Assembly: GCA_021848045.1 (NCBI GenBank) | Contig: JAJZNC010000046.1 | Span: 62,001-126,000, forward strand | Length of the DNA: 64,000 bases | Source: an archaeon | Lineage (GTDB): Archaea > Thermoproteota > Nitrososphaeria > Nitrososphaerales > Gagatemarchaeaceae | Direction of reading: 5' to 3' | Shown here: positions 1 through 64,000 of the stretch, piece after piece | Numbering within the stretch: the stretch's first letter is position 1 | Layout of the letters: the number at the start of each line of letters is the position of its first letter | Notes under the pieces: generated by a model | What the model was told of the DNA's origin: nothing | Databases searched by the model: none | Seen by the model: only the letters and a program-made list of their open reading frames with translations | Position numbers and translations under genes: made by a program

Positions 1-1
1 C

Positions 2-331
2 GACGACCACACCCTGGTCCTGAAGTTCTTCCTCCACATCGACAAGGCGGAGCAGAAGAGGCGGCTCGAGGAGCGGCTCACCGACCCCTCCAAGCAGTGG
101 AAGTTCAGCTCGTCGGACCTTCAAGAGAGGAAGCACTGGGCAGACTACATGAAGGCCTACCGCGACGCGCTCGAGAAGACCAGCACGGACTCGGCGCCGT
201 GGTACGTGATACCTGCAAACAAGAAGTGGTTCAGGGACTACCTGGTCTCGAGGATAGTGGTCGATTCGCTCGAGGCGCTTGGGATGGAGTACCCACCGCC
301 GTCGGTGGACCTCAGGGCCGTGAAGATCTAG
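2..331 (+). CDS. ppk2: Polyphosphate kinase 2 family protein, C-terminal fragment (5' truncated by window)
   Basis: Open frame 2 from the window edge: DDHTLVLKFFLHIDKAEQKRRLEERLTDPSKQWKFSSSDLQERKHWADYMKAYRDALEKTSTDSAPWYVIPANKKWFRDYLVSRIV, typical PPK2 C-terminal region. Confidence 0.88.
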   Translation, partial: DDHTLVLKFFLHIDKAEQKRRLEERLTDPSKQWKFSSSDLQERKHWADYMKAYRDALEKTSTDSAPWYVIPANKKWFRDYLVSRIVVDSLEALGMEYPPPSVDLRAVKI

Positions 332-342
332 CGCGGCCCGCG

Positions 343-1254
343 CTACTTTACGACCAGTACCGAGCAGTCCGCGTAGTGGAGCACGCTGTTCGCGACGCTC
401 CCCATCATGAGCTTCTTGAAGCCCTCGTTCCCCCGAGTCCCGATCACGATAAGGTCGGCGTGGTCGCTCTTCGCGAGCTGGACCAGCCCCTGCGCTGGCG
501 AGACAAGCTCTGTGACGAGCTCCTCCTCCACGTCCTCCACGCCCGCGTCCTTTGCGAACTTCACCGCCTGGGTGACGACCTTGTTCCCTGCCGCAGCTGC
601 GTCGTCCTCGACCCGCTGGGAGGGTATAGATGACCCCGGGATCCCCATGGACCAGAAGAGCGTGGGGATGTAGACGACGTGGGCCACGCGGAGGCTCGCC
701 TTCACCCCCTTTGCCAGCTCGACCGCGGCCTCTAGCGCCCTCTGCGAGTTGGCCGAGCCGTCGACCGCTGCAAGGATCAGCTTGATCTGCGGGGCGCCCT
801 TCTTATCAGACCTGACCACCATCGATGCGCAGGGCGCGTGCGCCGTCACCGCGCTGGAGACGCTGCCCAGGACCGCGCGCTTTATGCCTCCCAACCCCCT
901 GGTCCCCATCACCACCAGGGTCGTCTTCTCCTCCTCGACATAGTCCAGTATCGTCTGGACGGGGGACGCCTTGCCCTGGGGGACCTCCTTCGCTGCGACG
1001 GCGACCCCCGCCCTCTTGAACGCGGCCACCGCCTTGCCCGCTGCGTCGTCGGCCTTGTCTATCAGGCGCGAATAGTACTCCCCCTCGAGGGGGGCGGCGA
1101 GGGCGCTGATCGACGGGATCGCGCAGAGGACCGTCACCTCGGAGCCGAGCCCTCTCGCCACCTGTGCGGCGACCTCGGAGGCCATCTCGGCGCCGGGCGA
1201 CCCGTCGGTCGCCAGGAGGATGCGCCCGAACACCTTTGAAGCGGTCTTCGGCAT
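343..1254 (-). CDS. Universal stress protein, tandem UspA domains
   Basis: Two copies of the ILLATDGS/LAAVDGS ... VVMGTRGLGG / IVIGTRGNEG ... GSV pattern. Confidence 0.9.
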   Translation of the reverse strand: MPKTASKVFGRILLATDGSPGAEMASEVAAQVARGLGSEVTVLCAIPSISALAAPLEGEYYSRLIDKADDAAGKAVAAFKRAGVAVAAKEVPQGKASPVQTILDYVEEEKTTLVVMGTRGLGGIKRAVLGSVSSAVTAHAPCASMVVRSDKKGAPQIKLILAAVDGSANSQRALEAAVELAKGVKASLRVAHVVYIPTLFWSMGIPGSSIPSQRVEDDAAAAGNKVVTQAVKFAKDAGVEDVEEELVTELVSPAQGLVQLAKSDHADLIVIGTRGNEGFKKLMMGSVANSVLHYADCSVLVVK

Positions 1255-1339
1255 CGGACGTCCCGTTCCCAGAGTGCTATTTTAGGATAGGGTAGGCTCG
1301 TGCGGTCGGCCACCTCTCGCTCACACGTGGTCAACTGCT

Positions 1340-1789
1340 TTGGCGCAGCGGGCTGATATGCCGAGGCAGAGAGGACAGGCCGGCATGGAGTCCGCCCTTC
1401 ACCGCTCGATGAAGGAGCGCGCGTCCCGGGAGCTGGAGAGGGAGGGCTACTCCGTCTTCTTCGAGCCGCCGTCCTCGCCGTCTCGGTTCATGAGCTGGGG
1501 CGCGTACAGGCCGGACGTCTTCGGGGTTAGGACCTCCGCCGAGACCCAGGACTACGCGCTGGTGGAGTGCGAGACGAGGCCGTCCGGGAGGAGGCTCGGA
1601 TCGAAGGACTTCCGCAGCGTGCGGCTCCAGGCACAGCTCAACCGCGAGCCCTCTCTGAGGATGATCCTTGTGATCCCGAGGGGGACGCTGGGCAGGCTGG
1701 AGCCCAGCCTCAGGCTCACGTGGGAGACGTGGGTCTTCGGCGAGGGAGGCGTCCTGAGGCTCCCGAGGGCGCTACCCCCTGCGCACTGA
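1340..1789 (+). CDS. Hypothetical protein with possible PD-(D/E)XK-like motif
   Basis: ORF of 149 aa; YRPDVFGVR...YALVECETR resembles PD...ExE core. Confidence 0.55.
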   Translation: MAQRADMPRQRGQAGMESALHRSMKERASRELEREGYSVFFEPPSSPSRFMSWGAYRPDVFGVRTSAETQDYALVECETRPSGRRLGSKDFRSVRLQAQLNREPSLRMILVIPRGTLGRLEPSLRLTWETWVFGEGGVLRLPRALPPAH

Positions 1790-1823
1790 TCGCCTTTTAT
1801 CAGGCGGGCGGCCCGCGACAGCG

Positions 1824-2222
1824 TTGCCCGAGCAAGATAACCTGGAGGCGGTGCGACTGTTCTTCGAGCGCGTCCTCAACGCCGGGGACTACGAGAGCCT
1901 TCGGGCTCTGTCCCATCCCGACGTCGCCATCCCGCAGTACTCTCCTGGGGTAGAAGCGTTCAGGAGGCACCTCTCCGAGCTCAGGGACACCTTTGCGAGC
2001 CCTGACTACAAGCTCATGGACGCGGTCTGCGAGGGGGAGAAGGTCGCGGTGAGGTTCTCGGTAAGAGCCAGGCACGCGGGCAAGTTCATGGGTGTCCCTG
2101 CCACGGGCCGCCCCCTGAACCTGTGGGGGGTGATGATCTTCAGGTTCGAGGCTGGCTCGATCGCCGAGTTCTGGAGCCTCGTTGACGCGCAGGGCGTCCT
2201 GACCCAGCTCCGCGGTGCGTAG
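1824..2222 (+). CDS. SnoaL-like / NTF2-fold polyketide cyclase family protein
   Basis: LEAVRLFFERVLNAGDYESLRALSHPDVAI...FMGVPATGRPLNLWGVMIFRFEAGSIAEFWSLVDAQGVLTQL is typical of the ester cyclase/SnoaL family. Confidence 0.85.
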   Translation: MPEQDNLEAVRLFFERVLNAGDYESLRALSHPDVAIPQYSPGVEAFRRHLSELRDTFASPDYKLMDAVCEGEKVAVRFSVRARHAGKFMGVPATGRPLNLWGVMIFRFEAGSIAEFWSLVDAQGVLTQLRGA

Positions 2223-3018
2223 ACACCGGACGCCCGGCGCCGAACCCCCTGGACGCCTTACAGGGAACCCCTCTTCTCCACGAGAGCCTGGGGGCCAGCG
2301 CGGCCACGGCCCCGACCACGATCACGCACGGGGGCTCGATCTCGTCGGCGGGCGGGTCGCCCCTCGCCGCCTCCCGGAGCGTCGTGAGGACCGTCCTCTG
2401 CCTCGGCGTCGTACCCCAGGTCGTGGCTGCCACGGCGGTGGCCGGCGCCCTCCCTGCGTCCAGCATCTTCCAGGCGAGCTCGCGCAACCGCCCCGCTCCC
2501 ATCAGCACCACCACCGACCCGGTGGCCGGCAGCGTCCCTGCCCAGTCAGCGCCCGAACCTTCCCGCTGCCCCGACCCCCTCCCCGTGACTATGGTCACGG
2601 AGGAGGAGTGCTCCCTGTGCGTGAGGGGGATCCCGGCGTAGGCCGGTACCGCGAGCGCCGACGTCACTCCGGGGACGACCTCGAACTCGACGCCGTGGCT
2701 AGCGAGGAAGTCCGCCTCCTCACCTCCCCTGGAGAACAGGAATGGGTCGCCGCCCTTGAGCCTTACCACCCTCCTCCCCGCCCTGGCCTCCCTGAGCATC
2801 AGGCGGTTGATCCGTAGCTGCTCCGGGCCCGGGTCCGACCCCAGCTCCTTCCCCCCGTACACCTTTGATGCGCTCTTCGGGACCAGCTCGAGGACCTCTC
2901 TGCTCACCAGTCTGTCGTACACCACCACGTCCGCCCGCTTGATCCTGTCCAGGGCGAGCAAGGTGACGAGGCCAGGGTCGCCCGGGCCCGCCCCTACCAG
3001 GGACACCCTACCCCTCAT
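2140..3018 (-). CDS. cobA: Uroporphyrinogen-III C-methyltransferase
   Basis: VSLVGAGPGDPGLVTLLALDRIKRADVVVYDRLVS...VRLKGGDPFLFSRGGEEA...EVVPGVTSA; the C-terminal ~40 aa are atypical. Confidence 0.93.
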   Translation of the reverse strand: MRGRVSLVGAGPGDPGLVTLLALDRIKRADVVVYDRLVSREVLELVPKSASKVYGGKELGSDPGPEQLRINRLMLREARAGRRVVRLKGGDPFLFSRGGEEADFLASHGVEFEVVPGVTSALAVPAYAGIPLTHREHSSSVTIVTGRGSGQREGSGADWAGTLPATGSVVVLMGAGRLRELAWKMLDAGRAPATAVAATTWGTTPRQRTVLTTLREAARGDPPADEIEPPCVIVVGAVAALAPRLSWRRGVPCKASRGFGAGRPVSTHRGAGSGRPARQRGSRTRRSSQPRT

Positions 3019-3685
3019 CCGCTTTCCCTGCCGACCTCAGCAGCGCCTCGGCCCGCCTCCTGGCCTTGGCGTAGCTCCCCTGCTTGAGGAGTGCACTGAT
3101 CCTCCTGTCCCCGATGACCTTGTACGCGAACTCCTTCCTCTCGGCAGGGCCTGCTAGGACCTCCTTTGCAAGGCCCCTCACGTGACCCTGGAGCCTGACC
3201 TGCAGGACGTCCTCCGGAGCGATCAGCTTCTCTATGCGCCTCCTGAGGACGCCTGCCATGGCAGGGCTGAGCCCCCCGGTGGAGACCCCCACCCTGATCT
3301 CTCCCACCTCGGCGATGGCCGGCATGTTGAAGTCGTTCAGCCTGGGGTCGTCCACGACGCAGACGATTGGGGTGGGTCCTGACGTCCGCCTCGCGGCCTC
3401 GGCTAGCTCCTCGTCGAGGTCGCGGTCGCCCGTCGAGATGAAGACGACGAAGGGCTCTTTCTCGCGCATGACCCTCCGCAGCGCATCGGCGCTCACCTCC
3501 TCTCTTGCGAGGGTGACCGCACCATGGCTTCGGGACGCGAGCTCCCGCAGGCCCCGGGTGAACCTCTCGGCTACCACGGTCACCCTGGCTCTGGCGTCTA
3601 TGAGCTTGAGCGCCTTGAGCTCCGGCTCCTTCCCTCCGCCCACCACGACGCACTCCCTGCGCGCAAGCACCAGGTCGACGAGCAT
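3008..3685 (-). CDS. Precorrin-2 dehydrogenase / sirohydrochlorin ferrochelatase family (Met8p/CysG-N)
   Basis: Internal start of the 378-aa ORF: MLVDLVLARRECVVVGGGKEPELKALKLIDARARVTVVAERF...VSTGGLSPAMAGVLRRRIEKLI. Confidence 0.88.
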   Translation of the reverse strand: MLVDLVLARRECVVVGGGKEPELKALKLIDARARVTVVAERFTRGLRELASRSHGAVTLAREEVSADALRRVMREKEPFVVFISTGDRDLDEELAEAARRTSGPTPIVCVVDDPRLNDFNMPAIAEVGEIRVGVSTGGLSPAMAGVLRRRIEKLIAPEDVLQVRLQGHVRGLAKEVLAGPAERKEFAYKVIGDRRISALLKQGSYAKARRRAEALLRSAGKADEG

Positions 3686-3690
3686 GCCCG

Positions 3691-4623
3691 CTACCTGGCC
3701 CTCCCGAGGTAGGCGGCCAGGGCGACGGTCATCGCGCCCATCGCCGGGACTCCGGGGACCACGTGGACCGGCGCGCCGCGCGCCTCGAGCTCCCTCTGGG
3801 TCGACCGCCCCACCGCGGCCACTGCTATCCCGCGCTCCCTCAGCCCACGGAGGATGTCCCCCTCGAGCCCGGCCTGGGAGGCCGTCTCGAAGAGGCTGCT
3901 CGCCGCGGGAGGGCTGGTGAAGGTGACAGCGTCTATCCTCCTGGTCCCTCCTGCAATCTCGCCTATCAGCCTGAGGACGCGCGCCTCCTCGGGGCCCCTG
4001 GGTTTGAACCCCATCCCGCCGAGGACGCGGGCCCCTTCCTCGCCCTGGCTCTTCGAGTAGCGGTAGGCGAAGCACTCGAAGACCTCGCTCGCCCCTCCCT
4101 CCAGGATGCCGTCGAGCGCTTCCTGGTTCCTCGACCCGTGCCAAAGGACGGCCACCCTCTTTCCGCGCAGGCCGCGCCTCCGCAGCAGCCCTACGACCCC
4201 CAGGGCTGTGGGCTCCTCCCTCGCGGGGACGGCGTCGACCTTGATGCCTTGCTCGGCGAGCTCCAGCCTCGGCTTTGCGCTCCTTGCCACCACGACCACG
4301 CGGGGGCTGTTGAGGGACTCTGTAAGGGGGCCCTTCACGCCCAGGCCGTTGGCGGCCAGCATCAGCACCCTCACCCCCGTCGCGGTCATGAAGACCGCAT
4401 AGTCCACCCCCGGAGGCGCGGTAAGGGCGCGCAGGAAGGGCTCTACCTGGGCGTCGCGGTCGGTGAGGCGCACTCCGACCGTCGGGACGAGGTACGGGAT
4501 GCCGCCGAGGCGGGAGACGAGGTCGGACTGCTCGGTCGCCCTCCTGCTCGCGGTGACGACCACCGTCATCCCGTCGAGGCGGCTGGTCCTCGAGGGCCCG
4601 CTTCCGGGGGTGTAGGGGCGCAT
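3691..4623 (-). CDS. hemD: Uroporphyrinogen-III synthase (siroheme-operon copy)
   Basis: TVVVTASRRATEQSDLVSRLGGIPYLVPTVGV...DYAVFMTATGV...AVTFTSPPAASSLFE...AVGRSTQRELEARG. Confidence 0.85.
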   Translation of the reverse strand: MRPYTPGSGPSRTSRLDGMTVVVTASRRATEQSDLVSRLGGIPYLVPTVGVRLTDRDAQVEPFLRALTAPPGVDYAVFMTATGVRVLMLAANGLGVKGPLTESLNSPRVVVVARSAKPRLELAEQGIKVDAVPAREEPTALGVVGLLRRRGLRGKRVAVLWHGSRNQEALDGILEGGASEVFECFAYRYSKSQGEEGARVLGGMGFKPRGPEEARVLRLIGEIAGGTRRIDAVTFTSPPAASSLFETASQAGLEGDILRGLRERGIAVAAVGRSTQRELEARGAPVHVVPGVPAMGAMTVALAAYLGRAR

Positions 4624-4632
4624 CTCTCCTCC

Positions 4633-6558
4633 CTAGGGCTCGCGACCCGCGAGGCTCTGGTTGAGGTAGAACGGGTCGGTGCTCGGGAGCGGGTTGGGGA
4701 ACGTCCTCTTCATCAGCTCGGCCGTGTCGGGATGCCCCTTCAGGTACTCGATTATCCCCTCGAGCCCCACCCTCCTGAAGAAGTACCCCATCTGTCCGGG
4801 CTTGCCGAGCTCATCCGGGCTGCCCCTCGATACGTAGAACTCGAAGAGCGCGCCGGTCACCTTCGGGACGTCTTTCCTGGGGACCATCCTCATGTATATC
4901 TGGCGGGTCTTGGGGTCGAAGACGTAGCCTCCCTGGTGCCTTCCGTCCTCCGTGCCTCCCAGCTTGAGGGCGTACATGTTGAACCCGGTCCCCATCCACC
5001 CTATCGTCCTGGTCGCCGGCTTGTAGCACTGCCTCTCGCACCCGGTTATCCCGATCGACTCGCTCATCTCCCCCCACCTCCCGTCCAGTTCGTCCAAGAG
5101 CTGGGGCTCGAACCTCTCAGAGTCCGTATAGGTGAGCCTGCAGGTGTCCCGGCCCACGCAGGCGCCCGAGAGTAGCCTTAGGGGGGTGTACGGCCTGCCG
5201 TCCCTCCCGCCGTACCCGAAGCTCTTCATCTCCTCCAAGAACCCCTCCTTCTCCGACTGGTCTAGGTTCGCGAAGAGCAGGTCCTGGTCCGGGGTCACGT
5301 GGAGGAGGACGTGCGGGTGGCGCTCGGTCAGCGCCCTCACCATGCTCTTGAGGTCGCCTCCGGGGACGTGGTCGATTATCCTTCCCGTCTCGATGAACGC
5401 CCCGTAGCACCACCTCCCGTCGGTCTCCTGCCGCGTCCACCCCTGGTGCATGAGCCTCGCCCCCGCGTCCAGGGTCTCTTCCGGTGGCTGGAGGTCGACG
5501 CCCCTGGCCCTCACCTGCTCCCGGTACCAGCGCACCCCCATCTTGAAGATGACGTACTTCATCCTCGCCCAGTTCCGGTTCTTCCTGTCGCCCCACTCCT
5601 GGTGGACGCCGACAATCGCGTCCAGCGCCTCCAGCAGGTGGTCCTCGCCCGTCGCGATCCCGAGAGGGAGGCCGAAGCTGGCGAAGGTCGGCTGGCCGGA
5701 CTTTTCCCCCTCGCTGCCGCCCACGAAGATCTGGAACCTCTCGACCTTGCTCCCGCCGCCGAGCATCGGGACCACGCCGACGTCGTCAGTCCTTACCTCC
5801 ACGCAGTTGTCCGCGACGTAGTCCCCCGTCCTCTCGTCGCGCTCGACCCCCGCGACCGATATCTTGAACTTCCTGTTTAGCAGCCTGTCGCCGTACTCGA
5901 ACTTCTCTCCTGGCGCCCTGTCGTCGCGCACGTACTTCGGGTCGATCTCGAAGATCTCGATGTAGCCTCCCGTCGGGAGCCTGAAGTACCGCGCCGCCCT
6001 GGCGGCGAAGGCGGCCGCGTCGAAGTACCTAGAGTACGAGGAGATGGGACAGGCGACCAGGTTCCTCACGTTGTCGCCGCATCCGTTTATCGTATAGAAC
6101 CCCGAGCTGGCTATCTCCTGCATCGCGGGGATCACGTCCCTCTTCTTGATCCAGTGCAGCTGGACGGCCTGGCGCGTGGTCAGCCTCAAGGACGGCTCGG
6201 GCTTGCCAGTGTACGAGTCTGAGGATGTGTACCTGGTCGCGACGTCGTCGAGGATCGCCCACTGCCTGGCCGTGATCGGCCCGCCGGCGGGTATGGCGAT
6301 CCTGAACATGTACATCCAGTCCTTCTCCTCGCCGGTCTTCGCGCGGTTGAAGTCGGTGTAGATGCCGTAGGACTTTGCAATCGCCTCCGCCGCCTCGGGG
6401 ATCCCGCCGTGGCCGTCGTCCTTGAACTGGTGGCTGAGGTTCAGGGGGCTGTTGACGTCCTTGACCGTGAGCGTGAGACCCTTGGTGGCGACCTTGAGCC
6501 TCTCGTTGCCCGACCACTCGTCCTGGGGCGTTCGGAGCGCCGGGTCGACGTCCGTCAC
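4633..6558 (-). CDS. Siroheme/[4Fe-4S] sulfite or nitrite reductase (ferredoxin-type hemoprotein)
   Basis: RLTTRQAVQLHWIKKRDV, NGCGDNVRNLVACP, cluster cysteines CVGRDTC and CERQC; adjacent to siroheme genes. Confidence 0.9.
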   Translation of the reverse strand: MTDVDPALRTPQDEWSGNERLKVATKGLTLTVKDVNSPLNLSHQFKDDGHGGIPEAAEAIAKSYGIYTDFNRAKTGEEKDWMYMFRIAIPAGGPITARQWAILDDVATRYTSSDSYTGKPEPSLRLTTRQAVQLHWIKKRDVIPAMQEIASSGFYTINGCGDNVRNLVACPISSYSRYFDAAAFAARAARYFRLPTGGYIEIFEIDPKYVRDDRAPGEKFEYGDRLLNRKFKISVAGVERDERTGDYVADNCVEVRTDDVGVVPMLGGGSKVERFQIFVGGSEGEKSGQPTFASFGLPLGIATGEDHLLEALDAIVGVHQEWGDRKNRNWARMKYVIFKMGVRWYREQVRARGVDLQPPEETLDAGARLMHQGWTRQETDGRWCYGAFIETGRIIDHVPGGDLKSMVRALTERHPHVLLHVTPDQDLLFANLDQSEKEGFLEEMKSFGYGGRDGRPYTPLRLLSGACVGRDTCRLTYTDSERFEPQLLDELDGRWGEMSESIGITGCERQCYKPATRTIGWMGTGFNMYALKLGGTEDGRHQGGYVFDPKTRQIYMRMVPRKDVPKVTGALFEFYVSRGSPDELGKPGQMGYFFRRVGLEGIIEYLKGHPDTAELMKRTFPNPLPSTDPFYLNQSLAGREP

Positions 6559-6591
6559 GGTGCCGTACCGCCCTCCCGCGGGGGTGTGACG

Positions 6592-6705
6592 CTAGACATA
6601 GCACCAGCTCTTCAGCCGCTCAACAACCTGCTCGTCCAGGGTCTCGTCGGGCCTCGCCTTCGCCAGGCGCTTGGCTGGTCTGGCCACTGGGGCGTCGCCC
6701 TTCAT
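6592..6705 (-). CDS. Small protein (37 aa) upstream of the sulfite/nitrite reductase: MKGDAPVARPAKRLAKARPDETLDEQVVERLKSWCYV
   Basis: Uncalled in the ORF track because of size; AT-rich TATA-like element (minus-strand CTTAAATAATTT) ~20-30 nt upstream of the ATG, as for a leaderless archaeal transcript; stop 33 bp before the reductase start. Confidence 0.5.
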   Translation of the reverse strand: MKGDAPVARPAKRLAKARPDETLDEQVVERLKSWCYV

Positions 6706-7043
6706 GGGCAGAAAGGTCGATCCAAATTATTTAAGGGGGTCTGATTGTAATATGACGACGCGAATATTCGGATTCGCATAAAATTACTATCGGATATGGC
6801 CAGGGGGCGGGCGACGCGGCCGATCCTCGCCACAGGTGTGTTACCATGTGTTCCATGGTGTGACCACGCGCCCGTCCGGCCGCTGCTGTAATCGTCCTCG
6901 ATATAGCGGCCCGCCCGACAGGGACTCTCGAGAGGTGTCCTCTACATGCCCACGCTTTCCAAGACGGCGCCGCCCGTACCAGCCGCGCGCGGCCTGATGG
7001 GCGCTTCCTGCATCGGCCTTCGGTCGCCGGAGGGTGACGAGCG

Positions 7044-7439
7044 TTGATCCGGCAGTGGTTCGACACCAGGGTCTCGCTCTTCGAGCAGAGGGTCGCCAGG
7101 GTTGTCGACAGAACGATCCTCACGGGAGTTGTGAGGGACAACTGGATGCCCGCAGTGTACGTCCTGGGACTCGTGGCGCTCTCCGCCGGGATCGTCGACG
7201 CGCTGGCGAGCCCGGTCTCGCAGTCCTACATCATCTACCCCAGTCCCGGGGGCGAAAGCATAGCCGAGATGACCCTGTACATGGTCGCGACGCTCATCGG
7301 CGTCGGGGGGCTCTATCTCTCCTATCTCTGCGGGAGACCGACCTTGAGCCGACGCCTCGTCGGCTTCTTCCTCCCGCTCGGGCTGTTGATGCTGGGAATC
7401 GCCGTGTACATCGAGATGTACATCTTCTTCGCGAAGTAG
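7044..7439 (+). CDS. Small integral membrane protein, unknown function
   Basis: 131 aa with about three hydrophobic segments. Confidence 0.7.
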   Translation: MIRQWFDTRVSLFEQRVARVVDRTILTGVVRDNWMPAVYVLGLVALSAGIVDALASPVSQSYIIYPSPGGESIAEMTLYMVATLIGVGGLYLSYLCGRPTLSRRLVGFFLPLGLLMLGIAVYIEMYIFFAK

Positions 7440-7560
7440 GGCCGCCCCTGACGCTAGGCTGGCTGCGACGCGCGGCCCCTCATCGATCGTATACGGCTTC
7501 AGCTTCCGACCGACTTGTTCCGGCCCCACGCTACGATGTCGCCTGGGACGGGGCCGAAGG

Positions 7561-8397
7561 TCAGTCTAGGTCGGGCGCCGGCTCGTCCGTTTCGCTCTCG
7601 GCCGACGCTGCGGGCTCCTGGATGACCTGGCGCCGCACGCCGAGCTCGCCCTTGCACCTCCTGAGCTCTGCTATCCTCTCTTTCTTCTCGGAGTCCTCAG
7701 GCCACGTCTGAAGGATCGAGACCGCCTCCTCGAGGTAGCGCTCGGTCATCCCGCATGCGGCGCACTTCCCGGAGACGTCGAACTTGTGCTCCCCGCCGGG
7801 GCTGGTACCGCCGGTGACGGGTGCGATCAGCCCGCGCAGCTCCTGCCAGTCTTCGTTCCTCAGCCAGTACCCGCCGTCGTCCTTCCGGTACCTTGCCCTG
7901 TTCGCCACAGCCTCGATGCTCCTGACCGTCTCCCTGCCCCTCATGTCCGCCTCTGCGGCTCTCCCCTTCACGGCCTCAATCTCCCTGGCCTGCGAGGCCT
8001 CGCCGATCTCTAGGCTCTTGATCCGGGACCTCAGGTCTCCGACCTGGGGCTCGAGCTCGCCGTTCCTTGCCGCGAGCTCCTGGTTCCTGGCCTCGAGGTC
8101 GTCCACCTTCCTGTTTGCCTTCTCGAGCTGCCCCTTGGGCACCGACCCTGCGAGTCGCTCCTCGAGCTCGCCGATTCTGGCCCTGAGGGCGTCAGCCTCG
8201 GTCCTCGGGACAGACGCCGCCAGCTCCTCCCTGAGCGCTGAGACCTGGGCATCAAGGTCGCGCTTCAGAGCCTCAAGCTCTCCTCTTGGCACGGAGCCTG
8301 AGAGCTTGGATTCGAGGTTCTTCACCCTAGTCCTCAGCCTCTTGAGCTGAGGGGACTCTGACTTCGGCTTCGCCTTGACCTTGGGCTTCTTCGCCAA
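7561..8397 (-). CDS. Coiled-coil protein with SVPR/K-spaced repeats and C-terminal CxxC
   Basis: Repeats LSGSVPRGELEALKRD / LAASVPRTEADALRAR / LAGSVPKGQLEKANRK; KCAACGM near the C-terminus. Confidence 0.7.
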   Translation of the reverse strand: MAKKPKVKAKPKSESPQLKRLRTRVKNLESKLSGSVPRGELEALKRDLDAQVSALREELAASVPRTEADALRARIGELEERLAGSVPKGQLEKANRKVDDLEARNQELAARNGELEPQVGDLRSRIKSLEIGEASQAREIEAVKGRAAEADMRGRETVRSIEAVANRARYRKDDGGYWLRNEDWQELRGLIAPVTGGTSPGGEHKFDVSGKCAACGMTERYLEEAVSILQTWPEDSEKKERIAELRRCKGELGVRRQVIQEPAASAESETDEPAPDLD

Positions 8398-8623
8398 GCC
8401 TCCCCCGCCCAGTTTGACGACTCGACGTTTTACACGTTACCATTGCCCCCCTGCTCGAGGCTCGCCTACCGCCATGGGGATCGCCGTCTCATGCGCACTC
8501 CGACGGGAGCCTTTGCCCCGGCAGGAGGCGCCCCCCCCGCACGAGTACCCGCGGGAGCCCGGCCTTCATGGGGCCATGCTAACAAACGTTAAATAGCAAA
8601 AAAATCCCCGCGCGTTCTGGTTC

Positions 8624-9895
8624 TTGAAGTCAGCCCTTGTCGAGAACGCCGGGGAGGTCACCCATCCCGACGGCGGTGAGGAGACGGGGGGCCGCCCCGT
8701 GGCAAGGCCGGCGGTGGTGGTCGTCGGGACCTCGTTCAAGACGTCCTCGCTGGCATTCCGCGAGTCGCTCTCTCGGCGGCTGCCCAAGGACACGGCAGCA
8801 CTGGCGCGCCTCTGCGGCGCCAGCGAGTGCGGCCAGCTGGTGACCTGCAACAGGATCGAGTTCTTCCTCGCCTCCGAGTCGGCGGAGGAGTCGGGGCGCG
8901 CCCTCCTTTCATGGGTGGCCGAGACCCCTGGGTTCGAGCCTGGGTCGGTCTACGTCCGCGCCGGGGTCGACGCGATATCGCACATCTTCAAGGTGGCTTC
9001 GGGGCTCGACTCGATGGTCGTAGGGGAAGACCAGATCCTCTCACAGGTCAAGCAGGCGGGGGTCGGTGCGAGGACATCGGGCACCTCAAAGGGGACGTTG
9101 TCCGCCCTCTTCGACGCGGCCGCTGGTGCTGCCCGGAAGGCGAGGGCAGCCCTCGACCCGGACGGCGAGTCGGTCTCGTCGGCCGCGCTCCGGTTCGCTC
9201 TCGGCCGCCTTCCCAGGCCCCCGAGGAGCGTCCTACTCATAGGCACGGGGAAGACGGCCAGGCTCGCCGCGGACCGGCTGAAGGGTGCCCGCCTCTACGT
9301 GGCTACGCGGAGGAGTGTCCCCAGGTCGTTCCCTACCTACACCGTCGTCCGACAGAAGGACCTCGAGCGCGTGGCCCGACGCTGCGATCTCATCGTCTGC
9401 GCGACGAGGCGGAGGGGTTACGTCCTGAGGGAAGGCGACCTCGGCGTGGGCAGGCGCGTCATCCTGGACCTTGCGTTCCCTAGGAACGTCGACCCGAGTC
9501 TCGCCAAGGGCAAGACCGAGCTCTACAACCTCGAGGACCTCGCCAGGGTCTTCGCCCCGGCTCCGGCGCCCACGCGTGGGCGCGAGATGGCGGAGGAGAT
9601 CGCAGCATCCGAGGCGGAGCGATTCTCCCGGTGGCTCCTCGCCAGCAGGCAGTCTCCCGCGCTCTCGCGGCTCTACCGGTGGGCGGAGTCCACCAGGAAG
9701 GCGGAGGCGGAGGCTGCGCTCAGGCGGCTGCCCGGCCTCACCGCGAGGGAGAAGAAGGTCGTCGAGTCGATGAGCAGGCGGCTGGTGAGCAAGCTCCTTG
9801 CACCGGCAACGAGCTTCGCCAAGTCCTCGACAGCAGACTTCCCGCAGGACCAGCGCCTCGAACTGGTAGACAGGATCTTCGACAAGGCAGTGTGA
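8624..9895 (+). CDS. hemA: Glutamyl-tRNA reductase
   Basis: VVVVGTSFKTSSLAFRESL, CGQLVTCNRIEFFL, LDSMVVGEDQILSQVKQA, RRVILDLAFPRNVDP. Confidence 0.95.
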   Translation: MKSALVENAGEVTHPDGGEETGGRPVARPAVVVVGTSFKTSSLAFRESLSRRLPKDTAALARLCGASECGQLVTCNRIEFFLASESAEESGRALLSWVAETPGFEPGSVYVRAGVDAISHIFKVASGLDSMVVGEDQILSQVKQAGVGARTSGTSKGTLSALFDAAAGAARKARAALDPDGESVSSAALRFALGRLPRPPRSVLLIGTGKTARLAADRLKGARLYVATRRSVPRSFPTYTVVRQKDLERVARRCDLIVCATRRRGYVLREGDLGVGRRVILDLAFPRNVDPSLAKGKTELYNLEDLARVFAPAPAPTRGREMAEEIAASEAERFSRWLLASRQSPALSRLYRWAESTRKAEAEAALRRLPGLTAREKKVVESMSRRLVSKLLAPATSFAKSSTADFPQDQRLELVDRIFDKAV

Positions 9896-9898
9896 TGG

Positions 9899-10831
9899 GT
9901 GCTGAGGCTGAGGATCGGCGCAAGGCAGAGCATGCTGTCGCAGGCCCAGACCGCCCTCGTCTCGAACCTCCTGAGGCAGCGCTTCGGCAAGGACCTCGTC
10001 ATCGAGCTTGTGAATGTCCGGACTCTCGGGGACCGTTCGCCCCCCGGAGCGGCCGCCGGCTCAAAGGGAGGCGCCAAGGGCGCGTTCACCGGGGACCTCG
10101 AATCGATGCTCGCAGGAGGCCGGATCGACGTGGCAGTCCACAGCATGAAAGACCTCCCCAGCGAAGAGACCGAGGGCCTGGTGATAGGCGCGACCCCTGA
10201 GAGGGCCGACCCTAGAGACGCGCTCGTCACCCGGAACGGGGAGACTCTCAGCACCCTGCCGAGGCGCGCCAAGGTGGGCACTAGCAGCCTCAGGAGGAAG
10301 GCGCAGCTCCTCAAGCTGCGGCCAGACCTGGAGGTCGTCGAGCTCCACGGGAACGTCGACACCCGCCTGACCAAGCTGCAGGGGGCGCCGGCGGACGGGC
10401 TCGCCGGCGTGGTGCTCGCGGTCGCCGGCCTCGCACGCCTCGGCGAGGAGTCGAGGATCTCGCAGGTCTTCAGCGTCGACGAGATGGTCCCCGCGGTCGG
10501 CCAGGGGATAATCGCGGTCCAGATGAGGTGGGGCGACGGCGAGACCCGAGAGGTGCTCTCCAAGATAGACCACGAGGCGACCAGGATAGAGGCGATCGCG
10601 GAGAGGGCGCTCGCGAGGCGCCTCGGGATAGGCTGCAACGTCCCCGTTGGCGGCTGCGCGAGGGTCGAAGGGCGGAAGGTAAGGCTTGTGGGCATGATGT
10701 CGGAGGATGACGGTAGCGGGCTCACGCGGAGGTCCGTATCAGGGCCCTGGGGGAACGCGGTGTCCCTTGGGGAGCGCCTCGCCGACGCCCTGCTGGCGCG
10801 GGGGCGGACGCGGAGGGCGGTGGCTTCGTGA
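9899..10831 (+). CDS. hemC: Porphobilinogen deaminase (hydroxymethylbilane synthase)
   Basis: LRIGARQSMLSQAQT..., DVAVHSMKDLPSE, ALVTRNG, VGTSSLRRKAQLL, IGCNVPVGGCA; GTG start. Confidence 0.96.
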   Translation: MLRLRIGARQSMLSQAQTALVSNLLRQRFGKDLVIELVNVRTLGDRSPPGAAAGSKGGAKGAFTGDLESMLAGGRIDVAVHSMKDLPSEETEGLVIGATPERADPRDALVTRNGETLSTLPRRAKVGTSSLRRKAQLLKLRPDLEVVELHGNVDTRLTKLQGAPADGLAGVVLAVAGLARLGEESRISQVFSVDEMVPAVGQGIIAVQMRWGDGETREVLSKIDHEATRIEAIAERALARRLGIGCNVPVGGCARVEGRKVRLVGMMSEDDGSGLTRRSVSGPWGNAVSLGERLADALLARGRTRRAVAS

Positions 10832-11607
10832 GGGCAGAGGCCGCGGGGAAGGCCAGGCTCTCGAGGGTCGTGATCACCCGGTCGAGGAGCGGAAACGAGG
10901 AGCTGGCCGCCAAGCTGAGGGCCAGGGGCTTCGAGCCCGTCTCCGTGGACACCCTCGAGTTCGCCCCGCCCAAGGACTGGTCTCGGGTCGACGCTGTCCT
11001 CGCAGGGCTCGGACGCTACGACTGGCTCGTACTGACGTCTCCAACGGGGGTCGGCTTCTTCGCCGAACGGATGCGGCTCCTGTCGCTGCCGCTCGCGTGG
11101 GTGGGTAGACCCTCGGTGGCTGCCGTCGGCCCTTCGACCGGAGCTGCCCTCTCGAGGGTCGGCGCGAGGGTCGACTTTCTGCCTTCAAAGTACACGAGCA
11201 AGGTCCTGGCAGAGGAGCTTCCGGCGGGCAGCGGGAGCGACGCCCTCCTGCTCCGCGCAGCCTCCGGCGACCCCGGGTTCCTCCCGGCGCTCGTGGCGCG
11301 AGGGTTCAGGGTGACCGACCTGCCGATCTACGCGACGTCTCATCTCTCCGGGCGCGGCGCGTCTCGCGCGATGAGCGGCGCCGATGCCGTGGTCTTCGCC
11401 AGCCCGTCCGCGGTGGAGGCGTTCGCAAAGGCGCTGGGGCCGGGCGACCTGGACTCGGCGGCGAGGCGCGTCCTGGCCGTGTGCATAGGCCCAGTCACGG
11501 TCGCGGCTGCGAAGGAGAGAGGGTTCCGGAGGACGGTCGCGCCCGAGACGCACACCATCGACGGAGTCCTGACGTGCCTGGAGCAGGCAGCGGGGGAGCG
11601 ATCCTGA
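10828..11607 (+). CDS. hemD: Uroporphyrinogen-III synthase (haem-operon copy)
   Basis: VVITRSRSGNEELAAKLRARGFEPVSVDTLEF...WLVLTSPTGVGFFAERM...AVVFASPSAVEAFAKAL; overlaps hemC stop. Confidence 0.9.
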   Translation: MRAEAAGKARLSRVVITRSRSGNEELAAKLRARGFEPVSVDTLEFAPPKDWSRVDAVLAGLGRYDWLVLTSPTGVGFFAERMRLLSLPLAWVGRPSVAAVGPSTGAALSRVGARVDFLPSKYTSKVLAEELPAGSGSDALLLRAASGDPGFLPALVARGFRVTDLPIYATSHLSGRGASRAMSGADAVVFASPSAVEAFAKALGPGDLDSAARRVLAVCIGPVTVAAAKERGFRRTVAPETHTIDGVLTCLEQAAGERS

Positions 11608-12608
11608 CGCCCGGGGAGGGGGCGCGCGCACAGAGGCGGGCGGAGAGGCTTAGGAGGCTCCGGCGGACGGACGCGATCCGAGACATGCTCGCGGAGAACA
11701 GGATCCACCCCTCAAACCTGATCGCGCCGATCTTCGTGCGCGGCGGCGAAGGGATCGTCGAGCCCGTGCCTGCGATGCCCGGAATATCGCGCTACTCGGT
11801 CGACGCGGTCGCCGGCTATGCAGGCAGGTTGGCCGAGACCGGGGTGCGGTCGGTGATCCTCTTCGGGATCCCAGAGAGCAAGGACGAGGCCGGGACCGGG
11901 GCCTACGCTCCAGACGGGGTCGTCTGCAGGGCGATACGGGAGCTGAAGGGCCGCCTGCCCGCGCTGGTCGTAGCGGCCGACGTGTGCCTCTGCGAGTACA
12001 CCTCACACGGGCACTGCGGGGTGGTGGAGCACGGGGCCGTGAGCAACGAGAAGACCCTCCCTCTCATCGCGCGCGCGGCCGAGGAGTACGCGGCGGCGGG
12101 TGCAGACATGGTCTGCCCGAGCTCTATGATGGACGGGCAGGTCTCGGCCGTACGGAGCGCGCTCGAGAGGTCGGGGCACGACGACCGCATCGTGATGGGG
12201 TACTCCGCGAAGTACTCGTCCAGCTTCTACGGGCCGTTCAGGGAGGCTGCCGGGTCCGCCCCGTCCTTCGGGGACAGGAGGGGATACCAGATGAACCCGG
12301 CGAACTCTCGCGAGGCGATGAGGGAGGTCGAGACAGACATACTGGAGGGCGCGGACATAGTCATGGTCAAGCCTGCTCTCTCCTGCCTCGACGTCATTGC
12401 GAAGGCCAGGTCGAGGTTCGACGTCCCGCTCGCAGCCTACAGCGTGAGCGGCGAGTACTCGATGATAAAGGCGGCGAGCAAGATGGGCTGGTTGGACGAG
12501 AGGGCAGCCGCCATGGAGGTCGCCCTCTCTATAAAGAGGGCCGGGGCGGACCTCATCGTGACCTATTTCGCGGAGCAGCTGGCCTCCTGGCTGGGGGGAC
12601 GACCATGA
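11574..12608 (+). CDS. hemB: Delta-aminolevulinic acid dehydratase (start inferred)
   Basis: RLRRLRRTDAIRDML..., ADVCLCEYTSHGHCG (Zn-type), VMGYSAKYSSSFYGPFR, DIVMVKPALSCLDVI. Confidence 0.95.
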   Translation: MPGAGSGGAILTPGEGARAQRRAERLRRLRRTDAIRDMLAENRIHPSNLIAPIFVRGGEGIVEPVPAMPGISRYSVDAVAGYAGRLAETGVRSVILFGIPESKDEAGTGAYAPDGVVCRAIRELKGRLPALVVAADVCLCEYTSHGHCGVVEHGAVSNEKTLPLIARAAEEYAAAGADMVCPSSMMDGQVSAVRSALERSGHDDRIVMGYSAKYSSSFYGPFREAAGSAPSFGDRRGYQMNPANSREAMREVETDILEGADIVMVKPALSCLDVIAKARSRFDVPLAAYSVSGEYSMIKAASKMGWLDERAAAMEVALSIKRAGADLIVTYFAEQLASWLGGRP

Positions 12609-13330
12609 CGGCACCAACCGGGGCGGGAGCGGACGACTCGGGCGCCGCAGGTTCGCCGAGGTTCGTGAAGTACACCTTCTTCAAGGTCGCGAGGGAGTGG
12701 AGGTCTCTCCCCGAGCCGGAGAAGGAGTCGGCGAGGTCGGAGGCCGCGGAGCTGCTCGCCGGTTCGCCGGGGGGCCTGCGACCCGAGGTCTTCTCCCTGG
12801 TCGGGATAAGGGGCGACGTGGACTTCATGCTCCTCTGCGACTCGAGCACGGTCGAGCCGTTCCAGGAGATGGTCTCGGCCCTCCTCGCGACCACCCTCGG
12901 GAGGTTCCTGGACGTCCCCTACTCCTACCTCGCGATGACGAGGCCGTCGCACTACACCGGCTCCCACAAGCACCCCGGACAAGAGGGGGAGGGCCCGCGC
13001 CAGCCAATGGGAGCAAAGTATCTCTTCGTATACCCGTTCATCAAGAAGAGGAGCTGGTACGGCCTCCCGTTCACCGACCGGCAGAAGATCATGGGAGAGC
13101 ACTTTAGGATCGGGCACAAGTACCCAGAGATCAAGATCAACACCGGATACTCGTTCGGGCTGGACGACCAGGAGTTCGTCCTCGCGTTCGAGGGCGACGA
13201 CCCGGCGGAGTTCCTCGACCTCGTCGAGGAGCTGAGGGGCACCGAGGCCAGCAAGTACACCGAGCTCGAGACGCCGATCTTCACCTGCGTCAGGACCAGC
13301 CCTCGGAGCCTCCTGCGGCTCCTCGCCTAG
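12605..13330 (+). CDS. chdC: Chlorite dismutase-family coproheme decarboxylase (HemQ/ChdC)
   Basis: Internal start of the 448-aa ORF; KYLFVYPFIKKRSWYGLPFTDRQKIMGEHFRIGHKYPEIKINTGYSFGLDDQEFVLAFEGDDPAEFLDLVEELR. Confidence 0.9.
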   Translation: MTAPTGAGADDSGAAGSPRFVKYTFFKVAREWRSLPEPEKESARSEAAELLAGSPGGLRPEVFSLVGIRGDVDFMLLCDSSTVEPFQEMVSALLATTLGRFLDVPYSYLAMTRPSHYTGSHKHPGQEGEGPRQPMGAKYLFVYPFIKKRSWYGLPFTDRQKIMGEHFRIGHKYPEIKINTGYSFGLDDQEFVLAFEGDDPAEFLDLVEELRGTEASKYTELETPIFTCVRTSPRSLLRLLA

Positions 13331-13346
13331 GCCAGCGTGAAAGCGC

Positions 13347-14660
13347 ATGACCGGCCGAGATGAAAGGAAGACCTCAGGGGAGCTCTTCGCCCGCGCCCGG
13401 AAGGTAATGGTCGGCGGGGTGAGCAGCCCCGTCCGTGCGTTCGCGGCGGTCGGCGGGACGCCGATCTTCATCGCCCGCGGGAAGGGAGCCCACGTGTGGA
13501 GCGTCGAGGGGAAGAGGTACATAGACTACGTCTGCTCGTGGGGGCCCCTGATCGCGGGGCACTCGCACCCGAAGGTGCTGGCTGCAGCAGCCTCCGCGCT
13601 GGAGTTCGGGGCGAGCTTCGGCGCCCCCACCGAGGGCGAGCTCAAGCTCGCGGAGAAGGTGTGCGCGCACATGCCCAGCGTCGAGAAGCTGAGGTTCGTG
13701 AGCTCCGGGACGGAGGCCGCCATGTCGGCTCTGAGGCTCGCGAGAGCGTCCACGAGGCGGGACAAGTTCCTGAAGTTCGAGGGCTGCTACCACGGCCACG
13801 CCGACGCCTTCTTGACGGAGGCTGGTTCGGGTCTCGCGACGCTCGACGTCGCCTCCTCGGCGGGGGTGACCAGGTCGGTGGCCGAGGACACGGTCACGGT
13901 CCCATACAACGACAGGGAAGCGCTCGAGGGGGCATTCGCCTCTCACCGCGGAGAGCTCGCCGCCGTCATCGTGGAGCCTGTCGCGGGCAACATGGGCGTC
14001 GTCCCGCCCCAGGCGGGCTTCCTTGAGGCGGCACGCGAGCTCTGCGACCGGGACGGGGCGCTGCTCATCTTCGACGAGGTGATCACGGGCTTCAGGGTCT
14101 CGCCAGGGGGCGCCCAGGCGGTGTCGGGCGTCCGGCCGGACATCACGTGCCTGGGGAAGATAGTCGGAGGAGGGTTCCCGCTGGGCGCCTACGGTGGCCC
14201 TCGCGAGGTCATGTCCCTCGTGGCCCCAGAAGGGCCCGTCTACCAGGCGGGGACGCTCTCCGGCAACCCGGTGGCCGCCGCCGCCGGGCACGCCACGATC
14301 TCCCTCATGGAGAGGCGGGGCGCCTACGAGCTCCTCGACGCGACCGCGGCTAGGCTCGAGCAAGCCCTCAGGGCAGAGGCAGAGGCGGCTGGCGTCGCGC
14401 TGACTACGAACAGGGTCGGGTCGATGCTCGGGCTCTTCTTCGCCCCCGGCAGGGTCGGCGACTTCGCCGGTGCGAAGCGCACGGACAGGGCGCGCTTCGC
14501 GGAGTTCCACCGCGCCATGCTCGAGGAGGGCGTCTACCTGCCTCCGTCGCCGTTCGAGACGCTCTTCGTCTCGACCGCCCATGCGGAGGCAGACGTCGAC
14601 AAGACCGCCGCCGCGGCTAGGAGGGCGTTCCAAAGGCTCGGCAAGAAGGGTTCGCGATGA
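13347..14660 (+). CDS. hemL: Glutamate-1-semialdehyde 2,1-aminomutase
   Basis: VMVGGVSSPVRAFAAVGGTPIFIARGKGAHVW...SSGTEAAMSALRLAR...LIFDEVITGFRVSPGGAQ...CLGKIVGGGFPLGAYGG. Confidence 0.96.
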   Translation: MTGRDERKTSGELFARARKVMVGGVSSPVRAFAAVGGTPIFIARGKGAHVWSVEGKRYIDYVCSWGPLIAGHSHPKVLAAAASALEFGASFGAPTEGELKLAEKVCAHMPSVEKLRFVSSGTEAAMSALRLARASTRRDKFLKFEGCYHGHADAFLTEAGSGLATLDVASSAGVTRSVAEDTVTVPYNDREALEGAFASHRGELAAVIVEPVAGNMGVVPPQAGFLEAARELCDRDGALLIFDEVITGFRVSPGGAQAVSGVRPDITCLGKIVGGGFPLGAYGGPREVMSLVAPEGPVYQAGTLSGNPVAAAAGHATISLMERRGAYELLDATAARLEQALRAEAEAAGVALTTNRVGSMLGLFFAPGRVGDFAGAKRTDRARFAEFHRAMLEEGVYLPPSPFETLFVSTAHAEADVDKTAAAARRAFQRLGKKGSR

Positions 14661-15685
14661 ACACATCTTTCCTAGACGCGTGCAACAGGAGGGAGCCTGC
14701 CCACACGCCGGTCTGGTTCATGAGGCAGGCGGGCAGGTACCTTCCCAGCTACAGGGCCGTGAAGGGGGGACGGCCGGTGACCGAGATTGCGAGGGACCCC
14801 GAGCTCTCCTCGCAGGTTGCGGTCGACGCAGTCGAGGCTCTCGGCGTAGACGCGGGGATACTCTTCGCCGACATAATGCTCCCCCTCGAGGGGATGGGGG
14901 TCAGGTTCAGGATTGAGGAGAACGTCGGGCCCATCGTAGAGAACCCCGTCAGGACGGGGGACGACGTCGGAGCCCTGAGGGCGCTCGACCCGGAGGCTGA
15001 CGTGGGCTTCGTCCTCGACGGGATCGACGCCACCCTCCAGAAGCTCGACGACTCCGTGCCTCTCATAGGGTTCTCAGGCGCGCCGTTCACGCTCGCCGGG
15101 TACATGGTCGAGGGCAGGCCTAGCAGGGACCTCGAGCGCACGAAGCGCATGATGTACAACGACCCGGACGCCTGGCACGGGCTGATGAGGGCCCTGACCA
15201 GGATGGTGAAGGCATACCTGGGCCGCCAGGTCTCCCACGGCGTGCACGCCGTCCAGCTCTTCGACAGCTGGGTAGGCTGCCTCTCTCCGGCGGACTATCG
15301 CACCTACGTGTCGAAGTATACCCGGCAGATCATGGACTCTCTTGAGGGGAAGGTCCCGCGGATACACTTCTGCGCCAACTCGTCCTCGCTCCTCGGGGAG
15401 CTTGTCGGGACGGGAGCCGACGTCATAAGCGTGGACTGGCGGATGCCGATCTCAGACGCGTGGAAGGCCGCAAGGGGGCGGGGGGTACAGGGGAACCTCG
15501 ACCCGGTCCTGGCGCTCGCGGGCGGCGCTGCCATGCGGCGCGGGGTCGCGCGCGTCCTCGAAGAGTCCAAGGGCAGGCGCGGGCACATCTTCAGCCTCGG
15601 CCACGGGGTCCTCAAGGAGACGCCTCCCGAGAACCTCAGGGCCGTCGTGAGGTCGGTCCACGCAGCCACCAGGCGGAGGGCCTAG
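14657..15685 (+). CDS. hemE: Uroporphyrinogen decarboxylase
   Basis: REPAHTPVWFMRQAGRYLPSYRAVK, GFSGAPFTLAGYMVEG, VQLFDSWVGCLS, VSVDWRMPI, NLDPVLAL. Confidence 0.96.
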   Translation: MNTSFLDACNRREPAHTPVWFMRQAGRYLPSYRAVKGGRPVTEIARDPELSSQVAVDAVEALGVDAGILFADIMLPLEGMGVRFRIEENVGPIVENPVRTGDDVGALRALDPEADVGFVLDGIDATLQKLDDSVPLIGFSGAPFTLAGYMVEGRPSRDLERTKRMMYNDPDAWHGLMRALTRMVKAYLGRQVSHGVHAVQLFDSWVGCLSPADYRTYVSKYTRQIMDSLEGKVPRIHFCANSSSLLGELVGTGADVISVDWRMPISDAWKAARGRGVQGNLDPVLALAGGAAMRRGVARVLEESKGRRGHIFSLGHGVLKETPPENLRAVVRSVHAATRRRA

Positions 15686-15687
15686 GC

Positions 15688-16641
15688 ATGGACGTATGCG
15701 TAGTCCTGATGACATACGGCTCGCCCGCGAGCCTGGACGACATCCCCGCGTATCTCAGGGACGTCAGAGGGGGGAGGGAGCCGGATGCCGCGCTCGTCGC
15801 GGAGTTCCGTAGGCGCTACTCGCTGATCGGTGGCTCCCCCCTGCTGCAGGTGACGAGGGCACAGGCGGCGGCCCTCGAGGGCGAGCTGCGGGCGCGGGAG
15901 GACGGGAACTCGTACCGGGTCGTCGCAGGGATGAGGTTCGCCCCGCCCCGCATCGCGGACGTCGTGAGGGAGGCCGCCCCCGCGGCGGGCGCGCTGGTGG
16001 GCGTGATCATGTCGCCGCAGTTCTCGCCCATCATCATGGGGGGCTACGTCAGGTCATTTCGAGAGGCCGCCGAGTCGCTGGGGAGAGAAGGCCTCTCGCT
16101 CCGGATCGTGCAGGACTGGCACCTGCAACCCCTCTTCCTCGAGGCGCTCGCGCGGCGGGTGACCGAGGCGCTCGACCGGCTCCCTCCGGGCGTCCGTGAC
16201 GAGACCCCCGTCTTGCTCACCGCCCACAGCATGCCAAAGCGGGTGGTCGAGGGGGAGCCAGGGTACATCCGCGACCTCGAGGAGACCGCGGCCGCCGTCG
16301 CCGAGCTCGCCGGGCTGGGGGAGGGGCGCTGGATGTTCTGCTACCAGAGCGCCGGCCACACGCCCGAGGAGTGGCTAAAGCCTGACTTTGCTGACATGAT
16401 GCCCCGCCTCAGGCAGGGCGGCTACACGCACGTGGTCATAGCCCCCGTCCAGTTCCTCGCCGACCACCTCGAGATCCTCTACGACATCGACTTCGGCGCG
16501 AGGGAGCAAGCGGAGAAGGAGGGGATCTACTTCTCGCGGACGGAGTCGCTGAACACCTCGCCCCTGTTCATCAGAGCGCTCGCCTCTGTGGTCGGGGAGG
16601 CGCTGGGGCGGAGCGCGGGCGGCGACACCTCCCAGCTTTAA
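15688..16641 (+). CDS. hemH: Ferrochelatase-family protein (protoheme or coproporphyrin ferrochelatase)
   Basis: VCVVLMTYGSPASLDDIPAYLRDVRGG...YSLIGGSPLLQVTRAQA...LLTAHSMPKRVVEGEPGY...CYQSAGHTPEEWLKPD...APVQFLADHLEILYDID. Confidence 0.95.
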   Translation: MDVCVVLMTYGSPASLDDIPAYLRDVRGGREPDAALVAEFRRRYSLIGGSPLLQVTRAQAAALEGELRAREDGNSYRVVAGMRFAPPRIADVVREAAPAAGALVGVIMSPQFSPIIMGGYVRSFREAAESLGREGLSLRIVQDWHLQPLFLEALARRVTEALDRLPPGVRDETPVLLTAHSMPKRVVEGEPGYIRDLEETAAAVAELAGLGEGRWMFCYQSAGHTPEEWLKPDFADMMPRLRQGGYTHVVIAPVQFLADHLEILYDIDFGAREQAEKEGIYFSRTESLNTSPLFIRALASVVGEALGRSAGGDTSQL

Positions 16642-16666
16642 TACGCGGGGGCCTCCGTAATGCTCG

Positions 16667-17161
16667 ATGGAGATACTTGAGGGTGACGCGATCCAGGGGG
16701 CCGTCCTGAGGAGCTACTCGAGGGACCCGCGGGGCTGGAGCTTCACGGTGCGCCCCTCTGGTGCCGACGGGTTCTTCGACGCTCTGGTCACGGGCCCGAC
16801 CGAGACCTGGCGCCTCAAGCTCGACACGATCTTCAAGCCGACGCCCCTCGTCCTGGGCGCCCGCACCGAGGAACAGGTCGCCGGCGCTACCGCTCCCCTG
16901 TCTTTCGGGTTCAGGAGGGTGGACCAGGAGGTCGCCCCGGCCCTCCTGGACGGCTCACCAGAGGGGGTCCGGAGGCTGGTCGAGCTGCTCCGCACTGCGA
17001 ACCCGGTCGCGCCAGCGGTCCCGGGGAGCTACGTCCAGGGGCCCATCATCTTTTCGAGCCGGGCTGCTCGCTCCACGTCCGACCGAGAGCGGGCGGTCGA
17101 GGAGAGGCTCTCCGCCGAGATGAAGGCGCTGGTAATGAGAAGGTATCCTGGCTACCACTAG
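16667..17161 (+). CDS. Hypothetical protein
   Basis: 164-aa ORF directly downstream of hemH; convergent overlap with cysC end. Confidence 0.6.
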   Translation: MEILEGDAIQGAVLRSYSRDPRGWSFTVRPSGADGFFDALVTGPTETWRLKLDTIFKPTPLVLGARTEEQVAGATAPLSFGFRRVDQEVAPALLDGSPEGVRRLVELLRTANPVAPAVPGSYVQGPIIFSSRAARSTSDRERAVEERLSAEMKALVMRRYPGYH

Positions 17162-17700
17162 AGCCTGTCCATGGCCCGGAGCCTGCCGAGGACGTACTCC
17201 ACGCTCTCTTCCGGAGTCGCCATCTCTGTCTCTACGACGATGTCCGCGTCCGAGGGCGCTTCGTACGGGTCCTGGATCCCGGTCATGTTTGTGATCTCGC
17301 CCCTCCTCGCCTTCGCGTAGAGCCCCTTGGGGTCCCTCCTCTCGCACGCCTGGAGCGAGGCCTTGACGTACACCTGGACGAACCTCTCCGCCCCGATGAC
17401 CTGCCTGGCAGCCTCCCTAGACGTGCTGTAGGGCGAGATGAGCGCCACGATCGAGATCACCCCGTTCCTGGAGAGCAGCTTGGAGACGAACGACACCCTC
17501 CACGCGTGCTCCTCCCTGTCCTCCCTCGACAGGCCGAGGTCGCGCGAGATCCCCTTCCTCACCTCGTCGCCGTCTAGTATCTCCACCATCCTCCCGCTCG
17601 CCTTGAGCTTCCCCTTGAGGAGGGTCGCGAGGGTAGACTTTCCCGAGCCGGGAAGGCCTGTCATCCAGAGGGTGAAGCCCTCCTGTGGCCCGACGCTCAA
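17158..17700 (-). CDS. cysC: Adenylylsulfate (APS) kinase
   Basis: GFTLWMTGLPGSGKSTLATLLKGKLKASGRMVEILDGDEVRKGISRDLGLSREDREEHAWRVSFV...GIQDPYEAPSDADIVVET. Confidence 0.96.
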   Translation of the reverse strand: MSVGPQEGFTLWMTGLPGSGKSTLATLLKGKLKASGRMVEILDGDEVRKGISRDLGLSREDREEHAWRVSFVSKLLSRNGVISIVALISPYSTSREAARQVIGAERFVQVYVKASLQACERRDPKGLYAKARRGEITNMTGIQDPYEAPSDADIVVETEMATPEESVEYVLGRLRAMDRL

Positions 17701-19148
17701 CCTCTCACGGCCTCGAGGGCTTCCCCGATCGTGCTCCCGGCGAACCCCGCCGCCCTCGGCTCCATCCCGAGGAGCGACGCTATCGTTGGCGCGACCTGCT
17801 CCGCCCTGGCGCCCTTGACCTCTCTCCCTCCGAGGTCCCTCCCGGGGACGCTCATCATGATCACCCCGTCCATCGAGTGCACCGAGTCGTCTGGCCCCGT
17901 GTCGTTCTCGAAGAGGTAGAGCGAGTCGTGCCCCACCGTCCCGGCAGACCTCCAGTCCAGGTCGTCGAAGTAGACCATGAGGTCGGGCTTGTCTCCCGTG
18001 GCCGTTCCGTAGAGCTTCTGCGGCTCCATCACGGAGTTCCGCATCCTCCTGCCTGTGTGGTCCCTTATCTCCGCTATCCTGTCGGCGAGCTTCCTCTTCT
18101 CCGCCTCGAGCTCAGAAGGCTCGACCACCCCCTTCGCCTCTCTCCCCTTCACGTTGAAGAAGATCCTGGCGTAGTAGCCTCCCCACCCCCACGCCTTGGT
18201 CCTCCCCCAGTCTATCTCCGCCTTGTCGAGCTCGACGGGGGCCTCTGGCCTCTTCACGAAACTGAGATACCCCTCCTGCTCGAGCCACTGGTTGACGCAG
18301 AACCCTCCCTGCATCGCCTTCGACCCGTGGTCGGAGAGCACAAAGGTGACCGTGTCGTCTCCGAGCAGCGGCAGGAGCCTCCCCACCCGCCCGTCGACCA
18401 TGGAGTAATAGTCGAGGTCGATCCCTTCATACTCGTTGCCGCTCACATGCTTGGGATGCCTCGGGTCGAAGAACTTCCAGAAGGCGTGGTGGAGCCGGTC
18501 GAACCCGATCTCGTGCATCATGAAGAAGTCCCACCGCTTGGTCTTGGCAAGATGCTCCGCGACGTCGAACCTCTTCTCGGTCATCTCGAAGAGCTCCTTC
18601 TTGACCTCTGCCCTGTTCTCTGTCCTGAACGTGACGTCGAAGATGTAGTTCCCTCCAGCGGCCTGTATGACCTCGTCCCTCAGGCCGTCGGGGTTGGTAA
18701 ACGGCCGCTCGACCGAAGGGGTGAGGAAGCAGGAGACGGTGGCCGCGTTGGCGACGCGCTTCACCGGGTATCCCGGAGGGACGCCGAGCACCACCGAACC
18801 GCGCCCCGCGTCGGAGAGTGCGTCCCACACAGTCCTTGCTCGGACGTTCGCCGAGGTGACTATGTACCCGTCGTTGTAAGAGAATCCCCTCCTGTGCTTG
18901 AACCCGTAGATCCCGAGCTCCCCCGGGTTCCTCCCGGTCATCATCACCATCCAGGCGGGAACTGTGATGGGCGGGTCGCAGGTCCTGAGCCGACCGTGGA
19001 TGCCCTCGCGGTACATCCTGCCGAGATTCGGGAGCTTCGTGATCAGCTTGTCGAAGAGGATCTCGGGGGGGACAGAGTCGAAGCCGAGCACTGCCACCCT
19101 CCTGGCTAGTCTACCTCCTCTTCCGTCGTCTGTCTCGTCCGATTGCAA
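17697..19148 (-). CDS. Alkaline-phosphatase-superfamily hydrolase (type I phosphodiesterase/nucleotide pyrophosphatase-like)
   Basis: RVAVLGFDSVPPEILFDKL...LPNLGRMYREGIHGRLRTCDPPITVPAWMVMMTGRNPGELGIYGF...VTFVLSDHGSKAM; located between sat and cysC. Confidence 0.9.
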   Translation of the reverse strand: MQSDETDDGRGGRLARRVAVLGFDSVPPEILFDKLITKLPNLGRMYREGIHGRLRTCDPPITVPAWMVMMTGRNPGELGIYGFKHRRGFSYNDGYIVTSANVRARTVWDALSDAGRGSVVLGVPPGYPVKRVANAATVSCFLTPSVERPFTNPDGLRDEVIQAAGGNYIFDVTFRTENRAEVKKELFEMTEKRFDVAEHLAKTKRWDFFMMHEIGFDRLHHAFWKFFDPRHPKHVSGNEYEGIDLDYYSMVDGRVGRLLPLLGDDTVTFVLSDHGSKAMQGGFCVNQWLEQEGYLSFVKRPEAPVELDKAEIDWGRTKAWGWGGYYARIFFNVKGREAKGVVEPSELEAEKRKLADRIAEIRDHTGRRMRNSVMEPQKLYGTATGDKPDLMVYFDDLDWRSAGTVGHDSLYLFENDTGPDDSVHSMDGVIMMSVPGRDLGGREVKGARAEQVAPTIASLLGMEPRAAGFAGSTIGEALEAVRG

Positions 19149-19248
19149 GCTTCTTCTCCCGGGCTCTCTTTTCGATATTTAATGGTTAGTCATTCATTAT
19201 TAGTGGCGACGTAAAATTAATGACTCTCAATCATCTTCTAGCCTCGCC

Positions 19249-20403
19249 TCACTCGACGAAGGGCTGCTTGAACCTCAGGATGGCCTGCGCGACCTCTGGC
19301 CTCATGAACTCCTTCGGGGGCGTCTCGCCCTCGGAGAACATCTTGCGAAGCTTCGTTCCGCTGAAGTTGAGCCTGTCCTCCTCCTTGTGGGGGCAGGTCT
19401 TCTCGCTGGCGATCCCGGCGCACCTCCTGCAGTAGTAGAACTCTCTGAAGAAGAGAGGGGATATCCCGAGGTCCGGGAACTCCTTGAATATCTCCTGGGC
19501 GGCGTACGGCCCGTAGAAGCTCCCCACTCCGGCGTGGTCGCGCCCTATGATTATGTGGGTGCACCCGAAGTTCTTCCGCATTATCGCGTGCATGACTGCC
19601 TCCTTCGGGCCCGCGTACTGCATCTCGTAGTGGAGGACGCTGAGCACCACCGATGCTCTTGGGTAGTAGTTCGCAAGGATCTCCTTGTAGCCGGCGAGAA
19701 TCACCTGGTCCTTGAAGTCGCCGGCCTTCTTCTTCCCTAGGACCGGGTTGATGAATAGGCCGTCGACCAGGGCGAGGGCGCTCTTCTGCAGGTACTCGTG
19801 GTTGATGTGGGGGGCGTTCCGAGTCTGGAACGCGACCACCGTGTCCCACCCCTTCTCAGAGAAGAGCACCCGCGTCTCCTGGGGTGTCAGCGTATGGTCT
19901 GCATACTCGCCGTAGTCGGGGCGGACGACCGTCTTGAGCCGCCCGCATACCGCCCGGCTGCTCCCGTCGAGCGCCCTCGCCGCCCCCGGGTGCGCCCTGT
20001 CCTCCGTCCCGAACACCTTGTTGGCGTACTCCTGCCTCGAGATCCCGAAGCTCCCTTCGCAATGCATCAGCGCGACCGGGCGCGAGCCCTCGTCGACGAG
20101 GAGGATCTCCTCCCCGCCCGAGAAGGTGCGGTCTTCTGGGACCGGGAGGAGGACGGGGATCGTCCAGGGGACGTCGCTCTCCAGGCGCATGTGCTCGAGG
20201 ACGTTGAGATAGTCTCCTTCTGACATGAAGCCCTCTAGAGGGCTGAACACGCCGTTCGCGATGTTGGCCACCGTCGTCGCCGTCTCTTTGGTGACCATGA
20301 GCCTCTGGCTCTCTCCGAACCCCGCGAGGGCCGGAGAGTCAGGGGTCGTCTGGGGCACCTGGACAAGCCTCCCGCCGTGGGGCGCGCTCGCCATCGCGTC
20401 CAC
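19249..20403 (-). CDS. sat: Sulfate adenylyltransferase (ATP sulfurylase)
   Basis: GVFSPLEGFMSEGDYLNVL...VVAFQTRNAPHINHEYLQKSAL...MQYAGPKEAVMHAIMRKNFGCTHIIIGRDHAGVGSFYGPYAAQEIF; GTG start abutting the RHH stop. Confidence 0.97.
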   Translation of the reverse strand: MDAMASAPHGGRLVQVPQTTPDSPALAGFGESQRLMVTKETATTVANIANGVFSPLEGFMSEGDYLNVLEHMRLESDVPWTIPVLLPVPEDRTFSGGEEILLVDEGSRPVALMHCEGSFGISRQEYANKVFGTEDRAHPGAARALDGSSRAVCGRLKTVVRPDYGEYADHTLTPQETRVLFSEKGWDTVVAFQTRNAPHINHEYLQKSALALVDGLFINPVLGKKKAGDFKDQVILAGYKEILANYYPRASVVLSVLHYEMQYAGPKEAVMHAIMRKNFGCTHIIIGRDHAGVGSFYGPYAAQEIFKEFPDLGISPLFFREFYYCRRCAGIASEKTCPHKEEDRLNFSGTKLRKMFSEGETPPKEFMRPEVAQAILRFKQPFVE

Positions 20404-20622
20404 CTACAGGTATCCCAGCGCCTGGAGGCGCTTCTTTATCTCCTCGAGGTCGGTGCTCGTGAACGGCTCTGGGACCTCCTTGAGCTCGTGCATCGCGACG
20501 ACCTCTCGCAGGACGTAGGTGACATAGTCAGAGACCGATTTGAACCCGGTCTTCTTGGAGATGATGGTCTCCAGCCTCTTGTGGAGCGTCAGAGGTATCG
20601 AGACGGAAGTGTACTTTGTCAC
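20404..20622 (-). CDS. Ribbon-helix-helix type regulator with C-terminal EEIKKRLQALGYL tail
   Basis: 72 aa: MTKYTSVSIPLTLHKRLETIISKKTGFKSVSDYVTYVLREVVAM...; RHH-like beta strand and two helices; first gene of the sat operon. Confidence 0.75.
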   Translation of the reverse strand: MTKYTSVSIPLTLHKRLETIISKKTGFKSVSDYVTYVLREVVAMHELKEVPEPFTSTDLEEIKKRLQALGYL

Positions 20623-20640
20623 GAAGCTCGCCGCCGAGTG

Positions 20641-20656
20641 TAATTACATGTAATTA
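20641..20656. promoter_or_regulatory. Putative operator site 1: TAATTACATGTAATTA (perfect 16-bp palindrome)
   Basis: Read directly; 18 bp upstream of the RHH start codon. Confidence 0.75.
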
Positions 20657-20696
20657 TGTTTTTGGGGTCGCCGGAAGCCGGCGGAGGTCCGGGCTG

Positions 20697-20712
20697 TAAT
20701 TATATATAATCA
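20697..20712. promoter_or_regulatory. Putative operator site 2: TAATTATATATAATCA
   Basis: 13/16 identity to site 1, palindromic except one base pair. Confidence 0.65.
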
Positions 20713-20717
20713 AGGCT

Positions 20718-20733
20718 TAATTACATATAATTA
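20718..20733. promoter_or_regulatory. Putative operator site 3: TAATTACATATAATTA
   Basis: 15/16 identity to site 1; starts 21 bp after site 2. Confidence 0.7.
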
Positions 20734-20746
20734 CCAAAGCCAGTTC

Positions 20747-21712
20747 GTGGCGGCGCTAGACCTCTCCTTCGGCGTCATCGCGTTCTTCGCTGTGCTGTCG
20801 CTCGCCGCCTCAATCGTGAACGGCGGACTGGGCTACGGCTACTCTTCTCTCTCCACCCCCCTCGCCCTCCTGGTCTTCGCCAACCGGATAGTCAACCCGG
20901 CGTACGTGCTGCTCGAGGCCGGGATCAACACGCTGATGCTCTTCCGCTCGGGCGGGTCCAACGTTCGGGCGACATACCGAAGGGCGCTCCCCGTGGTGCT
21001 CTCGCTCGTCCCTGGGGTGGTCTTGGGCAGCGTGGTCGTCTCAGAGGTGGCGCCCGAGTGGGTGAGGTTCGGGGTCTACGCGACGATACTCCCGCTGATC
21101 CTCCTCCAGGCGGCCGGCTTCAGGAGGCCGCTCAAAGGGGAGACGTCGGCCGCGGTGCCAGTGGGCGTCGGGGTCGGACTGATGTACTCGATCACGACGA
21201 TCTCGGGCCCTCCCATCGCCCTGTTCTGGAACAACCAGGGGCTGAAGCCTCGCGAGTTCAAGGCCGCCGTGGCGCAGGTGAGGATAGCCGAGTCGTACCT
21301 CGCCTGTCTCTCGTACTACCTCCTCGGGCTCTTCGGCGCGCAGAGCCTCTCCCTCTTCAAGGTGATAGCGCCGCCCGTCCTGGTGGGGGTGCCGGTCGGC
21401 ATGTTCGTGGCGACGATGGTCGCAGCCGAGACCTTCAGGAGGGTCTGCATGGCATTCGACGCGGGGATCGTCGGCTACGGCCTCTCGGTGGTCCTTCCCA
21501 CCCTCCTCGGGGTGGGAGCGGCCGTGGCGCAGTCGCTCTTCGTAGCCGTCCTGGCGGTCGACGCGGGGCTCCTCTACAGGTACCTCAAGGAGAGGCCTAT
21601 GGTCGCGGCGGGGGCCACGGGTGCGCTCGACCCGGGCGGAGGGCTGGCCGGCGGCTCGACGCCCGATGCGGGGGAGGGCGACCCCCACCCAGGTCCAGAG
21701 ACATATAGCTAG
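20747..21712 (+). CDS. TauE/SafE-family sulfite/organosulfonate exporter-like permease
   Basis: Multi-TM; SLAASIVNGGLGYGYSSLSTPLALLV...ISGPPIALFWNNQGLKPREFKA...GVPVGMFV; divergent from the sat operon. Confidence 0.85.
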   Translation: MAALDLSFGVIAFFAVLSLAASIVNGGLGYGYSSLSTPLALLVFANRIVNPAYVLLEAGINTLMLFRSGGSNVRATYRRALPVVLSLVPGVVLGSVVVSEVAPEWVRFGVYATILPLILLQAAGFRRPLKGETSAAVPVGVGVGLMYSITTISGPPIALFWNNQGLKPREFKAAVAQVRIAESYLACLSYYLLGLFGAQSLSLFKVIAPPVLVGVPVGMFVATMVAAETFRRVCMAFDAGIVGYGLSVVLPTLLGVGAAVAQSLFVAVLAVDAGLLYRYLKERPMVAAGATGALDPGGGLAGGSTPDAGEGDPHPGPETYS

Positions 21713-21730
21713 AGATGCCACACCCCGTGC

Positions 21731-23194
21731 GTGGGCCTAGCCCTGTCCCTGAGCTCGTGGACTAAGACGGCCGAATCGCTCGAGGCCTCGAAGAACCTGC
21801 TCTACTTCCGGCAGCTCGTCGGGCTCAAGATCGACAAGAGGCGGCTCGCCTCGATCGAGGCTCGGTCGAGCGCCCACTACATGTCCTATCTCAGGGGCCC
21901 TGCCCGCGCGGAGGGCGCGCCGCGCGGGCTCTACCTGATGTCCGTAGCCGCCGTGGGGGCGGCCGGGACATACAGACAGCTCCTGAGGCTCTACGAGGCG
22001 AGGTCGAGCAAGATCGTCTCGCGAGAGTCCAGATACGGCGGCGCCCCAGTGACCTGGGGGTCTTGGAGGCAGTTCTCGGCGAACACCGATGACTCGGCTG
22101 CACGCAAGCGGGTCTTCGACGACTTCCTCGGCAGGTCAGGGATCCTCTCGCCCCTGATCAAGGGCAGGTTCGAAGCGTACAGGGCCAAGCTCGCCGAGTT
22201 CGGCACCGACCCGCTCTCGGCCTACCTGGAGCTCGAGGGGCTCTCCTACGAGAGGCTGGACGCGCTAGTCCGGCGCCTGGGCGAGCTCGCGAAGGGTCCG
22301 TTCACGGAGGCCCTCGCTCGCTACTCCCACGAGGTCGTGGGCAGGACGGCGGAGTACTTCGACGACTTTTACTTCTTCAGGAGCCGGGTCTTCAAGCGGT
22401 ACTCGAAGGCGGCCCCGACACGGGAGAAGCCCATCGAGAAGGTGGTCCGGACCATGAGGCGGATGGGGCTCGACGCGTCAAAGGTGCCCGTCGACGACAC
22501 AGACCGGAAGGGCAAGAGCGCGTCGGCGTTCTGCTCCGGGATAAGGATACCGTCAGACGTCCGCATCTCCTACAGGAGGGCCAACCCGTTCGAGGACTTC
22601 GCCCCGGTCTTCCACGAGTTCGGGCACGCCATCCACTTCTCGTCGATCGACCCCGGCGCCAGCTTCTTCGACAGGTACGGCGTGGCCAACGGGGTGGCTG
22701 AGGTCTTCTCGATCTTCTTCGAGGGCCTGGTCCACGAGAAGGGGTTCCTCACGGCGGAGCTCGGGATCCCGGAGCCCGCGGCCGAGGACATCGTCGACAG
22801 GTTCCGCTTCAGCAGCCTCTACTTCGCGGCGTTCTACGCCGCCAACTCGACGCTGAAGCTCGGCTACTGGCACGACTCGCCGCCCTTCGAGAGCCTGGAC
22901 GGCCTCTACTCGGACCTCACCGAGAGGTACCTGGGCATAAGGTATCCTGGGGCATACTGGAAGCTCCACCACGTGATGCCCGACTACTTCCTCTACTCTC
23001 CCTCCTATCTCGTAGCGGCGGTCAGGGCCTTGGAGCTCAGGAACGACCTGATCGGGCGGTTCGGCGAGCGCTACTGGCGGGAGCGGGGAGCCGGCGCGCG
23101 CCTCCTCGAGCTGATGCGCCCCGGACAGTCGGTAGACCTGGGCTTCTCGAAGCTCGACGAGTCGGCGTACGTGAGGAGCCTCTCCGCTGCCTGA
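21731..23194 (+). CDS. M3-family oligoendopeptidase-like metallopeptidase
   Basis: FHEFGHAIHFSSID (HExxH variant HEFGH), NGVAEVFSIFFEG, AFYAANSTLKLGYW. Confidence 0.88.
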   Translation: MGLALSLSSWTKTAESLEASKNLLYFRQLVGLKIDKRRLASIEARSSAHYMSYLRGPARAEGAPRGLYLMSVAAVGAAGTYRQLLRLYEARSSKIVSRESRYGGAPVTWGSWRQFSANTDDSAARKRVFDDFLGRSGILSPLIKGRFEAYRAKLAEFGTDPLSAYLELEGLSYERLDALVRRLGELAKGPFTEALARYSHEVVGRTAEYFDDFYFFRSRVFKRYSKAAPTREKPIEKVVRTMRRMGLDASKVPVDDTDRKGKSASAFCSGIRIPSDVRISYRRANPFEDFAPVFHEFGHAIHFSSIDPGASFFDRYGVANGVAEVFSIFFEGLVHEKGFLTAELGIPEPAAEDIVDRFRFSSLYFAAFYAANSTLKLGYWHDSPPFESLDGLYSDLTERYLGIRYPGAYWKLHHVMPDYFLYSPSYLVAAVRALELRNDLIGRFGERYWRERGAGARLLELMRPGQSVDLGFSKLDESAYVRSLSAA

Positions 23195-23199
23195 CGCGC

Positions 23200-23946
23200 T
23201 CAGAGCAGGAGCTTCTTCGCGTTCCCGTACAGGACGAGCTCCCTCTGCCCCTCCGTGAGCCCCGCGGCCTCAACCTTCCCGAGCTCCACGGCGTAGGCGT
23301 GGAACGGATAGTCGGAGCCGAAGACGACGCGCCCCTCGCCCACCCTCTCGACCGCTTCCTTGATCTTCGAGTGCATCGAGACCCCGGAGGTCTCGAGGAC
23401 TATGTTGTCGTGCTTCCTCGCCGTGTTGATCGCCGCCTGGATGTAGACGCCGTGGGCGTGCCCCATGTGGAGCATCACGAGCAGTACGTCCGGGTAGAGC
23501 TCGGCCAGCTCCCCTATGCTCCACGGGAGCGAGAACGGAGGGTGGCCGGAGTGTATCGCGACGGGTATCTGCTCCTTCCGGGCGAACTCTACTATGGGGA
23601 TCACCTCCTCGTCGGTCGGGAGGAATGCGTGAACGAGCGGGTGTAGCTTTATCCCTCTGAACCCCCATTCCCGCACCGCCCTCTTCACCAGCGGGAGGGC
23701 ACCTGCGTCGTGCGGGTTCGGCCACACGTACCCGGTGAACCTGTCGGGTCTCCCCAAGACCGCAGCCCTCGCGAGCGCGTTGTCGGGCGAGAAGACCACC
23801 GCCCTCTCGACGCCCGCCGCGTCCATCTCGCGCAGAAGCTCCTCGGACGTGGCGGCGACCCCCGCCCAGCTCCCGAAGCGGCCGACGTGGGCGTGCGCGT
23901 CTATCACCCTCGCCTTCACCGGTGCCTTGGCCTTCACCCTGGTCAC
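23200..23946 (-). CDS. Metal-dependent amidohydrolase (TIM-barrel, amidohydrolase_2)
   Basis: VIDAHAHVGRFGSW...GIKLHPLVHAFLPTDE...IHSGHPPFS...HMGHAHG...VFGSDYPFHAY; GTG start overlaps the permease TGA. Confidence 0.88.
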   Translation of the reverse strand: MTRVKAKAPVKARVIDAHAHVGRFGSWAGVAATSEELLREMDAAGVERAVVFSPDNALARAAVLGRPDRFTGYVWPNPHDAGALPLVKRAVREWGFRGIKLHPLVHAFLPTDEEVIPIVEFARKEQIPVAIHSGHPPFSLPWSIGELAELYPDVLLVMLHMGHAHGVYIQAAINTARKHDNIVLETSGVSMHSKIKEAVERVGEGRVVFGSDYPFHAYAVELGKVEAAGLTEGQRELVLYGNAKKLLL

Positions 23947-25559
23947 TCCGGAGGCAGCTGCGAGTGGGAGAGCCGGAGGTCGACCCCCCTTGACCTGTGG
24001 TACCAATAGGACGCCGCGTAGATCCCGACGGGAACCAGGACGACCGCCGCCACCACGGCCTGCGCCGACTGCTGGAATGGCCCGACCGCGGGGTTGGTGA
24101 CGCTGTTGTATCCAAGGTACGCGAAGAGGGCCGCCCCTACGAGCCCGAGAACCGTTATCGGCGGGACGCCCCTCCGCCTCCTCCCGGTGGAGGCTTCGTA
24201 GACGTCGCGCCGGACGAAGGGCAGCACCATGGCGCTCAGGGCGGCCAGGAACCAGACTACGCTGTAGAAGAATATAGCGTTCACCTGCGCTGAAATGAAC
24301 GAAGTGAAGTAAAGGAGGTACATCGGCACGACCGCCAGAGCCGCCGCGAGGACTATCGCGTTTACCGGTGTGTGGAACCTGTCGCTAACCTTCGAGAGCC
24401 ACTGCGGCATCACCCTGTCGAACGACCAGGCGAGGAAGAGCCTGCTGATGAACACGAGGCTGAGCCACGACCACCCGATGTTGCCCACGAAGAGCCCTAC
24501 GACGACGAGCCAGAGGACGACCCTGCTGGGGTCCAGCACCGTGGCGAAGGCTGTCGGGACGGTGGAGAGGGGCCCGGAGGCGCCTCCGTTCTGGACCGCC
24601 CACGCCTCGACGAACTGGAGCCCCACTACGTGGTCCAGCATGTACGTCAGCCCGAACCAGATGGCGATGGAGGCCGCCTCTGCCAGCACCAGTCCGTAGA
24701 GGAGCGACCTCCTCGGCCTGCGTATCTCCCCGCCGACGAACTGCATGACCGGGTAGGGCCCGATGCTCACGAAGAGGAGGGGCACCACCGCCCCGAGGCT
24801 GGCCAGGCTCTCCGTCGGGGAGTACCCCAAGGCCGAGGCGTCGGAGAAGACCTTCGGGACCCCTCCCGCGAAGTACGACCCGTACGCGCTCACGAAGCTG
24901 GCGTGGCTGCTGGTGAGGAAGATGCCCATGACGACCAGCATCGCGAAGACCCCGTACCCGAAGAACGAGTACACTACGAGCCTGAACGCCCTCCCTCCCA
25001 CCACCACCAGGGCCGCCCCTATTGCCAGGATCGCAACGCCGGCCGCCATGAGCGACGCTGGCGAGCCCGAGACCCCGGGGGTGATCGAGCTGCCGATCGC
25101 CTGGACGCCCTTGTCGCCCAGCACCTGCCCTGCGAACGAGAGCTGGGTCCCGACCTCGGAGAACGCCCAGTACGACCCAGACCCGGCGGAGATGAGGATG
25201 GCCACGAAGAAGAGGAAGCTCGACACGAAGCCCAACGGAGTCGAGAGGACCCTGGAGATGAAGACGTAGTCGCCCCCCGAGCGGGGCATCACGCTGGTGA
25301 GCTGCCAGTAGAGGAGGACGACCACCACGGCTATGACCGCCCAGACCGCAAGGCTCGCGTAGTAGTTCACGTTCTGGTAGTAGTCCGGGGTGACCCAGAA
25401 GATCCCCGCCCAGCTAGTGAGCCAAGGGAAGAAGATGATGCTCCATGTGAAGACGTCGACGGCCGAGAACTGCCTCACGAGGCCTGTCGCCTGTCTCACG
25501 AAGTACGTCCCCGCGGTCGCGGCCCCGCCGCGACCCTCCTCTCCCTCTTGTGCGGTCAC
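23943..25559 (-). CDS. APC-superfamily amino acid/polyamine permease
   Basis: ~12 hydrophobic segments; SVMPRSGGDYVFISRVLSTPLGFVSSF, PYPVMQFVGGEIRRPRRSLLYGL. Confidence 0.9.
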   Translation of the reverse strand: MTAQEGEEGRGGAATAGTYFVRQATGLVRQFSAVDVFTWSIIFFPWLTSWAGIFWVTPDYYQNVNYYASLAVWAVIAVVVVLLYWQLTSVMPRSGGDYVFISRVLSTPLGFVSSFLFFVAILISAGSGSYWAFSEVGTQLSFAGQVLGDKGVQAIGSSITPGVSGSPASLMAAGVAILAIGAALVVVGGRAFRLVVYSFFGYGVFAMLVVMGIFLTSSHASFVSAYGSYFAGGVPKVFSDASALGYSPTESLASLGAVVPLLFVSIGPYPVMQFVGGEIRRPRRSLLYGLVLAEAASIAIWFGLTYMLDHVVGLQFVEAWAVQNGGASGPLSTVPTAFATVLDPSRVVLWLVVVGLFVGNIGWSWLSLVFISRLFLAWSFDRVMPQWLSKVSDRFHTPVNAIVLAAALAVVPMYLLYFTSFISAQVNAIFFYSVVWFLAALSAMVLPFVRRDVYEASTGRRRRGVPPITVLGLVGAALFAYLGYNSVTNPAVGPFQQSAQAVVAAVVLVPVGIYAASYWYHRSRGVDLRLSHSQLPPE

Positions 25560-25661
25560 TCAGGCTTGCCTGACACCGCGTCCGCCTGCTCACTATTAGA
25601 TTGTTGCTCGCCTGACACAAGGGAAACCTTTTTTCGCCGAGGGCTGGCCGCTGCCAGGGCA

Positions 25662-26009
25662 ATGAAGAACCCGCTCTCGAGGGAGAGGACGAAGAGGGTC
25701 ACGCCTGCGTCAGGGCTGGAGAGCGTCCCGGCGGGAGCCCAGATGATCCCGATGACCGTCAAGGCAGGCTACGAGCCCAACCCTGTCCACATCTATCACC
25801 CGACCCCGTACAGCGCGATCACCGTCCTCAGAGACAAGAAGCAGCCCCACGACCTGCTGGTTTGTGGATGGTACGTCGACACCTACAGGGAGCGAGGGGA
25901 GGTGAAGGGCCTGATCTACAAGACGGTCTCCTCCGAAGAGGACCGGCAGCACGTGGTCGCCGAGCTCAAGAAGCTCGACAAGGACGCCAACGCAAGATTC
26001 GGCCTGTGA
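25662..26009 (+). CDS. Conserved hypothetical protein
   Basis: Internal ATG in the 24372 ORF: MKNPLSRERTKRVTPASGLESVPAGAQMIPMTVKAGYEPNPVHIYHPTPYSAITVLRDKK; promoter-like AT tract upstream. Confidence 0.65.
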   Translation: MKNPLSRERTKRVTPASGLESVPAGAQMIPMTVKAGYEPNPVHIYHPTPYSAITVLRDKKQPHDLLVCGWYVDTYRERGEVKGLIYKTVSSEEDRQHVVAELKKLDKDANARFGL

Positions 26010-26026
26010 CCGCCCAGCCGGGGGCG

Positions 26027-26560
26027 CTACGCGCAGGTCGTCCATACGGCGTTGTCGGTCAGCTCGAGCACGATGCTCACCGTGTCGTTCTGCCCTCCGG
26101 TGTTCGTCACAGTGATCGAGTAGCCGCTGTTGGGGGCAAGGACGATCCCCGAGGGAGTGGCCAACGTCGTCCCGTTCTCCGCGTATGCCACGGCCCCTCC
26201 GGAGGGCAGGCTCCCTACCTGCGTCCCGGAGACCGTGACCTGGGACGGGTATTCCGCGCTCACGGTCGCGCTCAGGGTCATCCCGTTGGGGTCGTCGACG
26301 GCGATCAAGTAGCTGCCCGAGCTTCCCGACGTGAGGCACCCCGTGTAGCTCTCGTAGGCGCTGGTCCAAGCCCGAGACGTGTGGACGGAGAACTCGCAGC
26401 CGACCATCGATGTGCTGGTGCTGGTCGCGGTGCTCGGCGGGTCGGAGGCGGCGGGCTGCTCGTTCAGCACCGTCCCCAGCCCCGCGACCATCAGCACCAT
26501 CACTGCGACGGTCGTGACGGCAGCCGCCTTCCCCACCGCGCGCCTCTTCGAGCCGGTCAC
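26027..26560 (-). CDS. Secreted/membrane-anchored protein of unknown function
   Basis: N-terminal basic segment plus TM helix, Thr/Ser-rich extracellular domain. Confidence 0.7.
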   Translation of the reverse strand: MTGSKRRAVGKAAAVTTVAVMVLMVAGLGTVLNEQPAASDPPSTATSTSTSMVGCEFSVHTSRAWTSAYESYTGCLTSGSSGSYLIAVDDPNGMTLSATVSAEYPSQVTVSGTQVGSLPSGGAVAYAENGTTLATPSGIVLAPNSGYSITVTNTGGQNDTVSIVLELTDNAVWTTCA

Positions 26561-26732
26561 CGCTGCCCGGCCGATGGCGACGTCTTATGTGCCTTGCGAG
26601 CCGCCGAGGCGGGCGTCGGACCCCGCCCTGAAGGTCGGGGCGGCCCGCCTCGATAGGCCTCCGGCGGTCGAAACCAGTGCTTCGCTCCAAAGGCATAAAT
26701 GGGGGCTACATCGCGTCGACTTTCGAACCGAC

Positions 26733-27068
26733 ATGGAGACCAAGACACTCCTGAACGTGAAATCCTCGGAGTTCGAGAAGGAGGTCCTGAGGGCCTCGAC
26801 CCCCGCGGTGGTCGACTTCTATGCGGATTGGTGCGGGCCTTGCAGGATGGTTTCCCCCATCATAGAGCAGCTCTCGAAGGAGTACGAGGGGAGGGCGAAG
26901 TTCGCGAAGGTCAACACCGACGAGAACCCCGACATCGCCATGAAGTACGGCATCATGAGCATCCCGACGATAATCGTCTTCAAGAACGGTCAGGTCGCCT
27001 CAACCGTCATAGGTGCGGGGCCGGCCAGCATGTACAAGCAGAAGATAGACGCTGCCCTAAAGGCCTAG
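26733..27068 (+). CDS. trxA: Thioredoxin
   Basis: VVDFYADWCGPCRMVSPIIEQLSKEY...VNTDENPDIAMKYGIMSIPTIIVFKNGQ. Confidence 0.97.
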   Translation: METKTLLNVKSSEFEKEVLRASTPAVVDFYADWCGPCRMVSPIIEQLSKEYEGRAKFAKVNTDENPDIAMKYGIMSIPTIIVFKNGQVASTVIGAGPASMYKQKIDAALKA

Positions 27069-27070
27069 GC

Positions 27071-28456
27071 TCAGCCGGCCAGGGTGTAGACCCTGTCCCC
27101 TTCAGACTTGGTGCCATGCTGACCGATGCTGTTCAGGACGAACCTCTTCGACGCTCCCGACCTCCATTCCCCGGGCTGGATCCTCCCCTCGTGGATGCTC
27201 TCGTACTCCTCTATCGAGAGCTTCTTCCTCGAGTTGAGCATGGGCATCATGTCGAGCCTCTTCGCGACCTCCCGAAAGCCCTCCGGGACCAGGTTCGCCT
27301 GGATGACCGCATGGCTACCGCTGCCGTATCCGCACAGGACGACCCTCTTCCCCGCGAGGTCAGCCTTGTCGTTCTCGAACATGCTGTCAAGGCCGACGAA
27401 GACCGAGACCGAATAGGAGTTCCCCACCAGCTCTGGACCTACCACCGAGCTCCCCACGCGCGTCGCAAAGTCGTCTATGAAGTCCTTCGAGTTCATGAAC
27501 TTGCGCCTAAAGTCCCCGTAGCCCTCGCTCATGTAGTACGCCATGTCGTCCATGCCCTCCCTCGACGGCTCCGGTCCTATCGCCGAGACGACCTCCTTCC
27601 AGCGAGGGAGCGTCCTCCACTCGTGCATCAGGAGGGATGCGTAGGCTGAGATGACCATCTTCTTGTGCGGGTTGTGGTAGACCGCCCGATCTATGCTGTC
27701 TATCGTGGCGTCGCCTGAGGCGTGGGCCCCTGTCCGGGCTGCCGCTGCCTGGAAGTTGAGCCAGGCGAGCTTCATCTCGGTGAGGTACGACGCGTAGGAC
27801 CTCGCCCCGTCCACCAGGGCCACAGTCCTCCCGCCTGGCTTCTTGAAGTCCCCCTTCTCGTTCCTGAGCGCCGCCCCGAACGCGCCCGGGATTATCTCGA
27901 GGAGCCTCGGGTCGCGCCCCACGAGGATCGCCGCGGCGGCCGCCCCCTGGGTTGGCTCCTCCTTGCTCTTGAGGTCGTACTTCGCCACGTCTGTAGAGAC
28001 GATCAGGGCGTACTTCGCCGAGTTCCAGCCCGCTGCGAACCACGCGCTCGTGTCGAGGTACCTCTCCATCCCGCTGACGCAGGCGAACTTCTGCTCGTAC
28101 CCTAGCACGTGCGAGAGGCTCCCGTTCCCGTAGACCTGCTCCAGCATCCCGACCACGTCGGAGACGAGCGCCCGGGAGCCGTCCAGACCGCTCTCGGTGG
28201 GGGTGTCGATGCGGAATATCTCCGAAGGCGAGATCCTGTGCGCCTCCATAAGCCTGTAGGCCGCCGTGGCGGCCATGCTCGACTGGTCCTCGTCGGGCGG
28301 GGGGATGGAGAACGTCTTGACCCCGACCCCCTCGGTGAAGTGCTTCGGCTGGCTCCCCCTGGCCAGCGCGAGCTCCCCGTTGTCAACGTAATAGTCCGGG
28401 GAATACACGTACATCGCGTCGATTCCGACCTTCGTCATGTCGTCGTCCCGCGCCAA
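27071..28456 (-). CDS. Hydroxymethylglutaryl-CoA synthase (archaeal type)
   Basis: VGIDAMYVYSPDYYVDNGELA..., DTPTESGLDGSRALVSDV, FACVSGMERYLD, YHNPHKKMVISAYASLLMHEW, NSYSVSVFVGL. Confidence 0.9.
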   Translation of the reverse strand: MARDDDMTKVGIDAMYVYSPDYYVDNGELALARGSQPKHFTEGVGVKTFSIPPPDEDQSSMAATAAYRLMEAHRISPSEIFRIDTPTESGLDGSRALVSDVVGMLEQVYGNGSLSHVLGYEQKFACVSGMERYLDTSAWFAAGWNSAKYALIVSTDVAKYDLKSKEEPTQGAAAAAILVGRDPRLLEIIPGAFGAALRNEKGDFKKPGGRTVALVDGARSYASYLTEMKLAWLNFQAAAARTGAHASGDATIDSIDRAVYHNPHKKMVISAYASLLMHEWRTLPRWKEVVSAIGPEPSREGMDDMAYYMSEGYGDFRRKFMNSKDFIDDFATRVGSSVVGPELVGNSYSVSVFVGLDSMFENDKADLAGKRVVLCGYGSGSHAVIQANLVPEGFREVAKRLDMMPMLNSRKKLSIEEYESIHEGRIQPGEWRSGASKRFVLNSIGQHGTKSEGDRVYTLAG

Positions 28457-28473
28457 GCCACCGGCTATTTATT

Positions 28474-29529
28474 GTGTCACTTGCCAGACGCGGGTTTGCC
28501 GATTGCCGAACTGGCGGCAAGGTTAATCTAGTCTGCGCCAATGCTTCCCCCTCTGGATTGAGGATATACTCCTTCATCCCCAGTGCGACGGAGATCGTCT
28601 ACGCGCTCGGGCTGGGGGACCAGCTGTGCGGCGTCACCCACGAGTGCGACTACCAGGACGATGCCAGGCACAAGCCCGTCGCGATCAAGTCGCTCATCGA
28701 CCCGGCTGGCCTGGGGCAGGCTGAGATAGACGCGATGGTCGCGGAGAGCATGACCCACGGCCACGGGCTCTACTCGATCGACGAGGCGCTGCTCCGGGAG
28801 CACCCGCCCGACGTGGTCATCACGCAGGAGCTCTGCGACGTCTGCTCCGTCTCACTGCGCGACGTCCTCTCGACCCTCGCCGGGATCTCGAAGACCTGCA
28901 GGGTCGTTTCGCTCAAGCCGCGCGGTCTCTCCGGCGTCCTGGAGGACATATCGACGGTCGGGAGGGCGTGCGGCGCGGAGCCGGAGGCTGAAGAGCTCGT
29001 GGGCTCGCTCTCGCTGAGGATAGACGCTGTGAGACGCAGGGCAGAAGGGCTCCCGCTGAGGACTGTCTTCTGCGTCGAGTGGTTCGACCCGGTCTTCGCA
29101 TCAGGTCACTGGGTTCCCGAGATGGTCCGAGTCGCAGGCGGGCACGACGCGCTCGGGCTGCCTGGGCAGGACTCCAGGAGGGTGCCGTGGGAGCGCGTGC
29201 TCGAGTTCGACCCAGACCTGATCGTCCTGATGCCATGCGGGTTCGGCGTCGAGCGGGCGGTCGCGGACCTCCCGCTCCTGGCAGGGAACCGAGGATGGCT
29301 GTCGCTCCGGGCCGTGAATAGCGGAGAGGTTTACGCCGCCAACGGGTCTGCCTACTTCTCCAGACCCGGCCCCCGCCTCGTCGACGGCCTCGAGCTCCTG
29401 GCCAAGATGATACACCCTGAGACTTTCGGGCGCGAGATGCCCGCTGGGATGGCCTCAAGAGTGGGCCATGGCGTGCTCTCGAGCAGCAGCAACACAAATA
29501 TCGAAGGCCGGCGCTCTCCGGCACGATGA
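28474..29529 (+). CDS. Cobalamin/iron-siderophore-type periplasmic binding protein (BtuF-like)
   Basis: RIYSFIPSATEIVYALGLGDQLCGVTHECDYQ...PDVVITQELCDVCSVS...FDPDLIVLMPCGFGVER. Confidence 0.87.
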   Translation: MSLARRGFADCRTGGKVNLVCANASPSGLRIYSFIPSATEIVYALGLGDQLCGVTHECDYQDDARHKPVAIKSLIDPAGLGQAEIDAMVAESMTHGHGLYSIDEALLREHPPDVVITQELCDVCSVSLRDVLSTLAGISKTCRVVSLKPRGLSGVLEDISTVGRACGAEPEAEELVGSLSLRIDAVRRRAEGLPLRTVFCVEWFDPVFASGHWVPEMVRVAGGHDALGLPGQDSRRVPWERVLEFDPDLIVLMPCGFGVERAVADLPLLAGNRGWLSLRAVNSGEVYAANGSAYFSRPGPRLVDGLELLAKMIHPETFGREMPAGMASRVGHGVLSSSSNTNIEGRRSPAR

Positions 29530-29849
29530 AGCTCTTCTTGAAGCACGACCTGCCCAGGCGGCTGAGGAGCGCAGAGGTCTACGTCGAGTTCCTGAACGCG
29601 TCTCTGTACCTCTCCGTAGACGGCGCCAAGGCTAGCATGATGGGGAGCATCGGGGGGCCGCAGAACAAGGCCGTCTCGATCAGCGACCGCGAGTACTCGA
29701 GCTACAGGGCGTCGCACGGCGTCGTGGGGGTCCTCGACGAGGACAGCGACCGGGTCGTCCTGAAGACCGCGGACGGCTATGAGGAGGAGTGGCTCCGTCC
29801 CCGGTGGGTGCTCAACGGTGTGAGGCGCACGAGAGCGCAGGAGCGCTAG
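29526..29849 (+). CDS. Hypothetical protein
   Basis: 107 aa, overlaps stop of preceding gene. Confidence 0.6.
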   Translation: MKLFLKHDLPRRLRSAEVYVEFLNASLYLSVDGAKASMMGSIGGPQNKAVSISDREYSSYRASHGVVGVLDEDSDRVVLKTADGYEEEWLRPRWVLNGVRRTRAQER

Positions 29850-29955
29850 GCCTCTCCGCCACCCGTCCCAGCCCCTGAAGCGGGTTCGAACGAGCTCGTC
29901 TCTGCGACCTTGGGCTGCGGGATCCTGTCTGGTCTGCTCGGGCGAGGGGCTTGTG

Positions 29956-30267
29956 CTATTCCGCGTCTTCCTCTACAGCGGACTCCTCTCCGTCGTCCGC
30001 CGCCTCCTCGATGGCAATCTCCTCTTCGACGACCTTCTCTCCCTTGTCGGTCAGCATCTCCTCCGTTGGGTACCAGTGCTTCTTGCCGTCGAGGGTCGCC
30101 ATCTCGACCTCGGCGAAGCCCGCCAGCGTCCTCCCTGTTAGGACACCGGCGCGCTGCCTGCCCGCGGCGATCGACGCCTTCTTGACCTCGACACCGTCCT
30201 CTCCGAATATGGCCTCCTTCGTCGGGGTGCAGGTGACCTTCAGGCCTGTCGTGGGCTTGACCTCCAT
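29956..30267 (-). CDS. Hypothetical protein with acidic C-terminus
   Basis: 103 aa; E/D-rich tail. Confidence 0.6.
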   Translation of the reverse strand: MEVKPTTGLKVTCTPTKEAIFGEDGVEVKKASIAAGRQRAGVLTGRTLAGFAEVEMATLDGKKHWYPTEEMLTDKGEKVVEEEIAIEEAADDGEESAVEEDAE

Positions 30268-30320
30268 AGAACCCGCCTCTCGACGCCCCAGGCGCTGTTT
30301 ATCAACGTTCGTCGGCGCAA

Positions 30321-30695
30321 TCAGAAGAGAGAGTCGAGCTCGGAGATGATCTGCTGCGCTTCTTCGTAGACGGAGTCAGAGCTCAGCGGCTTCTTGCGAC
30401 CGGCCGCCACCGAGGCTCCGAGCATCACCACCCCCGGCACCGCGGTGATGGGGTCAGGGGCGAGGATCAGCGCAACGCCGGCCTTGCGCAGGGTCCCGGA
30501 GACGGAGTTGGGCCTCTTGACCTGCTTGAGTGCGTCGCGCGTCCTCTTGTCCGCCAGCCCGGCAGCGACCTCCTTCTTGTCGGCCGCGATGCGCACCGCG
30601 GACCCGACTCCGGACCTGACCACCCGGGCACGACGATGGCTCTCGCTAACCACGCTCTGACCTGGACGCCTGTGGCTTAACCACTGGCTTGTCAA
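30321..30695 (-). CDS. Hypothetical protein
   Basis: 124 aa; central hydrophobic segment. Confidence 0.55.
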   Translation of the reverse strand: MTSQWLSHRRPGQSVVSESHRRARVVRSGVGSAVRIAADKKEVAAGLADKRTRDALKQVKRPNSVSGTLRKAGVALILAPDPITAVPGVVMLGASVAAGRKKPLSSDSVYEEAQQIISELDSLF

Positions 30696-30713
30696 AAGAC
30701 CTTGTCAGGCGGC

Positions 30714-31202
30714 TCAACTAGGCGAGGTCTGAGGCTGCGAAGGCTGCGCAGCCATCCTCCTCGCCCTCGCGGAGACCATCCCGCCGGCCGCCATGAGTAT
30801 CAGTATCAGGACGGCGACGCCCTCATGCGCCATAAGGATCCCCTGCGCCCCACCTCCCAGGATGAGGCCGTACCCCAGGGCGACCTGGGCTAGGGTGAGC
30901 AGCAGCGTTAGCCCGTAGACCAGCCTGGCAGTCCCGAGGCTCGCCGACCTGAAGATGCTCAGGGTCAGATAGGCGACCAGCGCGAGGCCCGCGACCCCGA
31001 TCACCACGTGCGGGACCAGTATGGCGCTCTCCGTAGGGTGCGCCGTCCCGGCCACTGCGAACCCGAGTACAATCTGGATCACAAGACCTACTGCGCCGAC
31101 GGCGCCCAGGAGCGCTGTCCTGTTCAATCTGACCCGTGCCCGAGCCTCGCGCACGGTATATAGAACTTCTCGGCACCGCTTAACTACTTGGAGCGCCTCC
31201 AC
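30714..31202 (-). CDS. Four-TM membrane protein
   Basis: 162 aa with about four hydrophobic helices, several with His residues. Confidence 0.7.
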   Translation of the reverse strand: MEALQVVKRCREVLYTVREARARVRLNRTALLGAVGAVGLVIQIVLGFAVAGTAHPTESAILVPHVVIGVAGLALVAYLTLSIFRSASLGTARLVYGLTLLLTLAQVALGYGLILGGGAQGILMAHEGVAVLILILMAAGGMVSARARRMAAQPSQPQTSPS

Positions 31203-31508
31203 CAGGATGTGGCAAGGCTCTCTGACGAGGCCGCGGAGAGGTCTATCCGGTCCCTCCCTGGTTGGCGGAGGGACGGGTCATACATCGTGAAGGTGTTCGA
31301 CTTCCCGACCTTCCTGGCGGGGGTGGGCTTCGTGAGGGCAGTGGCGAGGGTGGCCGAAGCCCAGGGGCACCACCCAGACATCCACATAGTCTGGACCCGC
31401 GTGACCCTGAGGATAACCACCCATGACGAGGGCGGCCTCACGAGGCGAGACTTCGCCCTCGCTAGGGCGATCGAGAACCGGCTGAAGACCTCGCGCAGTC
31501 CCCGATAA
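31188..31508 (+). CDS. Pterin-4a-carbinolamine dehydratase
   Basis: LPGWRRDGSYIVKVFDFPTFLAGVGFVRAVARVAEAQGHHPDIHIVWTRVTLRITTHDEGGLTRRDFALA. Confidence 0.92.
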   Translation: MERLHQDVARLSDEAAERSIRSLPGWRRDGSYIVKVFDFPTFLAGVGFVRAVARVAEAQGHHPDIHIVWTRVTLRITTHDEGGLTRRDFALARAIENRLKTSRSPR

Positions 31509-31514
31509 TTCTTA

Positions 31515-31535
31515 TATACAACGCGAAGTTGTATA
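31515..31535. promoter_or_regulatory. Inverted repeat TATACAAC-N5-GTTGTATA overlapping the thermosome TATA region
   Basis: Perfect 8-bp arms, 24 bp upstream of the thermosome ATG. Confidence 0.65.
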
Positions 31536-31558
31536 CCCGACGCGGTGTACTAGAGTAA

Positions 31559-33229
31559 ATGTCAACACAAGCGATACCTGCGGTGACTTCGGGAGGGCAG
31601 CCGGTGCTGATCCTGAAGGAAGGCAGCAACCAGTCGAGGGGAAGGGAGGCTTCAAGGAACAACATCCAGGCGGCGAAACTCGTCGCCGAGATAGTGAAGA
31701 GCTCTATCGGTCCGAGAGGGATGGACAAGATGCTGGTTGACTCCCTCGGCGACGTCACGATTACAAACGACGGCGCGACTATGCTGAAGGAGATCGACGT
31801 CCAGCACCCGGCCGCGAAGATGCTGGTCGAGGTGTCGAAGGCTACCGACAACGAGGTCGGAGACGGCACCACCTCCGCGGTCATCCTCGCCGGGGCTCTC
31901 CTCGAGAAGGCCGAGGCCCTCGTCGACAAGGGGGTCCACCCGACCATCATAGTGGAGGGCTACAACAAGGCCGCTGCACAGGCGATCAAGGTCCTCGGGG
32001 AGATTGCCCAGAAGGTCCCCCCCAACGGGAAGGACGCCCTGACCAAGATTGCAAGGACGAGCATGCAGACGAAGCTGGTCTCTCGCGACGCCCAGGGCCT
32101 CGCGGAGCTGATCGTCGACGCAGTGCTCCAGGTGGCCGAGAAGACCGACGCCGGAGGCTACAAGGTCGACCTTGACAACATAAAGGTCGAGAAGAAGCCG
32201 GGCGGCTCCATGCATGACACCAAGCTCATCAAGGGTATCGTGCTCGACAAGGAGGTCGTCCACGCGGGGATGCCCAAGCGCGTCGAGAAGGCCAAGATCG
32301 CCCTCGTCAACGCGGCGTTCGAGATCGAGAAGACCGAGTTCGACGCCAAGCTCAACATCAGCGACCCCTCGATGATGAAGAAGTTCTTGGACGAGGAGAC
32401 CAGGATGCTCAAGGGGATGTCCGACAAGGTCGTCTCGATCGGAGCGAACGTCCTCGTCTGCCAAAAGGGGATGGACGACATCGCCCAACACTATCTGGCA
32501 AAGGCCGGGGTCCTCGCGGTGAGAAGGGCCAAGGAGAGCGACCTCACGAAGCTCGCAAAGGCGACAGGCGCCAGGATAGCCAACAACTTCGACGACCTCA
32601 CCGCCGGAGACCTGGGATTCGCGGACCTCGTCGAGGAGAGGAAGGTCGAGCAGGACAAGTGGGTCTTCGTCGAAGGCTGCAAGAACCCAAAGGCCGTGAG
32701 CATCTTGATCAGGGGAGGGACGCAGAGGATAGTCGACGAGGCCGAGAGGTCCATGCACGACGCGCTCATGGTCTCCAAGGACGTGGTCGAGAAGCCCGCG
32801 GTGGTCGCCGGCGGTGGCGCCCCCGAGGCCGAGGTCGCCGCGCAGATCATGAAGTGGACGGAGAAGCTCACCGGGCGGGAGCAGCTGGCAGCGCAAAAGT
32901 TCGCGGACGCCCTGGAGACCATCCCGGTCTGCCTCGCCACCAACGCCGGTCTCGACCCGATAGACACCATGACGGAGCTGCGCGCCAAGCACGCGGAGGG
33001 GGGCGTGTGGTTCGGGGTTGAGGCGAAGGCAGGGAAGGTCAAGGACATGTACAAGGAGAACGTCATCGAGCCCCTGAGCGTCAAGGAGCAGATCGTAAAG
33101 TCGGCCACGGAGGCCGCATCGATGATACTCCGCATCGACGACGTGATCGCCGCTGGCAAGTCCAAGGGCCCAGCCGGTCCCCCAGGAGGGGCCGGAGGCA
33201 TGGGCGGCGGCGAAGGCGAGTTCGACTAG
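31559..33229 (+). CDS. ths: Thermosome (group II chaperonin) subunit
   Basis: VKSSIGPRGMDKMLVDSLGDVTITNDGATMLKEIDVQHPAAKMLVEVSKATDNEVGDGTTSAVILAG; GGM-like C-terminus. Confidence 0.98.
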   Translation: MSTQAIPAVTSGGQPVLILKEGSNQSRGREASRNNIQAAKLVAEIVKSSIGPRGMDKMLVDSLGDVTITNDGATMLKEIDVQHPAAKMLVEVSKATDNEVGDGTTSAVILAGALLEKAEALVDKGVHPTIIVEGYNKAAAQAIKVLGEIAQKVPPNGKDALTKIARTSMQTKLVSRDAQGLAELIVDAVLQVAEKTDAGGYKVDLDNIKVEKKPGGSMHDTKLIKGIVLDKEVVHAGMPKRVEKAKIALVNAAFEIEKTEFDAKLNISDPSMMKKFLDEETRMLKGMSDKVVSIGANVLVCQKGMDDIAQHYLAKAGVLAVRRAKESDLTKLAKATGARIANNFDDLTAGDLGFADLVEERKVEQDKWVFVEGCKNPKAVSILIRGGTQRIVDEAERSMHDALMVSKDVVEKPAVVAGGGAPEAEVAAQIMKWTEKLTGREQLAAQKFADALETIPVCLATNAGLDPIDTMTELRAKHAEGGVWFGVEAKAGKVKDMYKENVIEPLSVKEQIVKSATEAASMILRIDDVIAAGKSKGPAGPPGGAGGMGGGEGEFD

Positions 33230-33307
33230 GGGCGCCGCTCGGGCCTGGAGGCTAGCGGCGGCTCGCCGGAGCCGCGCGCTGTTCCCGGCCTGTCTCCCTT
33301 TCTGGGA

Positions 33308-34231
33308 CTATGTCCCCGGTCCCGGGGCGCCGCGCTTGAGGTAGGCCAGTATGCCGAGCACGCTGAGCCTGATCATCACGTTGACGTACCCTGGGAAGCT
33401 CCCGATTGGGATCCCAGTCTCCGAGATGATGCTTCGCCTCACCTCCTCTACCACCTGCTCTGGGGACATGTGGCTGTAGTCGAGGCGCCTCACCAACTCT
33501 ACCCACTCCTCGGTCTTCTCCCTCGTCCTGTCGATTATGAGCCCCACGTCCTTCCTCACCCCGAAGTGCGGGACCAGGAGCATCTTCGGGTCGGTCTGCC
33601 TGAGCAACTCGAGGCTCCGGATCAAGGTGGGCGGGTCGAAGCTCGGAGGGGGCGTCGTCGGGAGTAGGGTGGGGAAGGCCGGGAAGACCATCCCCACGGC
33701 GTCGGCGGGGAACAGGAGGTGCTCCTCCTCGAACAGGACGGCAACCTGGTGCGGGGCGTGGCCGGGGGCGTACAAGGTCCTGAGCGTCGCCCCCCCGAGG
33801 TCAATGTGGGCCTCCTCTCCAACCGCCTCGATCCTTTCCTTGTCGACGGGGAGGGGCGCCCCATACATCTGCATCTGCTTCTCTCCCACTAGGCTCGTCC
33901 AGCCTTCGATCACCTTCCGGGGGTCTGCCAGGTGGGGGGCTGCCCTCTCGTGCGCCACGACCTTCGCCCTCGGCATGTACTTCAGCAGGTGCCCGGTCGC
34001 TCCGCCGTGGTCGAGGTGGACGTGCGTAGGGATGAGATAGTCGACCTTCGAGGGCTCCACCCTGAGCTCGCGCAGCCCCTGCATCACGTTCCCGAAAGAC
34101 GAGGCGTAGCCGCAGTCTATGACCGCGGTCTTCCTGCCTCCCTTCACGACGTAGACGGCCACGGCGCCCGAGTTTCCGAACCCCAGGGTGTCTATCATGA
34201 ACGCCCTTCGGGTAATCCTTGTTGAGACCAT
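33308..34231 (-). CDS. Metallo-beta-lactamase-fold hydrolase
   Basis: THVHLDHGGATGHLL, YAPGHAPHQVAVLFEEEHLLFPADAVGM. Confidence 0.92.
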   Translation of the reverse strand: MVSTRITRRAFMIDTLGFGNSGAVAVYVVKGGRKTAVIDCGYASSFGNVMQGLRELRVEPSKVDYLIPTHVHLDHGGATGHLLKYMPRAKVVAHERAAPHLADPRKVIEGWTSLVGEKQMQMYGAPLPVDKERIEAVGEEAHIDLGGATLRTLYAPGHAPHQVAVLFEEEHLLFPADAVGMVFPAFPTLLPTTPPPSFDPPTLIRSLELLRQTDPKMLLVPHFGVRKDVGLIIDRTREKTEEWVELVRRLDYSHMSPEQVVEEVRRSIISETGIPIGSFPGYVNVMIRLSVLGILAYLKRGAPGPGT

Positions 34232-34330
34232 CTGCCCCAGACGTCCCAAACCATCCTTTCTAAAGTTGGAGATGGGCGGGAGTTTCGCCAACGGTAAATA
34301 GGCGGGGCCCTCACGCGCGCTGGACCGGCG

Positions 34331-35539
34331 ATGCAGGAGCGAGATGTCGTAGTCGTGGGGGCAGGCTCTACCGGGTGCAGCACCTTCTACCACCTCGCGA
34401 AGCTTGGGGTCAAGGAGCCGCTCCTGATCGACATGCTGCCGCAGGTGGCAGCCGGGCAGACAAGCAGGTCGACAGCGCTCGTGAGGACCCACTACAGCTC
34501 CGAGGCGCTCGCAAGGATGGCCCTCCTGAGCTACAGGTTCTTCAAGGGGTTCGAGCGCGAGCTCCCGGGGAAGACCGCCGGATACGTCGAGACCGGGCTC
34601 ATAGTTGGCGCAGACGAGGCCTCCGTGGGCGCCCTCCGCCAGAACGCCTCGATGTACGCAAGGCTGGGGATCGACTCTAGGCTGATGACCCCCGAAGAGC
34701 TCTCGTCCTCAGGCATCGAGCCCGAGCTCGACGCCAGCCACTTCTCGCTCTTCGCGTACGAGCCCAACGCCGGCTACGCGGAGCCTTCCACGACGGCTGC
34801 GGCGTTCGCCGCGGCGGGTGCCGACCTGGGGGGTGACTTCCTCCCAGACGCCCGGGTCACGGCGATCCGGCGGGCGCCGGGGGGGCGTGCGGGGTACTCG
34901 GTAGAGACCTCGAAGGGCGCCGTCTCGTGCGACAGGGTGGTCCTGGCGACCGGGGTCTGGTCGAAGCCGATCTTCGCCTCCATCGGCGTCCCGCTGCCGC
35001 TGACTGTCTCGAGGCACCCTGTGGCCGTGTTCGGCCGCCCTCCGGGCTTCCGTGGTACAAGGCCGGTCGTCTTCGACTTCCTGCGCTCGGCCTACTACAA
35101 GCCCGAGGGGAAGGACCAGCTCTTCGTGGGGAGTCTCTCCCACGAGCTCGACGCCAAGGCCAGGGACTCTGACCCCGACGACTATCCGCAGGGGATATCC
35201 TACGACGAGGCGGTCGACTTCTCGGCGTCCGCCTCCTCGGCGTTCCCCTTGATGGGCGCCTCTGGCACCTATCGCAGCGGGTACGCAGGGCTCTACGACA
35301 ACACCCCCGACCTCCATCCTGTGATAGACGAGCTCTCGGCCTGGGGTCTCCAGGGTGTGCACTGCGTGGTGGGGCTGAGCGGGCACGGGTTCAAGCTCGC
35401 TCCCGAGTTCGGGAGGGTCTGCGCCTCGATGGTCACCGGAGGGAGCTTCCCAGACTACGACGTCTCCATGTTCGGGCTGAGGAGGTTCGACGACGGACGC
35501 CTCCTTACCGGTCGGTACGGCGTCTCGACGGTCCTCTAG
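34331..35539 (+). CDS. FAD-dependent oxidoreductase, DAO family (sarcosine/amino-acid oxidase-like)
   Basis: DVVVVGAGSTGCSTFYHLAKLGVKEPLLIDML...GYAEPSTTAAAFA...DRVVLATGVWS...CVVGLSGHGFKLAP. Confidence 0.9.
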   Translation: MQERDVVVVGAGSTGCSTFYHLAKLGVKEPLLIDMLPQVAAGQTSRSTALVRTHYSSEALARMALLSYRFFKGFERELPGKTAGYVETGLIVGADEASVGALRQNASMYARLGIDSRLMTPEELSSSGIEPELDASHFSLFAYEPNAGYAEPSTTAAAFAAAGADLGGDFLPDARVTAIRRAPGGRAGYSVETSKGAVSCDRVVLATGVWSKPIFASIGVPLPLTVSRHPVAVFGRPPGFRGTRPVVFDFLRSAYYKPEGKDQLFVGSLSHELDAKARDSDPDDYPQGISYDEAVDFSASASSAFPLMGASGTYRSGYAGLYDNTPDLHPVIDELSAWGLQGVHCVVGLSGHGFKLAPEFGRVCASMVTGGSFPDYDVSMFGLRRFDDGRLLTGRYGVSTVL

Positions 35540-35579
35540 GAGAGGCCCTTCCAGGTCGACGCTGCGCCCCCGCAACGGG

Positions 35580-36227
35580 CTAGCCGGGGCGGTTGGAGTG
35601 CCAGTACACCGCGGAGGCGTACGCCGCGAACAGCGGGAGCAGGAGCAGGTCGTTGAGGGGCGTCACCGCCTCCGCGAACCAGAACGTCGCAAACGCCAGC
35701 AGGAGCCCGGAGACGGCCACCTTCACCTGCGCCTGCTTCAACCTCCTCACACGGCTCCGCAGGGCGTAGGTCGAGGCGACGACCACCACAGCCCCGCCTG
35801 CCATCCCCAACACCGTGGGGTCGAAGCCGTTGGGCAGGAGCCCGACCAGGACGATAGCAGCCTCGAACGCCTCTACCGCCCCGACGGAGAAGGCCGTGAC
35901 TAGGGCCCCCTTCTCGAAGCCTTCCGCGTGCGCCGACCCTTTCCTGGAGGCCAGGACAGCCCGCCTGGCGCTCATCGCCAGCCTCCTCCCGAAGTAGAGC
36001 AGGAGAACTCCCCCAGTGAGCCTCACAAGGACCGCGGGGAGGAGTGCGATCATCGCCCCGATGGCGAACATCGGGGCGAAGACCACGGCCGCCCCGAGAG
36101 CCGCGTAGGGGAAGACCATGTGCCTTCCCGAGTGGGCGTAGAGCGTCAGGGCGACTGCCGAGGCCTCGACCATCTCGAGGGTCGTGATCCCGAGGGCCGC
36201 GAAGAAGATGGCAAGGTCGGAGAGCAA
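35580..36227 (-). CDS. Multi-TM membrane protein (COG4280-like)
   Basis: Six hydrophobic segments; ALGITTLEMVEASAVALTLY and AFSVGAVEAFEAAIVLVGL internal duplication with E residues. Confidence 0.75.
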   Translation of the reverse strand: MLSDLAIFFAALGITTLEMVEASAVALTLYAHSGRHMVFPYAALGAAVVFAPMFAIGAMIALLPAVLVRLTGGVLLLYFGRRLAMSARRAVLASRKGSAHAEGFEKGALVTAFSVGAVEAFEAAIVLVGLLPNGFDPTVLGMAGGAVVVVASTYALRSRVRRLKQAQVKVAVSGLLLAFATFWFAEAVTPLNDLLLLPLFAAYASAVYWHSNRPG

Positions 36228-36281
36228 GCGACAGGGCGGGCCTGCCGGGTGCTAAAAAAGCACCGGGCGCGAGGGGCAGAA

Positions 36282-36806
36282 TCAGCGCGGCTTGGCGTAC
36301 ATCTCGAAGGCAATCTTGAACCACGGGGTATACGAGCCCGGGTTCTTCGCCATGTCCTTGGCGAGCTCGTCCATCGTCATGAACCGCGTCTCCATTATCT
36401 CGTCGGGGTTCGGGGCAGGTGCGCCATCGATGTCCCCGGTGAGGAGGACGCAGAACTCGTTCTCGCAATAGTCGCCGAACTTCGCGAAGTACGTGTAGTC
36501 GAGCTTTCTCTCGAGGCTCTTGACCTTCAAGTTGAGCTCCTGCATCGTCCTGCGGATCCCCGCCGCCTCGTAGGTCTCGCTCTTGTAGACGTGGCTGGTC
36601 ACCGACAGGTCCCAGAAAGCCGGCCACAACTTCTTCTTGAGGCTCCTCCTCTGGAGGAGCATCCTCCCATCCTTGTCGAACAGGAACACCACGAACGCCC
36701 GGTGCCTCCTCCCCGTCCCCTTGTGGCAGTTCTCCCTGGTGTCCAGCCCGAGCTCGTTGTCGTGGTCGTCGACCAGGACGAGCCACTCTACCTGCTGCCC
36801 GCTCAA
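36282..36806 (-). CDS. idi: Isopentenyl-diphosphate delta-isomerase type I (Nudix)
   Basis: HRAFVVFLFDKDGRMLLQRRSLKKKLWPAFWDLSVTSHVYKSETYEAAGIRRTMQEL...ENEFCVLL. Confidence 0.93.
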   Translation of the reverse strand: MSGQQVEWLVLVDDHDNELGLDTRENCHKGTGRRHRAFVVFLFDKDGRMLLQRRSLKKKLWPAFWDLSVTSHVYKSETYEAAGIRRTMQELNLKVKSLERKLDYTYFAKFGDYCENEFCVLLTGDIDGAPAPNPDEIMETRFMTMDELAKDMAKNPGSYTPWFKIAFEMYAKPR

Positions 36807-36982
36807 CCTCGCCCGCTTTATCTGACGAGGATATTAAGTCGTTCCAAGATGCCACCCCGCCGCCCGGCCTGACGGCCGGGGGCCGGCAGAAAGATGAAAA
36901 AATTTCATTGAACGGTGAAGCGAGCCTACTGGTGGGCTGTGAAAAAGTCTAGCACTATATACGCGCCAGGGGAGCCTTCCCC

Positions 36983-37319
36983 CGTGATTCAACGGCTCTC
37001 GCTCATATCTGTCCTGAGCCTCGTCGCGCTCGCCGCGATAGGCCTCGTTGCTGTGGAGACGCATGGCTTCGGCGTGACGAGCCAGGCCTCACCCCAGGTA
37101 CTCCCAGCCTCGCCCCTAGCGGGGCCCTCGGGCTCGCACACGACGACCGTCCAGACGACCGTAGTCGTCACGATGACCAACTCGACTAGCCTGCCCGCCT
37201 CGTCGAGCGGCGCCGCCGCCGTGACCCCGGCGGGCTCGCTCCTGACCACTTCCCCGCCAGCCTCCAAGTCCAGCTCGGACGACGGAAGCAGCGCAGGCGG
37301 GGACGGCTCGGGCGACTAG
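36983..37319 (+). CDS. Small secreted or anchored Thr/Ser-rich protein (GTG start inferred)
   Basis: VIQRLSLISVLSLVALAAIGLVAVETHGFGV signal/TM; CACTATATACG TATA-like element just upstream. Confidence 0.6.
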
Positions 37320-37362
37320 GTCATCCGCAGGACTAGGTCGGACGCGCCTGCTCGGGGGGCTC

Positions 37363-37860
37363 TTGACGACTCTCGCCTTCGAGGTGGGCGACGCGGCCGG
37401 GTTCCTGGCCCTGATAATGGTCGGGGCCTCCTCGACGTTCATGCTGGTGCGTTCGAGGGTCTTGAAGGTCACCAGAAACCTAGCCGCTGTGAGGGCAGCC
37501 CATGTCACCATCTCGGTGCTCGCCGGGGTGTTCATGATAGTCCACGTCAGCCTCCTCTTCCTCCCGCCCACGACCACGGCGGTCGACCTGGGCTACCTGT
37601 CGGTGGGCGTCGCGGCGGTGGTCTGGCTTACAGGGACGGCCTTCCTCGAGCGCCTGCGAGACTCGCTCTTCTTCCACAGCACGCTGGCGACGGTCCTCGT
37701 CGGCCTGATCATGGTCCACGCCGCGACCTCCAGCCTCGAGATGCCTTCGCTCCTGTCCCAGGGGATGCTCGCGACCACCGTGATGATCATGCTCGCCAAC
37801 GCGGCCTACCAGTACAGGAGGGCTTTCGCCCGCCCGTCGCTCGGCGCTGCATCCGGGTGA
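37363..37860 (+). CDS. Four-TM membrane protein with paired His residues, possible b-type haem protein
   Basis: AAHVTISVLAGVFMIVHVSL and FHSTLATVLVGLIMVHAATS; overlaps the following Rieske locus. Confidence 0.65.
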   Translation: MTTLAFEVGDAAGFLALIMVGASSTFMLVRSRVLKVTRNLAAVRAAHVTISVLAGVFMIVHVSLLFLPPTTTAVDLGYLSVGVAAVVWLTGTAFLERLRDSLFFHSTLATVLVGLIMVHAATSSLEMPSLLSQGMLATTVMIMLANAAYQYRRAFARPSLGAASG

Positions 37861-37864
37861 TCGG

Positions 37865-38425
37865 ATGGGCGGCGGACGGAGGGAGTTCATACGAAGGATC
37901 GCCGCCGGGTCAGGGCTGCTCGCAGTCGGGGTCCTGGGCGCTTGGGGGCTGGTCCAAAAGTCGCTGGGGGGCGGGACAGGACAGGCGCCCCAGACGCTAC
38001 CCTCACCGAACGGGGCTGCTGGGCAAGGAGTCACATCCACCGAGACCGTCACGGTGACGGAGTATGCTTCGGGGTCAGGCGCGCAGTCGTCCCAGGCGGC
38101 CAGCTCGGCGTCTCAGTCTGTCCCGGGCGGGTATTTCCTGGTCACGCCGCTCAGCGCCCTCGCCGGGCGCACCTCCGCATACTTCAACCACCCGACTCGG
38201 GGGCTCTCGATCCTGGTCAGCCTCTCGAGCGGGTGGCATGCCTTCAGCGCCGTCTGCACGCACGCGGGCTGTACCGTGCAGTACACGGGGACCACCATCC
38301 TGTGTCCATGCCACAACGGGACGTTCAATCCTGCCAACGGGGCTGTCACCGGAGGCCCTCCACCGGCGCCGCTCCCCGAGATGACAGTGCTCGTCTCTAA
38401 TGGGGACCTGTACGTGTCAGGGTAG
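37865..38425 (+). CDS. Rieske [2Fe-2S] protein with N-terminal Tat-like signal
   Basis: RREFIRRIAAGSGLLAVGVLG; CTHAGC...CPCHNGTFNPANG. Confidence 0.93.
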   Translation: MGGGRREFIRRIAAGSGLLAVGVLGAWGLVQKSLGGGTGQAPQTLPSPNGAAGQGVTSTETVTVTEYASGSGAQSSQAASSASQSVPGGYFLVTPLSALAGRTSAYFNHPTRGLSILVSLSSGWHAFSAVCTHAGCTVQYTGTTILCPCHNGTFNPANGAVTGGPPPAPLPEMTVLVSNGDLYVSG

Positions 38426-38504
38426 CGGCCTGCCCTTCCTCGCGGGGCCGGGGCGTCGAAGACTTGGCGGGGGCCTGCAGTCCACAGGGACAGTCAACAA
38501 CTAG

Positions 38505-38633
38505 GTGCAGCCGGTGGCGTCGACATCGGGCCTGCTGACACCCCCGGCGGTATTCGGGATATTCGCACAGGTCGCGTTCCCCCTCGTAATAGCCGTCGGA
38601 GGGTCGCTGGCCCTCTTCCTGAGGGCTCGCTGA
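38505..38633 (+). CDS. Single-TM small protein (42 aa): VQPVASTSGLLTPPAVFGIFAQVAFPLVIAVGGSLALFLRAR
   Basis: Uncalled in ORF track; open frame with one hydrophobic helix, directly after the Rieske gene. Confidence 0.4.
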   Translation: MQPVASTSGLLTPPAVFGIFAQVAFPLVIAVGGSLALFLRAR

Positions 38634-38777
38634 TCGCAGTCCTTCGTCCCGGTGGGTAGCGCCGAGGTCGGGCCCTGCTCGGGCGCCTGAGACGCGCCAG
38701 CGGCGATAGAAGACATAATTAGCTTGCACGGCCACCCGAGAAGGCCGCAAGTTGCGAACGGAAGAGAGAAAGATAGC

Positions 38778-39470
38778 ATGTCGAACAGCGTGAGTCTCAG
38801 CCAGAAACTGAGCGCCGAGGTGCTCGGGACGTTCATCTTCGTCTTCGTCGGCGCCGGGTCAGCAGTCGCCTCCCGTTACATCGGCATCACGGACCCCGGG
38901 TCCGCTCTCCTGGTGGCCGCGTTGGCGAACGGGATAGGGCTCGGGGTCGGGATATCGGCCACGATGGCGGTCAGCGGCGGCGCGCTCAATCCTGCGGTTG
39001 TGATAGGGCTCTGGGTGGGCGGGAAGCTTCCCGCTCGTGAGGTGGTCCCGTACATCGTGGCCGAGATTGTCGGAGCCGCGATAGCCGGAGGCCTGCTCGT
39101 GGCGGTCGCCCCCCGGGCGATCGGCAACGCTGTCCACTGGGGAGCTCCCGGCCTGTCGAGTGCCACGAGCGTCGCTCAGGGGCTGCTCTTCGAGCTCATT
39201 ATGACGTTCTTCCTTGTCCTGGCGGTCTATGGTACCGCGGTCGACGCGAGGGCGCCAAAGATCGCTGGATTCGGGATAGGGCTCCTCGTTCTCGCCGACG
39301 TGCTCGTCGGCGGGCCCTTCACCGGCGCGGCGATGAACCCTGCGAGGGCGATGGGGCCTATGATAGCAGGGCTGTACTTCCCCAGCTACTGGTACATCTA
39401 CTGGATCGGGCCAGTGCTAGGCGGCATCCTGGCGGGGCTCGTCTACCATCGCGTCTTGGAGGAGCGGTAA
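38778..39470 (+). CDS. Aquaporin/MIP-family channel
   Basis: SAEVLGTFIFVFVGAGSAVAS..., SGGALNPAV and GAAMNPARAMGP (two NPA motifs). Confidence 0.93.
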   Translation: MSNSVSLSQKLSAEVLGTFIFVFVGAGSAVASRYIGITDPGSALLVAALANGIGLGVGISATMAVSGGALNPAVVIGLWVGGKLPAREVVPYIVAEIVGAAIAGGLLVAVAPRAIGNAVHWGAPGLSSATSVAQGLLFELIMTFFLVLAVYGTAVDARAPKIAGFGIGLLVLADVLVGGPFTGAAMNPARAMGPMIAGLYFPSYWYIYWIGPVLGGILAGLVYHRVLEER

Positions 39471-39598
39471 GGTATCCGGACCCGCCCTCTTGGGTGGCGA
39501 GGCTACCTGGTCCCTGCAGGGTGCCGTCGACGCACTGCGAGTTCCGGGTCCTAATCAAGGCGCGTCGTGCAGGCTTTCTGCCATCTCGTGTGAAGAAT

Positions 39599-39634
39599 AT
39601 GCGGGGGGTGGGCATCGCAATTTAGGTTCAAATC
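39599..39634. repeat. att-like repeat unit copy 1
   Basis: atgcggggggtgggcatcgcaatttaggttcaaatc; first 14 nt equal the tRNA-Leu 3' end at 43675-43688. Confidence 0.7.
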
Positions 39635-39706
39635 GCCACCTTAACGGCTCTCTGCTGCCATCCGGCTGCGCTGCTGCCTCCGGGTGGCGGCTGTGTCCGG
39701 ATCAAA

Positions 39707-40114
39707 TCAGAATATTCTCTTTACTTCGGGCAATTTATCAAAATCCATGTCATTCGAGTATATTTCCGAAATCTTCATTCTCTTCATTTGCGCCCCTATG
39801 ACTAGGTCATCCCATTCACGCCAGTCAAAGCTGTATTTGGCTTGCATGTCTCTCGCTTCCTCGAAGTCTAGAATCGAAGTCTCAATCTTTTCCAACGACG
39901 TGAGCTTCTTCAGCAAAGACAGGCACACTGGTATCACAGATTGCCTCCTCTTCCACTTCAAGTAGCCACAAACTTGAGTTACCACCAGCGTGGAGGTTGC
40001 CGCAAGCTCCCCTCGCTCGATTGAGCTTAGTATTTCGGTCGCTCTCTTCCCGTAATTGGGGTCACCCGCGAAATGATAGACGAAGACATTCGAGTCAACA
40101 AAACGTGCTGTCAT
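39707..40114 (-). CDS. vapC: PIN-domain toxin (VapC-like)
   Basis: TARFVDSNVFVYHFAGDPNYGKRATEILSSIERGELAATSTLVVTQV...ILDFEEARDMQAKYSFDWREWDDLVIGAQMKR...IYSNDMDFDKL. Confidence 0.93.
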   Translation of the reverse strand: MTARFVDSNVFVYHFAGDPNYGKRATEILSSIERGELAATSTLVVTQVCGYLKWKRRQSVIPVCLSLLKKLTSLEKIETSILDFEEARDMQAKYSFDWREWDDLVIGAQMKRMKISEIYSNDMDFDKLPEVKRIF

Positions 40115-40428
40115 TCTTTTCCTGGGGCCTCCTCAATGTCTTCCAGATTCACTTTGCCTATTTTCGCGATGCCCTCTGTTGATTTCACTGAAACTCTTTC
40201 CTTCGGCTTGAGGAGAATAGCCTGCCCGGAGAGTTCTACGTAGAACGAGTCCCCCTCTTTGATTCCCAATGTCCTTCGGATTTTCTCAGGAAGTGTTATG
40301 CGCCCCTTGTCGCGGACCTTTGATTCCATTCTATACGCCCACTTTAAAGTGGGAATATGTACGATATATAGGTTGCGGCGGTCTATGCCAACAATGGATG
40401 CGGGGCGAACATCGCACTTTAGGTTCAA
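40111..40428 (-). CDS. vapB: AbrB/SpoVT-type antitoxin (VapB-like)
   Basis: MESKVRDKGRITLPEKIRRTLGIKEGDSFYVELSGQAILLKPKE; overlaps vapC; start probably at the internal MESKV. Confidence 0.9.
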   Translation of the reverse strand: MNLKCDVRPASIVGIDRRNLYIVHIPTLKWAYRMESKVRDKGRITLPEKIRRTLGIKEGDSFYVELSGQAILLKPKERVSVKSTEGIAKIGKVNLEDIEEAPGKE

Positions 40429-40431
40429 ATC
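40398..40431. repeat. att-like repeat unit copy 2
   Basis: atgcggggcgaacatcgcactttaggttcaaatc. Confidence 0.65.
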
Positions 40432-40517
40432 GGGCGGGGTTCATGCCTAATTGGGCTCGTCCCGCTGGTGCCCCTGAGCGATATACTTGGAGCTTCCCTC
40501 CAAGGGCGTCAAGCATC

Positions 40518-41213
40518 TCAAGCGGAGCAACCGATGATGTCGAACGGTGTGATACGATTGAGGACTTGAAACTGCCAATTCTCTTGCGAGATCAACCATC
40601 TGGCACTGGCCGTGGAGTAGGTGTATGCGTCCTGAGCGGATACTGTAGCTGTGACGTTACCGATGGAGTTCCGGAACAAGATTCCAAACGTCGAATTCAC
40701 TTCAGCCGAACCGTCTGTCACGACAGTCTTCACGGGAGGCTGGGTCACGTTCGAAATGGATATCGCCTGAAATCCAGAGAACCGTGTAGTATCTCCAAAG
40801 ATTACACTCAGAAGGAGGGCGATTGTGGTTGAATTCGAGTATAATCCGCTCAAGCAATACAATCCGTCCCACGTCACGTTAGCGTTTGGCTGGTATTCCG
40901 AAACTATTGCAGATACATTTCGGGAGGTAAAAATAACCAAGTGTTGGTCGAAGGCGGCATCCACCATCCCCACGATATCAAAGGAAGGCGAAGCCGTGGT
41001 TAGTGAAGTAAGTGTTCGTGTCGAAGTCGAGGTTGAGACGACCGTCACTGCCTTGGACTCCCCTGATTCCGAGACGAACACAAGAAGAAGCGCGGCGACC
41101 AGAATAATTATGACAATGGATAGTGCGATAATGGGTCTTTCCGATTGCCGCCCCCTTGGAATCATTTTCGCTGTCTTTGGTGGCTCGCTCGCTAAATACC
41201 CTCGCAGGAGCAT
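40518..41213 (-). CDS. Membrane-anchored extracellular protein of unknown function
   Basis: N-terminal TM followed by TVVSTSTSTRTLTSLTT linker and globular domain. Confidence 0.7.
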   Translation of the reverse strand: MLLRGYLASEPPKTAKMIPRGRQSERPIIALSIVIIILVAALLLVFVSESGESKAVTVVSTSTSTRTLTSLTTASPSFDIVGMVDAAFDQHLVIFTSRNVSAIVSEYQPNANVTWDGLYCLSGLYSNSTTIALLLSVIFGDTTRFSGFQAISISNVTQPPVKTVVTDGSAEVNSTFGILFRNSIGNVTATVSAQDAYTYSTASARWLISQENWQFQVLNRITPFDIIGCSA

Positions 41214-41229
41214 AACATCCGTATGAAGC

Positions 41230-41900
41230 TAGGGGAAAAACGCGAGATGCTCGTGGGTTGACCTTGAACGTCTGCGTCTAATTAATTGTCGGAGAAACCC
41301 AAGGTTAGCGAAATCTGTGGATATGGAAGGGAATAAGTCGCGCTCACGAGAACGCATTGTCCAGGATAGGACCGCTGGATTGCCCAATGTGCCGTAGAGT
41401 GCGTAGTATCCCCAAGTATCCGCCTGACTCATGTTGGGAGAGAAGAAGAACTCGTTTGTATAAGGCGAGCCGGTGAGAGTGGAGTGTCCCGTGTTGGTTA
41501 GGGCGGGCACAACGGAGTTGCCAATTCGAGGGTTGCGGTAATGCGCATCGAGCTTGAAAGGACCCGTGCCAGCCGAGCCGCTCGTATAGCCCACGAACGA
41601 AGAGTCAGATACGATGGTGGCGTAGTCGAATGGGGCATGATTTCCGACCACTTGGAAGTGGAGGATTGTCGTTTGCCCACACAATCCTGGCACTCGATTG
41701 TGTATAGGCCTGGGGAGAAGGGTCGGAAGACGTCTCCCTTGTCGTAAGTCCAATAGCCACAATATGTCATTCTTGCGGCAGCGGCAGCCGGGAAGCCCCG
41801 GTCTGAGAGATAGTTGCTCGTCGGCGCCAAAGACCAGGAGTTGGGGGATCCAGGACACCAATTGACGACTTCTTGGCTAGAGCTGATGAGGCCAAGTGAT
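41230..41900 (-). pseudogene. Frameshifted secreted beta-rich domain protein
   Basis: Two overlapping frames together read ...APTSNYLSDRGFPAAAAARMTYCGYWTYDKGDVFRPFSPGLYTIECQDCVGK | QTTILHFQVVGNHAPFDYATIVSDSSFVGYTSG...; frame change near 41660-41680. Confidence 0.65.
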
Positions 41901-42067
41901 TCTCCTTGGGACGCCCCTTGTCAAGTGGAGTTCTGCCGGAGTCGTCGCTTCGTAACCGACCGCATTTCATCTTAAGGCTAACGTTATGAGAGCGTGCCGG
42001 GCTTATGCCAGGGCAAGGTAGGGTCCTTGGGTGGCATTTGTATCGAGCCACATCGAGAAAGGACATT

Positions 42068-42103
42068 ATGCGGTTCCTGAGCACCATGCCTTAGGTTCAA
42101 ATC
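42068..42103. repeat. att-like repeat unit copy 3
   Basis: atgcggttcctgagcaccatgccttaggttcaaatc. Confidence 0.55.
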
Positions 42104-42145
42104 CCAACAGGTTTTGCGAATTCCTGACCATCTCATGCGAAAAGT

Positions 42146-42181
42146 ATGCGGGGGGTGAGCATCGCACTTTAGGTTCAAATC
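42146..42181. repeat. att-like repeat unit copy 4
   Basis: atgcggggggtgagcatcgcactttaggttcaaatc. Confidence 0.7.
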
Positions 42182-42303
42182 GCAAACAAACACCTCAGCG
42201 TCTTCTTGTGGAGCCATCGCGCGTCATGAAAGCCCGGTGTGCTAAGGTTGGCTCTTGAAAGGGATGAATAGGTTTTAGGCTGAGCGTAGCGTTTTCCGGA
42301 GTC

Positions 42304-43059
42304 GTGGAAAAGAAAAGCACAGTCCTTGCTATTCTCCTCATCCTCACTGTCGTCTTTGCTTCGCTCTCTCTGGTGGAATACACAATGTTCGGGACTGGAA
42401 GGACGACAATTAGCACAGTGGTTAGAACAACAACCACCACAGTCGAAGTAACACAAACTCCGTCTTCCTCGTCTTTGTCTCTGTCCGCCGAGTGTCTTCT
42501 CCCAGTGGGGGCCGGAGCCAACGTTATGAGGTCGGGGGACAAGAACATAACGGGAGTCACAGCGACCTTATCTTCTGGTCAGACGATGTTCTTTCCCCAG
42601 AACCAGTGCCCACAACCCGTGTCGAACCAGACCTTTGCATATTCGACGGGTTTCGGGCAAAAGATAGCCACTAACTACTATCAGCTCGCCCTTTCCGCGG
42701 TCTCGAACCCGAGGTTCGTCTCTCTGGAGAACGGGACGACCTTCCTCTTCTCGCAGCCTGAGTCGATGTCTCTCTCGACCACCTCAAACGGGAACGGTGT
42801 CTACGGGAGTTTCAATGGGTCCTACCAATACTCCTTCTCCGTCTTCTTCTTCCATTACACGAACGCGTTCCTTCCATACATAGGTTGCGAACACTTCAAT
42901 GCCACTGCGGGAATAGAGGTAGACTTTTTCGCGCCTTACTACCAGCAATACTCCAATGGCGTGCCAACGCAAGGGAATTGGAATCTCACAAACCCCTCCG
43001 TCCACGCGCTTTCATCGAACGTGATAGCCAGCGAAGTGGACTCCTGCGCGATTACGTAG
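42304..43059 (+). CDS. Membrane-anchored extracellular protein of unknown function
   Basis: N-terminal TM VLAILLILTVVFASLSLVEY then TTISTVVRTTTTTVEVTQTPSSSS linker. Confidence 0.7.
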   Translation: MEKKSTVLAILLILTVVFASLSLVEYTMFGTGRTTISTVVRTTTTTVEVTQTPSSSSLSLSAECLLPVGAGANVMRSGDKNITGVTATLSSGQTMFFPQNQCPQPVSNQTFAYSTGFGQKIATNYYQLALSAVSNPRFVSLENGTTFLFSQPESMSLSTTSNGNGVYGSFNGSYQYSFSVFFFHYTNAFLPYIGCEHFNATAGIEVDFFAPYYQQYSNGVPTQGNWNLTNPSVHALSSNVIASEVDSCAIT

Positions 43060-43166
43060 GCCCTTCTACCACGCGCTTTGAAACGTGCCCGTTAACCAGG
43101 CGGAGATGAAATAGAACCAAACTTGGGGACGCCTTCTAAAGTCGGCCCTTACGAAGAGCGAATAGG

Positions 43167-43500
43167 TTGAACCTCTGGACGCTGAGATTTGCTTCAATCG
43201 TGGGCATCATCCTTGGCGTTGTCGGTATCTTCAGGCTCCTTGTGTGGGTGGACTCCTATGCTTGTCTCACGATGACCGCGCGACAAACATCATCCCGGCC
43301 CGCCGAGTTGGGGGTTTGACCTCAGCCCTACGCGCTGGAGTCTCTCATCGCGCTCGTCGTCTTGACAATTGTCTCTTGCGTCGGGCTATACTACTCGTTT
43401 GTCAGGTCGAGAACGACCACGCGCAATGAAATGCCCCCCGTTCGAAATACGCCGATTAGCATTCAGTTCAAGGCCAAAACTCACACAAGGTTGAGTCGAT
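43167..43500 (+). pseudogene. Two-TM small membrane protein with in-frame TGA
   Basis: LNLWTLRFASIVGIILGVVGIFRLLVWVDSYA...AELGV*PQPYALESLIALVVLTIVSCVGLYYSFV; TGA at 43317-43319. Confidence 0.5.
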
Positions 43501-43595
43501 ATGCGAGAAGAGGCTCTGAACGCGAAAGCATCGGAGTTTTCTCAAGGCCAAGTAATGTCTCACGTGTACGACTCTCTCGCCAAAGGGTCAGTAGG

Positions 43596-43631
43596 ATGCG
43601 GAGTCTGAGCACTGAACTTTAGGTTCAAATC
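43596..43631. repeat. att-like repeat unit copy 5
   Basis: atgcggagtctgagcactgaactttaggttcaaatc. Confidence 0.6.
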
Positions 43632-43675
43632 CCAACGGGTAGTGTGACTTTTCCTACCGTTTCAAGTGAAAATCA

Positions 43676-43798
43676 TGCGGGGGGTGGGATTTGAACCCAC
43701 GAACCCCAAAGGGATGGGATCTCCTCCCCGGTTCTCCGGCCTTAAGTCCCACGTCTTCAACACCAGAGGTGCTTTTGACCGGGCTCAACAACCCCCGC
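43676..43798 (-). tRNA. tRNA-Leu(UAA) with canonical 37/38 intron (~20 nt) and apparent D-loop intron (~18 nt)
   Basis: Acceptor GCGGGGG/CCCCCGC, T-arm GTGGG-TTCAAAT-CCCAC, class II variable arm TCCC-TTT-GGGG, anticodon stem TGGGA/TCCCA with CTTAAG + insert. Confidence 0.85.
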
Positions 43799-43846
43799 GT
43801 TTCACAGGTCCGGAGCCAACCTCAAAAAGCGTTTCCGACCCCTCGC

Positions 43847-45538
43847 TCAGGAGGCCATCTTGAGGATGCCCCTAAGGGACATCGCGTTCGCGACGTCCGA
43901 GGGCTCCAGCCAGGCCCTCCTCGCAACCGATATCCCGAACCTGACGTTCTCCAGCTCCCCCACCGAGTGCGCGTCCGAGTCGACCGAGAGCTTCACCCCC
44001 TCGTCCCTGGCGCGCCTCGACCAGACGTCGTCGAGGTCCAGCCTGGTTGGGGACCCGTCGATCTCGAGGATCTTTCCGTTGTCCTTCGCTGCCCTGATCA
44101 CCTTCGGGAGGTCTAGGGCGTGCCCCTCCCTCCGCCCCAGGAGGCGGTTGGTCGGATGGTAGAGTATGTCCACGCCGGGGTGGTTGAGCACCTTGAGCGC
44201 CCTCTCCGTGAGCTTCTCCGGGGTCTGGCGGTGCCCCTGGTGTATCGAAGCCCCCACGATGTCGAACCTGTCGAAGAACTCGCGTGAGAAATCGAGGCTC
44301 CCGTCCGCCCTCACCTCGGCCTCGACCCCTTTGAGTATCCTGAATGGCTTGAGCCTCTCGTTCAGCTCGTCCACGAGCCTCCACTGCCTCTCGAACCTCT
44401 CCTCGGTCAGGCCGTTCGCGACGCCCACGGAGACCGAGTGGTCGGTTATCGCTACGTATTCGTACCCGCGCGCCTTGGCCGCGGCCACCATCCTCTCCAG
44501 GTCCTCCTTCCCGTCGCTCCACACGCTGTGCATGTGGAGGTCGCCCCTCAGGTCGCCCTCCCTCACCAGGTGGGGCAGCTTCCCCTCCCTGGCCGCCTCT
44601 ATCTCCCCCCTCGCCTCCCGCAGCTCTGGCGGGATGTACTCCAGACCCAGCTTCGCGTAGACCTCCTGCTCAGTCCTCCCCGCGAGGAGCCGCGACGCCT
44701 TGGGGTCCATGAGGCCGTACTCGTTGAGCTTCCATCCCCTGTCGATCGCGAGCGAGCGGAGCTCTATGTTGTGCTGCTTCGACCCTGTGAAATACAGCAG
44801 CGCCGCCCCGTACTCCGCGTCCTTGACCACCCTCAGGTCGACCTGGGTGCCGGTCTTGAGGAAGGCGCTGACCTTGGTCGGCCCTCTCTCGCTCACCCTG
44901 TCCACGAGCGGATAGTTCGCGAAGACTCCCGCAGCCTTCGGGTCTGTCGTGAGGAGGTCGATGTCCCCGACCGTGGGGCTTCCCCTCCTCAGGCTGCCGG
45001 CGGGCTGGACGTCGATCCCCCTCTCGCCGAAGTAGGCAACGAGCTGTGCCCCGAGGTAGAACGCCTCCACGAGGAGCATCCTCGACGACCCTGTCTTCAT
45101 CTTCTGCAGGTCCTCGGCGATCCTCTTCGAGACGACCTGACCCACCGCCTCGGCGAGCCTCCCGGACGAGGAAGCCTCCTTGAGCGCCTGGAGGCTCCTT
45201 ATCCCGTACCGGGTCGACAGCTTGTAGGCCGTCTTCGGCCCGACCCCCGGGACCCTCATGAGCTCCATCGAGCCGGCCGGGACCTTCTTCTCGAGCTCCT
45301 CCATCATCCCGAGCCTCCCGGTGCTCAGGTACTCGTCGATCTTCTTCGCTATCCCCGAACCGATGTACTTCACGTCCTCGAGCCCTCCCCGCTTCCAGAC
45401 CTCCTCGATGTCCTCCTCCAGGTTCCGCACGCTCGTAGACGCCCTCCTGTAGGCGATCACCTTGAACCTGTCTTCGCCCGCCGCCTCGGAGAGCCGGGAG
45501 AGCCTCTCGAGGAGCTCTGCTACCTCGTAGTTCTTCAC
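43847..45538 (-). CDS. polX: DNA polymerase X family with C-terminal PHP domain
   Basis: VPGVGPKTAYKLSTRYGIRSLQAL, AGSLRRGSPTVGDIDLL, DLHMHSVWSDGKEDLERMVAAAKARGYEYVAITDHS. Confidence 0.97.
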   Translation of the reverse strand: MKNYEVAELLERLSRLSEAAGEDRFKVIAYRRASTSVRNLEEDIEEVWKRGGLEDVKYIGSGIAKKIDEYLSTGRLGMMEELEKKVPAGSMELMRVPGVGPKTAYKLSTRYGIRSLQALKEASSSGRLAEAVGQVVSKRIAEDLQKMKTGSSRMLLVEAFYLGAQLVAYFGERGIDVQPAGSLRRGSPTVGDIDLLTTDPKAAGVFANYPLVDRVSERGPTKVSAFLKTGTQVDLRVVKDAEYGAALLYFTGSKQHNIELRSLAIDRGWKLNEYGLMDPKASRLLAGRTEQEVYAKLGLEYIPPELREARGEIEAAREGKLPHLVREGDLRGDLHMHSVWSDGKEDLERMVAAAKARGYEYVAITDHSVSVGVANGLTEERFERQWRLVDELNERLKPFRILKGVEAEVRADGSLDFSREFFDRFDIVGASIHQGHRQTPEKLTERALKVLNHPGVDILYHPTNRLLGRREGHALDLPKVIRAAKDNGKILEIDGSPTRLDLDDVWSRRARDEGVKLSVDSDAHSVGELENVRFGISVARRAWLEPSDVANAMSLRGILKMAS

Positions 45539-45542
45539 GCCG

Positions 45543-46643
45543 CTAGCGCCACCACCCGTAGTCTTTGGGGACGCTGCTGGTGGTAACTACGGCGTGCCCG
45601 CGCTCCGATATCACCACGTCGTCCTCTATCCTCACCCCGAGCTTCCCCGGGATATACGCGCCTGGCTCCACCGTGAACGCCATCCCGGGCTTCAGGCGCT
45701 CGCGCCCCCCGGCAACTATGTACGGCGCCTCGTGCACCTCCAGCCCCAGCCCGTGCCCCGTCCTGTGGATGAAGTACGTGCCCAGCCCGTCCCTCGTGAG
45801 CGACCCCCTTGCCGCAGAGTCCACCTCTCCTGTCATCGCGCCCGACCTCGCTGCCGCGATCGCCTTCCTCTGAGCAGAGAGCACGCTCCGGTACGTCCTC
45901 TCGACCTCCGCCCCCCGACCCACCACGAACGTCCTGGTGATGTCCGCCGCGTATCCGCCGTAGCTGCTGACGACGTCCACCACCACGCTCTCGCCCCTTC
46001 TCACCTTCCTTTCCGAGGTCGCCGAGTGCGGGTCGGCAGCCCTGGGCCCCGACTGGACCGTGGGGTCCACCTCGTCCGCCCCACCCTCGAGGGCGGCCTC
46101 GCGTATCGAGAGCGCGACCTCCCTCTCGGTGGCGCCCTCTTTCAGCGTCTCTGGGACCCTCATGACGGCGCGCGACAATATGGCCGCCGACCTCTTGAGC
46201 AGCTCCACCTCCCCTGGCTCCTTCACCTCCCTCACCGACTGCAGTACCTCATCGGCGGGCTTGAGCATGAGCCCCTTGACGAGGAGGTGGTTGAGGAACG
46301 CGAACGGGACCCTCCCGTCGCACCCCCACTTCCCCTCCTTTCCAATCTCCGCAAGGACCTCCCTGAACGCGGCTGAGGGGCCCTGGTTGTCCGTCCAGGC
46401 ATGGACACTCATGGGGACCGAGTCTCTGAACGGTCCCGCCTCGAGCCTGGGCGCGAGTAGGTGGGCGCCCCCGTCGCGCCCGACGAAGAGCATGAAGGGG
46501 CGCTCGTATAGATGGGCCGCGACGCCTGTGTAATACGTGAGGTTCGGCCCCGGGGCGATCACCACCCCTCTGAGCCCCGCCGACCTTATGCCCTTCACAA
46601 GCCTCCCGATCCGAAGTCCTAGGGTGTGGGCTGGGTGCGCCAA
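45543..46643 (-). CDS. M24-family aminopeptidase (Xaa-Pro aminopeptidase-like); TTG start inferred
   Basis: VVVDVVSSYGGYAADITRTFVVG, FIHRTGHGLGLEVHEAPYIV, KPGMAFTVEPGAYIPGKLGVRIEDDVVI. Confidence 0.93.
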   Translation of the reverse strand: MAHPAHTLGLRIGRLVKGIRSAGLRGVVIAPGPNLTYYTGVAAHLYERPFMLFVGRDGGAHLLAPRLEAGPFRDSVPMSVHAWTDNQGPSAAFREVLAEIGKEGKWGCDGRVPFAFLNHLLVKGLMLKPADEVLQSVREVKEPGEVELLKRSAAILSRAVMRVPETLKEGATEREVALSIREAALEGGADEVDPTVQSGPRAADPHSATSERKVRRGESVVVDVVSSYGGYAADITRTFVVGRGAEVERTYRSVLSAQRKAIAAARSGAMTGEVDSAARGSLTRDGLGTYFIHRTGHGLGLEVHEAPYIVAGGRERLKPGMAFTVEPGAYIPGKLGVRIEDDVVISERGHAVVTTSSVPKDYGWWR

Positions 46644-46856
46644 TCTCGACTCTTTCCCTGCCTCCGCGTCACGATAAGAGGCTTGTGCGCGCCCCTCCCG
46701 CCACGCAGGTTCCCCTTCAAGGAGCCCCGCGATCGTCACGGGCGGGCCGAGCCCGGCCTGGGGTCTCTGCGCATCGAGCACGGCGGCGGGAGCGCCTGCC
46801 CCCTGGCCAGCCCGCGTCAAGTTCTTAGCCTCCGAGAAACCCGCGGCGAGGCAGCA

Positions 46857-47705
46857 TTGGGACTAGTGCAGAGCCTCACCTACCGTGCAGCCAAGCGGTG
46901 GATAGCGGGGAAGGACATGGACGCCGCCCTCGAAAGGGCAAAGGAGGCGAACGAGAAGGGGTTGGGGACGATACTGAACTACCTGGGGGAGGACGTCTCC
47001 GACCCGGCAGTCGCCGAGTCGCAGTTCGAGGAGTACGTGCGGCTCCAGCGCGCCCTGATAGGGAAGGGCGTCGACGGGTGCGTCTCGGTCAAGCTGACCC
47101 AGTTCGGGCTGGGGGTGGTCGAGGACGCCCACGTGGTCGACAAGGTGGCACTGCTCGCCGAGGAGGCGGGTCGGGCCGGACGGATGGTGTGGATCGACAT
47201 GGAGGGCTCGGCGGTGACAACGAGGACGCTCGCCGTCTACGGCAGGGTATTCGAGTCGCGCAAGAACGTGGGGGTGGCGCTCCAGGCATACCTGAGGCGG
47301 AGCGAGGACGACCTTCGGGCGCTGCTGGCGATGGGCGCGAAGGTGCGCCTCGTGAAGGGCGCCTACCGCGAGCCGCCGGACCTCGTCTTCCGCTCCCGAG
47401 ACGAGGTGACCAAGAACTACCTCAAGCTGATGAGGATGCTCTTCGAGGCGGGTAGCGGGTTCGCTGTCGCGACCCACGACTCGCGCCCCATCAGGGAGGC
47501 GGTCTCGCTAAGCAGGTCCATCCCGGGCGCCAGGTTCGAGTTCGAGATGCTCCGGGGGATAAGGGACGACCTCAAGCTCAAGCTCGCGGAGGAGGGTCAC
47601 CGCGTCGTGGACTACATGCCCTACGGCGAGGAGTGGTACCCCTACTCGGTGAGGAGGATCAAGGAGCACCCGAGCAACATCTTGCTCCTCTTGCGCTCCC
47701 TCTAG
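46857..47705 (+). CDS. putA-like: Proline dehydrogenase
   Basis: GTILNYLGEDV...SVKLTQFGLGV...WIDMEGSAVTTRTL...VRLVKGAYREP...ATHDSRPI...EFEMLRGIRDDLKLKL...YMPYGEEWYPYSVRRIKEHPSN. Confidence 0.92.
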   Translation: MGLVQSLTYRAAKRWIAGKDMDAALERAKEANEKGLGTILNYLGEDVSDPAVAESQFEEYVRLQRALIGKGVDGCVSVKLTQFGLGVVEDAHVVDKVALLAEEAGRAGRMVWIDMEGSAVTTRTLAVYGRVFESRKNVGVALQAYLRRSEDDLRALLAMGAKVRLVKGAYREPPDLVFRSRDEVTKNYLKLMRMLFEAGSGFAVATHDSRPIREAVSLSRSIPGARFEFEMLRGIRDDLKLKLAEEGHRVVDYMPYGEEWYPYSVRRIKEHPSNILLLLRSL

Positions 47706-47769
47706 GCGCGCGTGGCTCGCTCAATCTTAATAAGGCCCAGGGCCCTTCGCAGGGACACCGCTGGAGAGG

Positions 47770-48195
47770 GTGAGATTCGCCTTAGACCCGCTAGAGATGG
47801 CCTCTATCGCAGCGATCCTGCTCGTCTTCTTCCTCTGGGGGCCCCAGAAGATCCCCGAGATGGCAAGGATGCTGGCGCAGGCGCGCAGGGAGTTCGACAA
47901 CGCCAGCAGGGAGTTCCAGAAGGTCTCGGCAGAAATCCAGAACGGGACGAGCCCCTTCCTCGCGACGTCGAGCCCCCCCTCCCCGGGAGCGGCTCCCAGC
48001 CCGGCGCCTGCCCTCCCCCACCCCGCGGCGAAGACGGGCGACCAACTGCTCATCGAGGCCGCGAGGAGGCTGGGGATACCCACCGTCGGGAGGACCCGGG
48101 AACAGATTCAGCAGGACATCATAGCCCGGGCGAACCCTCCGCCGCCCCCCGGAGACGCCCCGGCGCCCACAAAGGCCGACGATCCGACCCCATAA
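47770..48195 (+). CDS. tatA: Sec-independent translocase TatA/B-like protein
   Basis: MASIAAILLVFFLWGPQKIPEMARMLAQARREFDNASREFQK; Pro-rich C-terminus. Confidence 0.85.
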   Translation: MRFALDPLEMASIAAILLVFFLWGPQKIPEMARMLAQARREFDNASREFQKVSAEIQNGTSPFLATSSPPSPGAAPSPAPALPHPAAKTGDQLLIEAARRLGIPTVGRTREQIQQDIIARANPPPPPGDAPAPTKADDPTP

Positions 48196-48276
48196 TTGGT
48201 CGAAGTAGATAGCATCATCTGCTCAAGTAAGATAGACCCAGTTTTCAAAATATCGTGAAATTGATATCACCATGAC

Positions 48277-48444
48277 ATGAGCACCTACACGACGGGACAG
48301 ACATGGGGAGCACTTCGGAAGGCCTGGAAGGCGTACAAGATCGCAAAGGTCCAGCACGACAACGCCAAGATGAAGGAGTACTCTGAGAGGATACGCACCC
48401 TCCAGACTCAGCTTGGCGTCCCGCAGTCGACCTTCGCATTCTAG
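48277..48444 (+). CDS. Small basic helical protein (55 aa): MSTYTTGQTWGALRKAWKAYKIAKVQHDNAKMKEYSERIRTLQTQLGVPQSTFAF
   Basis: Absent from ORF track; AT-rich promoter-like tract upstream and strong hairpin terminator downstream. Confidence 0.65.
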   Translation: MSTYTTGQTWGALRKAWKAYKIAKVQHDNAKMKEYSERIRTLQTQLGVPQSTFAF

Positions 48445-48460
48445 GCCAAACGAGGTAAGA

Positions 48461-48495
48461 CCCCTCTCCTCGATTTTCTGAGAAGAGGAGAGGGG
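48461..48495. terminator. Bidirectional hairpin between convergent genes
   Basis: CCCCTCTCCTC - 13 nt loop - GAGGAGAGGGG, perfect 11-bp stem. Confidence 0.7.
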
Positions 48496-48508
48496 CTGCT
48501 CCGCATCC

Positions 48509-49187
48509 TCACAGGTCTCGCTCTAGGTCCGCGATCACCTCGCGCACCCTGGTGTCGCCGACCCTGAACCCCTTCAACCTGTCGCGCAACCCGTCCTCGT
48601 CCTCGTCGACGAGCTGGTTGACCACTCGCTTCTCGTCCCACCCGGACGAAGAGACCCCGCCTATCGCCTTGGAGACCTCCTTCATGGCGAGGTTCCTGAT
48701 GTAGAGCAGGATCGACCTCTCGTCCTCGATTCCGGCTAGCTTCTTGTCTATCTCCCTTATGAGCGAGGTCAGCGGGCGGAGCTTCGTGTTCTCCTCTGGC
48801 CGCTGGACCACCTCGGCCAGCAGCCTGTACAGGTCGCCGGACGCCCCCGGCAGGTCGAGCTCGGGCAGGGGGTCGAACTCCATCACCCTCGCCCTGAACA
48901 GGTTAGGGGCGAAGTCGATCGTGAGCGAGATGCTCCGGTTGAGCAGGTACTCCTTCCTCTTGGGGCCGTGGGGGCTCGCCTCCATCTGCGACGAGACCAC
49001 CCCAGAATCCTCCATCGCGTCCAAGTGCTTTGCGACGAGCTGTTGGCTGAACCCCAGCTCCTTCGATATCCTGAGCTGATAGCTGGGCTCCATGCTGAGC
49101 CTCCTTATGATCTTGCGCCTTACGGGATTCTCGACCGTCAAGAGCACCGAATCTATGCCGATGTCGTCCTCTTCCATCGTGGTCATC
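48509..49187 (-). CDS. Winged-helix (ArsR-like) transcriptional regulator
   Basis: SVLLTVENPVRRKIIRRLSMEPSYQLRISKELGFSQQLVAKHLDAMEDSGVVSSQMEASPHGPKRKEYLLN. Confidence 0.9.
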
Positions 49188-49507
49188 CGAATATTGGCTC
49201 TCGCGGTCCTGTCCCTTCGCCTTGGCAGGGGGGCAAGCTTACGTAGTGTATCGGCTTCCCGTTGCGTATAAATCCTTCCATGGAGCCGCGGGCGATGTCG
49301 AGCCGGGTCGCGCGCCTGGCTTTCAGCTCGCATGGCGGAGTCCCGCCAAGCGTTCCTCTGTGCCCTCCGCCCTTGGCCAGGGCCCGCGCCTTCTCAGGCA
49401 TCGACAGCGCGCGACTCCGCCCCGGACATCCCGCCTTGCTCGAAAGAGCCGCGCCGAAGTGGAATAGCAATAAATACGGATGCGCGGCCTTCGCAGCATA
49501 GGAAGTT

Positions 49508-50884
49508 TTGAGCCCAGCCGACCTGGTGATAAAGAACGGGAGAGTCGCCACGTCGTCTTCCCTTCGCAGCTGCGCTGTGGCCGTCCGCAACGGGAGGATC
49601 TCCTGGATCGGCGCGAACTCCAGCGCACCCTCGGCTGACAGGGTGATAGACGCCACCGGGCTCGTCGTCCTCCCGGGGGTCATAGATGCGCACGTCCACA
49701 TGCGCGACCCCGGGGCCACGTACAAGGAGGATTTTCTGACCGGGACCGCCGCGGCCGCGGCCGGTGGCGTCACCCTGGTCTTCGACATGCCGAACAACTC
49801 CCCTCCTACCAGGGACGTCGCGGCGGTCCTCGCAAAGGCGAAGGAGGCCTCGAAGAAGGCCATCGTCGACTACGCCCTCTACGGGCTCCTGACCGTGGGC
49901 AACGCCGAGCAGGTCGTGCCGATGGCCGACTCGGGGGTCGTGGGCTTCAAGTGGTACATGGCGAGGACGACGGGGAACGTCGCCCCTCCCTCTGATGGTG
50001 AGACGCACCGGGACCTCGCGGCCGTGGGGAAGCTCGGCATGCGGGTGGCCGTCCACGCGGAGGACGACTCGGTCATACGCGAGCGGCTCGCCAAGCTCAA
50101 GGACGCGGGGAGGGTTGACGCGCTAGCGCACTACGAGTCAAGGCCGGAGGTCGCGGAGGAGAGGGCTGTGAGACGCGCCATCTCCCTTGCGAGAGAGGGG
50201 AGGTGCGCGCTCCACATCGCCCACCTGAGCAGCGCCCCGGGCGCGGCCCACGTGAGGGGCGCGAAGCGGTCAGGAGGCTCCCCAGGGTGGCTCACCGCGG
50301 AGACGTGCCCCCAGTATCTTCTCCTTGACAAGGGCGACTACCCCGAGAAGGGGTCGCTGATGAAGTGCAACCCGCCTGTCAAGCGAAGGGAGGACAGGCT
50401 CGCGCTCTGGAGGGCGGTGCGGGACGGCACGATCGACATGCTCGCGACCGACCACGCCCCCCACACGCTGGAGGAGAAGACCGCCGGCTCGTCGATCTTC
50501 GACAGGGCCTCGGGGGTCCCTGGGCTTGAGACCTCCGTCGCCCTCATGCTCACCTGCGTGAGCCGTGGCCTGCTCACCCTCTCGCGCTACGTCCGCCTCA
50601 CATCCCACGGCCCCGCCAAGGCCTGGGGCCTCTACCCGAAGAAGGGGGCCATCGCGCTGGGGAGCGACGCAGACTTCACCGTCGTCGACCTGAACAGAGA
50701 GTGGACGGTCGACGCCTCAAGGTTCGTCAGCAAGGCGAAGCACAGCCCCTTCGACGGGTTCAGGGCCAAGGGTATGGCTGTCTACACAATAGTGAGGGGC
50801 AGCGTCGTAATGGACCACGGGGCCTTGGACAAGGGCCACAGGGGGGAGCTGCAGAGGCCGGCGCGGAGCGTCCCGACGGGCTGA
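49508..50884 (+). CDS. pyrC: Dihydroorotase
   Basis: VIDAHVHMRDPGATYKEDFLTGTAAAAAGGVTLVFDMPN, IAHLSS, LATDHAPHTLEEK, GVPGLETSVALML; TTG start. Confidence 0.95.
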   Translation: MSPADLVIKNGRVATSSSLRSCAVAVRNGRISWIGANSSAPSADRVIDATGLVVLPGVIDAHVHMRDPGATYKEDFLTGTAAAAAGGVTLVFDMPNNSPPTRDVAAVLAKAKEASKKAIVDYALYGLLTVGNAEQVVPMADSGVVGFKWYMARTTGNVAPPSDGETHRDLAAVGKLGMRVAVHAEDDSVIRERLAKLKDAGRVDALAHYESRPEVAEERAVRRAISLAREGRCALHIAHLSSAPGAAHVRGAKRSGGSPGWLTAETCPQYLLLDKGDYPEKGSLMKCNPPVKRREDRLALWRAVRDGTIDMLATDHAPHTLEEKTAGSSIFDRASGVPGLETSVALMLTCVSRGLLTLSRYVRLTSHGPAKAWGLYPKKGAIALGSDADFTVVDLNREWTVDASRFVSKAKHSPFDGFRAKGMAVYTIVRGSVVMDHGALDKGHRGELQRPARSVPTG

Positions 50885-50889
50885 GCACG

Positions 50890-51858
50890 ATGGACGGCTA
50901 CCGGCTCGCCGCCCCGATCCTCTTCGCGCTCGACCCGGAGAAGGCGCACAGCGTGGGGCTCCGCCTGATGAGGTTCGCGTCCAAGACCAGGACGGAGCCG
51001 TCCCCAGTCGAGACCTCTCTGGGGGAGCTGGCGAACCCGCTGGCCATCGCAGCAGGCTACGACAAGACCGGTGCCCACCTCCGGAGCCTCTCGCGGCTGG
51101 GCTTCGGGTACCTGGTCGCGGGGACCTTCACCGCGTCCCCCTGGTCGGGAAATCCCCGGCCTCGGGTGGCCAGGGACCGCAGTGAGAAGACCCTCGTCAA
51201 CGCCCTGGGGTTCCCGAACCCCGGAATCGACGCATTCGTGCTCAGCCTCGCCTCCCAGGGGCAGATCGGCGTCCCCGTCGTGGCTAGCGTGAGCGGCAAG
51301 ACCGAAGCGGAGGTAGTCGCGTGCTACTCGAAGGTCCAGCCCCACGTCGCCGGCGTGGAGCTCAACCTCAGCTCGCCGAACACGCCCGGCCTCAAAGACC
51401 TCCGAGAGCCCGCCGCGTTCGCCGAGCTCGCTCAGGCGGTGAAGGCCGCAAAGGTCAAGCCTACCTACCTCAAGATACCGCCGTACGTCGACGAGGCTCA
51501 GTTCGGTGGGGTGGCCTCCCTCGTCAGGCGCTGGGAGGACCTCGGGTTCGAGGGGGTGACCGCCTCGAACTCCCTCCCTATCGAGGACCCGCGCATGGCC
51601 GTGGGTAGGGGCGGGCTCAGCGGGCCTCCCCTGCTCGAGCGGACCAAGGCGGCCGTCTCTCGCATCAGGAGGGCCTCCTCGCTCTCCTTCGAGGTGAACG
51701 CCTGCGGAGGTGTGAGCAGCCCTGCAGACGCCTCGTCCCTCCTGGCCATCGGGGCGACCACCGTCCAGCTCTTCACCGCGTTGGTATACCAGGGGCCATC
51801 GCTCGTGAGACAGATCCTGGCCGACCCGGACTTCCGGCTGTCCTCGCGTACGCGATAG
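50890..51858 (+). CDS. pyrD: Dihydroorotate dehydrogenase
   Basis: NPLAIAAGYDKTGAHLRSLSRLGFGYLVAGTFTASPWSGNPRPRVAR...NALGFPNPGIDAF...ELNLSSPNTPGLKDLR...NACGGVSSPADASSLLAIGATTVQLFTALVYQGP. Confidence 0.95.
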   Translation: MDGYRLAAPILFALDPEKAHSVGLRLMRFASKTRTEPSPVETSLGELANPLAIAAGYDKTGAHLRSLSRLGFGYLVAGTFTASPWSGNPRPRVARDRSEKTLVNALGFPNPGIDAFVLSLASQGQIGVPVVASVSGKTEAEVVACYSKVQPHVAGVELNLSSPNTPGLKDLREPAAFAELAQAVKAAKVKPTYLKIPPYVDEAQFGGVASLVRRWEDLGFEGVTASNSLPIEDPRMAVGRGGLSGPPLLERTKAAVSRIRRASSLSFEVNACGGVSSPADASSLLAIGATTVQLFTALVYQGPSLVRQILADPDFRLSSRTR

Positions 51859-52109
51859 CCATCGGCTCAAGCGGCGAAATCGCACCGACCTTGAGTCTCT
51901 GGCGCCTGCGCTCCGTGGCCTGCCAATCCCGTCTGGCTCCCTTGGCGACCCGGCCCAGGTGGCCCTCGCCGCGATCGGCACGGTGCTCATGGTGGTCTCG
52001 GCCGGCACCTACAGGGCAGAGGGCCTCCTCGCGCGGGTGGGCGGCAATGGCTGCCTGAGGTGGAGGCCTGGTCTGGCTTATCAATGGGCCCGCCCCCCTG
52101 GAAGTGTCT

Positions 52110-52939
52110 TGGACGTCCGCCTCGGGACCAGCGGATGGTCGTACACGGAGTGGGAGGGGCCCTTCTACCCGAAGGGCGAGAAGAAGAAGCTCTCCTTCTA
52201 CTCCAGGTCCTTCGACACCGTGGAGATTGACTCCAGCTTCTACGCGTACCCGAGCACCGGGATGGTCCTGGGGGCGGCGAAGAGCACCGCCGACGGCTTC
52301 GTCTTCTCCGCGAAGATCCCGCGCCAGATAACCCACGAGAAGGAGCTCGACCTAAGCATGGGGGTCAAGGATGACCTCTACAGGTTCCTGCACGTGATGA
52401 GGCCGCTTGCGGAGCGAGCGAAGCTCGGCCCACTCCTAATCCAGCTCCCTCCGGGCTTCTCCTATGCGCGAGGCGCGGCGAACCTAAAGCGCTTCCTCGG
52501 GGTCCTCCCTCCTGATGTGATGTTCGCGGTGGAGTTCAGGAACAAGTCTTGGCTCGACAAGGGGGACGCGGTCGACCTGCTGAGGAGCCACAACGTTGCC
52601 CTCGCGACCGTCGACGAGCCTCTCCTCCCTCCTGACACTACCACGACCGCCGACTTCGCGTTCCTCAGATGGCACGGCCGCGGCTCACGCCCATGGTACA
52701 ACTACAGATACGGGGCTGACGAGCTCTCCGGATGGAAGGAGAAGGTCGAGGCGATAGCCACCAAGGCCAAGAGGGTTTACGGCTACTTCAACAACCACTT
52801 CCACGGGTTCGCCGTCGAGAGCAGCCTGCGGATGATGGAGGTCCTGGGGTCGGCCACAGACGAGCAGAGGAGGCTCCGCGCCGAGGTGACGAGGAGGATC
52901 GATGCTTCGACGAGGCCTCGGCAGGCTACCCTGGCCTGA
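52110..52939 (+). CDS. DUF72/YecE-family protein (TTG start inferred)
   Basis: VRLGTSGWSYTEWEGPFYPKGEKKKLSFYSRSFDTVEIDSSFYAYPS...FSAKIPRQITHEKEL...FNNHFHGFAVESSLRMMEVLG. Confidence 0.93.
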
Positions 52940-52984
52940 CGCGACGCGCAAAGCTTATCCGGCTGGCTAAGCCAGCCAGGCGGT

Positions 52985-53656
52985 ATGCCGAAGCTGCAAT
53001 CCGGGCTGGCGGTGGTATTTGCTGCCCTTCTGGTGATCAGCGCCACCGCGGGCGCGTACTACTACCAGGAATACAGGCAGGCCTCGCAGACGGGTGGGGT
53101 TTACGCGGGAGAGCTCACGACAGCGACCAGCAGGTACGCCAGCCTGGCGGCGGGCTACAACTCCTCGCTCGCGCTTGACAACGCGACCCTGTCCCTGCTC
53201 GCAGGCACAGTGTCCGCGATCAACACCTCGCTCCCGATCTACGGTCAGGCGAGCGTGCAGCTCTCGCAGCTGTGGGCGAGCTACCTGCGCCTCGAGCCTG
53301 CCTCGTCGTCGCTCTACTCTTCGAACATCCTCATTGACTTTGGGAACGGGACGCAGGTCTGGCACAACGGGACGCGCGTCCAGCCCGGCTGGAACATGTA
53401 CACCGAGACGGTAGTCCTCACCCAGGGTAGGCTCCAAGCCGTCTGGTACCCGGCCTACGGGGAGCACCTGATCTCTGGGATTGACGGCGTCCAGAACTCG
53501 GCGACGATGAGCTGGTTCCTCTGGACCTTCGCCCCGAGCTCCTCTTGGCAGACCGCCCAGGTGGGCGCAGACGAACTGCCCGTCTACAACGGCTCGGTCT
53601 TCGCATGGACGTACTGCGCAGTCTCCCCCTCCTTCACCCCAGAGTGCACGCCCTAG
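52985..53656 (+). CDS. Secreted protein of unknown function
   Basis: N-terminal signal LAVVFAALLVISATAGAYYYQEY; low-similarity extracellular domain. Confidence 0.7.
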   Translation: MPKLQSGLAVVFAALLVISATAGAYYYQEYRQASQTGGVYAGELTTATSRYASLAAGYNSSLALDNATLSLLAGTVSAINTSLPIYGQASVQLSQLWASYLRLEPASSSLYSSNILIDFGNGTQVWHNGTRVQPGWNMYTETVVLTQGRLQAVWYPAYGEHLISGIDGVQNSATMSWFLWTFAPSSSWQTAQVGADELPVYNGSVFAWTYCAVSPSFTPECTP

Positions 53657-53874
53657 CGTCGCCTGAGCTTCGAGCATCTCGGGGCCGAGGGCGAAGCAGC
53701 CGAGCGGAGTCCTGGAAGCGTGGGTGGAAGCAGGCACCATCCTGACCGCAGCTCGAGGGCGATCCCGCCCTTCCGTGCCTTCGAGGCTGGAGCGGGGTGG
53801 GACCGCGTGCGCCCTCGACCCTGGCGGGGTCGGCCATCCGGCCCCGGCGTTCTGCCCGTACCCGAGCCGCCAGG

Positions 53875-54660
53875 CTAGCCGAGCAAGGGGATGCTCACTT
53901 GCCAGGAGAAGAAGATGGACAGCACGATCAGGACCGCGACCATCTGGTGCACCATCACGAGCGCCCCGGGCCTGGCGGGCGTCCTGTTCACAGACATGAA
54001 TGTGAGCATCCCCACGCACATCTGGACGAGCACGAGGACGAGCGCCGCGTCGTACTCCTGGACATAGTACGCCAGTGTGAGCACGAAGAGCAGGACGGAG
54101 AGCGCGTGGGCCGCCCAGACCGCCTGCGCCCTTGTCCTCGGCAGCACGAAGTCTCCGATGGGCTTCTGGAATCCCCTCTGGCCGGTTGTCATCCCCCCGA
54201 GAAGGATCACCAGGAAGAACGCGTGCAGCGGTATCGCCGTGAGGAGGTATGAGGTAAGGCTCCCCTTGGAGCCTGTCGCGATCAGGAGATATGTGACCAT
54301 TGTGAGGTAGGCGAGCACATCGTGGACCCCGGGCACGATGGATGGGGCCCTGCCGGACAGCGTGTAGAGCGTGACCGCCCCGAGCAGGGCGGTCAGGACG
54401 ACCAGGACGAACCCCGTGAGCTCGAGGACGCCTGGCCTGTACACGAGGATCCCGAGCGACCCAAGCCCGAGGCCGGTCGCGAAGATCCTGTGCCAGACCT
54501 CCGGATCGAGCCTCCTGAATAGCGCCGGCATGCTCCGCGTGTAGGGCCAGCTCGTCCCCAGCGACAGCCCATAGCCGAACCCCTCCACAATCCCCCCAAG
54601 GACGATTATGCACACGGCCAGCACGGCCTCGACCGACGAGACCGCAGAGAGTGGGGTCAT
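53875..54660 (-). CDS. Eight-TM membrane protein, weakly CtaA/haem A synthase-like
   Basis: RRLDPEVWHRIFATGLGLG, PGVHDVLAYL, IPLHAFFLV, AAHALSVLL, MVHQMVAVL: His residues at repeated TM positions. Confidence 0.55.
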   Translation of the reverse strand: MTPLSAVSSVEAVLAVCIIVLGGIVEGFGYGLSLGTSWPYTRSMPALFRRLDPEVWHRIFATGLGLGSLGILVYRPGVLELTGFVLVVLTALLGAVTLYTLSGRAPSIVPGVHDVLAYLTMVTYLLIATGSKGSLTSYLLTAIPLHAFFLVILLGGMTTGQRGFQKPIGDFVLPRTRAQAVWAAHALSVLLFVLTLAYYVQEYDAALVLVLVQMCVGMLTFMSVNRTPARPGALVMVHQMVAVLIVLSIFFSWQVSIPLLG

Positions 54661-54701
54661 CCGCCTCGCGAGGCCGCTCAGGGGTCGCGGTATAACTGTA
54701 A

Positions 54702-55535
54702 CTAGTCTTCCCCGCTGAGCCGCGACGAGCGGCTCCCTGCAGGTCCAGGGGATCCCGGATCGGGGCCGCGTCTCGACTCCAGCTCGGCCGCGGCGGCGCG
54801 CGAACGGGCCGGGGCGGCCTGGTCCAGGGGCGGGGACCGCGTGCCGGAAGGGGTCGAGAAGGCCGACGGGGTCAGCCTTGCCACGGATTTGCGCAGGGCC
54901 CTCAACGGCCTACCCCGCGCTAGGCCCAGGGCCGTGAAGGACAACGAGACGACGAAGAGGGACCAGTTGCTCACGAGCGACACCCCCTCGAAGGTCGCCC
55001 CGGAGGCTATGTTGACCGCCTGGATGTCCATCTGTCCGGGGTCGAAGACCAGGACCAGTACCGACAGGAACAGGATCGACGGGGCCGCGAAGAGCCTGGC
55101 CGCCCTCCTGACACCCTCTCCCAGGGAGAGGCAGGCCACAGCGAAGATCCAGGCAACAAGGGCAAGCGCGCCGTACCCGAGCCTTCCGCCAGGCCCCATG
55201 GGTGTGCCCCCGACGTAGGAAAGTGCCCTCAGGGGATACTGGACCAAGTCCAATCCGAAGACGTCCACGACCCTGTTGACGACCCTGAAGTTGCAGGCCG
55301 CCAGGAGGCCGAAGCTCAGTGCCCCGAGCACCCCGAGCGACGTGCATAGTTGCGAGAGGCGGGGGTCGAGGCGGGCCTGGAGGCTGTGGTCGACCCGTGG
55401 AGAAAGACCGGAGCGCTCCGCGGCCACGAGGAGCGCCGACGCGAGTACCACGAGGGCCACACCCTCGGCCACCTCCAACTGGGACGCGAACGACCAGACC
55501 ACCTGCCCTCCGACCGTGTTCCCGATGATGCCCAT
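54702..55535 (-). CDS. Multi-TM membrane protein of unknown function
   Basis: 277 aa, about six hydrophobic segments. Confidence 0.65.
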   Translation of the reverse strand: MGIIGNTVGGQVVWSFASQLEVAEGVALVVLASALLVAAERSGLSPRVDHSLQARLDPRLSQLCTSLGVLGALSFGLLAACNFRVVNRVVDVFGLDLVQYPLRALSYVGGTPMGPGGRLGYGALALVAWIFAVACLSLGEGVRRAARLFAAPSILFLSVLVLVFDPGQMDIQAVNIASGATFEGVSLVSNWSLFVVSLSFTALGLARGRPLRALRKSVARLTPSAFSTPSGTRSPPLDQAAPARSRAAAAELESRRGPDPGSPGPAGSRSSRLSGED

Positions 55536-55616
55536 CGACCCTTCTCTCGCCCGCCCGGTTCGCAGGGTGCGCGCTTTATCGTTGTTGAGCGCCGCAGGCC
55601 GTACCCGCCGTCTCCA

Positions 55617-56382
55617 TCACGCAGCCTCGAGCCTGGCCGTCCGCCTTAGCGCCGCGACCGCTCCCACGAAGACGAGCACGCACTCGACCGAGAGCGCCAG
55701 CGCCTCCCAGGGCGCGTAGGGCGACCCGAAGCCCAGGATCCCCATTCGGAGCAGGTCCACGTCATAGGTCAGCGGGTTCAGCAGCATCAGCCCTCTAAGC
55801 CCGCTCGGAACGGCCGAGAGCGGATAGAGCGACGAGCTCACGAAGGTGAGCAGGATGAGCAGGAGGTTGAACGTCCCCTCGAAGGCCTCCAGTGACCTGA
55901 AGACGCTCGCCAGGATCACCGAGAGCCCCGCGAAGAAGAACGCGCCTGCCAGCACGGCACCCAGCGCGAGCGCCGCGCCGGGCAGCGTGGGGTGCACCCC
56001 GTAGGTGAAGGGGAGCCCGAAGGCGGCCACGACCACCGCGCCGCTCAGACCGATCGCCGCGGAGGAGAGCATCTTGCTCGTGGCGTAGTCCGCCCTCGTG
56101 GCGGGACCCACCAGTATCTGGCCGAACATCCCGTGCCTTCTGTCCGTGAAGAGGAGCGTCCCTCCTATCAGAGACCCGGTCATCGTCGTCTGCGCTATGA
56201 GCCCGGTCGCAAGGAACCTCTGGTAGCTTATCGCCTGCCCCCCGACCTGGAACGGGGCGATGAGGGACGTCAGCGGGAAGCTCGCCACGAACAGGAAGAA
56301 CAACGGGAGGATCAGCTGGAGCGCGACCAGCCCTCTGTTCAAGACCCGCGCGTCCCTGAGCATGAGGCGCACGACCGCGTTC
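55617..56382 (-). CDS. ABC-2 type transporter permease (start inferred)
   Basis: VNAVVRLMLRDARVLNRGLVALQLILPLFFLFVAS...LNPLTYDVDLLRMGILG. Confidence 0.88.
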
Positions 56383-57325
56383 ACGAGCCGGTCTCCTCCC
56401 TCTCGATCAGGTTGATGAATGCCTGCTCCAGGCTGGGCTCGCGCACGGTCACCGTCGCGAACCGGAGCCCCGCCTGGCCCTCCAGCTCGATGATCTCGTC
56501 GAACGCGCGCTTCGGGTCGCTCGTCCATGCCACCACCTCGCCCGTCGGCTCCTCCTCCACGCCCGACACCCCTGCGACCTCGCGCATCCGCGCGGCGAGC
56601 ACTCCTCGGTCCCCCGACTCGACGGATACCTTGACCGCCCTGAGGCCGCCGAAGCGACGCTTCAACCCGGCGGGCGTGTCCGCCGTCACTATGCGGCCGT
56701 GGTTGATGACCGCCACCCGGTCGCAAAGGCGCTCCGCCTCGTCCAGGTTCTGGGTCGTGAGGAAGACTGTCATCCCCTCCCTTGCCCTTCCTTTTATCAT
56801 CTCGAGCGTCCCGCGCCGTGCCATGGGGTCAAGGCCGACCGTCGGCTCGTCCAAGAAGAGGAGCCTCATCGGATGGATGAACTCCCTCGCCACCTGCAGG
56901 CGCCTGCGGAGGCCGAGGGACAGCTCGTTGACCCGCTTCTCCCTGTGAGCTTCAAGCTGGAAGGTCTCCAAGAGCTCGCGAGCCCTCTCCTCCCGCTCCC
57001 GCCGCGGGACGTCCCACAGCATGCCGTAGATGTCCATGGCGTCCTCGACGGTGGACGAAAACTCGCAGCTCTCCCCCTGCTGCACCACGCCGATCTGTGG
57101 CCTCAGCCTGCTGCCGTCCGTCCTCACGTCCATCCCCAGGACCCTTGCCTCCCCGCTCGACGGTGGAAGGGCGGTGGTGAGCATGCGGATGGTGGTCGTC
57201 TTGCCGGCGCCATTGGGTCCCAGGAACCCGAAGACCTCGCCCTCCTCGACCTGGATCGTGACCTCCGTCACCGCGTCGACCGCGCCGAAGCTCCTGGACA
57301 GCGATCGGGTCTCGACGGCGAGCAC
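56381..57325 (-). CDS. ABC transporter ATP-binding protein (DrrA-like); GTG start inferred
   Basis: FGFLGPNGAGKTTTIRMLTT, LSLGLRRRLQVAREFIHPMRLLFLDEPTVGLDP, TTQNLDEAERLCDRVAVINHG. Confidence 0.95.
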   Translation of the reverse strand: MLAVETRSLSRSFGAVDAVTEVTIQVEEGEVFGFLGPNGAGKTTTIRMLTTALPPSSGEARVLGMDVRTDGSRLRPQIGVVQQGESCEFSSTVEDAMDIYGMLWDVPRREREERARELLETFQLEAHREKRVNELSLGLRRRLQVAREFIHPMRLLFLDEPTVGLDPMARRGTLEMIKGRAREGMTVFLTTQNLDEAERLCDRVAVINHGRIVTADTPAGLKRRFGGLRAVKVSVESGDRGVLAARMREVAGVSGVEEEPTGEVVAWTSDPKRAFDEIIELEGQAGLRFATVTVREPSLEQAFINLIEREETGS

Positions 57326-57444
57326 AAAGCCCGCGTCGAAGCACGGTCCGTTTATGTCTTTTCGGGCGCCCAGAGGACGAGCCGCCCTCTCGTCTAGGAC
57401 GGTGACGCCGGCGCGCCGCGCCTCTCGCGCACGCGGGGTTAGGC

Positions 57445-58554
57445 TCAGCAGGGCGTGGTCCCGACGGTGCCCGTAGGGAAGATATTGCCAGAGGCGTCGA
57501 CGTTCAGTGTGACAGACGGAAGGGGGAGGTATGCCGGCCCGCGGACGACGTTCCCATGCGAGTCGTACTCTGACCCATGGCACGGACAGAAGAACCTGAT
57601 TCCGGAGCCCTGCTCGAACGTCAGCTCGCAGCAGACGTGCGTGCAAAGGAGGCTGTACGCGGCGAGGGTCCCGTCGCCCCTCATGAAGAGGATGTCCGGG
57701 AACCCACGAGGGTACTCGAAGGTCAGGTAGGCGCCGGGCTGGATGTCGTTGGTGTTGGCTATCGCCCCGGCTGGCAGCGAGGGGCCACTCGGTCGGGCGC
57801 CCCTGGACGACGACGAAGTCGAGCTTCCCGGCGGAGGGGGTGGCGGCAGCTTGATCGACCCCAGGACCACCCCGACCCCTATCAGCGCCCCGAACTCGGC
57901 CATCCTCCTCACAAAGTTCCTCCTCGAGAAGCCAAGCTCCTTCCCCTCCTGCCTCCTGACCGCGAGCGACTGCGCATATCCCCTGCCGAAGACGCCGAGC
58001 ACGAGGACGAAGCCCTGAAGCACGAGCTGGGCGTCGAAGGCCGCCAGCCCGAAGAGGTATCGCGCGAAGTAGGGCATCGTCATGTCGTACTGGGGCGCAG
58101 TTGTGATGTCGCCCAGCTGGAGCGCCACTCCGAGGAGCGCGCAGGCCATCGTCGCCAGGTACACCCTCTTCGACCCAGCCAGGTTCATCAGCCCGAGCGC
58201 GATGTCGAGCACGACGATCACCGTGAGGCCTATGGCGTGAGAGATCGCGAGGTGCCAGAGAGAGCCGTCTGTCGCGAGCAGATAGCCGCCCGACGTCGCC
58301 GAAAGCAGCATCGCGAAGCCCATGACGAGCTGGAGGATCCTCAGCCGCGAGAGCGCCCTCTCGTATCTGCGGCGCCTCTTGGACGCGCCGCTGCTCGAGC
58401 TCCCCTTGCCTGCCCCCGTGGGGTCATTCGGCCCCTCGTCCTCCGTCGGGGGCGCCGCACCTCCGGTGGCTCGTATCTCTATCCTAGGGAACCTCGCAGC
58501 GACGCTGGCCTCTATCCAGTCTTCACCAGCCCCTTCGACCTGGGTCATCTTCAC
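57445..58554 (-). CDS. Fusion: 4-TM membrane domain + Tat-like motif/TM + Rieske [2Fe-2S] domain
   Basis: Helices from LRILQLVMGFAMLL to LVLQGFVLVLGVFG; internal GFSRRNFVRRMAEFGALIGVGVVLG; CTHVCCELTFEQGSGIRFFCPCHGSEYDSHGNVVRGPA. Confidence 0.85.
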   Translation of the reverse strand: MKMTQVEGAGEDWIEASVAARFPRIEIRATGGAAPPTEDEGPNDPTGAGKGSSSSGASKRRRRYERALSRLRILQLVMGFAMLLSATSGGYLLATDGSLWHLAISHAIGLTVIVVLDIALGLMNLAGSKRVYLATMACALLGVALQLGDITTAPQYDMTMPYFARYLFGLAAFDAQLVLQGFVLVLGVFGRGYAQSLAVRRQEGKELGFSRRNFVRRMAEFGALIGVGVVLGSIKLPPPPPPGSSTSSSSRGARPSGPSLPAGAIANTNDIQPGAYLTFEYPRGFPDILFMRGDGTLAAYSLLCTHVCCELTFEQGSGIRFFCPCHGSEYDSHGNVVRGPAYLPLPSVTLNVDASGNIFPTGTVGTTPC

Positions 58555-58917
58555 GGCCTCCTGCCCTGGTCAGCGTGCGCGGCGCGGGGGTGTCTGTCCC
58601 GGCGGGCTGGGTCCGTCTCCGGGCAAGACCGCTCCACCCTCCGTGCTTGAGGGGGCGGGGTCAAGCTCCGTTCGGCTCATCCTGCCGCGGTGGCCCAGAG
58701 AAGATATAATCGGTGTGGTGCGAGTCTCGATAAGGTGGTGCGCTGGGAGTCGGGCGCCCACGCTGTTCTGTCCCCTCCCCTCGGCTCGGTTCCACGAGCC
58801 GAGAATCGCCTGCCAACCAAGACATCGGGAGCCGTGATGGTTGCTCGAGTCGGATCCGACGCTCCGAGCAGTCGGGCTCGACGACGATCGAGCCCTCGCA
58901 GGGCTGGGAGCCTTGGA

Positions 58918-59202
58918 TCAGTCAGGCAAGGGAACCCCGACCAGGATCATGGCTGCGTAGCAGTCGAGGGGGAAGAGAAGGCCGAACACAAAGTCCAGTC
59001 CCTCAGCCTCCCACACAAGGGCGTCGATCTCGAGCAGCTCGCCGGCGGCAATCACCAGCGTCACGAGCAACGCCAGGCCGTAGAGAGGGTCTGCGATGTC
59101 TATGGGCAGGAGGACGAACAGCTTCACCACGACGAGGGATAGGCCGAAGGCGCCGCCTGTGATGAAGAGTCGGCGATTGCGGACCTTCTTCTCGGTCCTC
59201 AC
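58918..59202 (-). CDS. Small membrane protein
   Basis: 94 aa, about three TM segments. Confidence 0.55.
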   Translation of the reverse strand: MRTEKKVRNRRLFITGGAFGLSLVVVKLFVLLPIDIADPLYGLALLVTLVIAAGELLEIDALVWEAEGLDFVFGLLFPLDCYAAMILVGVPLPD

Positions 59203-59621
59203 GCATCTCCCCTGCGGACTGGCGCTATATGAGCAGGCTACGCTGACCTGCCGGTCTACCGCATTCCATGGGTCCCGCGTCCTTCGACCGCCTACGTCCG
59301 GTCGATGAGCGTTTGGGGTCGGTGTGGGGACGCGAGCCTGGTCTTCGCCCGCACGGTCAGCTGTCCTGGCTAGCGAAGGCTTGCGCGCTCAGCCTCGAGA
59401 CGTCTGAGTCGGTCTTGGCTTCGCCTGTCGATGCTGCCGGAGAAAATGGAGGACCTGCGGGAGGGCTCTGCCTGCAGACTTGCCGTTCGGTGAGCCGCCC
59501 CGCGAGCGCCGGTGCCTGACCTCTGCCCATAACCGCGAGTGGAATCGCCCGACCTGGCCGAGGCGAGGCGGCCCCGAGTCCTTTGATGAAGCCCCGAAGC
59601 GTTGCCCGACCACGGCCGCCC

Positions 59622-59981
59622 TCAAAGACCAAGCCTTGATACGCTTCTCACAAGCGCGCGACACGCCTCGACCCCCTTCTCTGTGATCTCGACGGTCTGC
59701 CTCGGGGGGCCCCTTGCTCCCAGGGATTTCGCCCGGCTTACCCTGACATAGCCAAAGCTTTCGAGCTTGTTCAGGTGGTTTTCCAGGCTTCCCTTCCCCA
59801 GCCCGGTCAGCGTCCTGAGCTGCACCGCGCTCATCCTCCGAGCCAACGCAAGGAGCACTAGTATCATGATTCGGGTGGACGACTTGAACGTCGGACCGGC
59901 GAGCTGCTCGTTCAGTGCCTGGACTGCTTGATCAGTGGCGATTCTATCGACCGCCTTCCTGGAGTCGTCTTCTTCACTCAA
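59622..59981 (-). CDS. Winged-helix transcriptional regulator (MarR/PadR-like)
   Basis: RIMILVLLALARRMSAVQLRTLTGLGKGSLENHLNKLESFGYVRVSRAKSLGARGPPRQTVEITEKGVEACRAL. Confidence 0.88.
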   Translation of the reverse strand: MSEEDDSRKAVDRIATDQAVQALNEQLAGPTFKSSTRIMILVLLALARRMSAVQLRTLTGLGKGSLENHLNKLESFGYVRVSRAKSLGARGPPRQTVEITEKGVEACRALVRSVSRLGL

Positions 59982-60651
59982 GCCCTGTGGGCTCCTCCTC
60001 GATCTCTGGAATGGGCCTCGTCCGAGCGTAGACCCCGGAGAAGATCCAGACGGCGATGGTCGCTCCCCAGATCACCGCGTACGGTCCTGTGCTAGAGACG
60101 AACGGGAGCAGAGCTAGCGAGGCGATACTGCTCAGCGAGAGTGACCCGATAGCGATGACCGCCTCCTCGGGGATCTTCCTCGAAAAGGAGAGTCTCAGCG
60201 CGTAAAGGAGGTATGCCGCGACTGCAAGGTGCAGCAAGAGCACCATCGAAGGGACCAGTGCTCTCGCAAGCACGAGGGTCAATATCGCCACCGCGTTGGC
60301 GGCGACCCACATCGCTACGATGAAGCGATACCCGAGTGGTGTTGACCACGCTCTGTCGCCTTCGGGGTGGATTGTCTCGGCTGCGTTGCGGACTCGTTTG
60401 AAAGCCCAGAGGATGGCAATCACGCCGAAACCGCTGCCGGTCATATTCAGGCCTATCGAGTTCGCGACTCCCAGTGATTCGATCGAGTCGATGATCGGCG
60501 TCCCAAATATCGAGAGCAGCATCGAGAGCGAGAGCGCAATGTAGAGCACGCCCCAGGCCCGGCGCAGCAGGTGCTCGTTCAGGAGTATGGCTTGCTTGAC
60601 CGCGTACCTGGTCTTGTCGCCCGGCGTATCGGGCAATCCATATTCCATCAT
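59974..60651 (-). CDS. Multi-TM membrane protein co-transcribed with regulator (start inferred)
   Basis: MMEYGLPDTPGDKTRYAVKQAILLNEHLLRRAWGVLYIALSLSM...; overlaps regulator start by 8 bp. Confidence 0.7.
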   Translation of the reverse strand: MMEYGLPDTPGDKTRYAVKQAILLNEHLLRRAWGVLYIALSLSMLLSIFGTPIIDSIESLGVANSIGLNMTGSGFGVIAILWAFKRVRNAAETIHPEGDRAWSTPLGYRFIVAMWVAANAVAILTLVLARALVPSMVLLLHLAVAAYLLYALRLSFSRKIPEEAVIAIGSLSLSSIASLALLPFVSSTGPYAVIWGATIAVWIFSGVYARTRPIPEIEEEPTGLE

Positions 60652-60709
60652 CTTCGGCCCTATCCCGTGTTGGAGAGATTGCGACCTCACGCCTATAAAA
60701 AATCGTGAT

Positions 60710-60728
60710 ACGTACAATTCTTGTACGT
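60710..60728. promoter_or_regulatory. Inverted repeat ACGTACAA-TTC-TTGTACGT in divergent intergenic region
   Basis: Perfect 8-bp arms with 3-nt spacer. Confidence 0.65.
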
Positions 60729-60772
60729 TTCAGACCCTATTTTAGGAGGATTGCTCGATCGCCGCCTTCAGC

Positions 60773-61255
60773 TTGAACAAACCGATAGTCATCATCGGCG
60801 GAGTCGCCCTCGTCATCGGGGTCGTTCTCATCGCGGTCGGGGCGGTCGGTGTTCTTCGAGGCCTTATCGTCATCACCGCCTTCAGCGAGCCGCACGGCGG
60901 CGAATACGTCTCGACAGAGTTGGTTCTAAACACGACCTCCGGGGTGGCGATAACTTCCGCGGCTCCGTCAGGGGGACTCGTCCCTGCCCAGGATCTGAAC
61001 CTGATCAACTCGACCAACATCGCCCAATACGCCCTTGCTCCACATTCTAGCGGAGTGACCTTGACCTACATTAACCTCACAGGGAACTACTACTACGTGG
61101 CCTTCGCGGCGTCCCAACCGAGCTCAAAGGTGGTGGCCACCCCGCTCCACGGGGGGACTATGGCGTCGAGCCCGACGACATTGGGCGGCTTCGCCGTCCT
61201 TGTGATCGGCGTCGTGGTCGTCGCGCTGGGAGTGCGCAGGAAGGGCGGCTCGTGA
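60773..61255 (+). CDS. Two-TM membrane protein
   Basis: MNKPIVIIGGVALVIGVVLIAVGAVGVL... and C-terminal TM GGFAVLVIGVVVVALGVRRK; TTG start. Confidence 0.65.
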   Translation: MNKPIVIIGGVALVIGVVLIAVGAVGVLRGLIVITAFSEPHGGEYVSTELVLNTTSGVAITSAAPSGGLVPAQDLNLINSTNIAQYALAPHSSGVTLTYINLTGNYYYVAFAASQPSSKVVATPLHGGTMASSPTTLGGFAVLVIGVVVVALGVRRKGGS

Positions 61256-61539
61256 AGGAGCGACGAGAGCGACGAGGTTCCGGCACGCGGGATCGTCGGA
61301 GCGATAGGGCGTCTTCCCCATATCGACCGGTGGCAGTTCCATGGCGAGCTCGGCGCTCTCAATCGAGGCTATCGGGCTCACAAAGACGATGGCTCTTTCA
61401 CCGCCCTCGACAACTTGAATCTGAGGATCGACGAGCCTGAAGGGCGTCGGCCGGTGCAGGCGAGCACTGAACTGGGTCCCGATGAAGGTGAGCATCTCCC
61501 AATCGGCTTATCCACTGCCGACCGGTTCAGTAGGCGTAC

Positions 61540-61779
61540 ATGGCAAAGACGGAACAAAGATCTGTGGTCGACAGGGAAACTGTGGAACACCTAGTCGCCA
61601 TGCTCAGAGACTGAGTAAAGGAAGGGTTCACCGACGCCGAGCTCCAGGTACAGGCGCGGGAGATTCTCGACCCTCAGTACCGGAGCAAGACGGATCAAGC
61701 ATTCAGAGAGATGAAGAAAGGCGAGGTAAAGCGCTTCAAGAACACAAACCAGATGATAGAGGACCTGGAAAGCCGCTGA
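61540..61779 (+). pseudogene. Antitoxin-like gene interrupted by in-frame TGA
   Basis: MAKTEQRSVVDRETVEHLVAMLRD*VKEGFTDAELQVQAREILDPQYRSKTDQAFREMKKGEVKRFKNTNQMIEDLESR*; TGA at 61612-61614. Confidence 0.6.
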
Positions 61780-62046
61780 GCAATCTTACCGTGGGCACCC
61801 GCATACACCCCGACGTTCAGGAGAGACTACAAGAACCTCGGCGTTCAAGACCAGCGAAGAGTCAACGAGGCAATCAGGGATATTGTCGACTCGGACGACC
61901 CTGCACGCCTGGGGATGCCCAAGTATGGCAAGTGGAAGGGAGCACACGGGTACGATGTCAGACGCGCTATCAGGGTGCTCTATTCGGTTGATTGGAGCGC
62001 GTGGACGGCGGTGTTCCTGAGATGCGGCCCACACGAAATCTACTAG
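61780..62046 (+). pseudogene. RelE/ParE-family toxin lacking a recognisable start codon
   Basis: AILPWAPAYTPTFRRDYKNLGVQDQRRVNEAIRDIVDSDDPARLGMPKYGKWKGAHGYDVRRAIRVLYSVDWSAWTAVFLRCGPHEIY*, same frame as the upstream antitoxin-like ORF. Confidence 0.65.
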
Positions 62047-62317
62047 GGTCGGGCGACACCCGAGAAGATTGGGGTGAAACAGAGCTAAAAGTGAAGCTTG
62101 GCGGGCACGGCGGGACTCGCCCAGCATCCTCGGTCATTTTTCAGGCGCGCATGCCTCGGGACGAGGGTTCGAGCACCGCTGGATTCGTCGGCTCGACCTT
62201 GAAAGACTTGACATTATTAGTTGCATGCTAGAGCAATCACTCTAGAGGATAAAATCACCCATACGCTGAGCACTGCTGTCACATTTGAGGCGGTTCGATT
62301 TCGTAGTCGCGAGGATG

Positions 62318-62728
62318 CTAGCCGAGAAGAAATATCAATCCATGCTTGACTGCGGCCAACTTCTGTTGAGAGACCTTTCCTAGAGCCTTGACCACCAGAC
62401 TCTTCTCCAATGTGAAGACCTTGTCGAATTTTATCCTGCTCCGCAAGGGAATCGATCCCTCGGACATCTCCGTAGGGTCTATCACGACGGAGTTCCGCCG
62501 GTTTGCTAGATTCGAGGTCATGCCGCAGCAGACAAAGTCCGGAGAACTACTGTTGTGACGACGACTAGATAGGACGAGGACCGGACGCCGCTTTACTTCG
62601 GACAGATCGGTGAACCGGAAGGGCACCAGGACCACCTCGCCTGGCTCAAGCGCTGTCCCAGATTGCATCCTTCTCATTCTCCCACAACTCCTTCGCGCTT
62701 CTTTCGGAAAGCCTGAGCAGATGCTCAA
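62318..62728 (-). CDS. PemK/MazF-like toxin
   Basis: GEVVLVPFRFTDLSEVKRRPVLVLSSRRHNSSSPDFVCCGMTSNLA...LRSRIKFDKVFTLEKSLVVKALGKVS. Confidence 0.87.
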   Translation of the reverse strand: MSICSGFPKEARRSCGRMRRMQSGTALEPGEVVLVPFRFTDLSEVKRRPVLVLSSRRHNSSSPDFVCCGMTSNLANRRNSVVIDPTEMSEGSIPLRSRIKFDKVFTLEKSLVVKALGKVSQQKLAAVKHGLIFLLG

Positions 62729-62909
62729 ACTCGTCCTTCATCTTCTTCGAGACCTCCTCCGATTTGGCAATCAGCAGCTTGTCATCGCTGACTTGAAGTA
62801 CTAGGGTCTGGCCCTTTCGAATGTTCAGTCTCCTCCTGATGTCGACGGGGATGGACACCTGACCCTTTTCGGACACTGTGACGGTGCGAAGCTCCGATGC
62901 CGCGGTCAT
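62646..62909 (-). CDS. AbrB/MazE-like antitoxin
   Basis: LRTVTVSEKGQVSIPVDIRRRLNIRKGQTLVLQVSDDKLLIAKSEE; overlaps the toxin frame. Confidence 0.9.
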   Translation of the reverse strand: MTAASELRTVTVSEKGQVSIPVDIRRRLNIRKGQTLVLQVSDDKLLIAKSEEVSKKMKDEFEHLLRLSERSAKELWENEKDAIWDSA

Positions 62910-63153
62910 GCTGCTCAGACGTAGTAAATTTCTTACCTATAAGCATAAGCCTTACACGTGTCTGGCCAGCGATGGTGCGAACCTCTTCCGGCCCGCGCCA
63001 ATATTCGTTTGGAAGTTCCTCTGACCGAACGCGAGCGTTACCGAGGTATCTCTCTTTGAGTTTCGCGCCGCACGACCTGTAATTGACCCTTTGGAGGCTG
63101 ACGCGCCCCTCTGGTAAAGATTAGGGTAAAATAGAGTTCAAATTGAGGTTTGG

Positions 63154-63228
63154 CGGGCCCGGTGGGATTTGAACCCTCGACCTAACGCTTAGGAGGCGTT
63201 CGCTCTGTCCGTACTGAGCTACGGGCCC
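63154..63228 (-). tRNA. tRNA-Arg(CCU)
   Basis: GGGCCCG TA GCTCAGTACGGACAGAGC G AACGC CTCCTAA GCGTT AGGTC GAGGG TTCAAAT CCCAC CGGGCCC G; anticodon CCT, no intron. Confidence 0.93.
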
Positions 63229-63277
63229 GAACCGGAGGCCCCCGGAGTCACCAATAAACTGTTTTGGTGTCCTCTTC

Positions 63278-63751
63278 TCAGAGCAAGTGGAACCTGAACA
63301 GGGCCTCCCTCGTCCTCTCCTCGAACGCGACCGAGTCCACCCTGACCGCACCCACCGACCCTGTGGTCTCAACATGGCTGCACGGGCAGCAGCTCACGTC
63401 CCACCCCTCTATCTTGACCAGCCTGATGTGGGCGCCTGGCTCTGGCGGCGCGGCGAGGTCGTAGATCCCCGTCCCGAAGTGCATCTCGGCCTCCTGCCTC
63501 TCCATCTCGAACTCCAGCACCTCCACGTCCTCCGCGACCTTCCTATTCGCGGCCGCCTCCACCTTTCCCGCCTCCTGCGTGCTGACCGGCGCGTCAGACC
63601 TCACCCTGAGCACCCCCGGCCCGGCGAAAGTCACCCTCCTTGGGCCGATGACTCTCGTGACCGCCCCCTTCAGCAGGTGCACCGCCGAGTGGACGCGGGC
63701 GTCCTCCGCGCCCGGCGGGCTAGACGTTGATGACCTTGAGGATGTCCCCAA
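63278..63751 (-). CDS. AlaX-like alanyl-tRNA editing protein
   Basis: HSAVHLLKGAV and CCPCSHVETTGSVGAVRV metal-binding motifs. Confidence 0.85.
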   Translation of the reverse strand: MGTSSRSSTSSPPGAEDARVHSAVHLLKGAVTRVIGPRRVTFAGPGVLRVRSDAPVSTQEAGKVEAAANRKVAEDVEVLEFEMERQEAEMHFGTGIYDLAAPPEPGAHIRLVKIEGWDVSCCPCSHVETTGSVGAVRVDSVAFEERTREALFRFHLL

Positions 63752-64000
63752 GGTGGGTCTCTAGCCCGTATCTCCTCTCGTTGGTCTTCATGTGTCGATA
63801 TATCGACCAGAGCTCGGGGAACTGCCTGAGGACCGAGAAGTTCCCGTCCATCTTCGACTTTATGAACCTGTAGACCTTCCCGTAGAGCTCGAAGTGCCTG
63901 ATCACGGCGCTCTGGTACGCCCCCAGGTCGTCCATGTGGTCGACGAAGAGGTTCACGCACTCCATGCTCGGTATTATGCCCTCGCCGAGCAGCGGGTACA
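63720..64000 (-). CDS. Hypothetical protein, 5' end beyond window
   Basis: Frame stays open to the window edge: YPLLGEGIIPSMECVNLFVDHMDDLGAYQSAVIRHFELYGKVYRFIKSKMDG. Confidence 0.6.
   Translation of the reverse strand, partial: YPLLGEGIIPSMECVNLFVDHMDDLGAYQSAVIRHFELYGKVYRFIKSKMDGNFSVLRQFPELWSIYRHMKTNERRYGLETHLGDILKVINV

Follow-up and report, generated by a model that had tools for sequence, protein, structure and literature searches.

The 64,000-nucleotide stretch of DNA analysed here (the window) carries a sulfate-activation operon that opens with a small regulator gene. The question raised by this locus is whether that regulator controls the operon and the divergent transporter gene through the palindromes lying between them. 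The operon was read on the minus strand in the order RHH-sat-phosphodiesterase-cysC, and the window ORFs were tightly packed. The first ORF (20404..20622) encoded a 72-aa ribbon-helix-helix (RHH, CopG-like) regulator. It was followed by sat, for a Sat-type sulfate adenylyltransferase (19249..20403; PF01747, E = 1.5e-91; NCBIfam PRK04149 above cut-off); a type I phosphodiesterase/nucleotide pyrophosphatase gene of the alkaline-phosphatase superfamily (17697..19148; PF01663, E = 7e-41); and cysC, for adenylylsulfate kinase (17158..17700; PF01583, E = 1e-60; TIGR00455 above cut-off). The TauE/SafE-family sulfur oxyanion transporter gene was located on the plus strand (20747..21712; PF01925, E = 3e-16), divergent from the operon and 124 bp from the RHH gene. 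The RHH ORF ended at 20404 and the Sat ORF started at 20403, so that the stop of the one abuts the start of the other as the earlier note had described. The true start of Sat may be slightly later, because the alignments of relatives begin at Sat residue 4. The same note had given the operon as RHH-sat; both genes are present, but the operon runs on into the PF01663 phosphodiesterase and cysC. In most RHH operons of relatives, the PF01663 phosphodiesterase also sat between sat and cysC. No relevant bacterial sigma-70 promoter or terminator was found at the locus.

The sulfur metabolism of the organism was also inspected. An assimilatory-type sulfite reductase ORF was present in the window at 4633-6558 (minus strand), adjoining uroporphyrinogen-III synthase. 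Neither a PAPS reductase (PF01507) nor a Sulfotransfer_3 protein was detected in the genome of the window, which is 88% complete. The nearest named records with an RHH match were the Thaumarchaeota MAGs AcS1-13 and palsa_1368, which, judged by isolate name, are presumably acidic-soil Gagatemarchaeaceae (Group I.1c). This is the family covered in PMC10640624.

Three near-identical palindromes were located in the intergenic region, at 20641, 20697, and 20718, exactly to the base as first noticed. Putative operator site 1, TAATTACATGTAATTA (20641..20656), was a perfect palindrome centred 26.5 nt upstream of the RHH start codon. Putative site 2, TAATTATATATAATCA (20697..20712), formed half of a four-box array facing TauE, and putative site 3, TAATTACATATAATTA (20718..20733), was centred 21.5 nt upstream of the TauE start codon. 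The three shared the pattern TAATTA-N4-TAATTA, and their starts were 56 and 21 bp apart. The boxes of sites 2 and 3 were phased by 10-11-10 bp, and identical phasing was found in two relatives (G306 and G315). When three mismatches were allowed, the 64-kb window contained these three sites only; 100 dinucleotide shuffles gave a mean of 0.01 sites, and 0/100 reached three sites. The whole 1.6-Mb genome contained one extra match, which carried 3 mismatches. Chance AT-rich sequence as the source of the palindromes was ruled out by the shuffles and the genome-wide count. Since there is a single site cluster in this genome, the term regulon, used in the earlier note, does not apply within it.

The RHH assignment of the 72-aa protein rests on sequence matches and on the helix pattern. 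Pfam RHH_1 was matched in 9/63 relatives (best E = 4e-6) and RHH_5 in one; the window protein itself reached no cut-off in the Pfam search. The best profile match found was a weak one to the RHH domain of NikR (PDB 2bj1, E = 0.2). Structure models were of moderate confidence (pLDDT 65 and 78); a KYTTVSIP segment preceded helices 11-22 and 30-48 in the model examined for this, and the strand was not assigned in the monomer. The N-terminal strand-then-two-helices pattern of RHH proteins was recognisable in sequence. In Foldseek, the first model had Mnt, ParD2, and NikR among its matches at E of about 3-5, which is not significant; the second monomer model gave no significant match, and a monomer cannot show the inter-subunit ribbon. 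K3, Y4, S8, P10, the GFKS-SDY turn, LRE, and the ALGY end were invariant among 28 RHH orthologs. The protein had no cysteine and no visible effector or ligand domain, and ended in a C-terminal helix and LGYL.

The distribution of the protein was investigated in the class, in the phylum, and in named genomes. The class search covered 401 genomes and gave an RHH match in 38, strong in 26 (E < 1e-20), over several families; most of the sampled genomes had none. The phylum search gave RHH in 45/350 genomes of many families. The named-genome scan added Baldrarchaeum, Njordarchaeota, another Asgard MAG, Geothermarchaeota, Aigarchaeota, an Aenigmatarchaeote, and a Patescibacterium. The orthologs showed 44-92% identity over many archaeal families.

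Several features of the RHH proteins were recorded in addition. A tail of the form [RK]LxxLGY[LI] closed the window protein (20404-20442) and its relatives (e.g., L122, L187, L245, and L258). It was present in 109/112 cluster RHH proteins, 4/6 CysD, and a small number of CysC and AP proteins; among other genes it was found in 1/752, and that one was RHH-like too. In L255 (1181-1936, minus strand), CysC (APS kinase) was fused in frame to an RHH protein, and the regulator RHH and sat followed immediately downstream. Many Thermoproteota had in their sulfate-activation clusters a second RHH gene, more diverged and with the same tail (L219, L220, L222, L227, L236, L243, L252, and L254). L231 (4599-5240, plus strand) encoded an RHH extended at the N-terminus by a domain of about 150 residues, with a degenerate ribbon segment and no operator upstream.

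The conservation of the site was investigated upstream of RHH genes picked on protein similarity alone. The score was the number of arm bases matched (of 12) in TAATTA-N4-TAATTA within 250 bp upstream; gene calls of relatives came from a simple scoring script, so start codons are approximate. In a close-to-distant set of 42 orthologs (own class, Asgard archaea, an Aenigmatarchaeote, and a Patescibacterium), 41 had at least 10/12 arm bases upstream, and 36 of these had at least 11. For most of the set, 0/300 shuffles equalled the observed site; in the AT-rich genomes L180, L183, and L186, it was weakly above shuffles (6-11 of 300 as good). The sole miss was G213, with no site within 250 bp upstream of its RHH gene. 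In the phylum-wide set, 24/39 RHH genes scored 11-12/12, including promoters of 56-63% GC, and 15/39 had no such site within 250 bp upstream. Absence of the palindrome from orthologous intergenic regions would have refuted the original proposal; it was present in both sets. RHH family members typically have tandem palindromic operators in their own promoters, and such operators are predicted here from sequence evidence alone.

The central four bases of the site varied freely (TATA, CATA, CATG, CAGG, CACG, AAAT, AGCT, GGGT, and others), and therefore the conserved unit is two TAATTA boxes 10 bp apart. Further phased boxes were found in Geothermarchaeota (10-10) and in G635 (10-10-10-10). Box-to-box distances were enriched at 10 and 20-22 bp. 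The statistic at 10 is partly due to construction, because the phylum set was chosen for having the site; that at 20-22 is unaffected. A position like that of site 1 recurred upstream of the RHH orthologs, and the distance to the start codon was mostly 12-45 nt, with some sites 50-120 nt upstream of the coding start.

The occurrence of the site was linked to the regulator. The exact palindrome was found in 12/26 RHH-positive genomes vs 7/375 others (Fisher p = 1.3e-11). The exact palindromes in the seven RHH-negative genomes (G082, G142, G156, G207, G294, G325, and G330) were considered as sulfate-activation sites and rejected; six of the seven loci were inspected, two lay inside a homologous coding gene, and none was beside sat or cysC. 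None of 13 sat genes without an adjoining RHH reached 11/12; the maximum was 10/12, and the score was usually 6-8. In 22 RHH-positive genomes, with up to 2 mismatches, 56 sites were found vs 11 for the reversed pattern. By hand tally, 33 of the 56 were at RHH, sat, AP-cysC, or TauE, and 11 were at other sulfur genes. The remainder is about the control number, and therefore the excess is accounted for.

The site also remained with these genes when the cluster was split or its enzyme replaced. In G147, RHH and sat were on different contigs, and in G170, RHH was about 0.29 Mb from AP-cysC; each had its own site. The CysD/CysN-type sulfate adenylyltransferase is not homologous to Sat; where it replaced Sat, in G204 and the Aenigmatarchaeote, RHH and the site stayed with the new enzyme. 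In the Patescibacterium, RHH and the site preceded a CysN-CysD-like fusion. The CysD/CysN identity was based on a family search in G204 and the Patescibacterium, and on order, size, and resemblance in the Aenigmatarchaeote. In G351, sites were present and no RHH was found, in a genome that is 72% complete. A scan of relatives had been proposed for the palindrome at sat and cysC genes, and in RHH-positive genomes unlinked copies of sat and AP-cysC, as well as sulfur genes, did carry it. The tie of TauE to the same sites was likewise borne out, since a divergent TauE shared them in G306, G315, G353, G400, and L158. Comparison of genomes showed that the putative operator follows the RHH regulator and the sulfate-activation genes across archaeal lineages.

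Two further loci were recorded. In G311 (L114:778-1200), a perfect palindrome was located before a broken RHH-like frame (GFKSASAYVMDVLREIA) ahead of a TauE gene; the frame is probably a decayed duplicate of the regulator. In G306 (L111:5933-5969), two intergenic palindromes 21 bp apart had no clear target gene.

Extra putative targets were found in g2, one genus of the window's own family (G213, G296, G332, G351, and G399). Here the site preceded a persulfide-dioxygenase-like metallo-beta-lactamase protein, a mercaptopyruvate-sulfurtransferase-like rhodanese, and an SsuA-family sulfonate-binding protein gene. The best solved relatives of the metallo-beta-lactamase were 3tp9 and 3r2u (beta-lactamase-rhodanese protein and kin), with ETHE1 persulfide dioxygenase lower. 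In the upstream alignments, the site was conserved and the flanks had diverged; the tandem spacing was 21-22 bp. In G399, a tandem site was also observed before a PstS-like binding-protein gene (L099:5766-5802), which suggests a transporter with a sulfur oxyanion as its possible substrate.

It is established for the RHH family that dimers usually contact DNA through a two-stranded ribbon placed in the major groove. We consider it highly probable that the RHH protein is an autoregulatory repressor of sulfate activation acting on phased TAATTA boxes; binding, sign, stoichiometry, and signal are inferred. The 6-bp TAATTA box would be the unit bound by RHH dimers, and a pair of boxes at a distance of 10 bp would make one 16-bp operator. 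Given ribbon-in-groove binding, one dimer per box with cooperative filling is the simplest reading. Successive operators are in phase with one another (10-11-10 bp in the window), which would place several dimers on one face of the DNA. Site 1 would cover the core promoter of the RHH-sat-phosphodiesterase-cysC operon, and sites 2 and 3 that of TauE; sites common to both would explain joint control. Bound RHH most likely represses both promoters by blocking TBP/TFB or RNA polymerase, and would release them on sulfur status. Most sites, at 12-45 nt upstream, fall in the TATA-to-start region of leaderless archaeal mRNAs, and therefore repression by occlusion is favoured. The RHH-based control of sulfate activation and TauE proposed in the earlier note is thus supported as a prediction, on evidence that is comparative throughout; binding, sign, effector, and the export direction of TauE have not been shown.

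Activation of the operon by RHH, rather than repression, is unlikely. The sites at 50-120 nt would suit an activator, and the sign is without experimental data; most sites, however, lie over the core promoter and initiation region, as expected for a repressor. As to the signal, it is improbable, though conceivable, that the repressor senses the sulfate-activating enzymes, its C-terminal helix and LGYL tail docking on the machinery and coupling DNA release to enzyme or APS/PAPS status. Nearly all cluster RHH proteins have this tail, as do CysD C-termini. With such docking, an effector domain would not be needed.

A rival reading, in which the palindromes serve as AT-rich TATA/BRE elements at the core of two divergent archaeal promoters and not as operators, is very doubtful. 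The position of the palindromes, about 21-27 nt before the start codons, is indeed that of the TATA box for a leaderless archaeal mRNA, and TATA was contained in 52/85 collected sites. However, the arms were kept while the centre became CATG, CAGG, CACG, AGCT, or GGGT, which destroys TATA. The sites were also tandem and phased, were absent from sat promoters without RHH, and occurred at almost no other promoter in the genome. They may overlap the TATA box besides being operators. Equally doubtful is binding by another regulator, such as the second RHH paralog, with the window RHH merely co-regulated. That paralog, with the same tail, is present in many clusters, but the window genome had a single RHH match at E ≤ 1e-3, many site-bearing operons held this RHH only, and the site was directly upstream of RHH even when it was unlinked from sat (G147 and G170). 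That the protein is an antitoxin sitting by sat by chance can practically be dismissed: RHH proteins are common antitoxins and one relative matched Pfam RelB-like, but no toxin-like partner gene was present, and the partner was sat or CysDN over several phyla.

The predicted repressor was compared with known systems. MetJ of enterobacteria is a small, autoregulatory RHH repressor of sulfur metabolism that acts cooperatively on tandem short palindromic boxes. It controls methionine genes, uses S-adenosylmethionine, and binds 8-bp met boxes (AGACGTCT type) spaced 8 bp. The window RHH is not detectably related to MetJ beyond the RHH fold, and its boxes do not meet the MetJ pattern, being 6-bp TAATTA at 10 or 11 bp. 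NikR (PDB 2bj1) shares the RHH DNA-binding domain, but the window protein lacks the metal-binding ACT-like domain of NikR. CstR, SqrR, BigR, and FisR are persulfide/sulfide regulators of persulfide dioxygenase and rhodanese genes. Their targets resemble the apparent targets of the g2 sites; however, they are cysteine-sensing proteins of the CsoR, ArsR, or sigma54 type, whereas the window RHH has no cysteine.

In the sulfate cluster of Pyrococcus yayanosii, CopG PYCH_17520 adjoins the genes for ATP sulfurylase, type I phosphodiesterase, and APS kinase; a TauE gene is close by. This CopG was said in 2021 to "potentially regulate" the pathway (PMC8268124). The window set of CopG, sat, PF01663, cysC, and TauE has the content of this Pyrococcus-type cluster, and the two regulators keep the same gene company; sequence orthology to PYCH_17520 is not established. 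The Pyrococcus cluster has a DHH pAp phosphatase, whereas the window operon has none, and the paper describes neither an operator nor binding nor the distribution of the gene. In Palaeococcus pacificus, CopG PAP_09880 and sat PAP_09885 were both more abundant with elemental sulfur (PMC6981617). Their locus tags are neighbouring, like the window RHH and sat. That study reported an expression change only, with no DNA site or mechanism. If orthology, which is not established, holds, the rise would be independent support for RHH-sat regulation. No description of an operator for the RHH/CopG of the sulfate cluster was found in the open-access literature searched (subscription papers and preprints were outside the search). 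The system had been called undescribed; the operator and its spread appear new, but the Pyrococcus yayanosii CopG had already been named a potential regulator.

The control of sulfate activation in archaea is largely unknown, and the literature searched offered a passing remark on CopG and one expression study. Here, a regulator and its predicted exact operator are conserved in Nitrososphaeria, in other Thermoproteota, and in Asgard archaea, and relatives occur in DPANN and Patescibacteria. Within g2, a genus of the window's family, the sites link assimilation genes to genes for persulfide handling. The RHH/operator pair is a directly testable system and supplies a motif with which the sulfur regulons of uncultured lineages can be mapped.
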